Of a stretch of 64,000 bases of DNA, positions 1 through 64,000 are shown piece by piece. The DNA is from Balneolaceae bacterium (GTDB lineage: Bacteria > Bacteroidota > Rhodothermia > Balneolales > Balneolaceae). The notes under the pieces are model-generated. The model had not been told where the DNA came from. It saw only the letters and a program-made list of their open reading frames with translations, and did no database searches. The stretch lies in the NCBI GenBank assembly GCA_006969905.1, contig CP030887.1, positions 62,001-126,000 on the forward strand, in the 5' to 3' direction. The translations under genes and the position numbers were made by a program. Each line of letters starts with the position of its first letter. Positions within the stretch are counted from its first letter, which is position 1.

Positions 1-38
1 TATTTTATTTTTCATGAGAATTTAAAATTTAATAATTA

Positions 39-1538
39 TTAATTGCCTGCTACTTCATAACCAGGGTTTTCAACCAATAAAGGATTTACATTTTGAGCAT
101 TTACTCCGAAAGGAGCTAAAATCCTAAATGAATCTCTTCTGATTTTAATACCAACACCAGAAACTGACGGGATATCTCTTCCTAATCGCTTGAGATCCCA
201 GAACCTATGGCCCTCTGCTGTTAGCTCACGCATACGCTCAAGAAGAATTTCGTCCTCAAAAGCAGTAATACTTACTAGAGCTCCAGCTGGAACGGTACCG
301 GCATTTCGAGCTGTTTTCAAAGCCTGGAGTGCTGCAACACCAGCATTGGGATTGTTAGCAGCTTTGGCATCTGCCTCAGCTTTAATCAGATACATTTCAG
401 CAACTCGCATATAGGTGATATCATCGGCAAGGTTACCTTTCCAACCGTTCCACTTTGTGATAGATACACCAAGTGAATTTACAGTTGAGCACCCATTTGC
501 AGTAGCCCCTACTGACTGTTCTTCTATACAATCACCATGCCATCCTGCAACCCTGTAGTCTCCGGCAGTATATGCATCTATTACTTTTTGAGTAGGGATT
601 TGAGCTACCCATTGATCAGAAGTATATGCTGCTAAACCATTATTTATGTTGCTTCCGGCAATAGCCTCAGTATTAGGATTTACGTCTAGTTCCCAAATCG
701 CTTCGGGGTTAGCGCCTCTAAACATAGAAGCAATCCCTGCGGCTGTAGAAACAAGGGATAAACCACTATTATCTATTGCGTTTTGAGCTGCAGTACTAGC
801 GTCAGACCAGTTACCGGCATAAAGATGAACCCTAGCAAGCATACCGTCAACAAAAGCTTCGGTAATAAACTTATTTTCTGAGCTACCGTTCGCTGCCAAT
901 AGTGTTTTAGCTTCTGCTAAGTCAGTTAGCATCTGGTTGTAAATCTCAGTAACAGTGCTTCTTGCCAAAGGCTCTGCATCTGTAAGATCCAAAGTAGGAA
1001 AGTTCCTGTTAATGGCACTCAAATCAAAAGTTGATCCGCTTATTCCAGTATTTGCCGGCTCATAGCCAAATTCCCTGGATAAGCCATGCATGATCCATGC
1101 ACGAATGGCTAAAGCTTCACCCCTGTATTGATCCCTGGTAGCCTGATCAAATTCAGGTACATCATCAGGAATACCATCTATAAGGATATTAGCATCTAAT
1201 AGAACGTCATAGCTTCCACCAAAAGAACCTATATGTACAGTTCCACTTACTCCGTTTGCAGCATTTAGAACCTGAAAACGGGTTGAACCCGGACGGTTTA
1301 CCATACCATCAGCCAGTGCATCTGGCCCTATAAGGTTCTCGGTAGTAAGATCGAAACTCGCTCTAATCGTTGAATACATTGATGCCCTGATGGCATTAAT
1401 TGCATCCGCACTGTTCAGGGCCACTTCTGAGGAAACAGAAGTAGCTGGCTCAGTTTCTTCAAGCATTGATGTACAACCCCACATTCCTGTAACCAGAAAT
1501 GCAACGAATACATACTTTATATATTTAGCTTTATTCAT
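39..1538 (-). CDS. SusD/RagB-family nutrient-binding outer-membrane lipoprotein
   Basis: This is a cell-surface substrate-binding lipoprotein that caps the SusC-type transporter encoded just upstream. The 499-residue product starts with a basic, hydrophobic signal peptide ending in a lipobox-like VTGMWGC, so Cys22 is the likely lipidated residue. The body has the SusD pattern: an N-terminal helical region with repeated Ala/Leu helices (TPR-like) and a conserved C-terminal segment with LLERMRELTAEGHRFWDLKRLGR. Length matches the family (about 450-600 residues). The gap to susC is 26 bp, so they are cotranscribed. No glycosidase, peptidase or regulator is adjacent in the window, so the ligand (glycan, peptide or other) cannot be named. 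Confidence 0.95.
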   Translation of the reverse strand: MNKAKYIKYVFVAFLVTGMWGCTSMLEETEPATSVSSEVALNSADAINAIRASMYSTIRASFDLTTENLIGPDALADGMVNRPGSTRFQVLNAANGVSGTVHIGSFGGSYDVLLDANILIDGIPDDVPEFDQATRDQYRGEALAIRAWIMHGLSREFGYEPANTGISGSTFDLSAINRNFPTLDLTDAEPLARSTVTEIYNQMLTDLAEAKTLLAANGSSENKFITEAFVDGMLARVHLYAGNWSDASTAAQNAIDNSGLSLVSTAAGIASMFRGANPEAIWELDVNPNTEAIAGSNINNGLAAYTSDQWVAQIPTQKVIDAYTAGDYRVAGWHGDCIEEQSVGATANGCSTVNSLGVSITKWNGWKGNLADDITYMRVAEMYLIKAEADAKAANNPNAGVAALQALKTARNAGTVPAGALVSITAFEDEILLERMRELTAEGHRFWDLKRLGRDIPSVSGVGIKIRRDSFRILAPFGVNAQNVNPLLVENPGYEVAGN

Positions 1539-1564
1539 TTTATATACCTTTAATATCTTTAAAT

Positions 1565-4500
1565 TTAAAAGCTAATGTCAATGCCGCCATATACCTGCCT
1601 TTCGGTAGGATAAGAAGCAGATGTGACGTTAGTGAAAATGTCAGTTGGATCGAAAGCAACTTCAGGATCATACCATGGCCAAGCTGTCCATGTTACCATA
1701 TTGATTGCAGAAGCATATAACCTAACATTTCTAATTCCTAGTCCATCCAGTAAACTGGTTGGTAAGTTATAACTTAAAGAAACGTTTTTCAGACGGATAT
1801 AACTTGCGTTATAAATCGACTGAGTGCCTTCTTCAGTTCTGTAATTATCTGTCTCAGGATAAGCATTACCACCAGACATAGCTCTTGGGAAATATGTTAC
1901 ATCACCGGGTAATCTCCACCTGTCCCGAACTTCAGTATTCAGGTTCATTAGGAAGTCAGGCGTTCTGGTAAAGTAATAATCAGAACTTGCAAAAGCCCAT
2001 TGACCTAAGCTAAACTGGAAGAAAGCATCTAATGAAAAACCTTTATAATTAAGAGTATTTCCGAAGCCCCCTACAGTATTTGCTATACCATCATTCCATT
2101 CTACATTATCTTCAGCACCAGGAGTATAGGTAATCTCACCGTTCGCATCATACCACATAGGTCGGCCATCAGCTGGATTTACACCGGCCCACTCAGGAAC
2201 CTGAATCAATCCTATCTGCTTTCCTATAATTAGTGCTTCAAACTGATCATTAGCATCAATGTCATTTCCTTCAGGTAACTCAAGGATTTCGTTTCTTACA
2301 AAAGCAACATTGAATCTACTGGTCCAAGAGAAGTCAGAAGTAGTAACGTTTCTTGAATTAATTTCAATTTCGATACCTTCATTTCTAACAGAACCAATAT
2401 TCTCTGTGATTTCATCAAAACCACTATCTGATGGTAGAGGTCGGCCAAAAAGAAGGTCTTTATTATCTTTACGGTAGATATCTATAGAACCAAATATTTT
2501 GCTTGCGAACAACTCATAATCAAATCCAACATTGATTTCCTGAGCTTCTTCCCAACTAAGGTTCTCATTAGCAAGCTGAGTAGGTGTTATACCGTTTAAG
2601 CCATCATAACTGCCAACGTTTCCGTAAAGATTACGAGCCGCAAAGTTACCAATTGCAGAGTTACCGGTTGTTCCATATCCAGCCCTGATCTTGAAGTCAT
2701 CAACAAATGAGAAGTTAAAGAATGACTCTTCACTAACTCTCCAAGCACCAGAAATTGAAGGGAAGAATGCCCATCTGTTTCCAGATCCGAATCTTGAACT
2801 TCCATCATAACGGCCTGTGAACGAAAGGAAATACTTACCATCGTAATCATACTTCAGGTTGGTGAAATAACTAGCAATTCTCCATTCGCTGTTATTACCT
2901 GTTGCAGATGCAGGTGTAGCAGTAGAAGATAATACGCTGAAGAAAGGCACAGAAAAACCTTCGCCTCGAGTAGCTGCAAATTCAGAATAAACTCTTCTGT
3001 ATTCAGTTCCAACAAGACCAGTAACATTATGCACATCATCAAAAGTTTTTCGTGCATTTGCTACCAGGTTACCTTGAACGTTCTGAACATTCCTATTTAC
3101 AAAAGAAACCCAACCACTTTGCCCGGGTGCTGCAATAGCAGAACGGAATTGTTCATCCTGTGTGTTTCTGTAGTCTACACTTGCAGAACCTTTTACTGAT
3201 AACCAATCGTTTACCAAGTACAAAAGATCCACAGTAGAAAGAACCTGAGTAATATCAACATTTCTATCTACTTCGTCTCTTACAACTGCAGGGTTATTGG
3301 CTAACCCAAAACGAGTATTGTTATTGTAATTGCCATCAGCTAAGAAAGGAAAACTCATAGGAGCTTCAAACATAGCCTGCGATGGAGGACAGTTGATAAA
3401 GTTACCATCCTGACATACACCGAATTGTGTACTATTAGAAACATTCACTTTAACACTTGCTGTAAACTTATCGTTGATTTTATGATCAATGTTTGTTCTT
3501 AAATTAAGACGCGTAAAGTCAGTATTAAAGGCAGTACCTTCTGTATCTTCATAACCTGAAGATAGGAAGTAAGTAGTACGTTCGTTTCCACCAGACAGTG
3601 ACAGATTATACCTCTCTGTTACCCCGTCTTCGAAGATAAAGTCTTGCCAGTTTGTATTTGCTAATGTTGTTCCATCGCCATTTGGATCAGAACCAAAGAA
3701 ACCAAGTAGGAAAGCTCTACGATTATCAACAAAAGCTGAAATATCCTGATCTAATGAAGCGCCATTATCAAATGCACGACCTTCACCAAGGAATTGTACA
3801 TATTCTTCTGAAGAGATATAATCAACAGTTCTGGCTAGAGACCTCACTCCACGCTCAATATTTGCGTTAACTCTTGTTTGTCCTCTAACCCCTTTCTTAG
3901 TAGTAATAATTACTACACCTGCAGCGGCCTGGGAACCGTAAATAGCAGCAGCAGCAGCATCCTTTAACACTTCGATAGACTCAATATCATTAGGATTGAT
4001 TGCATTCAAAGGAGTTGTACTCGTAAGGTTCGAAGTCTGCTCTGTGGCTATCTGAACACCATCAACTATATAAAGGGGCTCAGTTGCAGCATTTATAGAT
4101 CCATTACCTCTAATATTAACTCTAAATGCAGCACCCGGATTTCCTGATGTAGCTGTAACAGTAACACCTGCGGCACGCCCTTGGAGTAAAGATTGAGTAT
4201 TTTGTAATGAAACATTTTCAATATCAGAAGCACTAACACTTGATATTGAACCTGTTAATTCACGTTTACTTACAACAGAATAACCAGAAACAACAAGTTC
4301 ATCAAGACCTACAATATTTGCTTCTAAGCTTATATCGTAATCAACGTCTTGACTTCCAACCTGTAAAGTTCCTGTAAAAGTATTGTAGCCTACAAAAGTA
4401 GCTCTTACAGTATAAGTACCGGCATCAATATTTCGTATTTCATAATTACCATCAGAGTCTGAAGCAGCCCCTCTTTGTAATTCTACGATAAGAATATTAA

Positions 4501-4633
4501 CTCCGGGTACGGTTTCGCCTGTTTCTGCGTCTATTACTGTACCTGAAACGGTAACTTGAGCGTAAAGACCTACAGAAGAAAACAAGGCAAACACTAACAA
4601 TGTTAGTAGCTTTTTTAACATAGATAACCTCAT
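1565..4633 (-). CDS. SusC/RagA-family TonB-linked outer-membrane transporter
   Basis: This is a TonB-dependent outer-membrane channel that imports the ligand held by its SusD partner. The 1022-residue protein has a signal peptide ending near LYAQ, a carboxypeptidase-regulatory-like beta-sandwich at about residues 28-108 (GTVIDAETGETVPGVNI), a plug at about 115-225 with the family signature LYIVDGVQI and IESIEVLKDAAAAAIYGSQAAAG written in parts, and then a long beta-barrel. The final residue is Phe (GGIDISF), as expected for BAM-folded barrels. A second possible start, MLKKLL, lies four codons in and gives a more standard signal peptide. It is first in an operon with susD. The substrate is not evident. 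Confidence 0.96.
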   Translation of the reverse strand: MRLSMLKKLLTLLVFALFSSVGLYAQVTVSGTVIDAETGETVPGVNILIVELQRGAASDSDGNYEIRNIDAGTYTVRATFVGYNTFTGTLQVGSQDVDYDISLEANIVGLDELVVSGYSVVSKRELTGSISSVSASDIENVSLQNTQSLLQGRAAGVTVTATSGNPGAAFRVNIRGNGSINAATEPLYIVDGVQIATEQTSNLTSTTPLNAINPNDIESIEVLKDAAAAAIYGSQAAAGVVIITTKKGVRGQTRVNANIERGVRSLARTVDYISSEEYVQFLGEGRAFDNGASLDQDISAFVDNRRAFLLGFFGSDPNGDGTTLANTNWQDFIFEDGVTERYNLSLSGGNERTTYFLSSGYEDTEGTAFNTDFTRLNLRTNIDHKINDKFTASVKVNVSNSTQFGVCQDGNFINCPPSQAMFEAPMSFPFLADGNYNNNTRFGLANNPAVVRDEVDRNVDITQVLSTVDLLYLVNDWLSVKGSASVDYRNTQDEQFRSAIAAPGQSGWVSFVNRNVQNVQGNLVANARKTFDDVHNVTGLVGTEYRRVYSEFAATRGEGFSVPFFSVLSSTATPASATGNNSEWRIASYFTNLKYDYDGKYFLSFTGRYDGSSRFGSGNRWAFFPSISGAWRVSEESFFNFSFVDDFKIRAGYGTTGNSAIGNFAARNLYGNVGSYDGLNGITPTQLANENLSWEEAQEINVGFDYELFASKIFGSIDIYRKDNKDLLFGRPLPSDSGFDEITENIGSVRNEGIEIEINSRNVTTSDFSWTSRFNVAFVRNEILELPEGNDIDANDQFEALIIGKQIGLIQVPEWAGVNPADGRPMWYDANGEITYTPGAEDNVEWNDGIANTVGGFGNTLNYKGFSLDAFFQFSLGQWAFASSDYYFTRTPDFLMNLNTEVRDRWRLPGDVTYFPRAMSGGNAYPETDNYRTEEGTQSIYNASYIRLKNVSLSYNLPTSLLDGLGIRNVRLYASAINMVTWTAWPWYDPEVAFDPTDIFTNVTSASYPTERQVYGGIDISF

Positions 4634-4822
4634 GTCTTTTATGGGAGTTTAGTTAATCGATCGACTATATAAAGCGTTGAACAGACGTTTAAATCTAATT
4701 CATTTGATCAAAGCTTTATTATAATCATTTAGCAAACATAATCATACCTTAATAAAAAGGAAAAAAAAAAGTGTATTAAATAGCATCTAAGGCGATAAAG
4801 AATAGAGTAATCAGTCATTTAA

Positions 4823-4868
4823 ATAATAAAAGCTTCTCTAGTACTAAAAACAGAGAAGCTTTTATTAT
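4823..4868 (-). terminator. Strong intrinsic terminator after the initiator tRNA
   Basis: A perfect 17-bp stem (4823-4839 pairing with 4852-4868, core AAAGCTTCTCT) encloses a 12-nt loop. Read on the minus strand it sits about 10 bp past the tRNA 3' end and ends in a T-rich run. The A-rich/T-rich flanks would also let it work in the plus direction. Confidence 0.8.
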
Positions 4869-4877
4869 ATCATATAG

Positions 4878-4950
<73 letters not shown>

Positions 4951-5067
4951 ATTTGGAATAATGAATATAAGCTTTATTGATAGTGAGTTTCAACCTCAAT
5001 TTGTTCTTTTTGATATAATCGTTAATGTAGCAATACTTATCTTTTCCAAAATCTAAATTTTTGGAAA

Positions 5068-6330
5068 ATGATATCATCAAAAAAAGCTATTGAGTTAGAA
5101 GATCAGTACGGAGCACACAACTATCATCCCCTTCCTGTAGTTCTTTCAAGAGGAAAAGGAGTGCATGTTTGGGATTCTGAAGGTAAAAAATATTATGATT
5201 TTCTATCCGCTTACTCTGCCGTAAGCCAGGGGCATTGCCATCCTAGAATTACTGAAGCTCTAAAAACACAGGCAGAAACACTAACACTTACTTCGCGTGG
5301 CTTTTATAATAATATTTTAGGTGAGTATGAGCGTTTTGTGACTACCTACTTTAGCATGGATAAGGTGCTACCAATGAATACCGGGGCTGAGGCAGTTGAA
5401 ACTGCAATAAAGTTATGCCGAAAATGGGGGTATGAGAAAAAAGGCATTCCTGAAAATGAAGCAAAAATTATAGTTTGTCACAATAACTTTCATGGGAGAA
5501 CAATTACCATTATCTCTTTTTCAAATGACGATAACGCAAAAAAGAACTCTGGGCCTTACACACCCGGGTTTATTAAAATTCCCTACAATAATACTGATGC
5601 GCTTGCGGAAATTCTTAAACAGCCGGATATAACTGGCTTTTTAGTAGAACCCATTCAGGGAGAAGCAGGTGCCATTGTACCTGATGATGACTTTATTTCT
5701 AATGCCGCACAACTATGTAAAGATGCAAATGTACTTTTTATTGCGGATGAAATTCAAACAGGTATTGCCCGTACAGGTTCCCTGCTCGCAATTTGTGGTG
5801 ATTGTACTTGTGAAGGTTTTTGCGAAAGGCAGGGAACTTATACCCAACCCGACATTTTGATATTAGGAAAGGCACTCTCCGGGGGCATATATCCGGTATC
5901 AGCTGTTTTAGCGAGCAAAGAAGTAATGGATGTACTAAAATCCGGGCAGCATGGATCTACATTCGGTGGTAATCCGCTTGCTTGTAAAGTTGCAATAGCT
6001 GCGCTTGAAGTGGTACAAGATGAAAATTTGATACAAAATGCCCGCAAACTTGGAAAGCTTTTTCGTGATGAGATGGAAAAGCTAGTACACTCCTATGATT
6101 TGTTCACTAAAATTCGTGGAAAAGGCTTGTTAAACGCATTACTTATCGATGATGCACCTGATAGTGATACAGCTTGGAGATTTTGTGTAGCTCTTAAGGA
6201 TAATGGGTTGCTTGCAAAACCAACTCACGGAAATATTATTCGCTTTGCTCCCCCCTTAATAATAACAGAAGAACAGTTGTTAGAGTGTGTTGCCATAATT
6301 CGCAAAACTGTCCAAAATTTTTCCAAATAA
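5068..6330 (+). CDS. rocD: Ornithine delta-aminotransferase (ornithine--oxo-acid transaminase)
   Basis: This cytosolic PLP enzyme converts ornithine plus 2-oxoglutarate to glutamate-semialdehyde plus glutamate, linking arginine breakdown and proline metabolism. The 420 residues carry the class-III aminotransferase marks MNTGAEAVETAIK, the cofactor-binding ADEIQTG, the PLP lysine in ILGKALSGG (Lys268) and GQHGSTFGGNPLA. An oddity is a four-cysteine insertion just before the PLP lysine, C243-GD-C246-T-C248-EGF-C252, where short rocD homologues have only a few residues. I recall related inserts in some Bacteroidota, so it may be a lineage trait; a structural metal or Fe-S site is conjecture. A lysine aminotransferase gene follows 90 bp downstream. 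Confidence 0.92.
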   Translation: MISSKKAIELEDQYGAHNYHPLPVVLSRGKGVHVWDSEGKKYYDFLSAYSAVSQGHCHPRITEALKTQAETLTLTSRGFYNNILGEYERFVTTYFSMDKVLPMNTGAEAVETAIKLCRKWGYEKKGIPENEAKIIVCHNNFHGRTITIISFSNDDNAKKNSGPYTPGFIKIPYNNTDALAEILKQPDITGFLVEPIQGEAGAIVPDDDFISNAAQLCKDANVLFIADEIQTGIARTGSLLAICGDCTCEGFCERQGTYTQPDILILGKALSGGIYPVSAVLASKEVMDVLKSGQHGSTFGGNPLACKVAIAALEVVQDENLIQNARKLGKLFRDEMEKLVHSYDLFTKIRGKGLLNALLIDDAPDSDTAWRFCVALKDNGLLAKPTHGNIIRFAPPLIITEEQLLECVAIIRKTVQNFSK

Positions 6331-6420
6331 TGCTTTAAACGTTTTAAACCTATTGGGGATTTTTTTATGATTTAATAGCTTTCATCACTTTGGAAAACTA
6401 ATCATAAAAGACTCTATTTA

Positions 6421-7770
6421 ATGGCAACGGATACTATTATTAATCCCGACAAAGTCCGGCAAATTTTAAGCAAGCATATCCTAACCGATGGCTTTGATAT
6501 GGTTTTGGATCTCGAGAAAAGTAAGGGAGCTTATCTGCACGATTCCAAGTCAGGAAGAGACTACCTGGACTTTTTTACCTTTTTTGCTTCCAATCCTTTA
6601 GGTATGAACCATCCTAAAGTTGCTGATGATGCTGAGTTCGTAGCAAAATTGGGAAGAGTTGCCATAAACAAGCCTTCCAACTCCGATATTTATACCGAAG
6701 AACTTGCTGAGTTTATGAGTGCTTTCAGCAGAGTTGCCGTCCCTGATTATCTTCCCTACTCCTTTTTTATATCGGGAGGTTCCCTCGCTGTTGAAAATGC
6801 AATGAAAGTGGCTTTTGACTGGAAAGTACAGAAGAATTTTGAGAAAGGATATCGTGAAGAGAAAGGCCATAAAGTGCTCCACTTTGAAAAGGCATTCCAC
6901 GGGCGCTCAGGTTATACACTTTCCGTAACAAATACCCTTCCGGGCAAAGTAAAATATTTCCCTAAGTTCGACTGGCCCAGAGTAATAAGTCCTGCTAACA
7001 CTTACCCGGAGACTCCTGAGTCTTTGAAAGCAGTTATTAAAGAAGAGAACCAGGCAATCGCACAAATGGAGAAGTACTTTGAGATTCATAAAGATGATAT
7101 CGCCTGTATTTTAATCGAACCTGTACAAGCCGAAGGTGGGGACCGACATTTCCGTAAAGAATTTCATCAAAGTCTGAGAGATTTAGCCGATAAACACGAA
7201 GCACTTTTAATATATGATGAAGTACAAACCGGCATTGGTATGACCGGAAAATTCTGGGCTCATGAATATTATGTTCAACCCGATATTATTTGCTTTGGGA
7301 AAAAAGCACAGGTTTGTGGCATACTCGCAGGCAATCGGGTTGATGAAGTAGAAACTAATTGTTTTAAGGTTTCGTCTCGTATCAACTCTACCTGGGGAGG
7401 CAACCTTGTGGATATGGTTCGCTTCGGGCGCATTCTGAATATTATTGAAGAGGATAAACTGGTAGAAAATGCAGCTAGTGTGGGCAGTTATTTACTTACC
7501 CGGCTTGAGGCTCTTTCAGAACAATATGAATACTTTTCAAACCCTCGCGGATTAGGCTTGCTTTGTGCTATTGATTTACCTGACGGACACTCCCGCGATG
7601 CAATAATACAGGCCTGTATTGCCAATGGTCTTATGATCCTTGCTTGTGGTCCAAATACAATAAGGTTCCGCCCACCTTTAACAATCACCAAAGCCCAGAT
7701 TGATGAAGGACTGGACATCATTGAAAAAGCATATAAGATTAGTTTAGATAAATGTCCGGTTGCGGGTTAA
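6421..7770 (+). CDS. lat: L-lysine 6-transaminase (lysine epsilon-aminotransferase)
   Basis: This class-III PLP aminotransferase removes the epsilon-amino group of lysine to give 2-aminoadipate semialdehyde, which cyclises to piperideine-6-carboxylate. The 449-residue product starts with DKVRQILSKHILTDGFDMVLDLE, typical of the LAT subfamily, and has YDEVQTG and the PLP lysine in FGKKAQVCG (Lys294 or Lys295). The length fits LAT rather than ornithine or GABA enzymes. It follows rocD on the same strand after 90 bp, and the two probably form a diamine amino-acid catabolism pair. No semialdehyde dehydrogenase lies nearby. Confidence 0.93.
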   Translation: MATDTIINPDKVRQILSKHILTDGFDMVLDLEKSKGAYLHDSKSGRDYLDFFTFFASNPLGMNHPKVADDAEFVAKLGRVAINKPSNSDIYTEELAEFMSAFSRVAVPDYLPYSFFISGGSLAVENAMKVAFDWKVQKNFEKGYREEKGHKVLHFEKAFHGRSGYTLSVTNTLPGKVKYFPKFDWPRVISPANTYPETPESLKAVIKEENQAIAQMEKYFEIHKDDIACILIEPVQAEGGDRHFRKEFHQSLRDLADKHEALLIYDEVQTGIGMTGKFWAHEYYVQPDIICFGKKAQVCGILAGNRVDEVETNCFKVSSRINSTWGGNLVDMVRFGRILNIIEEDKLVENAASVGSYLLTRLEALSEQYEYFSNPRGLGLLCAIDLPDGHSRDAIIQACIANGLMILACGPNTIRFRPPLTITKAQIDEGLDIIEKAYKISLDKCPVAG

Positions 7771-7798
7771 TAAAACAACTGAATTAAGAGTCAGATTC

Positions 7799-8536
7799 TT
7801 ACTCAAGATTCTTTATGATAAAGTCTGACCCCTGGTACTCTTCTGTTACAACATTATACCAGTGTCTGAATCGAGGTATAGATATACTCTCATAGCGGTA
7901 TTCTTCTTCAAACTCTATGATTTCATTATCCCTATCTTCATGAATAAATTCTAAGGCAACCAGTGAGAAATCAATTTGGGAAATATAGACAGAGACGTTC
8001 TTACTAATTATAGATTCATTAAGAGTCAAGTTTATCTTATAAGCCTCTCTCCCTTTAAAATTTATTGACTTTGCATTGTCTTTCGCAATCACTATTTCTT
8101 CAGTTAGTGACATTGGTAAACCATACATCAACTTGTAGAAATCATAATATGCTAAATTCCTGTATTTTTGTAATCTATACTCATCTTCTATTTCCTTCGG
8201 AATAGCACTACTTCCATTCAGTAGCACTTTTGGAATTCCAAATTCCGATACAATCCTTTGCAGAGTGCCGATGTCAAGTATTCTCTCCAATTCGAAAGAA
8301 CCTCTCTCATTATTTAGTTTAATACGTGAAAATCTTGTTGGATTCCCTACCCTTGGTTCTTCGATATGAACAGATAAATATGAGCTTTCCCATTTTGACT
8401 CTTTGTCATGATACTTTTTACTCTGTTCAAGTATATAGTGGCTGTTCTTACATAAATTATTAAAAGAGTCAAAACTTTTAAAAGACATAAAAGAAATTAG
8501 AGGAAATAAAATAATCAGTTGAAACACACTATTCAT
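7799..8536 (-). CDS. Hypothetical secreted protein, about 245 residues
   Basis: I do not recognise this protein. It begins with a hydrophobic stretch (MNSVFQLIILFPLISF) that could be a signal peptide or an uncleaved anchor, followed by a charged soluble region rich in Glu, Ile and Asn. It has no lipobox and no obvious catalytic motif. The pattern of alternating strands towards the end (INFKGREAYKINLTLNE, SVYISQIDFSLVALEF) suggests a beta-rich fold of the kind seen in outer-membrane lipoprotein-carrier-like or DUF-type Bacteroidota proteins, but this is only an impression. It faces the lysine aminotransferase tail to tail with a 28-bp gap, so it is a separate transcription unit. Confidence 0.7.
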   Translation of the reverse strand: MNSVFQLIILFPLISFMSFKSFDSFNNLCKNSHYILEQSKKYHDKESKWESSYLSVHIEEPRVGNPTRFSRIKLNNERGSFELERILDIGTLQRIVSEFGIPKVLLNGSSAIPKEIEDEYRLQKYRNLAYYDFYKLMYGLPMSLTEEIVIAKDNAKSINFKGREAYKINLTLNESIISKNVSVYISQIDFSLVALEFIHEDRDNEIIEFEEEYRYESISIPRFRHWYNVVTEEYQGSDFIIKNLE

Positions 8537-8681
8537 GTCGAAAATTTAATTACTGATAAAATTACTAACAGTGCACTATACTGAATTAATTTTTTGTTTG
8601 GAACTTGTGTTCCGGTTTTAGACAATTTTTGATGTAAAAAATCTTATCTCAGAAAGACTACGATAAGATTGCTACCAGAAA

Positions 8682-9401
8682 TTAAACCAATTGGTGGCTC
8701 TCAGGTTGGATGACGATTTCGTTCATCACTGACCCCGGGGGTTGGTTTATTGCAGCAAATACAGATTTCGCTACCTGTTCAGGATTCAGCATCATTTCTT
8801 TTTTTACCCTCATATTTACAAGTTTGTCATCCCAGAAAGGGGTATCTACCCCTCCCAGGTAAAACAGGGTATACTTGGTATTGTCTCTCTTCCCCTCCTC
8901 AATCAAAGCTTTAGTAAATCCCTGGATAGCAAATTTAGAAGCTGAGTAAACCGATGCATTTTTCATAACATATTTACCCATGGTCCCCGGAAACATAATT
9001 ACATGAGTAGGTTCATCTTGCTTCATGTATTTTTTGACGGTTTGAGTGACTAAAAAAGTCCCGAATACATTTACATCAATGACCTGTTTAGCATCTTTTG
9101 GATCAATATCCGGAAAAGGTTGAATAAGCCCTTTCCCAAAAGCATTAATAAGGATGTCTATTTTTCCAAGGCTTCCTTCGATTTCCTTAGCCATATTTAG
9201 TACAGAAGTTTCATTAGTAGCATCTACTTCAATGGCATATGCATCACCGCCATTATTGTTAATATTCTTTGCTACTTCTTCTGCACTTGATTTATTGCGC
9301 CCTGCTATTATTACTTTTGCGCCTGCCTGTGCTACTTCTTTTGCCGTAGCCGAACCAATACCTCCTGATCCACCTACAATGAGTACGATCTTATCTTGCA
9401 T
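8682..9401 (-). CDS. SDR-family NAD(P)-dependent oxidoreductase
   Basis: This is a classical short-chain dehydrogenase/reductase. The 239-residue protein opens with the Rossmann glycine motif GGSGGIG, followed by AGRN, which favours NADP(H) because of the basic residue at the end of strand 2. NAF is replaced by NAFGKG around residue 88, and the catalytic YSASK lies near residue 155 after a Ser/Thr-bearing strand (FPGTMGKYVM), where the usual active-site Ser appears as Thr or is shifted. Substrate cannot be deduced. It stands alone on the minus strand, 273 bp downstream of purL with repeats between them. Confidence 0.9.
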   Translation of the reverse strand: MQDKIVLIVGGSGGIGSATAKEVAQAGAKVIIAGRNKSSAEEVAKNINNNGGDAYAIEVDATNETSVLNMAKEIEGSLGKIDILINAFGKGLIQPFPDIDPKDAKQVIDVNVFGTFLVTQTVKKYMKQDEPTHVIMFPGTMGKYVMKNASVYSASKFAIQGFTKALIEEGKRDNTKYTLFYLGGVDTPFWDDKLVNMRVKKEMMLNPEQVAKSVFAAINQPPGSVMNEIVIQPESHQLV

Positions 9402-9490
9402 TTTTAAGTATGTCTTTCCTGATGAATAGTCATGTTGTTAAATGCAAAGTGGGCTTGAATTCGTTCCGATACCCTAATTCGAGTTATTGC

Positions 9491-9619
9491 CATGCTAAGT
9501 ACTGAATCGAGTTCAGTACAGATTTGATTTAGCATTTGTTGTGAAGTGATTCGTTGATTTAAATAAGAGAAGATCGAAAATTGTTTCCTCTACAGATCCT
9601 GAAATAAATTCAGGATGAC
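9491..9619. repeat. Two palindromic intergenic repeats between the SDR gene and purL
   Basis: The 273-bp gap holds two hairpin elements. The first (9491-9538) has imperfect arms beginning CATGCTAAG and ending GATTTAGCAT and contains the heptamer TACTGAA. A sister copy is at 52154-52200. The second (core 9596-9616) is ATCCTGAA-ATAAA-TTCAGGAT followed by GAC, with relatives at 59475-59495 and 62381-62399. No coding potential is seen. Confidence 0.75.
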
Positions 9620-9674
9620 GATAGTTTTATCATTTCAGTTACGCGAAAAATTAAACCAGTATAAAATGAAAAAA

Positions 9675-11912
9675 CTAAACCCCCATCGCGTTAGGAATTA
9701 CATTCTCATAAATTTCTTTCATGTCGGTTACTTCCAGTTCCCCAATGCCTTCCAGGTTCAGCTTTGTACCAACAACTTCTCCAACATTTAGAATGGGTAC
9801 CCCGGCATCCTTAAAGTGAGCCTGTGCCTTTTCCAGGTTTTCAGGTTTAACTGTTACAACAACCCCTGATTGTGCCTCACTGAACAGAACTTCGTGCAGC
9901 GAACCTGTAAGCACATCCATATTGACGTTAGCACCTACTCCTCCGAAAATAGCCATTTCCGCAAGCGTTACAGATACCCCCCCATCCGAAATATCATGCG
10001 CGGCTGTAATAAAACCTGTTTTAATAGCTTCCAGTAAACTTTCCTGCAGCTTTACTTCAAAATCAATATCCAGCGCCGGAGCATCACCGGTGGTTAATCC
10101 GTGCACAACTTTTAAGTATTCAGTACCTCCTAACCCTTTACGATCCGCTCCTATATAAAGGATAGCATCCCCTTCCTCTTTAAAATCAGGCGTAGTTGTA
10201 TGGTTTTCCACATCTTCAATTAACCCAAGCATACCAATTATTGGGGTCGGGAAAATGGCTGAGTCAGGATTCTCATTATAAAAACTCACATTACCACCCG
10301 TAACCGGGGTATTCAATGCACGGCATGCATCGCCCATTCCACCTAATGCTTCTTTAAAGGTCCAGTACACTTCCGGCTTATAAGGGTTCCCGAAATTCAG
10401 GCAATTAGTAATTGCCATAGGCTTACCTCCGGAGCAAACTACATTACGTGCTGACTCAACTACCGCTATCTGTCCCCCTCTTCGCGGATTCAAATATACA
10501 TAACGCCCATTACAATCGGTTTTGGCTACAAGCCCACGGTTTGAACCTTTAATCCGGATAACTCCTGAATCGGATGCCCCAGGGTAGTTTACCGTATTGG
10601 TGCGTACTGAAGTATCGTACTGTTCATATACCCACTTTTTAGAAGCTATATTTGGTGAGTTCAGCAACTTCTTAAGTGTTTCAATATGATCGTTGGGGTG
10701 ATCAAGACTCTCAATATCAAAGTTCTGAGTCTTTTCCAGGTATCCCGGCTCTTTGGTTTCCCTTATATATTGTGGCGCACCGCCTCCCAGAACCAAATGT
10801 TCTGCAGGAATATCCGCTTTTACCTGTCCATCTTTTTTGTACGTTACCCGATCAGTATCTACCACTTCGCCAATCACAACTCCGTGGAGATCCCACTTCT
10901 CGTACACATTAATTACTTCTTGTTCCCTGCCCTTTTCAGCAACAATCAACATACGTTCCTGGCTCTCCGAGAGCAGTAACTCATAAGCTGTCATTCCCGG
11001 TTCACGTGCAGGTACTTTATCCAGGTCAATTAACATACCTTGCCCACCCTTTGCGGTCATTTCACTGGTTGAGCAGGCAATACCTGCAGCACCCATATCC
11101 TGCATACCTACAACGGCTCCTGTTTTGAGTACTTCGAGGCTTGCCTCCAGCAATAATTTCTCTGTAAAGGGATCACCCACCTGAACACTGGGCCTTTTTG
11201 CTTCACTTTCTTCACTGATTTCTTCTGAAGCAAAAGTAGCTCCATGAATCCCATCCCTACCTGTGCTGGCACCTACAATAATTACCGGATTACCTAATCC
11301 TTCTGAAATAGCTGAAACCGTTTTGCCTGCCTCCACTAAGCCAATACTCATGGCGTTTACCAGTGGGTTACCTTCGTAACTCTCATCGAAACAAACCTCA
11401 CCCCCTATTACCGGGATACCAAAAGAGTTTCCATAATCGCCAATACCACGAACTACCCCATCCAACAAAAACCGAACACGAGGATTTTCCATACTACCAA
11501 AGCGAAGCGAATTCAAGCTGGCCACCGGACGGGCACCCATGGTAAAAATGTCTCTGTGAATTCCTCCCACTCCTGTTGCCGCTCCCTGGTAAGGCTCGAC
11601 TGCCGATGGGTGATTGTGGCTCTCGATTTTAAATGCACAACCCATTCCCTCCCCGATGTCTACCAAACCGGCATTTTCCTCTCCGGCACCTACCAGTAAA
11701 TGTTCCCCTTCCCTGGGAAGTTTCTTTAACTCAACAATTGAGTTCTTATAAGAACAATGCTCGCTCCACATTACCGAATAAACACCCAGCTCGGTAAAAG
11801 TAGGAACCCGGCCTAACCGGTTTTTAATCATTTTAAATTCTTCTTCATTAAGTCCATGTTCGAGCGCAAGCTCTAAGTTTACTTCTGGTTCCTGAATGGT
11901 TGTTTGAGCCAT
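9675..11912 (-). CDS. purL: Phosphoribosylformylglycinamidine synthase subunit PurL
   Basis: This is the synthetase subunit of the fourth step of purine biosynthesis, which converts FGAR to FGAM using ATP and ammonia delivered from the separate glutaminase PurQ. The 745-residue length marks the small, three-subunit (PurS/PurL/PurQ) type rather than the roughly 1300-residue fused form. Visible signatures are [11 protein letters not shown], the ligand-binding [24 protein letters not shown], and [16 protein letters not shown] in the first AIRS-like half, then [15 protein letters not shown] in the second. purQ and purS are not in the window. It is monocistronic here. Confidence 0.97.
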
Positions 11913-12086
11913 GAAAGGGATGCCTTGAATGTTTCAATTAAAAGGACAAAGGTACAAGGAATTTCAAATAAATGGTGGAGATGTTTTCCACTCTTATTCC
12001 ACATAGTGAATAAAGCTAAACCAGAACTAAGTCAAAAAAATTTAAATAATACCCGACAGAACATTGCATCTCTTTTTTAATGTTCT

Positions 12087-12128
12087 TAAAATCTAATATC
12101 GATATTCGAATATCGATATTAGATTTTA
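12087..12128. promoter_or_regulatory. Perfect 42-bp palindrome before the Rrf2 regulator (probable operator)
   Basis: The 42 bases read identically on both strands, centred between 12107 and 12108. The core is two copies of the self-palindromic 12-mer AATATCGATATT (12096-12107 region and 12108-12119 region) separated by CG, flanked by TAAAATCT and its complement. It ends 10 bp before the ATG of the Rrf2 gene, so a bound protein would block initiation. Autoregulation by the Rrf2 protein is the simplest reading. Confidence 0.75.
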
Positions 12129-12138
12129 GAATCCTACT

Positions 12139-12591
12139 ATGAAACTAGTCTCGCAAGGCGCTCAATACGCAATCTCTGCAATTATTGCTTTATCTAAAAG
12201 TCCGCAAAAGGTTATTGCTGCTTCAGAGTTGGCACGTTCATTAAACTGTCCCGCAGCCTATCTCTCACAAATTCTTTCGAAATTAAAACAACCGGGCATT
12301 CTGAATTCTCAAAGGGGTCTGAATGGCGGAGTCTACTTGGCTAAAGAACTTCATGAAATTTCAGTATATGAAGTAGTAGCTGCTATTGATGGTGAAGCAT
12401 TTTTTTCTGCTTGTTTTATGGGTATTGAAGGATGCGGACATATAGAACCATGCCCTTTTCATACGTTTTGGTCAGCTGAGCGTGAAAAAATCAAAGAATG
12501 GCTACAATCTACTACCTTTGCCGATGCCGACCACTTAATGACCCAGGCCTGGTTTGATCAACGCCTTTCATTTACTAATGGGGTGCATTAA
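12139..12591 (+). CDS. Rrf2-family transcriptional regulator with putative Fe-S ligands
   Basis: This is a 150-residue Rrf2/IscR-type DNA-binding regulator. It has an N-terminal winged helix (SQGAQYAISAIIALS, then the recognition region AAYLSQILSKL and wing RGLNGGVYLA) and, near residues 92-105, cysteines spaced C92-x6-C99-x5-C105. These match the Fe-S ligand zone of IscR (C92, C98, C104) and NsrR. It probably senses oxygen, NO or Fe-S status. It starts the cbb3 oxidase locus, three bases before ccoI, with a 42-bp perfect palindrome just upstream. I infer that it controls itself and the oxidase genes. It is not clearly IscR, since no isc/suf genes are adjacent. Confidence 0.9.
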   Translation: MKLVSQGAQYAISAIIALSKSPQKVIAASELARSLNCPAAYLSQILSKLKQPGILNSQRGLNGGVYLAKELHEISVYEVVAAIDGEAFFSACFMGIEGCGHIEPCPFHTFWSAEREKIKEWLQSTTFADADHLMTQAWFDQRLSFTNGVH

Positions 12592-12594
12592 TCT

Positions 12595-15039
12595 ATGAAC
12601 AAAGCCGCCACTCTACAAGAAACTACTTGCTACCATTGTGGCGAACCTTGCCTGAGCGGTGAGATTGAAGCTCATGACAAATCCTTTTGCTGTGAAGGGT
12701 GCAAAAATGTCTATTCATTATTGAATAGCAATGACTTGTGCTCCTATTATGAATTGGATGAAAACCCGGGGCGTACCATTGCTGTCGGGCTTGAGCGTAA
12801 ACGATTCGACTACCTGACTGACCAGGACGTACAGCATAAGCTTATTGATTTCAAAAGCGAGAAAACGGCATCTGTTACTTTCTTTATCCCAAATATTCAT
12901 TGTACTTCGTGTGTTTGGTTGCTTGAGAACCTCCAAAAACTTGATGAAGGTATTCTACAGGGAACCGTGAACTTCCTAAAAAGAACACTCACTCTTCTTT
13001 ATAATCCTTCAACAACTGATCTTCGAAATATTGTCGAGCTCCTGACCACTATTGGTTATGAACCTGATTTGAAGCTTGATAAATTAAATTCGGCTAAGCC
13101 TTCATCTATACAAAGAGGTTTATGGCTTAAGCTGGGAGTAGCAGGCTTTTCCTTCGGTAATATTATGCTGTTCAGTTTTCCTGAATACCTGAACATGTCG
13201 GAGGCTGATTCAGTTGAAACGTTTAAGATTTTCTTCGGGGCACTAAATATTGCTTTGGCCCTTCCTGTTTTGATTTACAGCAGCAGTGATTATTTGAAAT
13301 CAGCCTGGGCTGCTATCTCGCAAAAAGGAATTAACCTGGATGTACCTATCACCATTGGCATCCTTGCTCTGTTTGGAAGAAGCCTGTATGAAATACTGAG
13401 TGGTACCGGAGCCGGGTACTTCGATTCTTTTACCGGTTTTATTTTCTTCCTGCTGATCGGTAAAGTGGTTCAAAAGAAAACTTTTGACCGGCTTTCTTTT
13501 GACCGGGATTATAAATCGTACATTCCTATCTCGGTAATGCGCCTTATCAACGGTGGAGAAGAATCCGTTCCTGTAAGCAAGCTTGAGATTGGTGATCGTA
13601 TCATTATCAGAAACCAGGAGCTGATCCCTGTTGATTCTGTTTTGGAATCGGAGATGGCTTTAATTGATTACAGCTTTATAACGGGAGAATCAGTCCCTGT
13701 AAAAGCTACTAAGGGCAGCCCTGTTTTTGCTGGCGGAAAGATTGCAGGACAATATGCTGAAATGCTGGTTACCAAAAAGGTTGAACAAAGTTATTTAACG
13801 AGCCTTTGGGAAAATGAGTCGTTCTCTGATGCACATAGTGAGAAAAAAATTACCGGCTTTGCTGACCGGATTAGTCCTTATTTCACTTATACAGTACTTG
13901 TAATTGCAGTCCTTTCATGCATCATCTGGTTGCAGATCGATCCTTCTAAAGCCTTCACTATTTTTACAGCTGTACTCATTGTTGCCTGCCCTTGTGCATT
14001 GGCTCTCTCTACTCCTTTTACGCTCGGCTCATCGGTGAATATTCTCTCAATGAATGGGCTTTATATCAGGAATACAGATATAGTTGAAGGGCTTTCAAAG
14101 GTTGATACCATTGTTTTTGACAAAACAGGAACCATAACAGAATCGGAACAAGCATTACTACGATTTAAAGGAAAGGATTTAAGTAAAGATGAACTTGATC
14201 TCGTTAAATCAGTTTGTAGGGCTTCTATTCATCCGCTGAGTAAAAAAATATTCAGCCATCTGGCAAGTCACCAGTTGGTAGAACTTACCTCTTATCAAGA
14301 AATACCGGGAAAAGGAATCACTGCGAGGCGAAACGGACAAACCCTGGTTTTGGGAAGCCGTGGTTTTGTAATTGAACAAAGCCTGCTCCAACCCGAATCC
14401 CTTCCAAAAAAAGATAGTATTGGTTCCCAGGTACACATTGTAATCAATGATGAGTATAAAGGGTTTTTCGAATTTCAGAATCAACCCAGGGAAGGCATCG
14501 CTGAGCTGATCCATCGCTTCAAAAAGACGTATCGCACTTATTTACTATCGGGAGATAATGAGAAAGAAGGCCAAAAATTTGCAGGCTTATTTGGTGGATG
14601 GACAAATATGTATTTCGACCAGTCTCCACAGCAGAAGTTAAGTTTTATCGAAAATCTTACAAGTCAGGGCAATCACGTAGTTATGGTTGGGGATGGTCTC
14701 AACGATGCCGGGGCGCTTCAAAAAAGCAATTTTGGCATTGCCCTTTCGGATGATATGAGTTCATTTTCTCCTGCTTGCGATGCCATATTAGATGGGAATG
14801 AACTCAAAAACCTGGATCAGTTTATCCAGTTCGGTAAGGTTTCGATGAATATCATATTGGCAAGTTTTGGGTTGTCTCTCCTGTACAACTTAACCGGGTT
14901 GGGCTTTGCAGTTACCGGGCACCTTTCGCCTTTGGTTGCCGCTATTATAATGCCCCTCAGTTCCATAAGTGTTATGGTTTTCACTTCACTTGCTACAAGA
15001 ATAAAAGCAAAAAAAATGGGGCTTCGAATATGGGTGTAA
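12595..15039 (+). CDS. ccoI: Copper-transporting P1B-type ATPase for cbb3 assembly (CcoI/FixI)
   Basis: This inner-membrane ATPase exports copper for insertion into the cbb3 oxidase CuB site. The 814 residues begin with a cysteine-rich metal-binding domain (CYHCGEPC at 12-19, CCEGC at 32-36), then an HMA domain with CTSC at 103-106. These are followed by transmembrane helices, the actuator TGES, the ion-site CPC in ACPCALALSTP near residue 465, the phosphorylation motif DKTGT near 508 and GDGLNDAGAL in the P-domain. The N-terminal extra domain is the usual CcoI form in this group. It overlaps ccoS by 10 bp, so the two are translationally coupled. Confidence 0.94.
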   Translation: MNKAATLQETTCYHCGEPCLSGEIEAHDKSFCCEGCKNVYSLLNSNDLCSYYELDENPGRTIAVGLERKRFDYLTDQDVQHKLIDFKSEKTASVTFFIPNIHCTSCVWLLENLQKLDEGILQGTVNFLKRTLTLLYNPSTTDLRNIVELLTTIGYEPDLKLDKLNSAKPSSIQRGLWLKLGVAGFSFGNIMLFSFPEYLNMSEADSVETFKIFFGALNIALALPVLIYSSSDYLKSAWAAISQKGINLDVPITIGILALFGRSLYEILSGTGAGYFDSFTGFIFFLLIGKVVQKKTFDRLSFDRDYKSYIPISVMRLINGGEESVPVSKLEIGDRIIIRNQELIPVDSVLESEMALIDYSFITGESVPVKATKGSPVFAGGKIAGQYAEMLVTKKVEQSYLTSLWENESFSDAHSEKKITGFADRISPYFTYTVLVIAVLSCIIWLQIDPSKAFTIFTAVLIVACPCALALSTPFTLGSSVNILSMNGLYIRNTDIVEGLSKVDTIVFDKTGTITESEQALLRFKGKDLSKDELDLVKSVCRASIHPLSKKIFSHLASHQLVELTSYQEIPGKGITARRNGQTLVLGSRGFVIEQSLLQPESLPKKDSIGSQVHIVINDEYKGFFEFQNQPREGIAELIHRFKKTYRTYLLSGDNEKEGQKFAGLFGGWTNMYFDQSPQQKLSFIENLTSQGNHVVMVGDGLNDAGALQKSNFGIALSDDMSSFSPACDAILDGNELKNLDQFIQFGKVSMNIILASFGLSLLYNLTGLGFAVTGHLSPLVAAIIMPLSSISVMVFTSLATRIKAKKMGLRIWV

Positions 15040-15215
15040 TCTTTTTCCTGATAGTATTCAGTCTCTTCGTGGCATTGGTATTTTTGGGTGCCTTCTTCTG
15101 GGCAGTAAAATCGGGGCAGTTTGATGATTCCTACACCCCTTCTGTACGAATGCTTTTCGATGACAAAAAATCTTCACACAATAACAAAACACTAACTAAT
15201 AAACGGGATGCGTAA
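15030..15215 (+). CDS. ccoS: cbb3-type oxidase assembly protein CcoS
   Basis: A 61-residue protein with a single N-terminal membrane helix (IFFLIVFSLFVALVFLGAFFWAV) followed by KSGQFDD, the signature of CcoS, which is needed to place haem and copper in the cbb3 catalytic subunit. The start overlaps the end of ccoI by 10 bp, and its TAA shares one base with the ATG of ccoNO (TAATG), showing tight coupling. The C-terminal tail is longer than the minimal family form, with a basic, Asn-rich end. Confidence 0.93.
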   Translation: MGVIFFLIVFSLFVALVFLGAFFWAVKSGQFDDSYTPSVRMLFDDKKSSHNNKTLTNKRDA

Positions 15216-17401
15216 TGTCAGTAGATACTTTTCATTATGACAACAAAATTGTTCGCAATTTTGGAGTAGCTACGATGATCTGGGGAATTATTGGGTTCCT
15301 CGTTGGTCTTATCGTTGCTCTCAAATTTATATGGCCGGATTTTCTCGGCTTTATACCAGAACTATCCTTTGGCCGCATACGGCCTCTGCATACCAATGCA
15401 GTAATCTTCGCTTTCGCGGGTAACGCTATATTTTACGGGGTGTACTACTCGCTGCCGCGGCTTTGTAAAGCCTCTATGTGGAGCGATTTACTTAGTAAAA
15501 TCCATTTTTGGGGATGGCAGGCAATCATTCTTTCAGCAGTTGCTACACTTCCTTTTGGGATTACTACGAGTAAAGAGTATGCAGAACTTGAATGGCCTAT
15601 TGACATCGCCATCACACTCATCTGGGTTGTATTTGGCCTTAACATGATGATGACGATTCTCAAAAGAAGAGAAAAGCATATTTATGTAGCTATCTGGTTC
15701 TACATTGCAACTTTTGTAACCGTAGCGGTACTTCATGTAGTTAACTCTTTCGAGGTTCCCGCTACTTTCCTTAAATCTTACCCGATATACGCCGGGGTAC
15801 AGGATGCGCTGGTTCAGTGGTGGTATGGCCACAATGCAGTGGCATTCTTCCTTACCACTCCTTTCCTGGGTATTATGTATTACTTCATTCCTAAGGCCGC
15901 AAATCGACCTATTTTCTCCTACAGATTATCGATTGTTCACTTCTGGTCATTAATCTTTATTTATATCTGGGCCGGCCCTCACCACTTACTTTATACTGCG
16001 CTTCCCGGTTGGGCTCAGGCATTGGGCACAGTATTCAGTTTAATGCTGATCGCGCCTTCATGGGGTGGTATGTTAAACGGTTTATTAACTCTGAGGGGAG
16101 CATGGGATCGTGTCCGGGAAGACCCGGTTCTCAAATTCCTTGTGGTTGGTGTTACTGCCTACGGTATGGTAACCTTTGAAGGCCCAATGCTTTCTTTAGC
16201 CAATGTAAATGCAATCGCTCATTACTCTGACTATATAATTGGTCACGTACACAATGGAGCGTTATTGTGGAATGGTGGTTTAGCCTTTGCTATGCTTTAC
16301 TACATCACTCCTCGTATTTATAAAACCGAGTTATTCTCAAGGAAGCTGGCCAATATCCACTTCTGGTTTGCTACATTAGGTGCCATATTCTACGTAATCC
16401 CCATGTACTGGGGTGGTATCACTCAAAGTTTGATGTGGAAAGACTTCACCGATCAAGGTCTTTTAACTTATCCAAACTTCCTTGAAACTGTAGTACAGAT
16501 TGTTCCAATGTATGCTCTTAGAGCCTTTGGCGGAACATTGTTCATCATTGGTGCTGTAGTGGGTATGTACAACGTATTTAAAACGGCTGCACAGGGTTCA
16601 CTTAATAGCCAGGAAGAAGCACAAGCTCCGGCTCTGGCGGAACATGGTGATGAGTCGAAAGACAAGTGGCACCGTAAATTGGAAGGCCGTCCATTTAAGT
16701 TCACTCTTTTTGTAGTTATATCTATCCTGATTGGAGGTATTGTAGAATACATGCCTACTGCTCTGGTCGATTCAAATATTCCAACCATTGAAAGTGTACA
16801 GCCATACACTGCCCTGGAAGTGGAAGGGCGTGATATTTATATCTCTGAAGGCTGTAATAACTGTCACTCTCAAATGATCCGTCCATTCCGCTCAGAAACC
16901 GAGCGCTATGGCGAGTACTCAAAAGCCGGGGAGTTTGTTTACGACCATCCATTCTTATGGGGTTCTAAACGTACCGGCCCAGACTTGCACCGAATTGGAG
17001 GAAAATATCCCGATTCATGGCATTTACGCCACATGTACGATCCTAACTCAACCTCACCTGGTTCTATAATGCCAGCATATCCATGGTTGTTGACAAAAGA
17101 AATGGATATGGAAACTATGCCAAACAGAATAGAAGCATTAACCACAGTGGGTGTTCCGTATTCTCCCCGTTATCCTGAGTATGCCATTGAAGATATGAAG
17201 GCGCAAGCTGAGCGTATTACCAATGGACTTCGTGAAAATGGCTTCGGTACCATTGAAGGAATCGAGATTACTTCAGACAAGCAGATTATAGCACTTATTG
17301 CTTACCTGCAACGATTGGGAACTGATATTAAAGGAGATAATGATCCGTTTGCAGACCTCCCATCAAGCAAAAAACTCTCACCTGTAATTATGGAGAAATG
17401 A
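15215..17401 (+). CDS. ccoNO: Fused cbb3 cytochrome c oxidase subunits I and II (CcoN-CcoO)
   Basis: This is the catalytic core of a high-affinity, proton-pumping terminal oxidase. Residues 1 to about 480 form CcoN, with multiple transmembrane helices and haem/copper histidine segments such as RPLHTNAVIFAF, VQWWYGHNAVAFF, GPHHLLYT and YIIGHVHNGALLWNG. After a helix around residues 490-512, the CcoO part carries one c-type haem site, CNNCH near residue 547, followed by SQMIRPFRSETERYGEYS and a distal methionine region (GSIMPAYPWLL). Fusion of N and O in one 728-residue chain is common in Bacteroidota. It is the third gene of the ccoI operon. Confidence 0.97.
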   Translation: MSVDTFHYDNKIVRNFGVATMIWGIIGFLVGLIVALKFIWPDFLGFIPELSFGRIRPLHTNAVIFAFAGNAIFYGVYYSLPRLCKASMWSDLLSKIHFWGWQAIILSAVATLPFGITTSKEYAELEWPIDIAITLIWVVFGLNMMMTILKRREKHIYVAIWFYIATFVTVAVLHVVNSFEVPATFLKSYPIYAGVQDALVQWWYGHNAVAFFLTTPFLGIMYYFIPKAANRPIFSYRLSIVHFWSLIFIYIWAGPHHLLYTALPGWAQALGTVFSLMLIAPSWGGMLNGLLTLRGAWDRVREDPVLKFLVVGVTAYGMVTFEGPMLSLANVNAIAHYSDYIIGHVHNGALLWNGGLAFAMLYYITPRIYKTELFSRKLANIHFWFATLGAIFYVIPMYWGGITQSLMWKDFTDQGLLTYPNFLETVVQIVPMYALRAFGGTLFIIGAVVGMYNVFKTAAQGSLNSQEEAQAPALAEHGDESKDKWHRKLEGRPFKFTLFVVISILIGGIVEYMPTALVDSNIPTIESVQPYTALEVEGRDIYISEGCNNCHSQMIRPFRSETERYGEYSKAGEFVYDHPFLWGSKRTGPDLHRIGGKYPDSWHLRHMYDPNSTSPGSIMPAYPWLLTKEMDMETMPNRIEALTTVGVPYSPRYPEYAIEDMKAQAERITNGLRENGFGTIEGIEITSDKQIIALIAYLQRLGTDIKGDNDPFADLPSSKKLSPVIMEK

Positions 17402-17402
17402 G

Positions 17403-17594
17403 ATGTATAAAGAAGTATTAAGATCCATGGAAGGTGTGGAATTATTTCCAAGCATTTCGCTGATCCTCTTTTTTGCTTTCTTCGTGCTGCTGGTCGTATG
17501 GCTGGTTAAGCACGGAAAACATCATTGGGATGATGCCGCAAACCTTCCTTTGGAAGCCAATGACAATCACGAATTTTTAACTAAAGAATCATGA
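17403..17594 (+). CDS. ccoQ: cbb3 oxidase small subunit CcoQ
   Basis: A 63-residue, single-helix membrane protein (SISLILFFAFFVLLVVWLV) followed by a basic, His-containing cytoplasmic tail. Size, topology and position between ccoNO and ccoP identify it as the CcoQ/FixQ-type stabilising subunit. The sequence alone is too short for a firm family match. It begins one base after the ccoNO stop and overlaps ccoP by four bases (ATGA). Confidence 0.87.
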   Translation: MYKEVLRSMEGVELFPSISLILFFAFFVLLVVWLVKHGKHHWDDAANLPLEANDNHEFLTKES

Positions 17595-18184
17595 AAATAT
17601 TAGACGACGAGAAGGATAAACTACTCAATCATGAGTACGATGGTATCAGGGAGTTGGACAATCATATGCCTCTTTGGTGGCTGTGGTTGTTTTATTTCAC
17701 CATCGCATTTGGTGTAGGCTATATGGCTTACTACTACTTGCTTGGCGGGCCAGATCAGCACGAAGAATACGCTATGGAAATGGCGGAAGCAGCCGAAAAA
17801 TTCAAAATGGATGAACCCGAAGAAGGTGCACCTTCTTTTGCATGGGCTTTCAGTGATGATCCCGATGTAATTGCACGAGGCCAGGAAGTCTTCATGGGAA
17901 TGAATAACCTGTGCTTTACCTGCCATGGAAATGCCGGAGAAGGGCTTGTAGGCCCAAACCTCACTGATGATAAATGGATAAGCGGTTGCTCTGCTGAGGC
18001 TATTGCCACAAGTATTATAACCGGTTTCCCGGATAAAGGAATGGTTCCTTATGGAAGCGGGGCACCACTTCCAAATGAAGATGTAAATGCTCTTGTAAGC
18101 TATATCGGTTCTTTGCAAGGTACAAATCCGGCCAATCCAAAGGCTGTGGATGAAGCCCGGGCCGTAGATTGCACAATCGAATAA
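17591..18184 (+). CDS. ccoP: cbb3 oxidase cytochrome c subunit CcoP, single-haem form
   Basis: This membrane-anchored cytochrome c passes electrons to CcoO/CcoN. The 197 residues start with the FixP-type N-terminal segment (YDGIRELDNHMPLWWLWLFYFTIAFGV written in parts), which supplies one membrane helix. One c-haem site, CFTCH at 108-112, follows, and a likely axial Met lies in DKGMVPYG. Textbook proteobacterial CcoP is dihaem (about 300 residues). Only one CxxCH is present here, as I recall for other Bacteroidota. It ends the first cbb3 transcription unit, and a terminator lies 35 bp later. Confidence 0.94.
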   Translation: MKILDDEKDKLLNHEYDGIRELDNHMPLWWLWLFYFTIAFGVGYMAYYYLLGGPDQHEEYAMEMAEAAEKFKMDEPEEGAPSFAWAFSDDPDVIARGQEVFMGMNNLCFTCHGNAGEGLVGPNLTDDKWISGCSAEAIATSIITGFPDKGMVPYGSGAPLPNEDVNALVSYIGSLQGTNPANPKAVDEARAVDCTIE

Positions 18185-18219
18185 ATGATAAATTGAGCTA
18201 TTCATATCAACAAAATAAC

Positions 18220-18252
18220 ACAAGCCTCCTTATATTCAGGAGGCTTGTTTTT
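18220..18252 (+). terminator. Intrinsic terminator between ccoP and ccoG
   Basis: An 11-bp perfect stem (ACAAGCCTCCT at 18220-18230 with its complement at 18238-18248), a 7-nt loop and a T-rich tail (TTTTCTTT) form a standard rho-independent terminator. It separates the oxidase structural genes from ccoG-fixH, which may therefore have their own promoter or receive read-through. Confidence 0.88.
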
Positions 18253-18284
18253 CTTTAACTCAAATCTATTTTGGATCCCAGGTC

Positions 18285-19739
18285 ATGTCATCAGAGAAAG
18301 AGCGCTTAATAGGAAAAGATCAATTCAGAGACCGGTTAGCAACAGTTAGTGAGACGGGTGGCAGAAACTGGATTTATGCAAAAAAACCTAGTGGAAGGTT
18401 TTATAATGCCAGGACTATTGTATCCTTGCTTCTTCTTGGATTCTTTTTCTCCGGGCCATTTATAACTATTAATGGGAATCCACTTCTACTCATTAACATA
18501 CTGGAACGTAAGTTCGTGATATTCGGCGTTGCTTTTTGGCCTCAGGATTTACACCTGTTGGTTTTTGGAATGCTGGCATTTATAGTCTTTATAGTAGTTT
18601 TCACAGCCATATTCGGACGACTTTTTTGCGGATGGGCGTGTCCGCAAACCATTTTTTTGGAAATGGTATTCCGGAAAATTGAATATTGGATTGAAGGAGA
18701 TGCCTCTGCCCAGATTCGATTGAAAAGAGCCCCATGGAATGCGGAAAAGATTATCAAAAAAGTATCTAAACATGGAATCTTCTATGCACTGGCCTTCATT
18801 ATTTCCAATCTCTTTCTTGCCTACATCATCGGTAAAGACCAATTGTTTGAAATAATTACTGACCCACCCTCCGAACATGCAGGCGGACTGGCTGCGATGA
18901 TTATTTTTAGCGGAGTGTTTTACGGGGTATTTGCTTTTATGCGTGAACAGGTTTGCCATTTCGTATGTCCTTATGGACGCATGCAATCTGTTATGCTCGA
19001 CAATAACTCCATTAACGTAATGTATGATTACGTGCGCGGAGAAGAACGGGCAAGCGTGGGGGACCGGAAAAAAGTAGAAGTTGGAAAAGCCACTCTTGCT
19101 GATTTAGGTTTTTCGGAAAATACTTCTTTCGGCGATTGTATAGACTGTTACCAATGCGTAAAAGTATGCCCGATGGGAATTGATATTCGAAATGGTACCC
19201 AGTTGGAATGTGTACACTGTACAGCATGTATTGATGCCTGCGATGATATCATGGACAAAATTGACAAGCCCCGTGGATTAATTCGGTACTCTTCGGAGAA
19301 CATCATTCGTGGAGAAGAAACTAAAGTATTTACTCCAAGAGTAATTGGGTATAGTGCCATACTGGTTATCCTGCTCTCGGTTTTCATCACTCTGCTGACT
19401 ATGCGTTCTGATCTTGAAACTACCATTCTGCGCCAAAGGGGCACGTTATATCAAACATTGCCTAATAATGTGTATAGTAATATTTACGAGCTCAAAATCA
19501 TCAATAAAACCTTTGATGAAATGGAGTATGAGATACGATTACTTGCACCGGAAGGTGAATTGGTGCCGCTAGGTATTATGGAAACTGTACCTCCGCAAGA
19601 TCTTGCTGAAGGCAGATTCCTGATAAAGCTCCCTCAAAACCAGCTTACCGGATTACAAACGGAGCTCACATTTGGCGTTTATGTAAATGGAGAACAAATT
19701 GAAACTGTAACTTCCGGATTTATAGGTCCGGCTAATTAA
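18285..19739 (+). CDS. ccoG: cbb3 oxidase accessory protein CcoG (FixG/RdxA family)
   Basis: This polyferredoxin-like membrane protein is linked to copper reduction during cbb3 assembly. The 484 residues contain several membrane helices and cysteine motifs: CGWACPQTIF near residue 115, CHFVCPYGRMQ near 225, and two 4Fe-4S clusters in CIDCYQCVKVCP and CVHCTACIDACD near 285-320. The C-terminal 110 residues after the last helix form the periplasmic FixG immunoglobulin-like domain. FixH follows after 13 bp, so this starts the second cbb3 unit. Confidence 0.95.
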   Translation: MSSEKERLIGKDQFRDRLATVSETGGRNWIYAKKPSGRFYNARTIVSLLLLGFFFSGPFITINGNPLLLINILERKFVIFGVAFWPQDLHLLVFGMLAFIVFIVVFTAIFGRLFCGWACPQTIFLEMVFRKIEYWIEGDASAQIRLKRAPWNAEKIIKKVSKHGIFYALAFIISNLFLAYIIGKDQLFEIITDPPSEHAGGLAAMIIFSGVFYGVFAFMREQVCHFVCPYGRMQSVMLDNNSINVMYDYVRGEERASVGDRKKVEVGKATLADLGFSENTSFGDCIDCYQCVKVCPMGIDIRNGTQLECVHCTACIDACDDIMDKIDKPRGLIRYSSENIIRGEETKVFTPRVIGYSAILVILLSVFITLLTMRSDLETTILRQRGTLYQTLPNNVYSNIYELKIINKTFDEMEYEIRLLAPEGELVPLGIMETVPPQDLAEGRFLIKLPQNQLTGLQTELTFGVYVNGEQIETVTSGFIGPAN

Positions 19740-19752
19740 CAAGATTATTATC

Positions 19753-20199
19753 ATGAAAAAAATGAATTGGGGAAAAGGTCTTGCCCTGGCTATAACTATT
19801 TTTATAATCGGTACTCTCAGTATGGTAAGTTATTTCATGAGCCTGGATTTCTTTTTAGTAACTAATAACCACTATGAAGAAGGCGTGGAATACCAACAAA
19901 CCATTGACAGTAAAAACCGTGCTGCCCAGCTTGAAAACCCCGTCTTAGTTGTATTCGATGAAAAAATGGAAGCACTAAAAGTGGTGTTCCCTAATGAGCT
20001 TATAGGAAAAGCTCAGGGTAACATCAATTTGTATCGTCCTAATAACCCTGAATTGGATAAAAAAATACCCCTTAATGTTAATGCTACAGGAACACAGGTT
20101 ATCCCTGTTTCCGAAATGGAAAAAGGGAAATGGATCCTCAAGATTAAGTGGAAAATGGATGATCTTGACTACCTGTCAGAAAAAACCATTGTCATCTAA
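19753..20199 (+). CDS. ccoH: FixH/CcoH-family cbb3 assembly protein
   Basis: A 148-residue protein with one N-terminal membrane helix (GLALAITIFIIGTLSMVSYFM) and a periplasmic beta-rich domain with the FixH pattern of DFFLVTNNHYEEGVEYQ at the membrane exit and WILKIKWKMD near the end. FixH/CcoH is required for stable cbb3 complexes, possibly with CcoI. The stop codon abuts the ATG of the next gene without a gap, indicating translational coupling. Confidence 0.9.
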   Translation: MKKMNWGKGLALAITIFIIGTLSMVSYFMSLDFFLVTNNHYEEGVEYQQTIDSKNRAAQLENPVLVVFDEKMEALKVVFPNELIGKAQGNINLYRPNNPELDKKIPLNVNATGTQVIPVSEMEKGKWILKIKWKMDDLDYLSEKTIVI

Positions 20200-20910
20200 A
20201 TGGAACTTTGGACCGCACTGGCTTTAGGATTTCTGGGCAGTTTTCACTGCGTAGGGATGTGCGGCCCCATTGTTTTATCGGTTCCCCGTAGCAGTTCTGG
20301 TTTTCTTTCCCTTTCTGTTAGCTCATTTATTTATAACTCAGGAAGAATCCTTACCTATTCTATCTTTGGCCTTCTTTTTGGGTTCCTGGGAAGAGAGATC
20401 ACATTGTCAGGTTTCCAAAGCTGGCTTTCAATACTTATGGGAGTGAGTATCCTGGCTGCAGTTCTTTTTTCCCGCCAATTAAAAAAATCCCGGAAACCAA
20501 AAATCTATACCTCTTTTGTTTCTTTTATTACCCAAACATATAACCGGCTAATTCGAAAAAAATCTAAATCAGCCCTTTTTGGAATGGGGTTTTTGAATGG
20601 TTTACTTCCCTGTGCTTTTGTATATACCGGTTTAGCTGCTGCGGTATTAACTGAAACTCCTTATCACAGCATGGCTTATATGGCGTTATTTGGATTGGGA
20701 ACCGTTCCTGCTATGTTTTCCATATATCTTGCCCCTAATTTTGTTTCTATTGATTTACGATCTGCGATAAGAAAATACCTTCCCTACTTTGCTGTTTTTC
20801 TGGGGGTATTCCTCATATTCAGGGGTGTTGCTTTGCAGGACCTTCGCTTACCTGTAACTTTAATGGAAGGCATGGAGCCATTTTGTGTGTTCCCCGGCAC
20901 AGGAAATTAA
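20200..20910 (+). CDS. Sulfite exporter TauE/SafE-type (DsbD_2) membrane protein of the cbb3 locus
   Basis: A 236-residue polytopic inner-membrane protein. The N-terminus GFLGSFHCVGMCGPIVLS is the conserved Cys-containing start of the TauE/SafE-annotated DsbD_2 family that regularly accompanies ccoG-fixH. A second conserved block is GFLNGLLPCAFVYTGLAAA with LPC. About six helices are visible. The paired FHCVGMCGP and LPC segments suggest a role in copper or thiol chemistry during oxidase maturation, but the real substrate is unknown. It ends the second cbb3 unit. Confidence 0.9.
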   Translation: MELWTALALGFLGSFHCVGMCGPIVLSVPRSSSGFLSLSVSSFIYNSGRILTYSIFGLLFGFLGREITLSGFQSWLSILMGVSILAAVLFSRQLKKSRKPKIYTSFVSFITQTYNRLIRKKSKSALFGMGFLNGLLPCAFVYTGLAAAVLTETPYHSMAYMALFGLGTVPAMFSIYLAPNFVSIDLRSAIRKYLPYFAVFLGVFLIFRGVALQDLRLPVTLMEGMEPFCVFPGTGN

Positions 20911-20972
20911 TCTCTTGGTTTGTGTGAGTCCGAGATAAAAAACTACAAAAGGGGATCAAATCCACTTTATTA

Positions 20973-21066
20973 GTCATTCCTGCGAATGCAAGAATCTAGA
21001 GCGTGCTATTACAACTTATTTTGCTTTAAAAATGTCCTGGATTCCGTGCATACGCCGCGGAATAAC
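20973..21066. repeat. Palindromic GTCATTCC-type intergenic repeat
   Basis: This 94-bp element begins GTCATTCCTGCGAATGCA and ends CCGCGGAATAAC, so its ends are imperfect inverted repeats (GTCATTCC against GGAATAAC, one mismatch), with a second inner pair GAATC/GGATTC. It resembles the GTCATTCC...GGAATGAC repeats scattered through many bacterial genomes. The rest of the 209-bp gap has no gene I can support. Confidence 0.65.
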
Positions 21067-21119
21067 CCTTAATTGGATTATTATTCATTTTGTATTGAAC
21101 AAATATCTGTTCAGAAAGG

Positions 21120-21428
21120 TCAGTCCTTTTTTCTTTTCTTCGCTCCCTTTCCGCTTCCTCCGAATATTACTGAGGCTCCGAATACAAACCCGAAATCGTA
21201 CCAACCTCCTGTATTGTTAATCGCATACACAACAATTTCTTCATTAAACAAACTGCCTATAAAACTGAATGGAAGAATAACGCCATGCATCAAACCATGC
21301 CAGAATCCATAAGTTTTAGTAGTAATAGAAAGAGTAACGGGAACAGCTTCAGCGCATGAAATGAATAAAAAAGAAGCTAAAAGTATAAACCAAACACTAC
21401 TTTTGTTGTTTAAGAACAGGTTTTTCAT
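21120..21428 (-). CDS. Small lipoprotein of unknown function, about 102 residues
   Basis: The N-terminus has a basic, hydrophobic signal ending in a lipobox-like FLFISC, so the Cys at about residue 25 is probably lipidated. The mature part has a hydrophobic centre (FWHGLMHGVILPFSFIGSLF) and GGWYDFGFVFGASVIFGG, a combination I recall from small conserved Bacteroidota proteins without known function, then a very basic tail KGAKKRKKD. A membrane role is likely. It is monocistronic, about 80 bp past the HAD phosphatase stop with respect to the reverse strand. Confidence 0.75.
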   Translation of the reverse strand: MKNLFLNNKSSVWFILLASFLFISCAEAVPVTLSITTKTYGFWHGLMHGVILPFSFIGSLFNEEIVVYAINNTGGWYDFGFVFGASVIFGGSGKGAKKRKKD

Positions 21429-21505
21429 AACCTCATGTTTTAATCACGGGATTACTGCGATTATATTCAAAAAGCTGAATAGAACCAATGCTCTTTTGTT
21501 GAAAT

Positions 21506-22210
21506 TTAATACGTTAATGCTTTCAGTAACACTTCAAAATCATCAAACACCAGGTCTGCCAATTCTTCCCCTTCTTTGGTAGGGTTTGAAGTAAACCAGG
21601 CCAATTGCCACCCGGCGTTCTTGCCTCCTTTTATGTCCGAGTTAAATGAATCTCCCACATATAAAATATCCAGCCGATCTACACTCGCCAACCTTGTTGC
21701 ATAATCAAAGATTTCCGGATGAGGCTTCATCACCCCTACTTCTTCAGAGATGATGATTTTATCCATCACATCTTTAAAACCAAACTGTTCAATTTTCATC
21801 CACTGGGTTTCAGCAAAACCGTTTGTTATCAAACCAACCTGATATTTTCCAGCTATCTGATTGAAGACTTTTTTTGCTCCCTCTACCCATTCCCAATGAT
21901 TCCGGTAGTAACTCATATAAATAGTGCCGGCTTCCCGCCATAAATCCGTATCTATTTCCAGTTCGGCAAAAGTTTCTTCAAACCTTCGCCTGTGTAAAAT
22001 ATGGCGGTCTATCTCTCCTCTTCCGTATTCATCCCACAAGCCTTTATTAATTTCATGGTATATTTCCACAAGGCGATCTAAGGAAGTGCCATTAAATACA
22101 TGACTAAAGTGCTGGTGTACATCCGCCAACCCTGCCTTTTCTGCCTTTTTGTGATCTAACAAGGTATCATCCAAGTCAAAATAAATGAATTTAGGATTTA
22201 GCTCTGCCAA
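21506..22210 (-). CDS. YjjG-type noncanonical pyrimidine nucleotidase (HAD superfamily)
   Basis: This is a cytosolic HAD hydrolase. The 234-residue protein has motif I FDLDDTLLDHKKA near the start, motif II in LITNGF, the conserved Lys in GVMKPHPEIFDYA, and motif IV YVGDSFNSDIKGGKNAGW. The cap domain and the phrase FDLDDTLLDHKKAEK are typical of the YjjG subfamily, which dephosphorylates non-canonical pyrimidine nucleotides as a housecleaning activity. YfnB/YjjG assignment is from pattern memory only. It reads away from lemA, which begins 95 bp on the other side. Confidence 0.88.
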   Translation of the reverse strand: MAELNPKFIYFDLDDTLLDHKKAEKAGLADVHQHFSHVFNGTSLDRLVEIYHEINKGLWDEYGRGEIDRHILHRRRFEETFAELEIDTDLWREAGTIYMSYYRNHWEWVEGAKKVFNQIAGKYQVGLITNGFAETQWMKIEQFGFKDVMDKIIISEEVGVMKPHPEIFDYATRLASVDRLDILYVGDSFNSDIKGGKNAGWQLAWFTSNPTKEGEELADLVFDDFEVLLKALTY

Positions 22211-22305
22211 TGGAACGGTTTTTGATTATTGTTGGTGAAATAAATGAACCAAATACGATTCACTTTCGTAAGCGGGTCGCAAGGTAAACAACAAAAATTA
22301 AAATC

Positions 22306-22896
22306 ATGAAAGTTAAATTTCTTATTGGAGCCGGAATCATCATTGCACTGGTATTTTTTGGCATTGGAACTAATAATAAACTAATAGATAGAGAAGAAAA
22401 TGTTGAGAGCGCCTGGGCACAGGTCGAAAATCAGTATCAGCGCCGGGCAGACCTGATCCCAAACCTGGTAAATACCGTTAGAGGAGCTGCTGACTTTGAA
22501 CAGGAAACTCTCACCTCAGTTATTGAGGCACGCAGCCAGGCTACTTCCGTTAACATTAGTGCAGATGACCTGAACGATCCTGCAAAGCTTGCACAATACC
22601 AGCAGGCACAACAACAGTTAAGCGGTGCCTTATCCCGATTATTGGTTACTGTAGAACGGTATCCTGAACTAAAAGCAAATGCAAACTTTCGCGATTTACA
22701 GGCACAGCTTGAGGGCACAGAAAACCGAATAAGTACAGAGCGGAAACGCTTTAACGATGCAGCCCAAGGTTATAATACTGCAATACGAAAATTCCCGGCT
22801 AGCATCATTGCATCAATAGGCGGCTTTGAGAGGAAAGCTTATTTCGAAGCGGAGCAAGGTGCTGAACAAGCCCCAACAGTAGATTTCGGTAACTAA
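22306..22896 (+). CDS. lemA: LemA family membrane protein
   Basis: A 196-residue protein with an N-terminal membrane helix (FLIGAGIIIALVFFGIG) and an extended helical domain. The sequence NVESAWAQVENQYQRRADLIPNL and RYPELKAN with FRDLQAQLEGTENRI are the conserved LemA blocks. LemA proteins are of uncertain biochemical role, often encoded with TPM-domain proteins, as here (two TPM genes follow). The three genes probably form one operon, with a palindromic repeat lying in the 72-bp gap before the first TPM gene. Confidence 0.95.
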   Translation: MKVKFLIGAGIIIALVFFGIGTNNKLIDREENVESAWAQVENQYQRRADLIPNLVNTVRGAADFEQETLTSVIEARSQATSVNISADDLNDPAKLAQYQQAQQQLSGALSRLLVTVERYPELKANANFRDLQAQLEGTENRISTERKRFNDAAQGYNTAIRKFPASIIASIGGFERKAYFEAEQGAEQAPTVDFGN

Positions 22897-22898
22897 CC

Positions 22899-22960
22899 CA
22901 TTGACGAGCGAAGCGAAGTAATCTCAAAATTGCTTCGCTTTCCCATTTCCCGCAAAGACA
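22899..22960. repeat. Palindromic repeat between lemA and the first TPM gene
   Basis: This element has inverted arms AAGCGAAGTAAT (22911-22922) and ATTGCTTCGCTT (22929-22940) and ends CGCAAAGACA. It resembles the common GAGCGAAGCAATCTC...CTCGCAATGACA repeat of Bacteroidota genomes. A related copy lies inside the next gene pair at 23440-23560. Confidence 0.65.
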
Positions 22961-22968
22961 ATTCTATC

Positions 22969-23415
22969 ATGGCAAGATTCATAACTAAAGAAGAAGAGAA
23001 AACAATCATTTCAGCAATTAAAGAGGCGGAAACTGCCACATCCGGAGAGGTACGGGTACACATAGAAGATCGCTGCAAAGCTGATGACCCTATTACAAGA
23101 GCAAGAGAAGTATTTGCTGAACTTAACATGCATGAAACCGAACTGAAAAATGGTGTGATTATATATGTTGCTGTTAAAGATCATAAGCTTGCTATTTGGG
23201 GAGGTGAAGGAATTAATGCAAAAGTGGGACAGGATTTTTGGGATCGTGAACTGGAGTTGATGACTAAATATTTTCAGGCCGGAGATTTTGAAACAGGACT
23301 TAAAGAAGCCGTTCTTCATGTTGGAGAAAAGCTGAAAGAATTCTTTCCGTATCAGGAGGATGATGTTAATGAACTTTCCGATGAAATTAGCTTTGGAGAC
23401 AGAGATGATGCATAA
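22969..23415 (+). CDS. TPM-domain protein, cytosolic form
   Basis: A 148-residue protein made almost wholly of a TPM (TLP18.3/Psb32/MOLO-1 phosphatase-like) domain: FITKEEEKTIISAIKEAETATSGEVRVHIEDRC, then NGVIIYVAVKDHKLAIWGGEGINAK. It lacks the usual signal peptide and Gly-rich tail. The start chosen is the ATG giving MARFITKEEE. An in-frame ATG 39 bases upstream would translate part of the palindromic repeat and is unlikely to be used. It sits between lemA and a second, secreted TPM gene, whose start overlaps its stop. Confidence 0.9.
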   Translation: MARFITKEEEKTIISAIKEAETATSGEVRVHIEDRCKADDPITRAREVFAELNMHETELKNGVIIYVAVKDHKLAIWGGEGINAKVGQDFWDRELELMTKYFQAGDFETGLKEAVLHVGEKLKEFFPYQEDDVNELSDEISFGDRDDA

Positions 23416-24355
23416 TCAGAAAATCATAAGCAAAAAAGCCTTTGCGAAGGATTCAGCAGAGCAAATCATGAAGCAATCTCAAAATTACGAGCAAAATAAA
23501 CAAGATTGCTTCGTCGATAGTAAGATAACTAATAATTCTTTCTCCAGACTCCTCGCAAAGATACTTACTGTTGCATTTTTTGTATTGACTTCTTTTGCTA
23601 CAGCCACTGCACAAAATTTCGATTTTCTGCCCAATACCCCAAGAGGTATGGTTAACGACTATGCCGATATGCTTACCTCCGGTGAAGAGAACCGGCTGGA
23701 ACAAAAACTGCGAACCTACAGGGATACAACCACCAATGTAGTTACCATAGCAACTATTGAAAGTTTACAAGGTTACTCACGAGATGAAGTTGCTACCGAA
23801 CTTTTTAACAAATGGAGAATGTGGGAAGGTGACCGATATAATGGGGTACTCATCCTTATTTCTGAAGGCGATCGTGAACTAAAGATCGAGGTTGGCTATG
23901 GATTGGAAGGTGCTATTCCCGATGCTATGGCTAACAGGATAGTACAAGATGTTTTAGTTCCTAATTTACGAAATGGAGATGTCTACGGAGGATTAAATCG
24001 GGCTACCGATATTATGATCGAACTTGCTGCAGGAGAATTTGAGGGTGCTCCCGAGTTTGGTAATTCCGGCAGCTCCGACATCCCACTGGACCTTATCTTC
24101 TTTTTTACAGTGATCATTTTTATAGTTATTTCCCGAGTCATCAGGGGTGGTGGTGGTAAAGGAGGCCGCAGAAGAAGAACACTCGGACCGGAAGATGTGG
24201 TAGAAGCCCTGTTTTGGGGAAGTATGCTTGGAGGTGGTAAACGAGGCGGATCATCCTTCGGAGGCGGAGGTGGCTTCGGTGGAGGAGGCTTCGGAGGTTT
24301 CAGCGGCGGCGGCGGATTCGGATCTGGAGGAGGAGGTGCAGGAGGCAGCTGGTAA
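23405..24355 (+). CDS. Secreted/membrane TPM-domain protein with Gly-rich tail
   Basis: A TPM protein with a signal peptide (LLAKILTVAFFVLTSFATATAQ), the TPM domain (GMVNDYADMLTSGEENRLEQKL, TTNVVTIATIESLQGYS, GYGLEGAIPDAMANRIV), a membrane helix (DLIFFFTVIIFIVISRVI) and a long Gly/Phe-rich C-terminus ending GGAGGSW. The start chosen is the ATGATG that overlaps the preceding stop (coupling). The first 52 residues, before the hydrophobic signal core, are mostly encoded by a palindromic repeat (23440-23560), an unusual N-region. No ATG exists between the repeat and the signal core, so at least part of the repeat must be translated. Confidence 0.9.
   Translation: MMHNQKIISKKAFAKDSAEQIMKQSQNYEQNKQDCFVDSKITNNSFSRLLAKILTVAFFVLTSFATATAQNFDFLPNTPRGMVNDYADMLTSGEENRLEQKLRTYRDTTTNVVTIATIESLQGYSRDEVATELFNKWRMWEGDRYNGVLILISEGDRELKIEVGYGLEGAIPDAMANRIVQDVLVPNLRNGDVYGGLNRATDIMIELAAGEFEGAPEFGNSGSSDIPLDLIFFFTVIIFIVISRVIRGGGGKGGRRRRTLGPEDVVEALFWGSMLGGGKRGGSSFGGGGGFGGGGFGGFSGGGGFGSGGGGAGGSW
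23440..23560. repeat. Palindromic repeat inside the second TPM coding sequence
   Basis: Outer arms CTTTGCGAAGGA (23440-23451) and TCCTCGCAAAG (23550-23560) and inner perfect arms GAAGCAATCT (23470-23479) and AGATTGCTTC (23503-23512) define a 121-bp element related to the copy at 22899-22960 (shared GAAG-Y-AATCTCAAAATT). It is in frame and supplies residues of about 12-52. Confidence 0.7.
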
Positions 24356-24371
24356 CATAAATTGGAAGGTA

Positions 24372-24401
24372 AGGAGCTAAAATTAAACTCTTTTAGCTCC
24401 T
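24372..24401. terminator. Bidirectional hairpin between convergent TPM and methionine gamma-lyase genes
   Basis: An 11-bp perfect stem, AGGAGCTAAAA (24372-24382) with TTTTAGCTCCT (24391-24401), encloses an 8-nt loop in the 56-bp gap between convergent genes. The T tract is weak on both sides, but position and stem strength suggest termination. Confidence 0.6.
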
Positions 24402-24411
24402 CTAAGTAATT

Positions 24412-25638
24412 CTAGGCTTCCAGTGCCTGTTCCAGATCAGCAATAATATCCTCTGCGCTTTCAATTCCTACTGCTAAACGTACCAGGCCATCTGTAATAC
24501 CTGCCTGTTTTTTGATTTCCTCGTCAACTATAGAATGAGTCATAGAAGCCGGGTGCTGAATTAGTGTATCTACCGTGCCCAGGCTAACAGCAAGAGTACA
24601 TAACTTCACATGGTTCATTAAGGACTTCCCGGCCTCAAAACCACCCTTCAATTCAAAAGTAATCACCCCTCCAAAACCATTTTTCATTATATGATTTGCA
24701 AGGCCATATTGCGGATGAGATTCTAACCCCGGATACCATATTTCATCAACCATTGGATGATCTTCTAAAAACCTGGCTACCTGCATAGCATTGGATGTAT
24801 GCTTTTGCATTCTTAGCGCTAGGGTTTTTAATCCATTCATAGTAAGCCATGCATCCATCGGCCCTGCTATTCCCCCAAGATTTTTTCTGAATAAAAATGT
24901 CTCAGACTCCTCATATAAAGCTTTTTTAGCTACCAGTACTCCTCCAATAATGGTACCATGACCTCCCATATACTTAGTAGTAGAATGGGCTACTATATCG
25001 GCACCTAAAGCAAGTGGCTGAATATGGTAAGGAGTAGCGAATGTGTTATCTACCATAAGCAATGCACCATGTTGATGAGCAAGTTCGGCAATAGCTTCAA
25101 TATCACTAATTGTTAATGTCGGGTTAGCAATGCTCTCCAGGTAAATTAAAGCAGTATTCGGATGCTTTTTGAGTTCCATTTCCACCAAGAAAGTATCACT
25201 GGTATCAATAAAAGAAGTGGCCATTCCCAGCTTAGGTGTCTCTTCTTTTAAAAACTGGCTGGTACATCCGTACAATGCATCCTGTGCAATAATGTGTTGC
25301 CCTTTCGCTATGCTTATAATTCCCGTTGTTATAGCAGCCATACCACTACCAAATGCCATACCGGAATAATCCTCTGCATTACTTAACCCAAAGGTTTCAA
25401 GTTCACAGATTGCCCTTTCAAGATGTTCAACCGTGGGATTTCCTAGTCTGGAATAAATATGAGAAGCACCTCCCTCCTCGTGTGCAAATGCTTTGGCACC
25501 CTGGTCCACATCCTTAAATGCAAAAGTGGATGTTTGGTAAATAGGTGTGGTGTGTGAACCATACTGATCTTTTTTATCCTCTCCGGCATGTACGGCACTC
25601 GATTCAAATGATAGGGGTTTGTTCTTTAGTGTAATCAT
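24412..25638 (-). CDS. megL: Methionine gamma-lyase or related Cys/Met-metabolism PLP enzyme
   Basis: This PLP enzyme of the trans-sulfuration family has 408 residues. It shows SRLGNPTVEHLE, FGSGMAAITTG, the active-site lysine in HSTTKYMGGHG, and SLGTVDTLIQHPASMTH. The catalytic-tyrosine segment reads LYGCT, with Cys125. Methionine gamma-lyases carry a Cys at this site, while cystathionine synthases and lyases usually do not, so methionine breakdown to methanethiol, ammonia and 2-oxobutyrate is favoured. Its ATG overlaps the stop of an Lrp-family regulator by four bases, and that regulator probably controls it in response to an amino acid. Confidence 0.88.
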   Translation of the reverse strand: MITLKNKPLSFESSAVHAGEDKKDQYGSHTTPIYQTSTFAFKDVDQGAKAFAHEEGGASHIYSRLGNPTVEHLERAICELETFGLSNAEDYSGMAFGSGMAAITTGIISIAKGQHIIAQDALYGCTSQFLKEETPKLGMATSFIDTSDTFLVEMELKKHPNTALIYLESIANPTLTISDIEAIAELAHQHGALLMVDNTFATPYHIQPLALGADIVAHSTTKYMGGHGTIIGGVLVAKKALYEESETFLFRKNLGGIAGPMDAWLTMNGLKTLALRMQKHTSNAMQVARFLEDHPMVDEIWYPGLESHPQYGLANHIMKNGFGGVITFELKGGFEAGKSLMNHVKLCTLAVSLGTVDTLIQHPASMTHSIVDEEIKKQAGITDGLVRLAVGIESAEDIIADLEQALEA

Positions 25639-26114
25639 CGCACTGGTATGTTTGATTCTTCTTTAATGGTACTTAGAACTATACTTGTTTGTAAACGAAG
25701 TACATCGGGAAGAGTAGTCAGCTTGGTTCTGAGCAGGCGTTCGTACTCCTCTGTATCTTTCACTACTATGTGGAGTAAAAAATCACCTTCACCTGTAGTA
25801 TTATAGCAAGCCAGTATTTCAGGAATGGACTGCACCGCAGTTGTGAACTCTTCCAACGAATTTAGCTGGTGAACACTTAGCACCACGGTTGCAAAAACAG
25901 TAAGGCCTTTTTCTACAGCAGGCTTGTTTATTTTCGCCTTATATCCTTCAATTACTCCTTCACGTTCCAGCCTTCGAACACGCTCTAAAGTGGGAGTAGT
26001 TGTTAACCCGATACGATTTGCCAACTCATTATTTGCAATCCTCCCTTCGGCTTGGAGTATCTCCAAAATTTTTCGATCGATTGCATCCAACTTGACTTCT
26101 TTCATACTAAGCAC
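25635..26114 (-). CDS. Lrp/AsnC-family transcriptional regulator
   Basis: A 159-residue regulator with the classic N-terminal AsnC helix-turn-helix (DAIDRKILEILQAEGRIANNELANRIGLTTTPTLERVRRLE in segments) and a C-terminal RAM ligand domain (GLTVFATVVLSVH, ACYNTTGEGDFLLHIVVKD). An alternative start, MKEVKLD, is three codons downstream. It heads an operon with the methionine gamma-lyase gene and is probably a local amino-acid-responsive switch. Lrp-like sites lie upstream (26125-26145 and 26232-26246), in keeping with autoregulation. Confidence 0.94.
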   Translation of the reverse strand: MLSMKEVKLDAIDRKILEILQAEGRIANNELANRIGLTTTPTLERVRRLEREGVIEGYKAKINKPAVEKGLTVFATVVLSVHQLNSLEEFTTAVQSIPEILACYNTTGEGDFLLHIVVKDTEEYERLLRTKLTTLPDVLRLQTSIVLSTIKEESNIPVR

Positions 26115-26124
26115 ATTATTCTAA

Positions 26125-26145
26125 GTATTGCTTATAAAACAATAC
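26125..26145. promoter_or_regulatory. Inverted repeat just upstream of the Lrp gene
   Basis: Perfect arms GTATTG and CAATAC are separated by 9 bases, 11 bp upstream of the longest Lrp start. Position suggests an operator or promoter element. An ATTCTA half-site lies next to it at 26118-26123. Confidence 0.45.
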
Positions 26146-26231
26146 ATATTACTGCAAAAAAAGTAAACTAAAGGGTATAGTTTTTAATGTTAGATTTTTT
26201 GTAGAATAATGACCTAATAATATACTTCCGA

Positions 26232-26246
26232 TAGAATTTTATTCTA
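26232..26246. promoter_or_regulatory. Lrp-consensus-like palindrome
   Basis: TAGAATTTTATTCTA is a perfect 15-bp inverted repeat with 3-bp centre and matches 14 of 15 positions of the E. coli Lrp consensus YAGHAWATTWTDCTR. It lies about 118 bp upstream of the Lrp gene, with further TAGAAT/ATTCTA half-sites at 26202-26207 and 26118-26123. Binding by this Lrp protein is inferred. Confidence 0.55.
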
Positions 26247-26276
26247 AAAAGCCCCGCTGATGTCAATCAACGAGGC
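26247..26276 (-). terminator. Intrinsic terminator after fadE
   Basis: On the minus strand a 10-bp stem with two G-U pairs (26251-26260 with 26267-26276), a 6-nt loop and a following TTTTTA run lie 38 bp beyond the fadE stop codon. Confidence 0.75.
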
Positions 26277-26313
26277 CATATGTCACAATAATGATCAGAA
26301 CTACGATCATGTA

Positions 26314-28806
26314 TTATTGAGTTTCTAATTCCCCGGCAGCTTTAAAGCCCTTATTCGCAAGTACCGATGGCGTGATATGAGCGTATTCTTCAAGAGTAAA
26401 ATCATCTACCTGGATAGCATCTTCTCTTGCAGATTCTGCTGTCTTAACAAGCTCACCCTCTTCTTTGGTTATGATACCTTTTGAAACAGCTTTTTCAACC
26501 AGCTGTTCCGGTGAGTCTTTAGGCAATTCTTTCTTTTTCATGGCTATGTATAACTTTTTATATGCAGGGGCAGCCTCAGTTATCAATTGCAATGTATGCT
26601 CATACCTTCCAACAGCTTCTGTCGGTTCTTTTGGAATGTAAATGCCATCCGTCATTCGATCGCGCAGTTCACCGGATTCCTGCATAGCTTTAGCTACTTT
26701 ATGGCCCAGGGCATCAGATGGATAAGTGCCGATAGGGTTTAACCTTGACCAAACTCCGGTTAACCTGAAAGCCCAGCTTAAACCGGGAACTTTTATCTCG
26801 CTAAATATCCCTTCAAAAGCTACCTGTATCCTATAGAATGCATAATCCATTGACCATCTGAAGAAGTCTTCATCTTCTTTCCTTCTTCCTTCAGCTTCAA
26901 ACCTGCGAAGGGTTGCCGTACCTAAGTACATAAAGCTTAAAATATCAGCATACCTCCCTGCTATTTTCTCTTTCATTTTCAATCCACCTCCATACGAGCC
27001 CAAAGCAATATCCGCCAGAAAAGCGAAGGTGGCTGAAGTCCAGGCCATCTTACGATAGTATTTTGCTGCTACTCCGCTTACCGGAGACCCAGCCAATCGC
27101 CCTCTTGTAATACCCAGCAGAAACGATCGCACTTTATTACGAGATACATGGCCAATATGCGCCCAGAAATTTTCATCAAAGGCTTTTACATCCTTTTCCA
27201 TAAGCGCATTGATCTCATTGAAAGCATAAGGATGGCATCGTATCGCCCCCTGCCCAAAAATCATCAGTGTACGGGTCAGGATATTAGCTCCTTCTACTGT
27301 AATGGCTATAGGTAAAGAAATATATCCATTTGCAAAAACATTTCGTGGGCCCCTGGATATTCCCGATCCTCCCACCACGTCCATTGCATCATTTATGATT
27401 TCCCTGGTCAACTCGGTGAAATTGTACTTGGCAATTGCTGTAACCACCGCTGGTTTTGCCCCCTTATCTAATCCTCCTGTTGTAAACTTTCGGGCAGATT
27501 CCATCAAATACGTATATCCACCAATTCGTGCCATGGGTTCTTCAATTCCTTCAAACTTCCCGATATTGAGTCCAAACTGCTTGCGAATAGCAGCGTAAGC
27601 ACCAACAACGCGAGTAGATAGCTTAGCTCCGCCAAGACCCTGGGCAGGTAACGATATTCCGCGCCCTACAGCCAGTGATTCCATCAACATTCTCCAGCCA
27701 TTTCCTGCACCGCCTTCCCCACCAATAATTGCATCAATAGGCACAATTACATCGTGCCCTTGCGTGGGGCAGTTATAAAATGGAACGCCTAGCGGATCAT
27801 GCCTTTTTCCTAACACCACGCCCTTTGTATCAGATGGGATAAGGGCGCAGGTAATTCCCAGGTCTTTTCCTTTACCTAAAAGATTTTCGGGATCGTGAAG
27901 CTTAAAAGCTAATCCTATCACAGTAGATATAGCTGCAAGTGTGATATACCTCTTATTCCAGTTTAGCTTCAGATATAACTCTCCGTCTTCACCTTTAAAA
28001 ACTTCTCCATTAGAAGTCATTCCGCCCGCATCCGATCCTGCGTTTGGCTCGGTGAGAGCAAAGCAGGGCATTTCGACACCGGCTGCTAAACGAGGTAAAT
28101 AATATTCCTTCTGCTTATCGGTACCATAGTGCATCAATAATTCTGCAGGGCCTAATGAATTGGGAACCATAATGGTTGTTGCGAGCGGGCCACATCTTGA
28201 AGCCAGTTTTGCTACAATAGCACTGTGAGCAGTTGCTGAAAACTCTAAACCCCCATATTTTTTGGGGATGATGAGGCCGAAGAACCCTTCTTTCCTCATA
28301 TAGTCCCAGGCTTCTTCTTCAAAATCCTTTTTTACAAAAACATCCCAGTCATTTACCAAACTGCACACTTTCTCAACCGGGCCATCCAGGAAAGCCTGTT
28401 CTTCAGTTGTTAATTCAGGATAGGGCTCATTAAGAATCCTTTTGAAATCAGGTTTGCCTGAAAACAGCTCCCCTTCCACCCAAACCGTTCCGGCTTCAAT
28501 AGCTGTTTGTTCAGTTTCAGATATAGTGGGCAGAAAGTTGAGTACATCCAGCAGCTTCATAATCGGGCTACTCAACAATACTCTTCGGAGTGGCTTTATA
28601 TTGAAAAGTAGTACCAAAGCGGTATAAACAATAAATAACCATTCCGGCGCGGCAAGGCCAATTAAAGCAGCATATCCTGCTAATGCCCACAATAAAAGCG
28701 GTGCACCGGTATATCCTAAAACCAATACCAAAATAATTGATGAACCAATAGAAACCCATAGCGGTAGTTCACCAAAAAAACCCAAAAGACTTAATAACTC
28801 TTCCAT
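26314..28806 (-). CDS. fadE: FadE-type acyl-CoA dehydrogenase
   Basis: This enzyme performs the first oxidation step of fatty-acid beta-oxidation. The 830 residues match the long FadE form (E. coli about 814) rather than 380-residue acyl-CoA dehydrogenases. The first 70 residues hold two or three hydrophobic helices (SIGSSIILVLVLGYTGAPLLLWALAGY in part), suggesting membrane attachment. The FAD/acyl-CoA dehydrogenase core includes CFALTEPNAGSDAGG, GNGWRMLMESLAVGRGISLPA and GGSGISRGPRN. A TetR regulator lies 19 bp upstream in the same operon, in keeping with fatty-acyl-responsive control. Confidence 0.95.
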   Translation of the reverse strand: MEELLSLLGFFGELPLWVSIGSSIILVLVLGYTGAPLLLWALAGYAALIGLAAPEWLFIVYTALVLLFNIKPLRRVLLSSPIMKLLDVLNFLPTISETEQTAIEAGTVWVEGELFSGKPDFKRILNEPYPELTTEEQAFLDGPVEKVCSLVNDWDVFVKKDFEEEAWDYMRKEGFFGLIIPKKYGGLEFSATAHSAIVAKLASRCGPLATTIMVPNSLGPAELLMHYGTDKQKEYYLPRLAAGVEMPCFALTEPNAGSDAGGMTSNGEVFKGEDGELYLKLNWNKRYITLAAISTVIGLAFKLHDPENLLGKGKDLGITCALIPSDTKGVVLGKRHDPLGVPFYNCPTQGHDVIVPIDAIIGGEGGAGNGWRMLMESLAVGRGISLPAQGLGGAKLSTRVVGAYAAIRKQFGLNIGKFEGIEEPMARIGGYTYLMESARKFTTGGLDKGAKPAVVTAIAKYNFTELTREIINDAMDVVGGSGISRGPRNVFANGYISLPIAITVEGANILTRTLMIFGQGAIRCHPYAFNEINALMEKDVKAFDENFWAHIGHVSRNKVRSFLLGITRGRLAGSPVSGVAAKYYRKMAWTSATFAFLADIALGSYGGGLKMKEKIAGRYADILSFMYLGTATLRRFEAEGRRKEDEDFFRWSMDYAFYRIQVAFEGIFSEIKVPGLSWAFRLTGVWSRLNPIGTYPSDALGHKVAKAMQESGELRDRMTDGIYIPKEPTEAVGRYEHTLQLITEAAPAYKKLYIAMKKKELPKDSPEQLVEKAVSKGIITKEEGELVKTAESAREDAIQVDDFTLEEYAHITPSVLANKGFKAAGELETQ

Positions 28807-28825
28807 TTTTTCTCCAAATTATTTG

Positions 28826-29425
28826 TTAGACGGTGCTCCTTACCAGGAAACCCTGCACAATATGATCTAATGATTCTTGCACAAATAAATCTCTGTCAAT
28901 CCTGTTGTCCAATCGTTGATTAATAACAACGGAAACTACTCCGTGTAACTGTGCCCATATTGAATACGCTGCAATCACAGGGTTCGCTACTTCCATTAAT
29001 CCTTTTGCAACCCCTTCTTCGATGAAACCAACCAGCAATTCATAACATCTCCGCGCTTTCCGGAATTTTTCTTTAGGATAACGAGACATAGCCTCGGGAT
29101 GAACATTATAAATGATCTGGTATTTCTCGGGATTGGTTAAGGCAAACTCTACATACGCCCTGATGTTTTCCGTAAACTTATCTACTACCGTAGTAGCTTG
29201 TAATACTTTGTCCTCAATAAATACACTTAGCTCCTCTACAGACTCTTCGATAAGTGTATGGAGCAAATGATCTTTATTGTCAAAATATAAATAGATACTC
29301 GTAGCAGAAACTCCCACTTCTTTTGCAATGCTGCGCATGGAAAGTGCTAAGTGCCCCTGGCTGTAAAGCAAAGTACGGCTGGTTTGTAGAATTCGTTCTC
29401 GCAATGATTGATCGGCATGTGACAT
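28826..29425 (-). CDS. TetR/AcrR-family regulator, probably of fatty-acid oxidation
   Basis: A 199-residue repressor-type protein with an N-terminal TetR helix-turn-helix (SLRERILQTSRTLLYSQGH, SMRSIAKEVGVSATSIYLYFDNKDHLL in segments) and a helical ligand domain whose end, AAYSIWAQLHGVVSVVIN, is the WHG-type (TetR_C) block. It is cotranscribed with fadE, 19 bp downstream, so it probably senses long-chain acyl-CoA, as FadR-like TetR proteins do in other bacteria. The upstream GTTAAC repeats are the likely operator. Confidence 0.93.
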   Translation of the reverse strand: MSHADQSLRERILQTSRTLLYSQGHLALSMRSIAKEVGVSATSIYLYFDNKDHLLHTLIEESVEELSVFIEDKVLQATTVVDKFTENIRAYVEFALTNPEKYQIIYNVHPEAMSRYPKEKFRKARRCYELLVGFIEEGVAKGLMEVANPVIAAYSIWAQLHGVVSVVINQRLDNRIDRDLFVQESLDHIVQGFLVRSTV

Positions 29426-29437
29426 ATAATAGAATGG

Positions 29438-29466
29438 GTTAACACTGTTAACTTAACGAAGTTAAC
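29438..29466. promoter_or_regulatory. GTTAAC-repeat operator upstream of the TetR-fadE operon
   Basis: Three GTTAAC boxes occur in 29 bp (29438, 29447, 29461). The last two form a perfect inverted repeat, GTTAACTT-AACG-AAGTTAAC (29447-29466), centred about 32 bp upstream of the regulator start. Layout and spacing fit TetR autorepression. Confidence 0.65.
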
Positions 29467-29640
29467 CATTCCTGAATGAAAATCAAGCCTGCCAGTTTTC
29501 AAATATGCCTTGATTAAGCGAAAACATAAAGCAGTGGGGATGATGAGCTACTTTCACACGAAAATAAACCACAAAATAATACATACCTGATGTTCGTATG
29601 ACGATATCAAACCAATTTTTAAGGACTATACACAATGTGC

Positions 29641-30594
29641 TTATACTTTATTCATCACCAAATATGTTGTATAAGCTATATAAAATCCTAAGAGAATTCC
29701 GGCTTCCCATCGATCCAGTTTTTTCTTTTGTCCAGTCAACATTGAAGCAAATAAAAAAGCTGAGCCACCAATCAGGATATACAGATCCGAATTAAACTCT
29801 GAACTATACTCAATCGGTTTGATTATGGTACTTATTGAAAAAATAAAGAGGATATTAAAAATGTTCGAACCAATAATATTCCCAATTGCAATGTCACTAT
29901 TTTTTTTTACCGCTGCTACAATAGAAGTGACTAACTCAGGTAATGATGTGCCCGCCGCTACAATTGTTAACCCGATAATTTTTTCACTTATACCTAAATA
30001 ATTTGCGATACCCACGCTGTTAATTACAACAAGTTGTCCTCCTAAAATCAATCCAGCCAACCCAAAAATTATCAAAACTCCAATCTTTAACATTGATTTT
30101 TGATCGGGCTCATTTTGAATTTGAGGATCATTTCTGATGTACTTAAATACATAAAATAAGAAAAGGCAAAAAAGCACTAACATTATTACCCCATCAATCC
30201 TACTATAATAGCTTTGCCCTGAAAAATTAAAATCATTAAGAAGCAACAAGAGTACTATTGAGACAAATAGGGATATCGGTATTTCTTTCCATACTGTTGA
30301 TGATTGAACTTTAATTGGCAGAATAATTCCAGACAACCCAAGAATAATGAACAGATTGAAGTTATTGCTGCCTATAACATTCCCTAGTACTATGTCGGAG
30401 TAGCCATTTAATGATGCAACAATACTTACGACTAATTCTGGAGCTGAAGTACCAAAGGCCACTATTGTCAATCCTATTACCAAGCCTGATACTTTATATC
30501 TTTTTGCCAGGGCTGATGCACCTTCCACAAGCAAATTTGCCCCAGTAATCAAAGAAACAAATCCAACAACAATTAATAAAAAAGGTACTGCCAT
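29641..30594 (-). CDS. CaCA-family calcium/sodium antiporter (YrbG type)
   Basis: A 317-residue inner-membrane antiporter of about ten helices. The two inverted alpha-repeats are clear: GTSAPELVVSIVAS with GNVIGSNNFNLF in the first half and GTSLPELVTSIVAA with GNIIGSNIFNILF in the second, carrying the acidic and Asn residues that bind calcium and sodium. The sequence shape matches prokaryotic K+-independent exchangers (YrbG). It is monocistronic, with no regulator beside it. Confidence 0.94.
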   Translation of the reverse strand: MAVPFLLIVVGFVSLITGANLLVEGASALAKRYKVSGLVIGLTIVAFGTSAPELVVSIVASLNGYSDIVLGNVIGSNNFNLFIILGLSGIILPIKVQSSTVWKEIPISLFVSIVLLLLLNDFNFSGQSYYSRIDGVIMLVLFCLFLFYVFKYIRNDPQIQNEPDQKSMLKIGVLIIFGLAGLILGGQLVVINSVGIANYLGISEKIIGLTIVAAGTSLPELVTSIVAAVKKNSDIAIGNIIGSNIFNILFIFSISTIIKPIEYSSEFNSDLYILIGGSAFLFASMLTGQKKKLDRWEAGILLGFYIAYTTYLVMNKV

Positions 30595-30763
30595 ACAATA
30601 AAATTAGGATTCAAGTATAGATGCTCAATAAAGCATCTTATTTAATCAAGTTCTTTAAATCTGGTCAAATATCCCGCAACATATTTTAACCTGCTCAGGC
30701 TTTTATCTTTCTATCCAAAATCTCTATTTAGATCATACTTGTAATTAATTAATCACCCGGCTT

Positions 30764-31705
30764 ATGCGCTTCTTATTACAAAATTTTTTTCTGAGCCTCA
30801 TCATTATCATTATAGCTACCATCCCGGCAAAAGCACATCCCTGGGGCGGCTTGGTAATTGATGCTACAGGGAACATCTATTTTACTTTTATATGCCCTAT
30901 GGTTGATGATGATCACCATTATGCCTGCGTCTGGAAACTGAATAGCGTAAATGAACTCGAAGAAATAATAAAGTCCACTTCTTCCCCAAGTGATTTTATT
31001 CTGGCCAGGGATGCCGGAAGAATGATCTTTGCCGCTGAGAGATCCGGAAACGGCCCGGGTTATAGAAATACCCTTTGGCAGATAAACGGTACTTCCGCCA
31101 AGCATCTGATTCCTCCTGCTCGCGACCAAAATGCATTTCATATACAGGCATATACTATTCGCAACAAGAAGATCTATTTTGCTAAAGAAAATGAAGTTTT
31201 TGCAAGAGATTCACTCGGTATAGTTACTCAATTACAACTGGGAGCTGATCTACCAAGAATTGATCTAATGAAATGGAGCCCTGCAGGTGAACTGTACATT
31301 TTTGCACAGGGCACTATCTACATTTTAGAGGAAGGAAATAAGGTGCGTGAGTTGGTACGTGGTTTAAAAAAAACGAAGCCTAAAAACCTCCCTTTCTCCG
31401 GGGCAAATATTTTCTTTGATATGGCAATTGATGAAAACAGGAATGTGTACCTGGCTTATTTTGGTAACAGAGAGGTTATCAAAGTTTCTCCTGATGGTAA
31501 AGCCTCTACTTTTTTGGTGTCTGAAGGGAGGTGGTCTCCCCATGGTGTTGATGTATTTAACGGAAAGATATATGTTTTGGAGTCAACCATAGGAAGAACT
31601 AATCCCTTGAAGTCTTGGGAAAGCACCGAAATTATACCCAGGGTTAGAAAAGTAAATGAACAGGGGCAGGTTTCAGTATTGTTTACTTATGAGAGCAAAA
31701 ATTAA
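30764..31705 (+). CDS. Secreted beta-propeller-like protein (NHL/SMP-30-like), unknown function
   Basis: A 313-residue protein with a clear signal peptide (FFLSLIIIIIATIPAKA) followed by repeats of about 40-50 residues, each with a short Asp/Gly-rich strand turn: GLVIDATGNIYFTF, MKWSPAGELYIFAQG, MAIDENRNVYLAYFGNREVIKVSPDGKASTF in pieces, and GVDVFNGKIYVLES. This is the pattern of NHL or SMP-30-type propellers. No enzymatic motif is evident, and the mature start HPWGG is unusual (N-terminal His). It is convergent with trmB, the two stop codons overlapping by 4 bp. Confidence 0.8.
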   Translation: MRFLLQNFFLSLIIIIIATIPAKAHPWGGLVIDATGNIYFTFICPMVDDDHHYACVWKLNSVNELEEIIKSTSSPSDFILARDAGRMIFAAERSGNGPGYRNTLWQINGTSAKHLIPPARDQNAFHIQAYTIRNKKIYFAKENEVFARDSLGIVTQLQLGADLPRIDLMKWSPAGELYIFAQGTIYILEEGNKVRELVRGLKKTKPKNLPFSGANIFFDMAIDENRNVYLAYFGNREVIKVSPDGKASTFLVSEGRWSPHGVDVFNGKIYVLESTIGRTNPLKSWESTEIIPRVRKVNEQGQVSVLFTYESKN

Positions 31706-32355
31706 AGCCTGAAGGATAAAAACTTACTTGTTTTCCCATTTGCAAGATGTATCTTCTCGTAATAGGTTATTATAGATAATTCCGGGTGATCCTTATGTTT
31801 TTTATGAACATCAGGAATATCTTTGAGCAACTTGAGGCCTTCGTTACTGATCACTTCCTTAGTGTATTCATAAAGAAGGTCACTATCTGTCTTTAAATTA
31901 ATCACAGTACCTTTCTTCACCACTTTTCTGTACAGTTCTAAAAACTTGGGAGAGGTTAACCTTTTTCTCTCCTTATTTATGTATGGATCCGGAAACAGAA
32001 TCCAGATTTCATCAACCTCATCCTGTATAAAAAACTGGTCTAAGTGATCAATATAGGCTCGCAGATACCTGACGTTTTCTAAGCCACGATCAAGGGCGTC
32101 CTTTGCTCCAACCCACATCCTGTTACCTTTAATATCCACTCCTATAAAGTTTTTATCAGGATAAAGTTCAGCAAGCCCCCTCGAATATTCTCCTTTCCCA
32201 CAGGCAAGTTCCAAAACAATGGGGTTATCATTTTTGAATATTTTTGATGACCACGTACCCGATGGAAATGGATTAGAACTGTTATAATCAGACCACTCGA
32301 AAACATTCGGGAGCGTCTTCATTTCGTCAAAGCGTTTTTGCTTTACCTGGGGCAT
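31702..32355 (-). CDS. trmB: tRNA (guanine-46-N7)-methyltransferase
   Basis: This SAM-dependent enzyme adds m7G at position 46 of tRNA. The SAM site is LELACGKGEYSRGLAELYP, and the family motif FPDPYINKERKRLTSPKFLELY follows. I place the start at MPQVKQKRFDEMKTLPNVFEW (32355), which matches the usual short TrmB N-terminus and begins one base after the pdxH stop. The longer start at 32403 would overlap pdxH by 47 bp. It is the last gene of a thioredoxin-pdxH-trmB operon. Confidence 0.94.
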   Translation of the reverse strand: MPQVKQKRFDEMKTLPNVFEWSDYNSSNPFPSGTWSSKIFKNDNPIVLELACGKGEYSRGLAELYPDKNFIGVDIKGNRMWVGAKDALDRGLENVRYLRAYIDHLDQFFIQDEVDEIWILFPDPYINKERKRLTSPKFLELYRKVVKKGTVINLKTDSDLLYEYTKEVISNEGLKLLKDIPDVHKKHKDHPELSIITYYEKIHLANGKTSKFLSFRL

Positions 32356-32356
32356 A

Positions 32357-33001
32357 TCAGGGTGAAAGCCTTTTGATACTCCAATTTGAGCCTTCCAGTT
32401 CATATTTCACACGATCATGAAGCCGGCTTCTCCTTCCCTGCCAAAATTCAAATGCTGTTGGTTTCACAAGGTATCCGCCCCAACTTTCGGGCATCGGAAC
32501 TTCACCCTCAGGATACTTTTCCTCAAGCTCAGTAAAACGATCTTCAAGAAACTGACGATTGGGAACCACTTTACTTTGATCAGACGCCAGTGCACCTATC
32601 TGGCTCTTATATGGCCGTTCCCTGAAGTATTCTTCGCTGACAGCTCTCGGAAGTTTTGTAGCTGTACCATCAATGCGTATCTGGCGTTCCAGTTCCATCC
32701 AAAAAAAGCATAACGAGACATTCGGATTTGAATCAATCTCTTTGCCCTTATCACTGGCTAAATTCGTATAAAACACAAAACCTTCCTTGTCATAGCCCTT
32801 TAATAGAATCACACGCACATGAGGTTTTCCTTCCGAATCAACTGTAGCAACATGCATCGCATTAGGTCCGGGTATCTTAGCATCCAGTGCTTCTTCAAAC
32901 CAACTATCAAATTGGTTTAGCGGATTAGAATCTACTTTATTTTCATCCAATGAGTTTTTAGAATACTCATCTCTTAGTTGCTGCAAGTCTTGAGTTTTCA
33001 T
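32357..33001 (-). CDS. pdxH: Pyridoxamine/pyridoxine 5'-phosphate oxidase
   Basis: This FMN enzyme makes pyridoxal 5'-phosphate in B6 synthesis and salvage. The 214 residues show the FMN and substrate signatures RVILLKGYDKEGFVFYTNLASDKG in segments, FRERPYKSQIGALASDQS and the C-terminal EFWQGRRSRLHDR. Its ATG overlaps the upstream thioredoxin-like gene by four bases (ATGA), and trmB follows one base later. PLP demand in the window is high (rocD, lat, megL), but this is not evidence of co-regulation. Confidence 0.97.
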   Translation of the reverse strand: MKTQDLQQLRDEYSKNSLDENKVDSNPLNQFDSWFEEALDAKIPGPNAMHVATVDSEGKPHVRVILLKGYDKEGFVFYTNLASDKGKEIDSNPNVSLCFFWMELERQIRIDGTATKLPRAVSEEYFRERPYKSQIGALASDQSKVVPNRQFLEDRFTELEEKYPEGEVPMPESWGGYLVKPTAFEFWQGRRSRLHDRVKYELEGSNWSIKRLSP

Positions 33002-33579
33002 TTTTTAAAATATTCCGGTTCGTTTCCAGGTTTCCATTTTATGTTGCATCCCATACTGGGGAGCTGGGGTTCAAACTTTTCTTCCCCTTCAAGCATAGTA
33101 TCTGTTGCCATTCTTAAATCCCGGCCTGATATAGGCATATTATTCCCGGGCCTGCTTTGGTCAAACTGGCCGCGGTAATAAAGTTTTAAACTCTCATCAA
33201 AAAGATAGAAGTCTGGTGTACAAGCCGCTTTATATGCTTTGGCTATTTGTTGGTCTTCATCAAAAAGATATGGAAAAGGATAAGCGTACTCTATGGCCAC
33301 TTTTCGCATATAATCAGGGCTGTCCTGGGGATAATTAGCAATATCATTAGAACTTATTGCCACACACTCTATACCCTTGCCTTTGTAATCATTGGCAAAT
33401 TCAACAAGCGCATTGTTTAAGTGTTTAACGAAAGGACAGTGATTACAAATAAACATTACCAGCAACCCTTTGGAGCCTCTGAAATTGTCTAATGATACAG
33501 TACCTCCCATCACGTTTGGGAGTGAAAAGTCTGGGGCTCTTGTTCCAAGGTCGAGCATGGTAGATAATGTAGCAGCCAT
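32998..33579 (-). CDS. Thioredoxin-fold (AhpC/TSA-like) redoxin
   Basis: A 193-residue protein with a peroxiredoxin-like fold (FSLPNVMGGTVSLDNFRGSKGLLVMFICNHCPFVKHLN in segments). The motif CNHCPFVKHLNNALVEF is typical of the thioredoxin family protein group often called YkuV/alkyl hydroperoxide reductase-like, with a CxxC pair. It lacks a signal peptide, so it is cytosolic. It is the first gene of a coupled operon with pdxH and trmB. Its redox partner is unknown. Confidence 0.9.
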   Translation of the reverse strand: MAATLSTMLDLGTRAPDFSLPNVMGGTVSLDNFRGSKGLLVMFICNHCPFVKHLNNALVEFANDYKGKGIECVAISSNDIANYPQDSPDYMRKVAIEYAYPFPYLFDEDQQIAKAYKAACTPDFYLFDESLKLYYRGQFDQSRPGNNMPISGRDLRMATDTMLEGEEKFEPQLPSMGCNIKWKPGNEPEYFKK

Positions 33580-33630
33580 AAGTATTTCCTGTTTATCTTA
33601 AAGAATATTGTATACGAATATAAATTCCTG

Positions 33631-34032
33631 ATGAAGCCAATAACAAAGATATTGAATGCCAGAGACAAAGTGTTATTCGAAAAAGCACTAAAAGTATATA
33701 TTTTTTCCAGGCAGCAGGGTGTCTCAAACCTGGAACCTGATCTTAAAGAGCGCCTCTCGTATTCAGGCACTATTGCTTATTCTCTTATTACTACTTTTAT
33801 AAAAAAAGGGACTTTGAGAATCGAGTACATGGATTTCCTGAACGAAGAACTCAAAAAGCTCAATACTGCAAACAAATCCATGTTTAAGGCCTTACAGGTG
33901 CTGCCAAATGAAATTGATGAGATATCGCTTTACAATAACTTTTCTCTGTCTTTTTTCGATGAGGATGAGCAGTGTAAAATTATCCTCACCTATGATTCAA
34001 ACCAAGGAATAGCTGCTTTAAAACCTGAATAA
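33631..34032 (+). CDS. Hypothetical soluble protein, 133 residues
   Basis: I do not recognise this protein. It has no signal peptide or membrane helix. The N-terminal two thirds is Lys/Glu-rich and helical (NARDKVLFEKALKVYIFS, FLNEELKKLNTANKSMFKALQVLPNEIDE in parts), and the end has a short strand-rich piece (CKIILTYDSN). It is divergent from the thioredoxin gene with a 51-bp gap, and a hairpin structure follows its stop codon. Codon use looks like the neighbours, so it is probably a genuine lineage-specific gene. Confidence 0.65.
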   Translation: MKPITKILNARDKVLFEKALKVYIFSRQQGVSNLEPDLKERLSYSGTIAYSLITTFIKKGTLRIEYMDFLNEELKKLNTANKSMFKALQVLPNEIDEISLYNNFSLSFFDEDEQCKIILTYDSNQGIAALKPE

Positions 34033-34041
34033 AATAAAAAA

Positions 34042-34120
34042 CCCGATACCTTTTAAGATTGCAAAACATGAGGCTATCTATGTTTTTTAAAAAGCTACTC
34101 TCTCAATTAAAGGTATCGGG
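34042..34120. repeat. Nested inverted repeats after the 133-residue gene
   Basis: A perfect 12-bp inverted repeat (CCCGATACCTTT at 34042-34053, its complement at 34109-34120) encloses a second hairpin, AAAACAT / ATGTTTT (34063-34069 and 34080-34086) followed by a T run. The inner hairpin could be the terminator of the upstream gene. The outer arms suggest a further structured RNA or a small insertion element. Confidence 0.55.
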
Positions 34121-34188
34121 AAGCTACTGTGCATAAGACGTAGGTATTCACAAAATAGTTTCCGATAACTCTCCCTTTTTTCGTTTAA

Positions 34189-35250
34189 TTATGTAAATAA
34201 TTGCAGTTGTTTTCCGCCTGATTGTAAAAAATACTCAGTAGTCAACTCTATGTTATGTTCATTTAGCCCTAATCTCTTTGCCTGTAGTTCGAAAAGAGTT
34301 TTAATCTGCGTTGAAAAATTTCCTTCGCCTCTCATTCTCTTTCCCCACTCTGCTTCATAAAGCTTGCCTCCGCGCATATTTAAAAGCCTGTTCTTTATTT
34401 TCTCCTTTCTGTCAGGAAAGTGTTGTTCTAACCAGTCGGTAAATAAATCTTTTACTTTGTAGGGGAGCCGAACAATTATGTAGCTCGCCTGTTTAGCGCC
34501 TGCATTTGCCGCCGCTTTTAAAATATCTGCGCATTCATGATCCGTTAATCCCGGAATAATAGGAGCTACATTCACCCTTACGGGAATGCCCGCCTTAGAG
34601 AGTTTTTCAATTGCCTCTAATCTTTTTTTGGGTGATGAAGTACGAGGCTCCATAATCTGTGCCAACTTTGAATCAAGCGTGGTAATTGAAAGTGTAACAC
34701 TCACGCAGTTGTATTCACTCAATTCAGAAATAACATCAATATCCCTGGTTATCAAATGATTCTTCGTAATCAATCCGACCGGATTTCGGAATTCTGCAAA
34801 AACCTTAAGGCACTCTCTTGTTATCTCAAGCTTTCTTTCAATCGGCTGGTAGCAATCTGTTACACCGCTTAATGCTACAATCTGTGGCTTCCATTTAGGA
34901 GACCTGAACGTTTTCCGTAACAATTCCGGTGCTTTATACTTCACCATTATTTTCGATTCAAAATCCAAACCTACAGAAAAGCCTAAATACTCATGATACG
35001 GCCTTGCGTAACAATAAATACAACCATGCTCACATCCCCTGTATGGGTTTAGGCCAGCTTCAAATGGAATATCTGGGCTTTTATTCCATGAGATTATTTC
35101 CTTAGTGTCATCGGCAAATAACTGGGTTTTAAAGGAAGGCTTCTCTCCCGTTTCTTCATCCAGGTCATAATCAATGTAATCCCCTTCAAATCTGTTAACC
35201 GGGTTATCTGAAGCACCTCTTCCTCTTTTGGGTTTTTGTAAACGAGTCAT
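34189..35250 (-). CDS. PA0069-family radical SAM protein
   Basis: A 353-residue radical SAM enzyme. The 4Fe-4S/SAM motif is CEHGCIYCYARP (CxxxCxxC) near residue 73, followed by the signature HEYLGFSVGLDFESKI. Later blocks include GVTDCYQPIERKLEITRECL and NVAPIIPGLTD. The group is related to spore photoproduct lyase by architecture, but its reaction is not established. The protein has an extra basic, Gly-rich N-terminus (KPKRGRGASDNPVNRFEGDY) that is a known family feature. Monocistronic. Confidence 0.92.
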   Translation of the reverse strand: MTRLQKPKRGRGASDNPVNRFEGDYIDYDLDEETGEKPSFKTQLFADDTKEIISWNKSPDIPFEAGLNPYRGCEHGCIYCYARPYHEYLGFSVGLDFESKIMVKYKAPELLRKTFRSPKWKPQIVALSGVTDCYQPIERKLEITRECLKVFAEFRNPVGLITKNHLITRDIDVISELSEYNCVSVTLSITTLDSKLAQIMEPRTSSPKKRLEAIEKLSKAGIPVRVNVAPIIPGLTDHECADILKAAANAGAKQASYIIVRLPYKVKDLFTDWLEQHFPDRKEKIKNRLLNMRGGKLYEAEWGKRMRGEGNFSTQIKTLFELQAKRLGLNEHNIELTTEYFLQSGGKQLQLFT

Positions 35251-35317
35251 GAATTATAATTATACACATATTTCTTACATATAAATGTACTCTTACTTTT
35301 ATATAACTACAAATAAA

Positions 35318-35340
35318 AAAGCCCTCGAATAGAGGGCTTT
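35318..35340 (-). terminator. Intrinsic terminator of the 266-residue lipoprotein gene
   Basis: AAAGCCCTC (35318-35326) pairs with GAGGGCTTT (35332-35340) around a 5-nt loop. On the minus strand it is followed by a T run, 31 bp past the stop codon. Confidence 0.85.
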
Positions 35341-35371
35341 GAAAACAAAATTAAATTAAGCTGTAGAGGTG

Positions 35372-36172
35372 CTAGTCTGGGCAATTTATATCGTTTAGGT
35401 TTTCATCCCAGCAAGATTTTACTCCTTCATTATAATTCGGTGAAATAATAAACCCTGCCTTAGTTTCAGTGTTAAACTCGATTGTGGTTGTTTCACCTGA
35501 TGAACCATTTAAATAGACAAGCGTTTTAACAGTACCATCAAACTCATAATCAATCTCTGAGTTTTTGTTACCATTTCTATCACTTAATACGGTAAAATCT
35601 AAATCTACAGTACCATCATTATCAATATCCCACGTAATTTGTGAAACTGCTTCATTTTCCTGCACATCGTAATATTTCCATTCTCCTTCAGTGCCATCAA
35701 ACTCAGCTTTTCCTTCAAAGAATAAAAAATTGTTCAATGCAGGATCTGTAGCTGAAGAGGTTACAAAGAATTTCCACTCTACGTCATCATCATCGCCAAC
35801 TACAGCAGTTAACAGAACCGAAAAACTGTCTTCTCCACTATTGGCAGTATAGCGCCATTGATATTCTCCCTCTGCAATCGTTTCTACATCCTGATTTTGA
35901 GCCGCAGAAATAAGTATTTTTGGAATTATAAGATTAACATCAACAATCAACTTAGCGATTCCTGCACTAAAAATAGCTGCATTGAAATTAGAGCCTGCCT
36001 GTATTTTTGATTTCCCTTTCTGTTGATTATTAAACTCCGACAGATCAATGGTCATTGACTCAGTTGATGGAATCACTGGAGTTACATCCGCATTGTTAGT
36101 ATCACTACAAGAAAAAAATACTACTGTAGCCAGGAATAAAGTAAAAATGAAGTATGGTTTTCTAAAATTCAT
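35372..36172 (-). CDS. Hypothetical lipoprotein, 266 residues
   Basis: A surface lipoprotein with a signal peptide and lipobox LATVVFFSC (Cys near residue 22). The mature part begins with a Ser/Thr/Asp-rich linker and then has a beta-strand-rich body with many acidic residues (DNDGTVDLDFTVLSDRNGNKNSEIDYEFDGTVK in parts). The single C-terminal Cys pair (SCWDENLNDINC) could form a disulfide. I recognise no enzymatic or binding family. It has its own terminator and no operon partner. Its repeated DxDGxxD-like stretch may bind calcium, but that is conjecture. Confidence 0.8.
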   Translation of the reverse strand: MNFRKPYFIFTLFLATVVFFSCSDTNNADVTPVIPSTESMTIDLSEFNNQQKGKSKIQAGSNFNAAIFSAGIAKLIVDVNLIIPKILISAAQNQDVETIAEGEYQWRYTANSGEDSFSVLLTAVVGDDDDVEWKFFVTSSATDPALNNFLFFEGKAEFDGTEGEWKYYDVQENEAVSQITWDIDNDGTVDLDFTVLSDRNGNKNSEIDYEFDGTVKTLVYLNGSSGETTTIEFNTETKAGFIISPNYNEGVKSCWDENLNDINCPD

Positions 36173-36234
36173 AATAAACTTATTAGTTCACATTTGAATA
36201 TTTAAACACACCATCATTTATAAAGTTCCAAATT

Positions 36235-37893
36235 CTATTCTGCAGATTTGAACACCCTATTCCCGGCAACCCAGGTTTCAAGTACTTTTATCTTCCAGAT
36301 TTCACTCTCTTCAATTTCAAAGTAATCTTCATTAATTAGTATGAAATCAGCCCATTTTCCGGGCTCAATACTTCCGATTACTTTTTCCTGGTGTGCAGCA
36401 TAAGCGGCGTCTACAGTAAATGCACGTAAAGCTTGTTCTCTTGTGAGTGCCTCGTTTGGATACCAGCCGCCTTCAGGTTCACCATCTTGCCCCATTCGGG
36501 TAACAGAAGAGTATAGGCCGTAAAACGGATTTGAATGCTCTACGGGAAAATCTGATCCCGCAGCCACCACTGTTCCCTGGTTAAGGAATGTTTGCCATGC
36601 ATACCCTCCTTTGATTCTTTGAGAGCCTACCCTGTCCTCTGCCATATTTTTATCACTGGTGGCATGGGTAGGTTGCATAGAAGCTATGATATCAAGCTCT
36701 TTGAAACGAGGAATATCTTCCAGGGCTACAATTTGAGCGTGCTCTACCCTGTTTCTTAAGCCTTTGTCTCCTGTTTTACTTTGGGCATATTCAAAGGCAT
36801 CCAATACCTGACGATTGCCGCGGTCACCAATTGCGTGCACATTTGCCTGAAATCCTTTTTCAGTTACTTTTAATATCATTTCATTCATCTCAGCCTGGTC
36901 ATAGAATAACAATCCTTCATTACCTGGATCATCTGAATATGAATGGAGCATGGCCGCCCCACGGCTTCCCAAAGCGCCATCAGAATATAGTTTTACACTT
37001 CTCAGTGACAGCATATCATTATACAGGGAATTCACGAGCCCGTTTTCAGATAAAATATCAAAGCTCTCCCCTGCTCCACCAATCATGGCATATATTCTTG
37101 TTTTTGCGTCACCCGATTGGTTGAACCTTTTAAAACGATCCCACGTGGCTGCGTTGATACCCGCATCATGTACAGAAGTAATACCTACACTCGCCATCTG
37201 TTCGTATGCTTTTTTTAATGCAAGTTCAGCTTCTTTTTCTGTTGGTGAAGGTACAATCTCATTGATATAGTTTTCCGCAGCATCAATAAATACTCCTGTT
37301 GCATTGCCTTCTGCATCTCTTATGATTTTACCGCCCTGAGGATCAGGTGTATCCTTACTTATACCGGCAAGTTGCATAGCTTTAGTGTTAGCCCACGCCG
37401 CATGACCATCCACACGATTTAACCATACAGGTCGATCAGCTACAATCTTATCGAGATCTCTGGCAGTTGGAAATTCATTTTTATCCCATATTACCTGATT
37501 CCAGCCCCTTCCCTGAATCCATTCTAAATCAGGATTAGCCTCCGCGTAATTTTTGATAGTATCCAATGTAGCTTCTAAAGAGTTTATGCCCATTAAATTC
37601 ACCTGTAGCTCCTGAAAACCTAAGCCCATAACATGACCGTGAGCATCAATTATACCGGGCAGCATTACTTTTCCTTTGCCGTCAATCTTTTTTGCATCCG
37701 GGTATTCGTCTAATAAAGAATTATCCCCTACTTCTAAAAACTTACCGCTCTTAATGACAACAGATGTAAACTCTTGTACCTCATCATCTGAAATAGAATA
37801 GCCCTTAACATTGTGAACAACCGTTAGATCATCAGGGCTCGAGCAGGAAAGAGCAATTAAAAGAAAAAGAAAACAGGAAAAAACAAGCTTCAT
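36235..37893 (-). CDS. Amidohydrolase-family lipoprotein (YtcJ type)
   Basis: A periplasmic or surface metal-dependent hydrolase of the YtcJ/imidazolonepropionase-like amidohydrolase group. The metal motif GIIDAHGHVMG lies near residue 80, later metal ligands are in HDAGINAA and NVHAIGDRGNRQVLDAFE, and the SDFPVEHSNPFYGLY block near the end is typical. I start at MKLVFSCFLFLLIALSC (37893), which gives a compact lipoprotein signal. Upstream in-frame ATGs at 37902 and 37926 add 3-11 residues of poor signal quality. The true substrate is unknown. No partner gene. Confidence 0.93.
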   Translation of the reverse strand: MKLVFSCFLFLLIALSCSSPDDLTVVHNVKGYSISDDEVQEFTSVVIKSGKFLEVGDNSLLDEYPDAKKIDGKGKVMLPGIIDAHGHVMGLGFQELQVNLMGINSLEATLDTIKNYAEANPDLEWIQGRGWNQVIWDKNEFPTARDLDKIVADRPVWLNRVDGHAAWANTKAMQLAGISKDTPDPQGGKIIRDAEGNATGVFIDAAENYINEIVPSPTEKEAELALKKAYEQMASVGITSVHDAGINAATWDRFKRFNQSGDAKTRIYAMIGGAGESFDILSENGLVNSLYNDMLSLRSVKLYSDGALGSRGAAMLHSYSDDPGNEGLLFYDQAEMNEMILKVTEKGFQANVHAIGDRGNRQVLDAFEYAQSKTGDKGLRNRVEHAQIVALEDIPRFKELDIIASMQPTHATSDKNMAEDRVGSQRIKGGYAWQTFLNQGTVVAAGSDFPVEHSNPFYGLYSSVTRMGQDGEPEGGWYPNEALTREQALRAFTVDAAYAAHQEKVIGSIEPGKWADFILINEDYFEIEESEIWKIKVLETWVAGNRVFKSAE

Positions 37894-37972
37894 GATTATC
37901 ATTTTTGAATTTAGGATTGACACCAACTCATCATTGGAATATCTAAAATTCTTATGAGAATCGTGATTACTG

Positions 37973-40134
<2,162 letters not shown>

Positions 40135-40175
40135 TCACTCACTCAATTCAAACGTCATTAGCAATTAATCAAAAT

Positions 40176-41069
40176 TTATTGCCAGTTTTTTATGATTACT
40201 TCTTTGGCCACTTTTTTTAATACATCCGGTTTATCCGTAAAAATTCCTTTTGCCCCTGCCCTGATGATTGACCTCATTAATTTGGGATCGTTTACGGTAT
40301 AAATAAAAAAGGGAATTTCGTTCTCATTTAATTGGGTTGCCCAACTGTCAGCTAATTGACTGGAACTAAAATTAAATGCATCAGAATTATAATGCTGTAC
40401 CAGTTCCACTGGTGCCCTTCCGTGAGATTGTTTCCTTTCATAAAGCAACGCTGCAGTAAATTCGGGTGCTAACTTTTTAAACCGCTCTATTACTCTATAG
40501 TCAAAACTGGAGATGATAACATGATCAGTCATTTCATGCTTACGTACCAATTCGATTACTTTTTGCTCTACACCATCTTCAATTTTATCAAATACTGCCT
40601 CTGGTTTAATCTCTATATTAACAGCAATCTTACCTTTTGTATATATCAAAACCTCTTCAAGGGTTGGTATTTTCTCACCTTTGAATTTTTCATCGAACCA
40701 TGATCCTGCATCAAGTTTACGGAGTTCCTCTAATGTATATTCTGATACCAAGCCGGAACCATTCGTTTTTTTATCGAGACGCGCATCATGAAAAACAACG
40801 GGTACCATGTCCTTTGTTAAAAGAACATCTAGCTCAATCATATCCGCCTCCATTTCAACAGCAGCTCTAAAAGCAGACATTGTATTCTCAGGGAAATAAG
40901 CACTGGCTCCCCGATGAGCAATTACTATAAATCCATCAGTATCTCGATCCATAATTTTTTCGGATAAATTCACTTCTTCAATGTTAGGAAAAATGTTTTG
41001 GGCATTAATAATGGCAGTGTTATAAACGATGAGTATAAAACATGCCATTAACACACTGATCTTTCTCAT
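40176..41069 (-). CDS. Secreted glycerophosphodiester phosphodiesterase
   Basis: A GDPD-family TIM-barrel enzyme, exported by an N-terminal signal peptide (SVLMACFILIVYNTAIINA). It releases glycerol-3-phosphate from glycerophosphodiesters. The active-site segments are clear: VIAHRGASAYFPENT near residue 50, MIELDVLLTKDMVPVVFHDARLDKKTNGSG, and NIEIKPE. The length of 297 residues matches the short bacterial form. It lies alone between pyrG and a small membrane protein. Confidence 0.94.
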   Translation of the reverse strand: MRKISVLMACFILIVYNTAIINAQNIFPNIEEVNLSEKIMDRDTDGFIVIAHRGASAYFPENTMSAFRAAVEMEADMIELDVLLTKDMVPVVFHDARLDKKTNGSGLVSEYTLEELRKLDAGSWFDEKFKGEKIPTLEEVLIYTKGKIAVNIEIKPEAVFDKIEDGVEQKVIELVRKHEMTDHVIISSFDYRVIERFKKLAPEFTAALLYERKQSHGRAPVELVQHYNSDAFNFSSSQLADSWATQLNENEIPFFIYTVNDPKLMRSIIRAGAKGIFTDKPDVLKKVAKEVIIKNWQ

Positions 41070-41186
41070 AATGGGGTATTTATGCTCTTTTATGAGCTGT
41101 TGGGGTTACTTTCTTGCCTGCTGCCTCTTTGATACAGCCTCTTATTAACTGACTTTTAAGATAAAAATTACTTTACCTTTAAACTA

Positions 41187-41537
41187 TTAATTCTGGAATG
41201 TAATAACTCTTTTTATTGCCTTATTCAGCAGCGAATCAAAAGCTCCATTAACTGAGAAAATAGAATACATAAAGTATAAGCCTATTATAGTCGTTAAACT
41301 TCCTATAATAGTCATAACAGTTGCCAGCCAATTAGGTTGAATCAACTCAATTAATGAAAGCGCTACCACAGAAGTGCCTAAAAAAATCTGCAAAAAAGCG
41401 GCGCACAGATGTAATCCATTTACTGAATGGACTTTGCCCACAAATTGAGAAACGCCAGATTTATTTGTCTTTTTCGACTTTTCAATCTGTATATTCTCGT
41501 ATTCATGAGGGTTTTTCTCTTTTGGTTCCTCAAACAT
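41187..41537 (-). CDS. Hypothetical small membrane protein, 116 residues
   Basis: I do not recognise this protein. It has a charged N-terminal cytoplasmic stretch (EEPKEKNPHEYENIQIEKSKKTNK) and two hydrophobic helices (LHLCAAFLQIFLGTSVVALSLIEL, WLATVMTIIGSLTTIIGLYFMY), ending with a short basic tail. No motif identifies it. It diverges from rlmB with a 78-bp gap and lies about 120 bp from the phosphodiesterase start. It is probably genuine, given length and composition, though it could be lineage-specific. Confidence 0.6.
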   Translation of the reverse strand: MFEEPKEKNPHEYENIQIEKSKKTNKSGVSQFVGKVHSVNGLHLCAAFLQIFLGTSVVALSLIELIQPNWLATVMTIIGSLTTIIGLYFMYSIFSVNGAFDSLLNKAIKRVITFQN

Positions 41538-41615
41538 GTCCTTACCTTTTTAACTAAACCCAACAATGAGACACACGATGGATTATAATAAAAGTGTGCT
41601 AACAAAAAAAAATTT

Positions 41616-42353
41616 ATGAAAAATATTTTCATTTATGGCCGAAAGCCTGTTTTGGAGGCTTTAAAAAACCGACCAAATGAAATTGAAAAAGTATTTATCA
41701 AGAATTCTCTTTCGTCTTCATCATTGCTGGAAATCAATAACCTGATAGTTTCCAATTTGGTGTCCTCTTCTAAAGTCCCGCAGGCCAAAATCGAAAACTT
41801 AGTGGGAAGAGTAAACGACCAGGGGATTGTGGCACTATTAAGCCCAATTAAATATTTAAGATTCTTTGATTGGATTGAAGGTATTGACCTTTCTACTAAC
41901 CCGGCTATTATTTTACTTGACGGCATTGAAGATCCACATAATTTTGGTGCCATTTTAAGAACTGCTGCAGCTGCCGGGATGAGCGCAGTTATAGTGCCAA
42001 CCCAAAAGCAATCACCTGTTTCCGGAGTAGTTTTTAAAACTTCTGCCGGAACAGCAGGCCGCATCCCTATCATCAGGGTGCATGATACCAACCAGGGAAT
42101 AAAAGATGTACAGCTTGCGGGGTTCAAGGTATTGGCCCTTGACGGAAATGGTAATAATGAAATATGGAAATGTGAGTTTGACGCACCCACTGCATTTCTT
42201 ATTGGTAATGAGGGAAGAGGAATTGACAAACACATTATCAAAAAATGTGACGGCACAATTAAAATACCGATGAGTAATGAGGTTGAGTCGCTTAACGCAT
42301 CTGTTAGTACTGCGCTGATTTGCTATGAGTGGAAACGAAAAAAATTGGGTTAG
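41616..42353 (+). CDS. rlmB: TrmH/SpoU-family RNA 2'-O-methyltransferase (RlmB-like)
   Basis: This knotted SPOUT methyltransferase is probably the 23S rRNA G2251 2'-O-methylase. The 245 residues begin with an RNA-binding substrate domain (YGRKPVLEALKNRPNEIEKVFI in parts), then the SpoU motifs DGIEDPHNFGAILRTAAAAG (motif 1), LIGNEGRGI (motif 2) and IPMSNEVESLNASVSTALICYEW (motif 3). Related paralogues methylate other sites, so the exact nucleotide is inferred. It is convergent with the NamZ gene, the stops overlapping by 4 bp. Confidence 0.92.
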   Translation: MKNIFIYGRKPVLEALKNRPNEIEKVFIKNSLSSSSLLEINNLIVSNLVSSSKVPQAKIENLVGRVNDQGIVALLSPIKYLRFFDWIEGIDLSTNPAIILLDGIEDPHNFGAILRTAAAAGMSAVIVPTQKQSPVSGVVFKTSAGTAGRIPIIRVHDTNQGIKDVQLAGFKVLALDGNGNNEIWKCEFDAPTAFLIGNEGRGIDKHIIKKCDGTIKIPMSNEVESLNASVSTALICYEWKRKKLG

Positions 42354-43576
42354 TTATAAAGAAGATACTTTTTCCTTTTCTCCAGGTATGTATCAAAAAC
42401 ATTGCCCCACTTAATATCCGCTGAATCAACCCTTGTGGTACCGGTAAGGTTATAAAGGTACTTTTTGTATTTTGCTTCTGGAGAAGCTGCCATCATCTCT
42501 TTCATCAAATTAACTCCAAAAAGTACCGGATCAGGCAATGTACTTTCTCCTGATAAAGAAATCTTTACCCCGTTCACTTCCTGATCTTCGAATTTCGGAT
42601 TTACTGCTTTACCCGGAATTGAAACAGGCATAAAACGAATAGTATCCAACAGAACATCAAATCTATTCTGTAATTGTTCGAGATTGATTACATCTGTATT
42701 TGTTTTTGGAGAACCAACCAATAAAAAAGGATCCTCTGTACCTCTTCCCTCTGATAAAGTAGTTCCTTCAAAAAAACAGGTTCCCAAATAAACATAAGCA
42801 TGTTCAAAAGTGGGCAGGTTTGGTGATGGAGGAATCCATTTCAGCCCGGTATCTGGCCACTTCATTGCCCGCTGCCAGCCTTCCATTTTAATTACTTTTA
42901 ATCCAGACTCATTCTCTGTTTCAAACCAGCCTTCACCCTTTGCCATCAGCGCCAGCTCACCAAGAGTAAGCCCATGTGCAACAGGCACCGGATAGGTACC
43001 CACAAATGACTCAAACTCTTTTTCCAGCACCCAACCTGATACATAATCTCCTCCGGCCGGGTTCGGACGATCAAGAATCCATACTTCTTTACCATTATCA
43101 GCGGCGGCCTCTATTACATATTTCATAGTAGAATTGTAGGTATAAAACCTTGCGCCAACGTCCTGCATATCAAAGATCAAAATATCGATGCCCTCTAGCA
43201 TTTCAGAAGTTGGTTTCTTGATACTTCCATACAGGGAGTATACCGGTAAACCGGTGGCTTCATCAACCCCATCCTTTATTACCTCTCCTGCCCCCACATT
43301 CCCCCTGAAGCCATGCTCAGGAGCAAAAAGTGCATCTATTTGAACATCCAGAGCAAGCAGCGTATCTAATAAATGAACATCTCCAATTCGGGCGGTTGGG
43401 TTCATAACCAATCCGACTCGTTTCCCTTCCAGTTCATACAAGTGCCTTTCAATTAATACTTCTGCTCCCGTTTTTACTTTTGATTGAATCTGTTTGTCCT
43501 GCTTAGCACATGAATATGAAGACATTAAGATTATAGCAGGAAGTATAAGTGAAATGTAAAAGCTGATTTTCTTCAT
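42350..43576 (-). CDS. namZ: NamZ-type exo-beta-N-acetylmuramidase (DUF1343, GH171)
   Basis: This is a secreted glycosidase that removes N-acetylmuramic acid from peptidoglycan fragments, supporting cell-wall recycling or scavenging. The signal peptide ends near MSSYSCAK, a probable lipobox. Family blocks include GLVMNPTARIG, ALFAPEHGFRGN, DGVDEATGLPVYSLYG, DMQDVGARFYTYNSTM, DRPNPAGG, and the later EGRGTEDPFLLVGSP. The 408 residues fit family length (about 400). Monocistronic. Function is by homology to GH171 enzymes described in Bacillus and Tannerella. Confidence 0.93.
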   Translation of the reverse strand: MKKISFYISLILPAIILMSSYSCAKQDKQIQSKVKTGAEVLIERHLYELEGKRVGLVMNPTARIGDVHLLDTLLALDVQIDALFAPEHGFRGNVGAGEVIKDGVDEATGLPVYSLYGSIKKPTSEMLEGIDILIFDMQDVGARFYTYNSTMKYVIEAAADNGKEVWILDRPNPAGGDYVSGWVLEKEFESFVGTYPVPVAHGLTLGELALMAKGEGWFETENESGLKVIKMEGWQRAMKWPDTGLKWIPPSPNLPTFEHAYVYLGTCFFEGTTLSEGRGTEDPFLLVGSPKTNTDVINLEQLQNRFDVLLDTIRFMPVSIPGKAVNPKFEDQEVNGVKISLSGESTLPDPVLFGVNLMKEMMAASPEAKYKKYLYNLTGTTRVDSADIKWGNVFDTYLEKRKKYLLYN

Positions 43577-43606
43577 AGTTAAAGGAGTCTCATTTAGGTA
43601 TTAACC

Positions 43607-43636
43607 AAAAAAAAGCAGGTAGTACCTGCTTTTTTC
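43607..43636 (-). terminator. Intrinsic terminator after ndk
   Basis: AAAAAGCAGGT pairs with ACCTGCTTTTT around AGT. On the minus strand, ndk reads into it 16 bp after the stop, with a T run following. Confidence 0.82.
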
Positions 43637-43651
43637 TAAAACCGGATGTTA

Positions 43652-44083
43652 TTACGCCTGATTGGCAACCACTTCTGATTCTGCAAAAAAATAAGCTGCT
43701 TCAATCTTCCCATTTTCAACAGAATCGGAACCGTGTACAATATTCTCTCCTACGCTATCTGCAAAATCTGCACGAATTGTACCTGCATCTGCTTCAGCCG
43801 GATTAGTAGCTCCAATAAGTTTTCTAAAGTCTTCTATTGCGTTATCTTTTTCAAGAATCATGGGTACGCAAGCACCACTGCTCATAAACTCACACAATTC
43901 CCCGTAAAAAGGACGTTCTTTATGAACTGCATAAAACCCACCCGCTGTTTCCATTGTAAGGCGTGTCATTTTCATTGCAAGGATCTTAAAACCTGCTTCC
44001 TGGATTCTTTTGGTTACTTCCCCGATTAAACCTTTTTTTACGCAATCGGGTTTTAGAATAGTCAGTGTTCTTTCTGTTGCCAT
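43652..44083 (-). CDS. ndk: Nucleoside-diphosphate kinase
   Basis: This enzyme balances NTP pools by transferring phosphate through a phosphohistidine. The 143 residues begin [21 protein letters not shown], with [23 protein letters not shown], and the active-site His in [21 protein letters not shown]. Length and motifs are canonical. Own terminator downstream. The small acidic insertion and VANQA end are ordinary. Confidence 0.98.
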
Positions 44084-44175
44084 TGTTGTGTTTTATTAAA
44101 ATTTTGTAACAACCATTTTGAGATACCCTCTTCAAGATGGGATCAAAAGATACGGGTTAGGTCATTAATTATCGA

Positions 44176-46056
44176 ATGATTCCCTACCTTAGATTTTTAA
44201 AACTATCTATGAAGGAAGGCAATACAAAACTATACAATTGGAATTTTCAGCTTCAGGCTGCTCCTAAAGAACTATGGCCTTTCGTTTCTGATACCGATAA
44301 AGTTTTTGAGAGTATCGGGCTCTATTCAATCCAAAAAACTCCTTTTTCGCGTTCAAATAAAAAAGGGTTCCTTGAACTTGCCACAACCCGTTTAAGCTCC
44401 TATTTGGTTTGGCAGGAAGAGCCTTATTTATGGGAAAAGCCTCACAAGTTTGGATGTACAAGGAATTATAAGATCGGGATTTTCAGAAGGATTCGGTTTT
44501 TGGTAACCCTGAGAAAATCTACTCACGGTACTATCGTTAACTGCAGAATTTGGATGACAACTTCACATACAAGTGTTGACCTGTTCTTAAAAGTATACTT
44601 AGAAAGAATTATTAAACTTCGGATTGCAAGGTTTCTTGACAGAGTTGATAAATGTGCACAAAAAGGGATTCTGGGTTACGAACTTAATTCTCAGAAACCA
44701 TTGGTGCGTGGAGCAAAAAAACGACTCCGCAGCATTCATAAAAACCTGGTAGACAAAACACGAAGACAACGTATAGTAAACCATCTCTTTGAATACATAC
44801 AAAAAGCTGACGACCAGGATTTACTGGCAATTCATCCATATCGTTTAGCAGAGTACTGGGGTGAAAAAAAATACTCTGTGCTTAATGTATTTCTGAATGC
44901 TTCTAAAATTGATTTGCTCGATTTTAAATGGGAAGTGAGTTGCCCGGGTTGCAAGAAACCGAAAAACTCTTTCCGAAAAATGAGGGAAATTCATCCTACG
45001 CTATATTGTGATGAATGCGATATCAGTTACCAGGTAGATTTCAATGAAAACACTCACCTGGTTTTTGTACCGAATCCCTTAATTCGTAAGCCCGCTGAAA
45101 GGAAGTTTTGTTATGGAGGGCCTCAAAATGTACCGTACCGGGTTACCCAGCACTTTTTAAATATCGGAGAAGAAAAATATCTTGATATCCGGTTACAAGA
45201 GGGTACGTACCTGTTCAAAACGGATCAACATAAAGGGCTTCTGAAACTCCATGTTAGAGAAGATGGACCTGATAACGTAAGCTTATATATTACAGATGAT
45301 GATTTTGATAACCAGGAAGCAGTTATATCTACCCGGCCCAACTTATCTATTATCAATAAGTCATCTAAAAAAGTGGTTGCATTCCTGGATAAAAAGAACT
45401 GGAAGCAAAAAGCGATTTATGCCAGTGAAGTAACCTCTTCCCATGATTTCAGGACTCTTTTTGCAAAAGAAACTTTACGGGAAGGCATGAAAGTTCACGC
45501 AGAAGGAATTACCATGCTCTTTACAGATTTAATGAACTCAACCGATTTATACCGGCAAGAGGGTGATGAATTTGCGATAGGCCAGTTGATGAGTCATTTT
45601 AAGATTATCCAGCAGATTGTAGCAGAAGAACGCGGAGGTATCGTAAAAACTATAGGCGATTCTGTGATGGCTGTCTTCAGGGAGCCTGTATCTGCATTAA
45701 AGGCGGTAGAGCGTATCCAGGAAATATTTTCTTCATCAACCGCTTTGGGTGACTCATTTAAGTTAAAAGCGGGTATTCATTATGGAGATTGTACTGTTGT
45801 TAACCTGAATGACAGGGTTGATTATTTTGGCACAACCGTAAACATTGCTGCCCGGTTAGTTGATGTTGCAAAGGAAAAAGAGATAGTTGTATCAGAAGCT
45901 TTCTTCAAAAATAATGCTGTTACCCGTTATCTGGATAGAAACAGAAAATCCCTGTTTATAAAAGACAGTACCAAAGAACTTAAAGGTTTTGATAATGAGT
46001 CATTTAAGGTGAAAGAAATACGGATGGAACGCACACCGCTTCGCCTGGTAGTCTAA
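44176..46056 (+). CDS. Class III adenylate/guanylate cyclase with SRPBCC-like and zinc-ribbon N-terminus
   Basis: A 626-residue signalling enzyme, no signal peptide, probably cytosolic. Residues 1 to about 200 resemble an SRPBCC/START-like helix-grip fold (LYNWNFQLQAAPKELWPFVSDTDKVFE in parts). Residues 250-285 hold a four-Cys zinc ribbon (C256PGC259 and C278DEC281), as in DUF5939-type cyclases. From about 437 the class III catalytic domain runs: ITMLFTDLMNSTDLYRQ with the first metal Asp, VKTIGDSVMAVF with the second, and DYFGTTVNIAARLVDVA with the transition-state Asn and Arg. It would make cAMP or cGMP. The ligand and output are unknown. A start at MKEGN (44209) is also possible. Confidence 0.9.
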   Translation: MIPYLRFLKLSMKEGNTKLYNWNFQLQAAPKELWPFVSDTDKVFESIGLYSIQKTPFSRSNKKGFLELATTRLSSYLVWQEEPYLWEKPHKFGCTRNYKIGIFRRIRFLVTLRKSTHGTIVNCRIWMTTSHTSVDLFLKVYLERIIKLRIARFLDRVDKCAQKGILGYELNSQKPLVRGAKKRLRSIHKNLVDKTRRQRIVNHLFEYIQKADDQDLLAIHPYRLAEYWGEKKYSVLNVFLNASKIDLLDFKWEVSCPGCKKPKNSFRKMREIHPTLYCDECDISYQVDFNENTHLVFVPNPLIRKPAERKFCYGGPQNVPYRVTQHFLNIGEEKYLDIRLQEGTYLFKTDQHKGLLKLHVREDGPDNVSLYITDDDFDNQEAVISTRPNLSIINKSSKKVVAFLDKKNWKQKAIYASEVTSSHDFRTLFAKETLREGMKVHAEGITMLFTDLMNSTDLYRQEGDEFAIGQLMSHFKIIQQIVAEERGGIVKTIGDSVMAVFREPVSALKAVERIQEIFSSSTALGDSFKLKAGIHYGDCTVVNLNDRVDYFGTTVNIAARLVDVAKEKEIVVSEAFFKNNAVTRYLDRNRKSLFIKDSTKELKGFDNESFKVKEIRMERTPLRLVV

Positions 46057-46114
46057 AATACAATCTATTCTTAAACTCCCCTTCCTGATCTTTTGGTTAT
46101 ATTGCAACCAAAAA

Positions 46115-46597
46115 ATGCCGAAAAAAGAACACCATCCGTCTATAGCAAACTCTATCATCAAAATGAGGCCAAAGAAAAACATTGCCCTCATTGCACACGA
46201 CCACAGGAAAATGGATTTATTGGACTGGGCAGATTTTAACCGGGAAATACTTTCGCAGCATAACCTTTTTGGCACGGGAACCACGGGTTCTTTGGCATCG
46301 GAAAAACTTGGACTACCTGTTTTCACTTTTAAAAGCGGGCCACTGGGTGGAGACCTTCAGATTGGTTCTGCCATTATTGATAATGAAATAGATATCATGA
46401 TTTTCTTTTGGGATCCTTTACAGGCACAGCCCCATGACGTAGATGTTAAAGCGCTACTAAGAATTAGTGTTGTATATAATATCCCTATTGCCTGTAACCG
46501 GTCATCCGCAGATTTTCTTATTTCATCCAGGCTTATGGATTCAAACTATGACCGCTTCATTGTGGATTATAGCCAGCGCTTTAAGCAAGAACTGTAG
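46115..46597 (+). CDS. mgsA: Methylglyoxal synthase
   Basis: This lyase converts dihydroxyacetone phosphate to methylglyoxal, a phosphate-releasing bypass of lower glycolysis. The 160 residues carry IALIAHDHRKMDLLDWADFN (the AHD motif), LFGTGTTGSLASEKLGL, the catalytic-Asp block SGPLGGDLQIGS, and FFWDPLQAQPHDVDVKALLRIS. The N-terminal 22 residues (KKEHHPSIANSIIKMRPKK) extend beyond the E. coli form, and a shorter start may be used. It follows the cyclase gene on the same strand by 58 bp, but no shared function is evident. Confidence 0.96.
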   Translation: MPKKEHHPSIANSIIKMRPKKNIALIAHDHRKMDLLDWADFNREILSQHNLFGTGTTGSLASEKLGLPVFTFKSGPLGGDLQIGSAIIDNEIDIMIFFWDPLQAQPHDVDVKALLRISVVYNIPIACNRSSADFLISSRLMDSNYDRFIVDYSQRFKQEL

Positions 46598-46734
46598 GTT
46601 TGGTTTATTTTGCCGTACTTAATGATGACCCAAAGTATCGAGATTGAACTGAAGCCGTATAGTTTGATGAACTCCTTACCCGTTACTCTTTGTTAGCTTT
46701 ATGTACACCTTAATATCTGATATCCCGAAGACTC

Positions 46735-48765
46735 TTGAACAAACTTAAAAACGAAAAAAGCCCTTATCTCCTCCAGCATAAAGATAACCCAGTTGACTGG
46801 TATCCCTGGGGAGAAGAAGCATTTGAAAAAGCTAAAAAGGAAAACAAACCTGTTTTTTTATCGATTGGTTATGCCACTTGTCACTGGTGCCATGTGATGG
46901 CCCATGAGAGCTTTGAAGATCCCGAAATAGCAGAAATACTCAACGATGCTTTCATCAATGTAAAAGTAGATCGTGAAGAACGGCCTGATATTGACAGTAC
47001 CTACATGACAGTATGCCAAATGCTAACTGGACATGGCGGATGGCCTCTTACGATAATAATGACTCCCGAAAAGAAACCTTTTTTTGCGGGCACATATATA
47101 CCTAAAGAAGCTCGCTTTAACCGCATTGGATTAAGACAACTTGTACCCGGAATAAAAGGAATGTGGAAACACGAACCTGAAAAAATCCGGAAAGCCGTTG
47201 ATAGCATCCAGGATGGCTTTTCAAAATCCCTTCAATTTGAAAAAGGGCCTTTTCCCGGAACAGAAGCATTGGATTATGCCGCTGAGCAGTTAACCACCCG
47301 GTTTGATGGAGAGTTTGGCGGATTTGGTTCTGCTCCAAAATTTCCCACTCCGCACAATTTGATGTTTCTTCTGCGTGAGTGGGAATTCAAAAAAGATAAC
47401 CGGTTTAAAGAAGCTGTAAAACAGACACTCACTTCTATGAGACTAGGTGGAATCTGGGATCATATTGGCTTTGGGTTTCATCGGTACTCTACAGACCGGG
47501 AGTGGCTTCTGCCTCATTTTGAAAAGATGTTATATGACCAGGCACTATTAATGATGGCATATACTGAAGGATGGCAGGTTTCTGAAAATCCACTATTCAA
47601 ACAGACCGTACAAGAAATCGCTGAATACGTATTCAGGGATTTACAACACAAAAGTGGGGCTTTCTATTCTGCCGAAGATGCCGACAGTGAAGGTGAAGAA
47701 GGAAAATTCTATGTATGGAATACAGATGAAATAGACCAGGAGCTTTCGGCTAAAGATACTGAGTGGTTTAAAAAGATATTCCGGTTTCGTGGTGAGGGTA
47801 ACTTCAAAGATGAGGCAACCAGACAATTTACAGGACAGAATATTCCTCACTTACTCAATGTACTTTCTGACGAGGAAAAGAGTCATTTCGAAAGTATAAG
47901 AACCCAGCTTTTTGAAAAGCGGGCCCTTCGTATTCGTCCCCAGCTTGATGATAAAATACTTACTGACTGGAATGCACTAATGATTGCTGCACTTGCCAAA
48001 GCCGGGGCGGTTTTTGAGAATGCATCATATATTGAGGCTGCTGAAAAAGCCTATCAGTTTATACATTCAGAGCTTTTCGCTGATAGCAAACTCCTTCACC
48101 GGTATAAAGACGATGATGCTGCTATAGACGGCTTTGCCGATGATTACGCTTTCCTTATCTGGGCTTCGATTGAACTTTATGAAGCTACATTTAAAACTAA
48201 GTATCTTACCCATGCCCTTGAACTGAATCACATATTTATTGACAGGTTTTGGGATAAAACAGATGGTGGTTTCTATTTATCCAATTATGATGAAGACCAG
48301 CCTTTGGGTAAGCAAAAGCAAATCTATGACGGAGCTATTCCCTCTTCAAATTCTGTAGCAATGTTGAACCTTATTCGTTTGAGCAGATTCACCGGGCAAA
48401 CGGCATTAGAGGAATTAGCAAATCAAATCGGGACTTATTTTTCCAACGACCTGATTCGTGCAGGTTCCAGTGTCACACTTGGATTACAAGCAATTCAATT
48501 CCTGAATTATAGTTCGAAGGAAATAGTAATTGCTGAAGGAAATACAGAATCGCATCCATTCACCTCTCTATTTCACGGTGAATTCATTCCTCAAAAAGTT
48601 CTTATCCTGAAAAAGAACGGTGATGATGCGTTAATTGATATTGCTCCTTATATAAAGTCCCAAAAACCTGTGGATAATAAAACGGCAGTTTATGTCTGTG
48701 AAAACTATTCCTGCCAGCGCCCGGTAACAACTATTTCTGAATTGAGGGAAGCTCTATCAAAATAG
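46735..48765 (+). CDS. Thioredoxin-fold DUF255/YyaL-type protein
   Basis: A 676-residue protein of the YyaL/SPATA20 group. The first domain is a thioredoxin-like DUF255 region with [31 protein letters not shown] (CxxC), and [23 protein letters not shown]. The rest is a six-hairpin-like (alpha/alpha)6 region ([24 protein letters not shown]-like, [32 protein letters not shown] in parts). The function is unknown. The start is TTG, giving [13 protein letters not shown]; an in-frame TAA precedes it and the family begins exactly so. Stop codon is four bases from the convergent metallophosphoesterase. Confidence 0.93.
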
Positions 48766-48769
48766 ATGA

Positions 48770-49951
48770 CTATCGCAAAATAATGGTTGATACAGATGCA
48801 GGAGCCCCATACCTGAGTGGTGAAAGTGACGCACCAAGACCAGAGTTTATATTCGCAATCAATCCTTTTATCTCAAATTTACCAACCGGGTAAGGAGTTT
48901 CCATAAGCGCCGGATTTATGGTTACAAAAAAGAAAGGAATTACAATCTGCCCGCCATGTGTATGACCTCCCAGGTAGAGATGATAACCGGCATCAGCAGA
49001 AGCTTTCACCACTCTTTCAGAAGGTTGATGAGACATACTGATCCTTATCTCAGCATGGGTGCTGTCTTCCAGTAGATCATTCAATTCTCTCTCTGGTACT
49101 TTCACACTATAAGCCTCTGTTACCCCAGTCAATCTCACCGTCAGTTCATCCAAAACAAGATGGGTGTTCTCATTTTCCAGTACAGAAATGCCATGCTTCC
49201 CGAATTCCTCTTTCACATATCTTGTTCCATACCATATGTCATGATCTCCATACACTGCATAAACCCCATACCGGGAACCGATTTTGCCAAGCATCTCTGC
49301 TCCCAAAGGTATGTATGATTGTCCCTCTGTAATTAAGTCGCCGGTAAAAACCACCAGGTCAGGATTTAACTCATTTACTGCTTCCACATACTTCAACATT
49401 TTAGTTTGATCTGTAAAAGCATCTGCCTGCAAATCTGAAATGTGAACAATCTTTATTTCTTCGGGTTCTTCCAAACCTTCAACATCTACCACGACAGGCT
49501 CTTCAATTAATATGGAGTTGAAATCACTATAAGCTTTTGCACCTACAAAAATGGTCATCACCAGGATGAGCACTGATGAATAAAACGGAATGTTCTTTTT
49601 TACCTTTTGATAGCTATCCCTTGAGACCATCTTGAATATAAAAAAGACAATGGAAAGCGTGATTAACACCCAAAACAGTTGGGTCATTAATACGAAACCG
49701 TACCAGAAATAAAGGGCAAGGAAAGTACTCTGTGCATTATAACTAAGTCCCATATCCCCGTAATGCCAGATAATCAGGTATACAGGATAAACGAGGAATG
49801 ACATAAGAAACCACGAATATGCCATCTTTAGCATATAGGCTTGTTTAATGCGAAGCGAACCAAAAGCTTTCCAACCTCTCCACCAAACAAAAACCGCTAA
49901 GGGAAATACCATAGCGGTTGATAATAAAACAAGCTTTATGAAATAGGGCAT
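48770..49951 (-). CDS. Membrane-anchored metallophosphoesterase (YkuE/calcineurin-like)
   Basis: A 393-residue calcineurin-type phosphoesterase with about four N-terminal membrane helices (to about residue 150). The metal-binding motifs are HISDLQAD, VFTGDLIT, YGDHDIWYG (GDHD in place of the usual GNHD) and GGHTHGGQI. The group hydrolyses UDP-sugar or phospholipid headgroups in several bacteria, so the substrate here is open. It lies 8 bp after the DUF4412 gene on the minus strand, so the two are probably cotranscribed. Confidence 0.92.
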   Translation of the reverse strand: MPYFIKLVLLSTAMVFPLAVFVWWRGWKAFGSLRIKQAYMLKMAYSWFLMSFLVYPVYLIIWHYGDMGLSYNAQSTFLALYFWYGFVLMTQLFWVLITLSIVFFIFKMVSRDSYQKVKKNIPFYSSVLILVMTIFVGAKAYSDFNSILIEEPVVVDVEGLEEPEEIKIVHISDLQADAFTDQTKMLKYVEAVNELNPDLVVFTGDLITEGQSYIPLGAEMLGKIGSRYGVYAVYGDHDIWYGTRYVKEEFGKHGISVLENENTHLVLDELTVRLTGVTEAYSVKVPERELNDLLEDSTHAEIRISMSHQPSERVVKASADAGYHLYLGGHTHGGQIVIPFFFVTINPALMETPYPVGKFEIKGLIANINSGLGASLSPLRYGAPASVSTIILR

Positions 49952-49959
49952 CCGGTGGG

Positions 49960-50742
49960 TTAGTTACTCATCATCATCTTCCACATCAGCTCGGAAATAC
50001 CCAATAGGTTGACATTTGAAGGAACCTGGACCATTGCTTTTGCTATGCTGGATTCACTTATGCTTGTTACTTCCATAAGTTTAACTGTCCTGTCTTTCTT
50101 GGCATCATAAAACTCCACCATCATAGGGAAGTTTTTGCCTTGAAAGATAGTCTCACGCGACATGCCGTTTACTGTAGCCTCCATCTCTTCCGGTAAATTA
50201 TTCCAGCGTTGCCCCAGCATACCCCAGTTAATATCAATATTCGGAGTTAACCATACAGAGATGTAGTTCTCATTTCCCTGATCATCTTTGCTTTCTATAA
50301 TCATTTGAGCACACTCATAACCCATAATGGTTTTGGTCTCATCGGTATACCGGTAACTTGGATCTATTTTTTCTCCGCCTACCTTTACCGTTTCTTCCTG
50401 CTCACCACCAAACATAGAAGCCATATCAAAAAGCCCTTCAATTTCAGCCTTGGTTATTTGAAGCGCTTCACCCTCTCCCATCAGTACAACAAAATCCTTC
50501 ATGTCATTTCGAATGAGAAGGCCTCCGGCCTGGAAATTCTCACCAAAATTCATCTTGTCTTCTCCCTGGAAAAAAATCCGGTCTGAAGTTATATACATAT
50601 TCACTTCATTCACCTCCGGCTTTCCATCGTTTGTACTGTATACATTCATTTGTATCTGCCCCTGGAACTGAGCCATCGCTGTCTGAGCGATAAATACGAG
50701 TGCAAAAACAAGTAGAGTAGTAATTCTTTTTTGATACTTCAT
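49960..50742 (-). CDS. DUF4412-domain exported protein
   Basis: A 260-residue protein with a signal peptide (ITTLLVFALVFIAQTAMAQ), followed by a beta-rich DUF4412-type domain: FQGQIQMNVYSTNDGKPEVNEVNMYITSDRIFF in pieces, ILIRNDMKDFVVLMGEGEALQI, YECAQMIIES and MEVTSISESSI. It resembles lipoprotein-localisation (LolA-like) folds and may sit in the periplasm. Function unknown. It precedes the metallophosphoesterase gene by 8 bp in a probable two-gene operon. Confidence 0.85.
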   Translation of the reverse strand: MKYQKRITTLLVFALVFIAQTAMAQFQGQIQMNVYSTNDGKPEVNEVNMYITSDRIFFQGEDKMNFGENFQAGGLLIRNDMKDFVVLMGEGEALQITKAEIEGLFDMASMFGGEQEETVKVGGEKIDPSYRYTDETKTIMGYECAQMIIESKDDQGNENYISVWLTPNIDINWGMLGQRWNNLPEEMEATVNGMSRETIFQGKNFPMMVEFYDAKKDRTVKLMEVTSISESSIAKAMVQVPSNVNLLGISELMWKMMMSN

Positions 50743-50800
50743 AATCCTTTCTTTATTGATTTAGCTTCTGCTTAAACGACCGAAAGCCCGGCTTGTTACA

Positions 50801-51931
50801 TCAGGCAGTAATAAGGTCACCAACTCCTACATTTACTTTTTTGATCCAGCCGCCTGCTACCACATCGTCACCTTCGTAACAAACCACAGCCTGACCCGGA
50901 GTAATAGCTTCCCGTCCCGTTGGGAAATGAACACGGATTTCATCTTCCCCGGTTTGGGTGATGGTTCCATGAGCACCATCGTCGTTGTACCGGATGGCCC
51001 CGATAATTTCCATTTCTTCTTTGGGGATTTTATCGTACTTGATGAGATTTACTTCCTGTGCAATAAGAGTAGAACTAATCAGGTCTTCCTTTTCACCAAT
51101 AGTAATGGTATTTGTGTAAGGGTTTATTTCGGTAACGTACACCGGTTTTCCCATTGGCAAATTTAATCCACGGCGCTGGCCTATGGTATAAAAAGGATAG
51201 CCCTCGTGTTCCCCAAGAATGTTCCCCTCTTTATCTACAAACTTACCCCCGCTTACCTTTTCTTTGAGGCCGGGCACTTTGTCTTTCAGGAATCTCCGGT
51301 AATCATCATCAGGTACAAAACAGATCTCATAAGAATCGGGCTTGTTCGCCACATTCAGCAAACCATGATCTTCGGCTATTTGCCGTATCTCGGTTTTAGA
51401 ATATCCTCCCAATGGAAAAATAGTTCGGGCTAGGTGCTTTTGAGCCACTCCCCACAATGCATAGGATTGATCTTTTTTGGGGTCAAGGCCTCTTGAGATC
51501 ACATATCGTCCGTTCTCTTCTCTTACCCTTGCATAATGCCCCGTGGAAATAAAATCACAGCCCAGGTTGTCTGCACGTTTTAGCAGTGCGGCCCATTTAA
51601 TGTGCGTATTACACAACACACAGGGATTTGGGGTACGCCCTTCCATATAATCGCCTACAAAACGGTCAATCACCCAATCGCCAAACTCTTCGCGGATATC
51701 CACGATAAAATGTTTGAAACCGTGATTTACCGCGATATGGCGTGCATCGTTCATACTCTCTACGGTACAACAGCCGGTTTCCTTCCCGTTATTACCCCCG
51801 CTGCGGTGGTAATCCCAGGTTTTCATCGTGATGCCGATGACCTCATAGCCTTGTTCTCTGAGCATTACCGCAGCCACCGAGGAATCCACTCCCCCGCTCA
51901 TAGCTACCAATACTCTTCCTTTTTTACTCAT
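50801..51931 (-). CDS. mnmA: tRNA-specific 2-thiouridylase
   Basis: This enzyme installs 2-thiouridine at U34 of Lys, Glu and Gln tRNAs. The 376 residues begin KGRVLVAMSGGVDSSVAAVML (PP-loop), with the first catalytic Cys in GRTPNPCVLCNTHIKW and the second in SYEICFVPDDDYRRF. A short insertion with KETGCCTVESMNDARHIA after the PP-loop is seen in many Bacteroidota versions. C-terminal TGQRRGLNLP-type block is present (TIGQRRGLNLPMGKPVYV). It is monocistronic with a repeat element just upstream. Confidence 0.97.
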   Translation of the reverse strand: MSKKGRVLVAMSGGVDSSVAAVMLREQGYEVIGITMKTWDYHRSGGNNGKETGCCTVESMNDARHIAVNHGFKHFIVDIREEFGDWVIDRFVGDYMEGRTPNPCVLCNTHIKWAALLKRADNLGCDFISTGHYARVREENGRYVISRGLDPKKDQSYALWGVAQKHLARTIFPLGGYSKTEIRQIAEDHGLLNVANKPDSYEICFVPDDDYRRFLKDKVPGLKEKVSGGKFVDKEGNILGEHEGYPFYTIGQRRGLNLPMGKPVYVTEINPYTNTITIGEKEDLISSTLIAQEVNLIKYDKIPKEEMEIIGAIRYNDDGAHGTITQTGEDEIRVHFPTGREAITPGQAVVCYEGDDVVAGGWIKKVNVGVGDLITA

Positions 51932-51950
51932 TCTTATATTTTTCCAAGCC

Positions 51951-52038
51951 TGTCATTTCGATCCCGAGCATTCGGGAGAGAAATCTAAAGGGTGCTTTAA
52001 TGGCAATTTTCAGATTTCTCCCTCCGGTCGAAATGACA
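51951..52038. repeat. 88-bp palindromic repeat upstream of mnmA
   Basis: Perfect 10-bp ends TGTCATTTCG (51951-51960) and CGAAATGACA (52029-52038) with inner near-complementary arms GGGAGAGAAATCT and AGATTTCTCCCT. This GTCATTTCG-type element is common in Bacteroidota intergenic DNA. It starts 20 bp upstream of the mnmA ATG. No gene is seen between here and 52299. Confidence 0.75.
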
Positions 52039-52153
52039 AAGCTTATACCTTGATTTAAATCGGCAATAAAGATACGGCTTTTTCTAAACAAGCACGATGG
52101 GCTTTAATTGCTTGTAGTTATTAGCTCAATAGAAATGTACTCAAACTTGAAGT

Positions 52154-52200
52154 CATGCTGAATACTGAATCAAGTCATCACAGACTTGATTCAGCATCTG
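52154..52200. repeat. Palindromic repeat, second copy of the 9491 type
   Basis: ATGCTGAA and TCAAGTC arms pair with GACTTGATTCAGCAT (52183-52197). The heptamer TACTGAA inserted in the left arm is shared with the copy at 9491-9538. A further partial repeat (GATCCTGAAT, AGTTCAGGAAT) runs to about 52295 and abuts the VapC remnant. Confidence 0.7.
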
Positions 52201-52299
52201 TGAAGCACAACACTTCATACATAACTTTGCAAGCAGTTATTTCAATGGGATCCTGAATGGGTTGCTACTATCCTGTGAAAAAGTAAGTTCAGGAATGCT

Positions 52300-52569
52300 G
52301 TGATTCTTTACATGGGGCAGAAACTTATTGATCTGCCGGAGGCCATTCAAATAAGCGAAAAAGCAGAAAATCAAATGAAAGAACGAGAGTTCCACGTAAA
52401 CTCAGTTCAAGTTTATGATCTGGCAGAAAAATCTGATTGTTCTTCCTACGATTGTGAAGTCATCAGTCTTACAGAAGAGCTGGATACCAAATTGATAACC
52501 AAGGACAAGCAGATCCTTCGTTCATTTTCGGGGCGATCTGCTAAACCATTGGATGTCCTTAACTCGTAG
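52300..52569 (+). pseudogene. C-terminal remnant of a VapC-like PIN-domain toxin
   Basis: The 89-residue frame resembles the second half of a PIN-domain VapC toxin. It has an SDCSSYDCEVISLTEELDTKLITKDKQIL segment (in short: SSYDCE...LTEEL...LITKDKQIL), corresponding to the third and fourth acidic positions and the TxDKxIL end of PIN domains. The N-terminal half, with the first acidic residues, is missing, and no VapB antitoxin is present. Only a GTG at 52300 or an ATG at 52312 could start it, so I treat it as a decayed fragment, bounded upstream by repeats. Confidence 0.65.
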
Positions 52570-52804
52570 TATCGCCTCTTAACAAGCCGAATACAGCAGA
52601 CTCACACATAATGCCTGTTTATTACTTTACTTTTAAACTTTAAATTATGTGTCGAGGCCGCTTAAACACCTTATCATTACGCCAATTAAGCACAAAGCTA
52701 AATTCAATATTAAACTGAACATTTATATGATAATTTCATTTTGATACTTGATTCCATATTTTTGGAATCAATTTCAAAGCTGATTCATTCAACAGGTAAA
52801 TTCT

Positions 52805-53272
52805 TTGTTTAAAAAAACTAAGCTCCTTAAATCTGCTTACAAGTTATCAACCCGACTACTGCTAATCATATTTGCTATGCATGTGCTAAGCATTCACAGT
52901 CTGGCAGAGTCGTTGGTGTATTGTTTTGAAGAAGATGGAGATGTGAATGTTGAATCAAAGGCAGAACTTGGAATTTTCTTTAATAGTGAAGCAGAGGTTC
53001 ATGAGAATGATGATCATAACCACGAACAAGAAACCATCTTTCACCAAGATAACGATCGCCACAACGATGTTCCCATTTCTTTACTCTGTGCCAAAGAAGA
53101 CAAGCTAAATCGGTTTGACCAGCAAAAAACAATCGCTGATCTTCAGCGAGCAGTTTTCCAAAAAAGTGAAATAATTCCTGCCTCCCGTTCACTCCAGCAA
53201 ACCATTTTCTTGCCGCCAGTTATAGAAAATCCTATCACCACCAATCTACAGACCGTAGTACTTCTGAATTAG
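52805..53272 (+). CDS. His/Asp-rich exported small protein at the head of the metal-efflux operon
   Basis: A 155-residue protein with a basic, hydrophobic N-terminus (KKTKLLKSAYKLSTRLLLIIFAMHVLSIHSLA) likely to be a signal peptide. It then has an acidic, His-rich stretch (VHENDDHNHEQE, HQDNDRHNDVP) suited to metal binding in the periplasm, and a Leu/Gln-rich end. The start is TTG (52805), with no ATG before the signal core except MHVLS inside it. It precedes the czcC-like gene and is probably part of the same efflux operon. No known family is recognised. Confidence 0.6.
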   Translation: MFKKTKLLKSAYKLSTRLLLIIFAMHVLSIHSLAESLVYCFEEDGDVNVESKAELGIFFNSEAEVHENDDHNHEQETIFHQDNDRHNDVPISLLCAKEDKLNRFDQQKTIADLQRAVFQKSEIIPASRSLQQTIFLPPVIENPITTNLQTVVLLN

Positions 53273-53395
53273 GCCACACAGCCAGCCTCATCTATACCTA
53301 ATTCACATTGAGAATGTCCTACATGTTTCACAGGATCATTGTATCCCTTGCGCATTTCTCATCAATCTATAACAGCTAAAAAAGGCTGAACATAC

Positions 53396-53539
53396 ATGTC
53401 TAAAATTATAAAAACGATGCTGTTCATCGGTATGCTTGTGCTTGCTGCCGGTTGTGCCAGCGAACGAACAGTACTTGAAATACCATCTGAAAGCACACCT
53501 ACAGAAAAAAAACCTAAGGAATATCCCCCAGGATTTTAA
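53396..53539 (+). CDS. Small lipoprotein or detached lipoprotein signal of the CzcC-like gene
   Basis: A 47-codon frame encodes a near-perfect lipoprotein leader (basic SKIIKT, hydrophobic MLFIGMLVLA, lipobox AAGC with Cys19) and a Pro/Lys-rich linker ending PKEYPPGF. Outer-membrane factors of CzcC type usually carry exactly such a leader, and the TolC frame immediately downstream has no signal peptide of its own. The two frames differ by one base (a minus-one shift), so this is probably the broken-off N-terminus of the next gene. An independent small lipoprotein remains possible. Confidence 0.55.
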   Translation: MSKIIKTMLFIGMLVLAAGCASERTVLEIPSESTPTEKKPKEYPPGF

Positions 53540-53574
53540 ATGGAAGTTTAAACCCATCAGCTAATTCGATTGCT

Positions 53575-54765
53575 GTGGGTGATACGCTGACCTATCAATC
53601 AGCAATAGCTAAAACGCTACTAGATAACCCCAGTCTACAAAGTTACGCCTGGCAGGTCCGGGTTAAGGAAGCCGAGCGTATTCAGGCAGCTTTGTTGCCC
53701 AACCCAGAGCTGGAAGCCGAAATGGAAAACTTCGGTGGAACTGGCCCTTTTGAAGGCTATGGTTCTAGAGAAACCACCATTCGGCTCAGTCAAAAGATAC
53801 TCCTGGGTGCCGACCGCATGAAACGAAAACGACTGTCCGGTTTAACAACTGAACTTGCTGAGTGGGATTATGAAACACAGCGTTTGAATACGCTCACCGG
53901 GCTCACCCAAGCCTATATTTCTGCACTGGAAGCCCAGCTACAGTGGGTGCAACAAAAAGAATTAGTGGATGTTGCTCGACAATTTTATGAAAGTATATTG
54001 GCACAAGTCGAAGCCGGAAAAGTGTCAGGACTGGAAAAAATGAAAGCCCAGGTTGAACTCTCTCGTGCACACATTGATTTGGAAAACAGGCGTAATTCGA
54101 TGGAATCAGCTTTTGCCACACTGGCCTCATTTTGGGGAGCCCGTGAGGTGTCATTTACATCTTTGAATGGTAAGCTTGATATACCAGAATCTATCCCAAA
54201 CTATCAGTTAGTGGAGAGATTCATTGAACAAAATCCGGACGTAGCCCGATGGACTACCGAAATTCAACAGCGAAAAGCGTCTCTTTCATTTGAGCAATCC
54301 AAAGCTATTCCGGATATGAAAATCAGTGCCGGATACCGGCGAATAGAAGATCTGGATGCAGAAGCTGCTTTGGTCGGAGTATCTATTCCCATTCCATTTT
54401 TTAACCGGAATCAGGGAAACGTAAAGGCGGCTCGCTATGAGCTCAACCGTGCAGAAACTCAGCGGGAGTCGACCCGAATTGAAGTGCAAAAAGCCCTTCA
54501 AAGTAGCCATAACAAGTTGCAGGCTGCTTTATATGAGGTCGAACAACTGCAAGCTGAAGTCTTGCCCGGAGCCGAAACAGCTTATGAAGCTGCACAAACC
54601 GGTTACCGTCAAGGTAAGTTTGATTTCCTTGAAGTACTGGATGCTCAGCGAACGTTATTTACCAGCCGGACCCGCTACGTGCAGGCATTGGCCGAATTAA
54701 ACCGAGCAGTAGCTAATGTTGAACGTTTGATCGGCACACCTCTCAAAGAAATTTCTACCAACTAA
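53575..54765 (+). CDS. CzcC/CusC-family outer-membrane factor (TolC family), N-terminus shifted out of frame
   Basis: A 396-residue outer-membrane efflux component whose body resembles CzcC: LLPNPELEAEMENFGGTGPFEGY, TLTGLTQAYISALEAQL-like helices, VSIPIPFFNRNQGNVKAARYELNRAE, and YRQGKFDFLEVLDAQRTLFTSR. The frame opens at 53518 after a stop, and its only start is GTG at 53575, which leaves no signal peptide. The leader is found at 53396-53539 in another frame, so a one-base shift between 53518 and 53537 (near the CCCCC or TTTT run) is likely. Sequencing error, real inactivation or programmed slippage cannot be separated here. CusB- and CusA-like genes follow after 13 and 43 bp. Confidence 0.88.
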   Translation: MGDTLTYQSAIAKTLLDNPSLQSYAWQVRVKEAERIQAALLPNPELEAEMENFGGTGPFEGYGSRETTIRLSQKILLGADRMKRKRLSGLTTELAEWDYETQRLNTLTGLTQAYISALEAQLQWVQQKELVDVARQFYESILAQVEAGKVSGLEKMKAQVELSRAHIDLENRRNSMESAFATLASFWGAREVSFTSLNGKLDIPESIPNYQLVERFIEQNPDVARWTTEIQQRKASLSFEQSKAIPDMKISAGYRRIEDLDAEAALVGVSIPIPFFNRNQGNVKAARYELNRAETQRESTRIEVQKALQSSHNKLQAALYEVEQLQAEVLPGAETAYEAAQTGYRQGKFDFLEVLDAQRTLFTSRTRYVQALAELNRAVANVERLIGTPLKEISTN

Positions 54766-54778
54766 TTATTTAAACCCC

Positions 54779-56038
54779 ATGAAACAGAGATTAAAAACCA
54801 TGAAAATTACTAACCTATTAATTCCGATATGGATGTTGCTTTTGAGTGGATTTGTCATGAGCGGCTGTAGCTCTCAAAATGAATCAATGCCACAAATTAA
54901 AAGTTATGCTACGGCCGATGAACATGGCTCTGAAGAAGCCCAACAAACGGAGGAAGAAGACGAGCCTTCCGGTGAAGTACATTTATCACAAGAGCAAATG
55001 GCTTCTCTTAACATCAACGTGGATACATTGAAAGCAGGAAGTGCAAGCTCTGTGATTCAGCGGCCAGCCAGTGTAATGTACGATATGGATCGCATCGCAA
55101 AAATAGGCCCGCGAGTTGAAGCCAAAGTGGTGAAGGTGCTAAAAGGTTTGGGCGATTATGTGGAAGAAGGCGAGCCTATTGCTCAGATGAGCAGCATCGA
55201 TCTTGGCAAGATCAAAGCCGATTACATTCGCCTACGAGCAACCATAAAAAAGGAAAAAGCCCACTTTAAACGTGAACAAAATTTGCACGAACAAGACATA
55301 TCAAGTCAGGCTGAGCTCTTGCAGGCCGAACTGGAATATGAGCAAGCAAAAGCAGAGCTTGATGCAGCCACAGAAGCTTTGCGTTTGTACGGATTATCAC
55401 AAAATGACATCCAAAATATTAAGGCCGGAAGTGAGACTCCGCTTTCCTATTTCTATATAAGCAGTCCGCTAAGTGGAACCATTCAGGAGCGGAATCTTTC
55501 TCCCGGACAAACCATCAGTCCTAACGAAACACCGGTTCATGTAGCCGATTTGTCCAAAGTATGGGTAATGATAGATGGGTATGAGCAAGATATTCGCTAC
55601 CTGGAAACCGGCCTGGGGGTTGAACTATCTGTACGCAGTATGCCAGGTATGACGCTTAAAGGCACTACAGACTGGATCTCCTACCAACTGGAAAAAGAAA
55701 CCCGAACCCTTCCCGTACGTGCGCTTTTTGATAATCCAGATGGGAAACTTCGAGCGGGCATGTTTGGTACGACGCGTATCTACACTAATTCAAAGGAAAC
55801 CGCTGTCCTCATTCCGGTTGATGCCGTTCAGCAAATCGAAGGCTCTGACCAAGTATTTGTGCCCGGTGATGAGACCGGAAGTTTTCGTCCGGTAACCGTT
55901 ACGCTTGGAAATGAACGAGACGGTTTTGTTGAAGTGATCTCCGGTTTAACACCTGGGCAAACAGCCGTGGTTTCCGGTGCTTTTGACCTGAAATCAGCTC
56001 TTACCGCCGCAACCCGGAGTGCAGATCATGGCCACTAA
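54779..56038 (+). CDS. CzcB/CusB-family RND efflux periplasmic adaptor lipoprotein
   Basis: A 419-residue membrane-fusion protein that links the inner-membrane RND pump to the outer-membrane factor. The N-terminus holds a lipobox-like LLSGFVMSGC. An acidic linker (ADEHGSEEAQQTEEEDEPSG in parts), then a barrel-sandwich hybrid (ARVEAKVVKVLKGLGDYVEEGEPIAQMSS-type lipoyl half), a coiled-coil hairpin (IKKEKAHFKREQNLHEQDISSQAELLQAELEYEQAKAELDAATEALR in parts), and C-terminal beta-barrel domains follow. The acidic/His-bearing N-terminal stretch may bind metal. A shorter start at MKITN (54800) is possible. Confidence 0.92.
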   Translation: MKQRLKTMKITNLLIPIWMLLLSGFVMSGCSSQNESMPQIKSYATADEHGSEEAQQTEEEDEPSGEVHLSQEQMASLNINVDTLKAGSASSVIQRPASVMYDMDRIAKIGPRVEAKVVKVLKGLGDYVEEGEPIAQMSSIDLGKIKADYIRLRATIKKEKAHFKREQNLHEQDISSQAELLQAELEYEQAKAELDAATEALRLYGLSQNDIQNIKAGSETPLSYFYISSPLSGTIQERNLSPGQTISPNETPVHVADLSKVWVMIDGYEQDIRYLETGLGVELSVRSMPGMTLKGTTDWISYQLEKETRTLPVRALFDNPDGKLRAGMFGTTRIYTNSKETAVLIPVDAVQQIEGSDQVFVPGDETGSFRPVTVTLGNERDGFVEVISGLTPGQTAVVSGAFDLKSALTAATRSADHGH

Positions 56039-56081
56039 TGCAGATCGGATCAATAAAATTATCACCCTGAATATTTGACCT

Positions 56082-59000
56082 ATGCTTGAACAAATTATTG
56101 ACAAAGTATTAAAGAACCGGCTGACCATCTTTATTTTGGTAGCTGCAGTAACGCTCTATGGCTACTTTTCATTTCGGGATGTCCCCATAGATTCGTTTCC
56201 CGACGTATCGCCCACGCTGGTGCAGGTATTTACCTCCAGTCCGGGACTTTCTCCGGTTGATGTGGAAACCCAAATCAGTTACCCTATTGAGATTTCCATG
56301 TATGGATTGCCGAAGCTGGACCGCGTGCAGAGTACCTCCATTTTCGGCCTTTCCAGAGTGAATATTTACTTTGAGGAAGGAACCGATATCTACTTTGCCC
56401 GGCGGCTGGTTAACGAACGTTTGTCGCAGGCAAAAAATGAGATACCGGACGGACTCGGTGAACCCCAGCTTGGCCCTATTACTACCGGACTTGGAACGGT
56501 GTTGATGTACGAGGTCAAAAACAAAGAAGGCTATGATCACTCCCTGATGGACATTCGAACCGCTCAGGACTGGATCGTAAAGCCGCAACTGCGAACGGTG
56601 CCCAGCGTAACCGGTGTACTGTCGATTGGCGGGGATGTGCGTCAGTTTCAGGTCAAGGCCGATATGAACGCTCTGCTTTCCCGTGACCTTACGCTCGAAG
56701 ACCTCGAAGCCGCCCTCAATAAAAATAATCGTACTGTGGGAGCGTCTTTTCTGGAGCGCGGGGGAGAGGAATACCTGGTGCGAGGCTATGGCTGGATTCA
56801 ACCTGATTCTGCCGGGATCAACGACATCAAAAATGTTATTGTATCGAACCAAAACGGCACACCAGTGTATGTGAAAGATGTAGCCAAGGTGGCATTTGGT
56901 TCCGAAATCAAGCGGGGAACACTGATCGCCAATGGTGAAGAATCGGTGGGTGGTTTTGTATTGAAGCTCATCGGCACCAACACGCAGGATCTGTTGGCTG
57001 AGATGGATAACAAGGTTGACGCAATCAATAATTCTCTACCAGAAGGCATGATCATGGAAACCTTCTATTCCCAAGGTGAATTGATAGAAAAAGCGGTGGG
57101 TACCGTTACCAATGCCCTGTACATCGGAGCAATTCTAGTGCTGGTGGTTCTGTACTTCTTTATGGGAGATATCCGTTCTACATTGATCATCATTTCCACG
57201 GTTCCTATTGCCTTTTTGATCGCTTTCATTGGGATGAAATGGCTTGGGATATCGGCCAACCTAATGAGCCTTGGAGGACTGGCGATCAGCATCGGAATGA
57301 TCGGCGACAGCGCCACGGTTATTGTGGAAAACACATACCGGCTACTTGAAGAGCGGAAAGAAGGAAATGTGTCACTGACGTGGATTGTCAGTGAAGCCGC
57401 CCGGGAGGTAATTCGCCCTGTATTTTTTGCGACCAGTATCATTATCATTGTATTCCTGCCTCTCTTCTCACTGGAAGGTGTGGAAGGAAAGATGTTCAAA
57501 CCGCTGGCTTATACCATCACCTTTGCGCTATTTGGGGCTATCTTTTTAGCACTGACTTATATTCCGATTATTTCCAGCTTTATCCTTCCGGAAAAAGGAA
57601 TGGATAAGGAACCCTGGTTAGTTCGTATGCTCAAAAAATCGAGTGAGCCGCTGATCGAGAAAACCTCAAAATATCCCAAAATGGTATTTGGAGCCGCTCT
57701 TATTTTGTTTGCCGGAAGCATGGCTATCTTTCCGTTTTTGGGAACCGAATTTCAGCCCACTTTACGGGAAGGGACTTACGCCGTACGTTCGGTGTTGCCT
57801 CCAGGAGCGAACCTTCCGACAACCACCGAATATTCCAAACGACTTCAGGAATCTATGCTAACCTTTCCTGAAGTAGAAAGCGTGTATTCGCGTGTTGGTC
57901 GTGCTGAAGTGGGTGGCGACCCCGAGCCGGTAAACGTGGTATTCAACGTAGTAAATCTTAAACCGCTGGATGCTTGGGAATGGGGACATAATTACGAAGA
58001 ACTTCAAACAGCGATGGCCGAAAAACTATCCGAGGATCTACCCGGAGTTTCTTCCAATTTCTCTCAGCCTATTCAGCTTCGCACCGATGAACTGTTAAGT
58101 GGCGTTCGAGCGCAGGTAGTTGTGAGTTTATATGGCGATGATCTGGATGTACTGGCTGAAAAAGCCGCTGAAATTCAGGAAATAGCAGAAGGCGTGGAAG
58201 GAGCCGTGGATGTCCGCGCGCAGCAACAAGGCGGGAAACCGCAGATACTGATTCGTCCTGATCGTGAGCAATTGGCGCGGCTTGGAATTAGCATGGATGA
58301 TTTTCTGAATACGGTAGAAACCGGTATTGGAGGTTCGGTAGCCGGACAGGTATTTGAAGGCATCCGACGGTTTGATATTTTTATTCGTTTGCTGGAATCA
58401 CAACGAACCCACATTGATCAGGTTCGTGATCTTCCCATACGCACAGCCAAGGGAGCGCTGGTTCCGCTATCGCAAATAGCCGATGTGGAAGTATTTACTG
58501 GTCCGAAACAGATCTCCCGAAATAAAGCCAGTCGCCGAACCTATGTACAGCTTAACGTTCGCGGGCGAGACATGGGAAGTGTGGTCAGCGAAATTCGGCA
58601 GAAAGTAGCCGAACAAGTGGAATTACCCGCTGGGTATTTCACTGAATATGGCGGTCAATTTGAAAACCAGCAGCGAGCCATGGCTCGGTTGTATGTGGTA
58701 GTTCCCATCACACTGGGACTCATCTTCTTTATGCTGTTTTCCATCTTCGGCAGTTGGAAATATGCTGTTCTAATATTTCTGAATATTCCTTTTGCTACCA
58801 TCGGCGGTATCGTAGCACTCTGGATTTCCGGTCTATATTTATCGGTACCGGCAGCCGTGGGCTTTATCGCCATCTTCGGGATTGCGGTGCTCAATGGGGT
58901 GGTGCTGGTTTCTTATATCAACCAATTGCGGGAAGAAGGTCTTGAAACCCACAAAGCAGTTGTTAAAGCAGCTCTGTTACGCCTTCGTCCTGTACTGATG

Positions 59001-59186
59001 ACGGCCTTAACCACCGGACTCGGACTTATTCCTCTGCTACTCGCCAACGATATCGGCTCCAATGTACAACGGCCTCTGGCAGCCGTGGTAGTTGGTGGCC
59101 TTGTAACCTCAACCTTACTAACATTGGTGGTGTTGCCCACTATTTATAAGTGGTTTGCAGAACCGGTAGAATACGTAGAACTCTAA
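56082..59186 (+). CDS. CzcA/CusA-family heavy-metal RND efflux pump
   Basis: A 1034-residue inner-membrane proton-driven pump. Features are the N-terminal helix, two large periplasmic loops and twelve helices; FPDVSPTLVQVFTSSPGLSPVDVETQISYPIE early on is the heavy-metal RND pattern. The fourth-helix motif is AISIGMIGDSATVIVEN: the central Asp is kept, but the first acidic residue of the divalent-type DFGxxVDGA motif is absent, closer to CusA-like AIAIGAMVDAA. The exported metal therefore cannot be read with confidence (Cu/Ag or a divalent cation). It ends the operon, with a hairpin 13 bp after. Confidence 0.93.
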   Translation: MLEQIIDKVLKNRLTIFILVAAVTLYGYFSFRDVPIDSFPDVSPTLVQVFTSSPGLSPVDVETQISYPIEISMYGLPKLDRVQSTSIFGLSRVNIYFEEGTDIYFARRLVNERLSQAKNEIPDGLGEPQLGPITTGLGTVLMYEVKNKEGYDHSLMDIRTAQDWIVKPQLRTVPSVTGVLSIGGDVRQFQVKADMNALLSRDLTLEDLEAALNKNNRTVGASFLERGGEEYLVRGYGWIQPDSAGINDIKNVIVSNQNGTPVYVKDVAKVAFGSEIKRGTLIANGEESVGGFVLKLIGTNTQDLLAEMDNKVDAINNSLPEGMIMETFYSQGELIEKAVGTVTNALYIGAILVLVVLYFFMGDIRSTLIIISTVPIAFLIAFIGMKWLGISANLMSLGGLAISIGMIGDSATVIVENTYRLLEERKEGNVSLTWIVSEAAREVIRPVFFATSIIIIVFLPLFSLEGVEGKMFKPLAYTITFALFGAIFLALTYIPIISSFILPEKGMDKEPWLVRMLKKSSEPLIEKTSKYPKMVFGAALILFAGSMAIFPFLGTEFQPTLREGTYAVRSVLPPGANLPTTTEYSKRLQESMLTFPEVESVYSRVGRAEVGGDPEPVNVVFNVVNLKPLDAWEWGHNYEELQTAMAEKLSEDLPGVSSNFSQPIQLRTDELLSGVRAQVVVSLYGDDLDVLAEKAAEIQEIAEGVEGAVDVRAQQQGGKPQILIRPDREQLARLGISMDDFLNTVETGIGGSVAGQVFEGIRRFDIFIRLLESQRTHIDQVRDLPIRTAKGALVPLSQIADVEVFTGPKQISRNKASRRTYVQLNVRGRDMGSVVSEIRQKVAEQVELPAGYFTEYGGQFENQQRAMARLYVVVPITLGLIFFMLFSIFGSWKYAVLIFLNIPFATIGGIVALWISGLYLSVPAAVGFIAIFGIAVLNGVVLVSYINQLREEGLETHKAVVKAALLRLRPVLMTALTTGLGLIPLLLANDIGSNVQRPLAAVVVGGLVTSTLLTLVVLPTIYKWFAEPVEYVEL

Positions 59187-59198
59187 ATTTAAATATCA

Positions 59199-59230
59199 TG
59201 AAACCTCCGGGTTATTACCTGGAGGTTTCA
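59199..59230 (+). terminator. Hairpin after the RND pump gene
   Basis: TGAAACCTCC (59199-59208) pairs with GGAGGTTTCA (59221-59230), with a further two-base pairing inside and a 7-nt loop, 13 bp past the stop. The following tract is not T-rich, so the strength is uncertain. Confidence 0.6.
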
Positions 59231-59596
59231 CTAAAACCAACATATTATGAAAGAGATCAAAGCCAAAATTAAGCACGGTTATCAATCTTATTAAACAGGA
59301 GATTGCTGTGCTTTCACAAAACGATTCCAGATCTATGTATAATTTGTCTTCAAATCGCCCAAGCAAAGAAGTTACCCTGATAAAAGCAGTTCAGGTGTAA
59401 CAAAGGCTTTTAAGCAAACATTAATTCTTAGACTCTTCATAGAGTTCTACTTCAGATACTACCCTTCCCTACAGATGCTGAAATAAATTCAGCATGACAA
59501 CCCCTGAGCTTGTGAGCAATAAAATTATTCAGTTACTTTAATAAAAACCGAGAATCTGCGCCGTTTAAATGCAGGGACATTATACACTATTAAATC
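59231..59596. repeat. Intergenic region with palindromic repeat and possible P-II-like gene scrap
   Basis: The 410-bp gap between the RND gene and the 112-residue gene has no supported full gene. It holds a repeat (hairpin 59475-59495, ATGCTGAA-ATAAA-TTCAGCAT followed by GAC) and a 15-codon frame at 59248-59295 starting MKEIKAKIK, which recalls the start of P-II-family proteins sometimes found after such pumps. That last point is weak. Confidence 0.5.
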
Positions 59597-59935
59597 ATGA
59601 ACAAATATCAGGTAATGTTACGAGGTGAAAACTTCTTGCTCGATTTCGTCGACAAGGAAAGAAAGTCTGGGTTCTTTACCACCGTTTGGGTTGAGGCTAG
59701 CGATCCTGAAGAAGCAGAATTAAATGCCGTGGATGAGATAAGAAAACATGAAGATTTAAAAACTGGACTTCTAAATAAACCTGACGATTCTCCAATAATT
59801 TATCTTGAAGAAATGCTCAAGCTCGAGTCGGATTCATATCTACAACAAAACGGTGGAAGAACTTTCTTTCGAGATCACGATGAAGAAGGTCGGGAAGAAG
59901 CCAAAAAATTAGAATTGGAAGCGTTATGGAGTTAG
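59597..59935 (+). CDS. Hypothetical cytosolic protein, 112 residues
   Basis: A compact protein, no signal peptide or membrane helix: MNKYQVMLRGENFLLDF opens, then a strand-helix region FFTTVWVEASDPEEAELNAVDEIRKHEDLK in parts and an acidic, helical end EEGREEAKKLELEALWS. This pattern of strand, Ala/Glu helix, DEEGREEA tail I recall as a small conserved protein, function unknown. It has a clear ATG and open context, and it stops 66 bp before the convergent DUF5916 gene ends. Confidence 0.7.
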   Translation: MNKYQVMLRGENFLLDFVDKERKSGFFTTVWVEASDPEEAELNAVDEIRKHEDLKTGLLNKPDDSPIIYLEEMLKLESDSYLQQNGGRTFFRDHDEEGREEAKKLELEALWS

Positions 59936-60000
59936 TCCGGTTGTTTGCAAATGTTTCAAACGGACAGTGAATCAAGTCCGGGATGACTCTCTCTACAAGA

Positions 60001-62217
60001 TCAAAACCGGTGGGTATAGCTCAGCTTCACAATGCCGGCCTGGGTAGTGGTCTCGAAGCGGCCGAGCGGATCTTCCTGCCAGTTGTGGTTGTATACCAGG
60101 AACAAATTGGAGCCGGGAGTAATGATCCAGCGCAGCCGGTTATTCAACCCGATCTCTTTACTCAGGTTATCATACTGAAGATTGGTTGTGAAGAACAGTT
60201 CTGTGGTTAAATCCCAGATTCCTTCGAAGAGAAATAGATCCGCATCGAAATCTCCTTCCGGTAACCGGATCATACTTCGCTCATAACTCGGGGAGAATTC
60301 CACACCGGGGATAGGCCGGAAACTCAAACCGGCTTCAATTTCGGTGGAAGTTCCTGTCCAGAAGCCATTGTATTCGACTTCAAAATCTGCTGATATTTTC
60401 CTGAATTCAGCTGTATTGATCTGAAATTCAGTACTCCAGTTTTCATATTCATCCACAGGGATAATAATGCTTCCATCACGGCGAATATCAAATTCCTCAT
60501 CCAGCAATTCGTAATTTCTGCCTACCCGCCATCTTACACGGTCACCACTTGCAAAGCGTACATCCGCCAGGGTGAAAATCAGATTCTGTGTTAAGAGTGT
60601 GAAATCTAAATCTGTCAGGTGCTCAAAACGGATCCCCCATTCCACTTCGTCAATGGTTCTGCTGGCTGCAAACTGTGGGGTAAATGCGACGGAAGGCTGT
60701 AACCGGCGAAAAGCAACCCTTCGTGCAAAACCTACAGCCGGGTTGAACGTTTCTCCAAACTCCCTGTAGGAAACGTGCCCGGACCATGGCCTGTTGGGGA
60801 AATTCAAACGAACTCCCCGGGATGAACGATCAGCAATGTTTGTGGAATTATCTGATACTTCTGCCGGGTTATGAAACACAAAAAACGCCTGGAACTGGAG
60901 GTTTTTATCTCCCAAAAAAGATGAGGTTGCCAATTCCAGATCAGCACCGAAGGTATGCCGGTCCTGCAAGGAATCAACGTCAGAGGTAGCCCTTCGTGTA
61001 TAAATAAGGCCAAGCGTACTTTCACTGCCAATGTTTCGCTTAACCCGTGCAACCGTGAAATTCTCCGGATCCAAAGCACCACTTTCACCCGTTCGTACAT
61101 GGAGAATTGCCAGGTTATTTTCTCCCACATTACCTAGTAACCGGGCACCATAGGTAATAGGAACCGGCTTCCTGGCATTTAACCCGATCCTTCGACTGAA
61201 ATACGGATTGATCCCGCTGCTTGGCGCAAAAGAATAAATATTGGCCCCTTCCAAAAAGAAATCACGTTGCTCCGGGAATGCGATTGGAAAGCGGGTAAGG
61301 TTTACCTGTCTCTGGTCAACTTCTGCTTCTGCAAAATCTGTATTGAAGGTCACTGAAGCCTTCAAACTTGGGGTGATGTTATAATTGATGTCTATTCCTG
61401 CATCGGGACTGAGTTCAGCTTCCGTATCATCTCCCGTCAAGTCCCGCGAAACACTTCCGATTCCAAAAGGAACAACTTCGAGCCCCAGGCCCTGCGAAAT
61501 ATCCTTCAATCCCGTAAGAAGTCCTGCATCCTGCGGCCGGGAAATCCCTTGGTTTCTGCGGTGCCCGGTCCATAAGGCTGTTTCATTTTTTCTTCTTATC
61601 ACCCGCATGAAGTTCACGCCCCAGTGATCGCTGTTTTCATCAAAATTGAGCGTTCTGAAAGGAATCTTGATTTCAGCTGACCACCCATACTCACCAATGT
61701 AGGTGCGGGCATCCCATATGCCATCCCAGTTCAAATTAATTCCTCCGCCCTGCCCGGAACTGACCAAACCATCAGTTCTTAATCCATTCGGGTTGATCTC
61801 CATGAAATAGGCATTCCGCTGATCATTAAAGGTGTCGAAGATCCAGACAAAGCGTTCATCAGCGGTGATCCTTTGATCCCTCCTTTTCTGAAAAGCTTTT
61901 ATCTGTTCGGGGTCACTATCATATAAAATTACCCCGATATAGAGGTATTGGCTATCATACGCGATTCTTACCTCTGTTTTTTCCGTTGCAGGGTTTCCTT
62001 CAACAGGAGCACTTTGCAAAAAACCTGAGGCCGGCAACATCCTGTTCCAAAAATCCTCGTTTATCTTTCCATCAAATCGGAAATCTGTTTTTTCTGCATC
62101 ATTTAACTGGTATGCCTGTACCGTTTTGCCATCCTCACTTACCGATTGAAATGCATATGTATTTGTATGAATAGCCAGTAAAACGACTACCGGTAAAATG
62201 CCCTTTAGATTCTTCAA
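60001..62217 (-). CDS. Large exported CBM9-like / DUF5916 outer-membrane protein
   Basis: A 738-residue protein with a signal peptide (GILPVVVLLAIHTNTYA). The N-terminal third is a carbohydrate-binding family 9-like beta-sandwich (FDGKINEDFWNRMLPASGF, VRIAYDSQYLYIGVILYDSDPEQI, NFMRVIRRKNETALW in parts). The rest is DUF5916, a beta-barrel that ends in a His-Arg-Phe C-terminus (SYTHRF) like outer-membrane barrels. It is common in Bacteroidota, where its job is unknown. Monocistronic, convergent with the 112-residue gene. Confidence 0.9.
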   Translation of the reverse strand: MKNLKGILPVVVLLAIHTNTYAFQSVSEDGKTVQAYQLNDAEKTDFRFDGKINEDFWNRMLPASGFLQSAPVEGNPATEKTEVRIAYDSQYLYIGVILYDSDPEQIKAFQKRRDQRITADERFVWIFDTFNDQRNAYFMEINPNGLRTDGLVSSGQGGGINLNWDGIWDARTYIGEYGWSAEIKIPFRTLNFDENSDHWGVNFMRVIRRKNETALWTGHRRNQGISRPQDAGLLTGLKDISQGLGLEVVPFGIGSVSRDLTGDDTEAELSPDAGIDINYNITPSLKASVTFNTDFAEAEVDQRQVNLTRFPIAFPEQRDFFLEGANIYSFAPSSGINPYFSRRIGLNARKPVPITYGARLLGNVGENNLAILHVRTGESGALDPENFTVARVKRNIGSESTLGLIYTRRATSDVDSLQDRHTFGADLELATSSFLGDKNLQFQAFFVFHNPAEVSDNSTNIADRSSRGVRLNFPNRPWSGHVSYREFGETFNPAVGFARRVAFRRLQPSVAFTPQFAASRTIDEVEWGIRFEHLTDLDFTLLTQNLIFTLADVRFASGDRVRWRVGRNYELLDEEFDIRRDGSIIIPVDEYENWSTEFQINTAEFRKISADFEVEYNGFWTGTSTEIEAGLSFRPIPGVEFSPSYERSMIRLPEGDFDADLFLFEGIWDLTTELFFTTNLQYDNLSKEIGLNNRLRWIITPGSNLFLVYNHNWQEDPLGRFETTTQAGIVKLSYTHRF

Positions 62218-62380
62218 TATATCGTAAATCCTTTCATCAAATGGTTACAAGCACCTAAAATAGGATTCGTCTTTTTGCCAAGAAGTAAAAAGATGTGCAC
62301 TCTTAGAATGGGGCCATAGATCAAGAAATAGAACGTTTAGCTTTATCATTTAGCTCTGCTTCAGATATTACTGCTATTCT

Positions 62381-62399
62381 CTACAGATGCTGAAATAAA
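62381..62399. repeat. Truncated copy of the CTACAGATGCTGAA repeat in a 289-bp gap
   Basis: CTACAGATGCTGAAATAAA is identical to the left part of the element at 59470-59488, but its right arm is replaced by CTGATTCATTTCAG. Together with TTCAGATATTA just upstream, it marks a decayed copy. No gene is seen between 62218 and the operator at 62482. Confidence 0.6.
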
Positions 62400-62481
62400 C
62401 CTGATTCATTTCAGATCTCCTCCTCTTCAATTACACCAACTCTTGTAGTTTTTAAATCTTGCATCATTGAATAGATTATTT

Positions 62482-62500
62482 TACTTTGTAATTCAAAGTA
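62482..62500. promoter_or_regulatory. 19-bp palindrome TACTTTG-N5-CAAAGTA before the membrane-protein gene
   Basis: Perfect 7-bp arms (TACTTTG and CAAAGTA) with TAATT between. It ends 6 bp before the ATG at 62507, overlapping the ribosome-binding area. A second copy with the same arm core and spacing precedes 63510. Best read as an operator of the winged-helix protein at 63119. Confidence 0.65.
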
Positions 62501-62506
62501 CTTTCT

Positions 62507-63112
62507 ATGAATAAAGAACAAGACCAACTTCAAAATCTTGCCGAGATACGTTCCATGATGGAGCGCTCATCCAGGTTCATGTCCCTTTCCGGTTTAGCCG
62601 GCGTAATGGCAGGAATCTATGCACTGGCAGGAGCCGCTATTGTTTTTACCCGATTCAATTTTAATCCCGATAGCATCGTTACTAAACCGGATCAACTGAC
62701 CTATGTAATTTTTACAGCCATTTCTGTAATGGTTCTTGCTATCGGCACTGCGATTATCCTTTCGATAAAAAATGCCAGAAACAAAGAGGAAAAAGCCTGG
62801 AATGCTACTTCACGCCGGCTTTTGGTTAATTTCGCTGTCCCACTATTCGCAGGTGGAATCCTGATGTTGATTTTACTATCAAAAGAACTTGTGGGGTTAA
62901 TGGCTCCTTTCAGCCTCATCTTTTATGGTATTGCTTTATACAGTGCCAGTAAATTCACTTTTGACAATGTTAAGTTTTTGGGACTAATCCAGATCGTATT
63001 AGGACTAACAGGTACTTACTTCATCGAGTACAGCTTGCTATGCTGGACTATAGGTTTTGGAGTCATTCATATTGTGTATGGATTGTATTTGCATTTCAGG
63101 TACGAGCGGTGA
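62507..63112 (+). CDS. Six-helix membrane protein beside a winged-helix regulator
   Basis: A 201-residue protein with a short charged N-terminus (NKEQDQLQNLAEIRSMMERSSRF) and about six membrane helices (LAGVMAGIYALAGAAIVF, VIFTAISVMVLAIGTAIIL, NFAVPLFAGGILMLILL, GLMAPFSLIFYGIALYSA, GLIQIVLGLTGTYFIEY, WTIGFGVIHIVYGLYL). I recall proteins of this layout paired with a small winged-helix regulator in Bacteroidota, function unknown. The stop is 6 bp before the regulator GTG start, so the two form an operon. A 19-bp palindrome lies just upstream. Confidence 0.8.
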   Translation: MNKEQDQLQNLAEIRSMMERSSRFMSLSGLAGVMAGIYALAGAAIVFTRFNFNPDSIVTKPDQLTYVIFTAISVMVLAIGTAIILSIKNARNKEEKAWNATSRRLLVNFAVPLFAGGILMLILLSKELVGLMAPFSLIFYGIALYSASKFTFDNVKFLGLIQIVLGLTGTYFIEYSLLCWTIGFGVIHIVYGLYLHFRYER

Positions 63113-63118
63113 AACGAG

Positions 63119-63418
63119 GTGAAAGTATCAATAGATGGTTTACATAAAGCTTTTGAGAACCGTATCAGGCTTGGGATTATGTCGGCATTAGCCGTTAATG
63201 ACAAACTCGATTTCAATTCCCTGAAAGAATACCTGGATGTGACCGATGGCAACCTGGCAAGCCACATAAAAACCCTGGAAAAAGAAAAATTTATAGGTAT
63301 TGAAAAAACCTTTATCGACCGAAAACCCAACACCCGTTACTTTATGACTTTGGAAGGCAGAAAAGCTTTTGAAGATCACCTCAAGGTGTTGGAACAAATC
63401 ATCAAGTCGCAAAAATAA
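63119..63418 (+). CDS. Winged-helix transcriptional regulator (ArsR/HTH_34-like)
   Basis: A 99-residue DNA-binding protein. The winged helix reads ENRIRLGIMSALAVNDKLDFNSLKEYLDVTDGNLASHIKTLEKEKFIGIEKTFIDRKPNTRYFMT in parts, with recognition helix DGNLASHIKTL and wing KPNTRY, the pattern of HTH_34/MarR-like PadR-small regulators. The start is GTG. It is cotranscribed with the membrane protein upstream and followed by another membrane-protein gene after 91 bp. The flanking twin palindromes are the obvious operator candidates. Confidence 0.9.
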   Translation: MKVSIDGLHKAFENRIRLGIMSALAVNDKLDFNSLKEYLDVTDGNLASHIKTLEKEKFIGIEKTFIDRKPNTRYFMTLEGRKAFEDHLKVLEQIIKSQK

Positions 63419-63455
63419 TATAAACTCTATGCCATAAATAATTTTTTTACTCTTT

Positions 63456-63474
63456 CACTTTGAAATACAAAGTG
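63456..63474. promoter_or_regulatory. Second 19-bp palindrome CACTTTG-N5-CAAAGTG
   Basis: Perfect 7-bp arms (CACTTTG and CAAAGTG) with AAATA between. The ACTTTG-N5-CAAAGT core is identical to the site at 62482. It lies 35 bp upstream of the ATG at 63510, a promoter-proximal position. Confidence 0.65.
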
Positions 63475-63509
63475 GATTAATTTTAATCTTACTTAATAGA
63501 GATAACCCT

Positions 63510-64000
63510 ATGAATACAGAAAAACCCTCCTATCAAACTTTAATTCTTCCTGCAATAATAACCGGTGTTATTTTACTGATACCGTTAATAGCCATGCAAT
63601 TTACCACCGAAGTAACCTGGGATCTGACTGATTTCATTTTGGCGGGCATACTTATTTTTGGCACCGGTACTGCCTATACCCTGATAACCAGAAAATCGGA
63701 AAAAACTACTTACCGATATGCTGTAGGTCTTGCACTTTTTTCGGCCTTGCTCCTTATCTGGGTAAATGGTGCTGTTGGTATTATAGGATCGGAGAACAGC
63801 CCTATAAACCTTTCGTATTTTGGAGTAATTGCAGTTGGAATTACAGGAGCTGTAGTTGCCCGCTTCAAATCAAAAGAAATGACACTTACGCTATTTGCCA
63901 TGGCATTTACGATGGCGATGATAGCCGGAATCGCACTTTTAAGAGGAGCATACCAATTACCGGGAAGTTCTGTAATCGAAATCCTGGGTGTGAATGGGTT
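63510..64000 (+). CDS. Hypothetical membrane protein, partial at the window edge
   Basis: An open frame from the ATG at 63510 runs to the window end, at least 163 codons. The product starts MNTEKPSYQTLILPAIITGVILLIPL and has about five hydrophobic helices (WDLTDFILAGILIFGTGTAYTL, GLALFSALLLIWVNGAVGIIG, LSYFGVIAVGITGAVV, ALFAMAFTMAMIAGIALL). I do not recognise the family. It looks like another member of the small Bacteroidota membrane proteins found next to winged-helix regulators, and it has a palindrome upstream shared with the first one. Confidence 0.8.
   Translation, partial: MNTEKPSYQTLILPAIITGVILLIPLIAMQFTTEVTWDLTDFILAGILIFGTGTAYTLITRKSEKTTYRYAVGLALFSALLLIWVNGAVGIIGSENSPINLSYFGVIAVGITGAVVARFKSKEMTLTLFAMAFTMAMIAGIALLRGAYQLPGSSVIEILGVNG

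Follow-up and report, generated by a model that had tools for sequence, protein, structure and literature searches.

A perfect 42-bp palindrome before an Rrf2-family gene and a cbb3 oxidase operon in Balneolaceae: a putative double operator overlapping a predicted promoter

Oxygen control of cbb3-type oxidases is usually exerted by FNR/FixK proteins, by activation. The locus described here raises the question of what a perfect 42-bp palindrome does in front of a gene for an Rrf2-family regulator that leads into a cbb3 operon, which protein would bind it and to what signal the operon would respond. It lies in a stretch of 64,000 nucleotides (the window; positions 62,001 to 126,000 of contig CP030887.1, assembly GCA_006969905.1) from a Balneolaceae bacterium, whose genome is 3.49 Mb in one contig and 99.8% complete.

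The palindrome, the regulator and the genes behind it

The following features, in window coordinates, make up the locus.

12087 to 12128, no strand: perfect palindrome of 42 bp, its letters equal to their own reverse complement
12139 to 12591, plus strand: Rrf2-family regulator of 150 aa (TIGR00738 at 94.9 bits, cut-off 73.3; PF02082)
12595 to 15039, plus strand: ccoI-type P-ATPase (TIGR01525 over cut-off; PF12156, PF00403)
15030 to 15215, plus strand: small ORF of 61 aa at the ccoS position, named from size and position
15215 to 17401, plus strand: fused ccoNO (PRK14485, TIGR00780 and TIGR00781 over cut-off)
17403 to 17594, plus strand: small ORF of 63 aa at the ccoQ position, named from size and position
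17591 to 18184, plus strand: ccoP with one CxxCH motif (FixP_N, Cytochrome_CBB3; TIGR00782 below cut-off)
18285 to 19739, plus strand: ccoG (TIGR02745 over cut-off)
19753 to 20199, plus strand: ccoH (FixH; PF05751)
20200 to 20910, plus strand: DsbD_2 membrane protein (PF13386)

An earlier note on this DNA had claimed perfect self-complementarity over 42 bp, and TAAAATCTAATATCGATATTCGAATATCGATATTAGATTTTA is indeed its own reverse complement, the symmetry being stopped by the flanking bases T and G. The coordinates likewise bear out its description of two self-palindromic 12-mers joined by CG, as AATATCGATATT occupies 12095-12106 and 12109-12120, with 10 bp between the end of the palindrome and the Rrf2 ATG. 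Arms of at least 21 bases are expected about 3e-8 times per window, 2e-6 times per genome and 5e-4 times per genome at 80% AT, the runner-up perfect palindrome within the window measures 18 bp, and a palindrome of 42 bp is far beyond chance. The genome holds three copies of the 12-mer, two in the palindrome and one inside a 611-aa ORF that resembles a PAS/histidine kinase (named from its sequence), and the 26-bp core is a single copy even when 3 mismatches are allowed.

The position of the Rrf2 gene directly ahead of a cbb3 operon, also claimed earlier, was confirmed by models for ccoI, ccoNO, ccoP, ccoG, ccoH and DsbD_2. In 18 of 18 orthologous loci in named genomes (Balneolaceae, Balneola, Gracilimonas, Fodinibius, related MAGs and one Rhodothermia), ccoI is located behind Rrf2, as is ccoN where the contig extends that far. 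Using a profile score of at least 180 bits to count Rrf2 as present, 46 of the 128 genomes of the order were found to carry it, and ccoN was found in 48, 44 of them with Rrf2 (Fisher 4e-27, kinship uncorrected); a class-wide profile search of 244 genomes revealed no additional Rrf2 match above 119 bits. The two genes are within 5 kb of each other in 41 of the 44 genomes having both. Contig ends lie at ccoN or ccoI in the four genomes where ccoN alone was found (G098, G102, G107 and G117), and the contig stops before or inside ccoN in the two with Rrf2 only (G033 and G087). In G099 ccoN is near a contig start, and in G100 and G101 Rrf2 and cco are truly apart; in G100 the ccoI frame, as called, is preceded by TATAATATTGATATTCGA, which resembles a site with 2 mismatches and lies some 210 bp ahead of the frame's first ATG.

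Membership of the regulator in the Rrf2 superfamily is supported by PF02082 (99.6 bits against 30) and by winged-helix fold matches. Cysteines at 92, 99 and 105, to which attention had been drawn before, are all present and belong to a set of candidate ligands, C92-x6-C99-x5-C105-x2-H108, that is invariant in 19 orthologues. The [2Fe-2S] ligand set of IscR consists of three Cys and one His, while the cluster ligands of RsrR differ from Cys3-His. IscR of Escherichia coli resembles the window protein in this Cys3-His set, ranks first among solved structures in the profile comparison and has the best-matching equivalog model (TIGR02010); however, the C-x6-C spacing differs, the neighbours are cco and not isc or suf genes, and TIGR02010 reaches 74.4 bits against 207.55. 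Scores for NsrR (PRK11014, 28.2 bits against 182), RirA (NF008886, 46.1 against 193) and CymR (NF047409, 48.7 against 195) also fall short of these equivalogs. The predicted structure has a moderate mean pLDDT of 75.5, with values of 50-60 in the ligand loop, and its nearest solved structures are RsrR, CymR and IscR (TM about 0.64-0.66 on query). In a tree of 42 rows, the cco Rrf2 proteins form a single clade (100/100), and within it those of Balneolaceae form a subclade (100/100); three rows labelled f1cco are other Rrf2 paralogues from those loci and group with the outgroup.

Promoter and operator architecture in the order

The -10 box served to align 33 upstream sequences from Balneolaceae (family f1); rows L007 and L008, both of them tandem extra copies, were left out of the conservation counts. 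The 42-bp comparison covers 31 of the 33, as the main copies L007.1 and L008.1 run into the ATG and were dropped. The following elements were recognised in the window.

12064 to 12069, plus strand: predicted -35 box TTGCAT, with TTG at the same spacing in 33/33 Balneolaceae sequences
12087 to 12092, plus strand: predicted -10 box TAAAAT, conserved in 33/33 at five positions and 32/33 at one
12092 to 12109, no strand: operator site 1, TCTAATATCGATATTCGA, 1 mismatch to TCTAATATNNATATTAGA; G000:C1:74092-74109 in genome coordinates
12106 to 12123, no strand: operator site 2, TCGAATATCGATATTAGA, its centre 14 bp from that of site 1

The two boxes are separated by a 17-bp spacer, the -10 box is the left end of the palindrome, and the promoter-operator pattern was found once in the window. 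A sigma-70 scan, whose rule needs 9 of 12 matches, called no promoter here, because the conserved TTGCAT/TAAAAT pair has fewer than 9 of 12. In the 33 sequences, the last T of the -10 box is the first base of the 18-bp operator TCTAATATNNATATTAGA. The two 12-mers form the cores of the two 18-bp sites. Across the 31 sequences site 1 averages 1.0 mismatch of 16, and site 2 is weaker, averaging 3.3 mismatches of 16 as compared to 9.1 in a register-shifted control and being decayed in some sequences to as many as 8. A third half-site, ATATTAGA, follows 14 bp on and is kept in most Balneolaceae, and the bases on either side of the whole promoter-operator element drift.

Sites 1 and 2 share 4 bp, which read TAGA in 19 of the 31 sequences, TCGA in 11, as in the window, and TCAA in 1. 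Site 1 would call for TAGA in this overlap and site 2 for TCTA, which cannot both be present, and TCGA thus represents a compromise; in combination with equal centres and equal flanks, it renders all 42 bp of the window's palindrome self-complementary. Full symmetry was seen only in the window's genome, with 21 of 21 symmetric pairs, the remaining 30 full-length Balneolaceae sequences having 10 to 19 of 21. Conservation in orthologous loci, which the earlier note had made the test of its idea, accordingly holds for the promoter and operator contained in the palindrome, and the perfect 42-bp symmetry is confined to this genome.

Outside the Balneolaceae, the unit is an 18-bp repeat, TCTAATAT-NN-ATATTAGA. 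It was found with 0-1 mismatch at cco-linked Rrf2 loci of family f3 (2/3) and family f5 (1/1), in single form 62-71 bp before the ATG, and with 1-2 mismatches at 7/7 loci of the sister family f2, one of which (L080) is on a contig without cco. The cco-linked f3 locus L077 of G105 has no recognisable site, the best match having 5 mismatches. A second 18-bp site at +14 was found in 0/9 measurable f2, f3 and f5 loci (of 11), with 7 to 13 mismatches of 16 at that place, which in three f2 loci is taken by a weak half-site (1-2 mismatches of 8). Since other families exhibit a single site, the unit appears to be the 18-bp repeat, to which a second overlapping copy was added in Balneolaceae. What stands of the two-site operator proposed earlier is that the 18-bp sites are conserved and tied to Rrf2 and cbb3, with the correction that site 2 is weaker and that the site is single outside Balneolaceae. 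From single site through double site to perfect palindrome, the loci form a natural series in which the evolution of overlapping operators can be followed.

At four f2 loci (L083, L085, L086 and L087), a further conserved, palindrome-like sequence around TTTAGATTTTATCTAA lies upstream of the operator before the cco-linked Rrf2 gene and is possibly the site of another regulator.

Sites beyond the cco promoter

In the window's genome, the 18-bp pattern at 3 mismatches gave 35 sites against 63 with the reversed control, so that nothing is conspicuous beyond cco, and the YceI orthologue of this genome has no site. A second operator copy precedes the YceI gene in G001, G003 and G031, in double form in G001 and G003. 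YceI as a general Balneolaceae target was rejected, as a site with at most 1 mismatch was found at 3/25 loci of Rrf2-bearing and 0/3 loci of other genomes, 28 of the 30 loci given having a placeable start.

In nine f2 genomes, 78 sites were counted at no more than 2 mismatches as compared to 20 with the reversed pattern, an approximately fourfold difference. The list of downstream genes was drawn from 50 sites, 49 of the 78 and one in G098; all nine non-cco sites of G092 were included, and elsewhere sites with 1 mismatch or recurring letters were preferred, so that the recurrence of genes is partly selected, though the genes were unknown at the time of choosing. Behind these sites, pflB is found in at least seven genomes (G092, G093 and G095-G099), a protein of 603-609 aa that matches no known family in at least five, with a divergent U32 peptidase/UbiU-like gene beside it in four of the five, AMP-dependent ligases in at least four, and acetyl-CoA hydrolase/transferase and Usp genes in at least three each. 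At least two cases each were observed of hemN, protoporphyrinogen oxidase, DsbD_2, an asparaginase/EF-G pair and a DsrE-like gene (scoring under the Pfam cut-off); sdhC, PEPCK, a POR-domain protein and an amphi-Trp protein were each seen once, and a multiheme cytochrome gene is 349 bp from one site. Other sites precede genes without an evident connection, namely GAPDH, sir2/OsmC, lipoprotein-like and unknown genes. One example per named family was model-checked, except for the asparaginase/EF-G pair. Much of the f2 list consists of low-oxygen genes, and FNR governs sets of such a kind in other bacteria.

Two further properties of the f2 sites were discarded as evidence. All 50 are intergenic, and so were 22/29 matches to shuffled or reversed AT-rich patterns, scored at 3 mismatches. 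Promoter overlap at the non-cco sites, judged by TANNNT, amounted to 12/49 as against 12/49 on the control side, and repression is hence argued for the cco promoter only. Seven sites with at most 1 mismatch are present in G099, in which one member of the Rrf2 clade was found. At L154 of this genome (G099:C192:9385 and 9522), a porin gene is preceded by a pair of sites spaced 137 bp from each other.

Proposed switch, alternative readings and related regulators

The 42-bp palindrome is probably a promoter-overlapping double operator of an autorepressing Rrf2 switch that turns on cbb3 at low oxygen or upon a redox change. One Rrf2 dimer would recognise one 18-bp inverted repeat, and in Balneolaceae a second repeat would have been laid 14 bp further along, overlapping the first. 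Since site 1 starts within the -10 box, at its final base, a dimer bound there would stand in the way of RNA polymerase, and dimers covering the -10 box and the start point would repress rrf2 itself and the cco operon behind it. Loss or reduction of a putative cluster at low oxygen (or a redox change, or NO) would weaken binding, free the promoter and switch on the high-affinity cbb3 oxidase. In this scheme, we infer repression from the position within the promoter and the signal from the identity of the genes.

As judged by genome content, the operator follows Rrf2 and not CRP/FNR. With at most 1 mismatch, it is present in 36/46 Rrf2-bearing genomes, ten having no site at this level, and in 5/82 Rrf2-lacking ones, namely G098, an f2 genome with a cut cco contig whose site precedes pflB, G002 and G080, where the sites fall inside ORFs, and G059 and G079, where they lie before other genes. 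The double form occurs in 26/128 genomes, all Rrf2-bearing, the one in G100 being a stray 3-mismatch match elsewhere. Were the site that of a CRP/FNR-type or another regulator of rrf2-cco and the f2 genes, with Rrf2 as a passenger, one would understand why pflB, hemN, Usp and other genes of a kind that FNR controls elsewhere are found behind it, and the window's genome does contain two CRP/FNR-type matches. However, HTH_Crp_2 (E 1e-5) is absent from 14/46 Rrf2-bearing genomes, several of which are nearly complete and have good operators, and is present in 53/82 of those lacking Rrf2, so that CRP/FNR does not explain the site. Furthermore, the motif is not an FNR box, such boxes precede rrf2-cco in just 3/46 upstream regions (up to 200 bp, at most 1 mismatch), and none was found near the locus within the window. 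On the regulator families searched, Rrf2 and CRP/FNR, such a role for another regulator is very unlikely. In five genomes of the f2 genus g22, two Rrf2 paralogues are present, and hence either may be the binder of a given site there.

With Rrf2 as the binder, the palindrome could also be read by a single dimer through outer half-sites TCTAATAT/ATATTAGA 24 bp apart, the inner 12-mers being incidental. Retention of the third half-site in most Balneolaceae, its weak counterpart in three f2 loci and the TCGA centre, which fits the outer symmetry, would be in line with this, but it is distinctly unlikely given that the f3 and f5 loci, though furnished with the inner 18-bp repeat, lack a half-site where one would be predicted and that the commoner TAGA centre breaks the outer symmetry and perfects the inner site. 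The outer G-C contacts would moreover lie about 14.5 bp from the dyad, whereas in the portions of the structural report on the NsrR complex with 23-bp DNA considered here, contacts reach about 11 bp (PMC9338935), a reach that would be in keeping with a dimer on each AT-flanked 18-bp repeat, and not with a single dimer on the whole 42 bp. That the palindrome functions as an RNA hairpin in the 5' leader is scarcely credible and was rejected: the window's own strand folds at -23 kcal/mol (z -3.9), but the predicted start inside the left arm would leave the full stem untranscribed, the pairs are broken in relatives, with Watson-Crick pairing at pair 14/27 in 6% and at 20/21 in 35% of the 31 sequences, and the site of f3 and f5 is single and well upstream of the ATG. 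Somewhat unlikely, with operator and protein unchanged, is a different signal: NO as with NsrR, Fe-S supply as with IscR, or the supply of copper to the oxidase. A metal P-ATPase gene is part of the same operon, and the signals of Rrf2 relatives include NO, Fe-S status, iron and redox in the portions of the literature drawn upon (PMC5015018, PMC9338935); against it, beside the 50 f2 sites no gene for Fe-S assembly or NO detoxification was recognised, and low-oxygen genes recur.

Returning to the double-operator switch, a broader proposal, put forward tentatively and with slightly less than even confidence, is that an Rrf2 Fe-S clade, here seen in Balneolales only, may have taken the role of FNR, acting as a master switch in f2, with Balneolaceae using it for cbb3 only, under a doubled operator. 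If true, the f2 switch would cover pflB, hemN, protoporphyrinogen oxidase, U32, CoA-transferase, Usp and cbb3, and would amount to the takeover of a regulon by an unrelated Fe-S regulator. The order appears to control cbb3 through a protein family other than FNR/FixK, with a short, well-defined operator. FNR/FixK control is alike in involving low-oxygen genes and cbb3 as a target, and differs in protein family, in DNA site and in acting by activation as against repression at the -10 box. The rdxBHIS genes, relevant to one of the comparisons below, are cbb3 assembly genes.

In titles and opening lines of abstracts of open-licence PMC papers, no description of this Rrf2-cbb3 link was found. The nearest cases in print, as far as the excerpts at hand extend, are MppG and AFE_3141. 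MppG of Rhodobacter sphaeroides, an Rrf2 protein, represses rdxBHIS as a direct target and has a ChIP peak at its own gene; in contrast to the present system, the sections concerned give no definable motif, name photopigment genes as the main targets and do not place it in a cco operon (PMC4263372). The Rrf2 gene AFE_3141 of Acidithiobacillus ferrooxidans is predicted to be part of an oxidase operon, cta, which its product has been proposed to regulate, but according to the extracts from that paper it is proposed to be iron-responsive, and the operon is cta and not cbb3, with no defined site (PMC5506826). By analogy, RsrR of Streptomyces venezuelae, an Rrf2 [2Fe-2S] redox switch, would be the nearest worked example of the proposed mechanism. 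It shares the Rrf2 fold, being among the top rows of the fold search, and the available part of its description reports two full sites 1 bp apart in the rsrR promoter region, considers autoregulation likely and finds that the oxidised cluster form binds DNA best (PMC5015018). It differs in an 11-3-11 operator, as compared to the shorter 8-2-8 repeats with 4-bp overlap and AT-rich flanks here, and in class 1 targets in NAD(P)H and glutamate metabolism, unlike cbb3 (same part, PMC5015018). An 11-3-11 inverted repeat was not found at the Balneolales operator, whose conserved core is 8-2-8. The regulatory system is thus not quite the unplaceable one of the earlier note, the rsrR double site and the repression of rdxBHIS by MppG being precedents in the excerpted sources (PMC5015018, PMC4263372).

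Several other Rrf2 genes were encountered. In G001 and G003 (L007, L008 and L091), a tandem second copy lies about 550 bp upstream of the cco-linked gene; this copy is preceded, at 7 bp from its ATG, by a separate imperfect site, TCTAATGAGAATATTATA, with 3 mismatches. The second, same-clade paralogue of g22 (L072-L076) is located away from cco, with a porin-like neighbour in L072 and L075 and a different AT-rich repeat upstream. The other related Rrf2 protein of the window's genome (L002; G000:C1:3414657) has 31% identity and a different ligand loop, CVLGLPHCNHDNPCFLH, and its gene adjoins cytochrome-c-like and fasciclin-like genes, named from their sequences. In another family of the class (L095 and L098), an Rrf2 gene with the loop CVLGLPGCGEAEPCPLH is followed by ScdA/YtfE-like and hemN-like genes, recognised by eye, an arrangement that may represent a possible NO/Fe-S repair unit.
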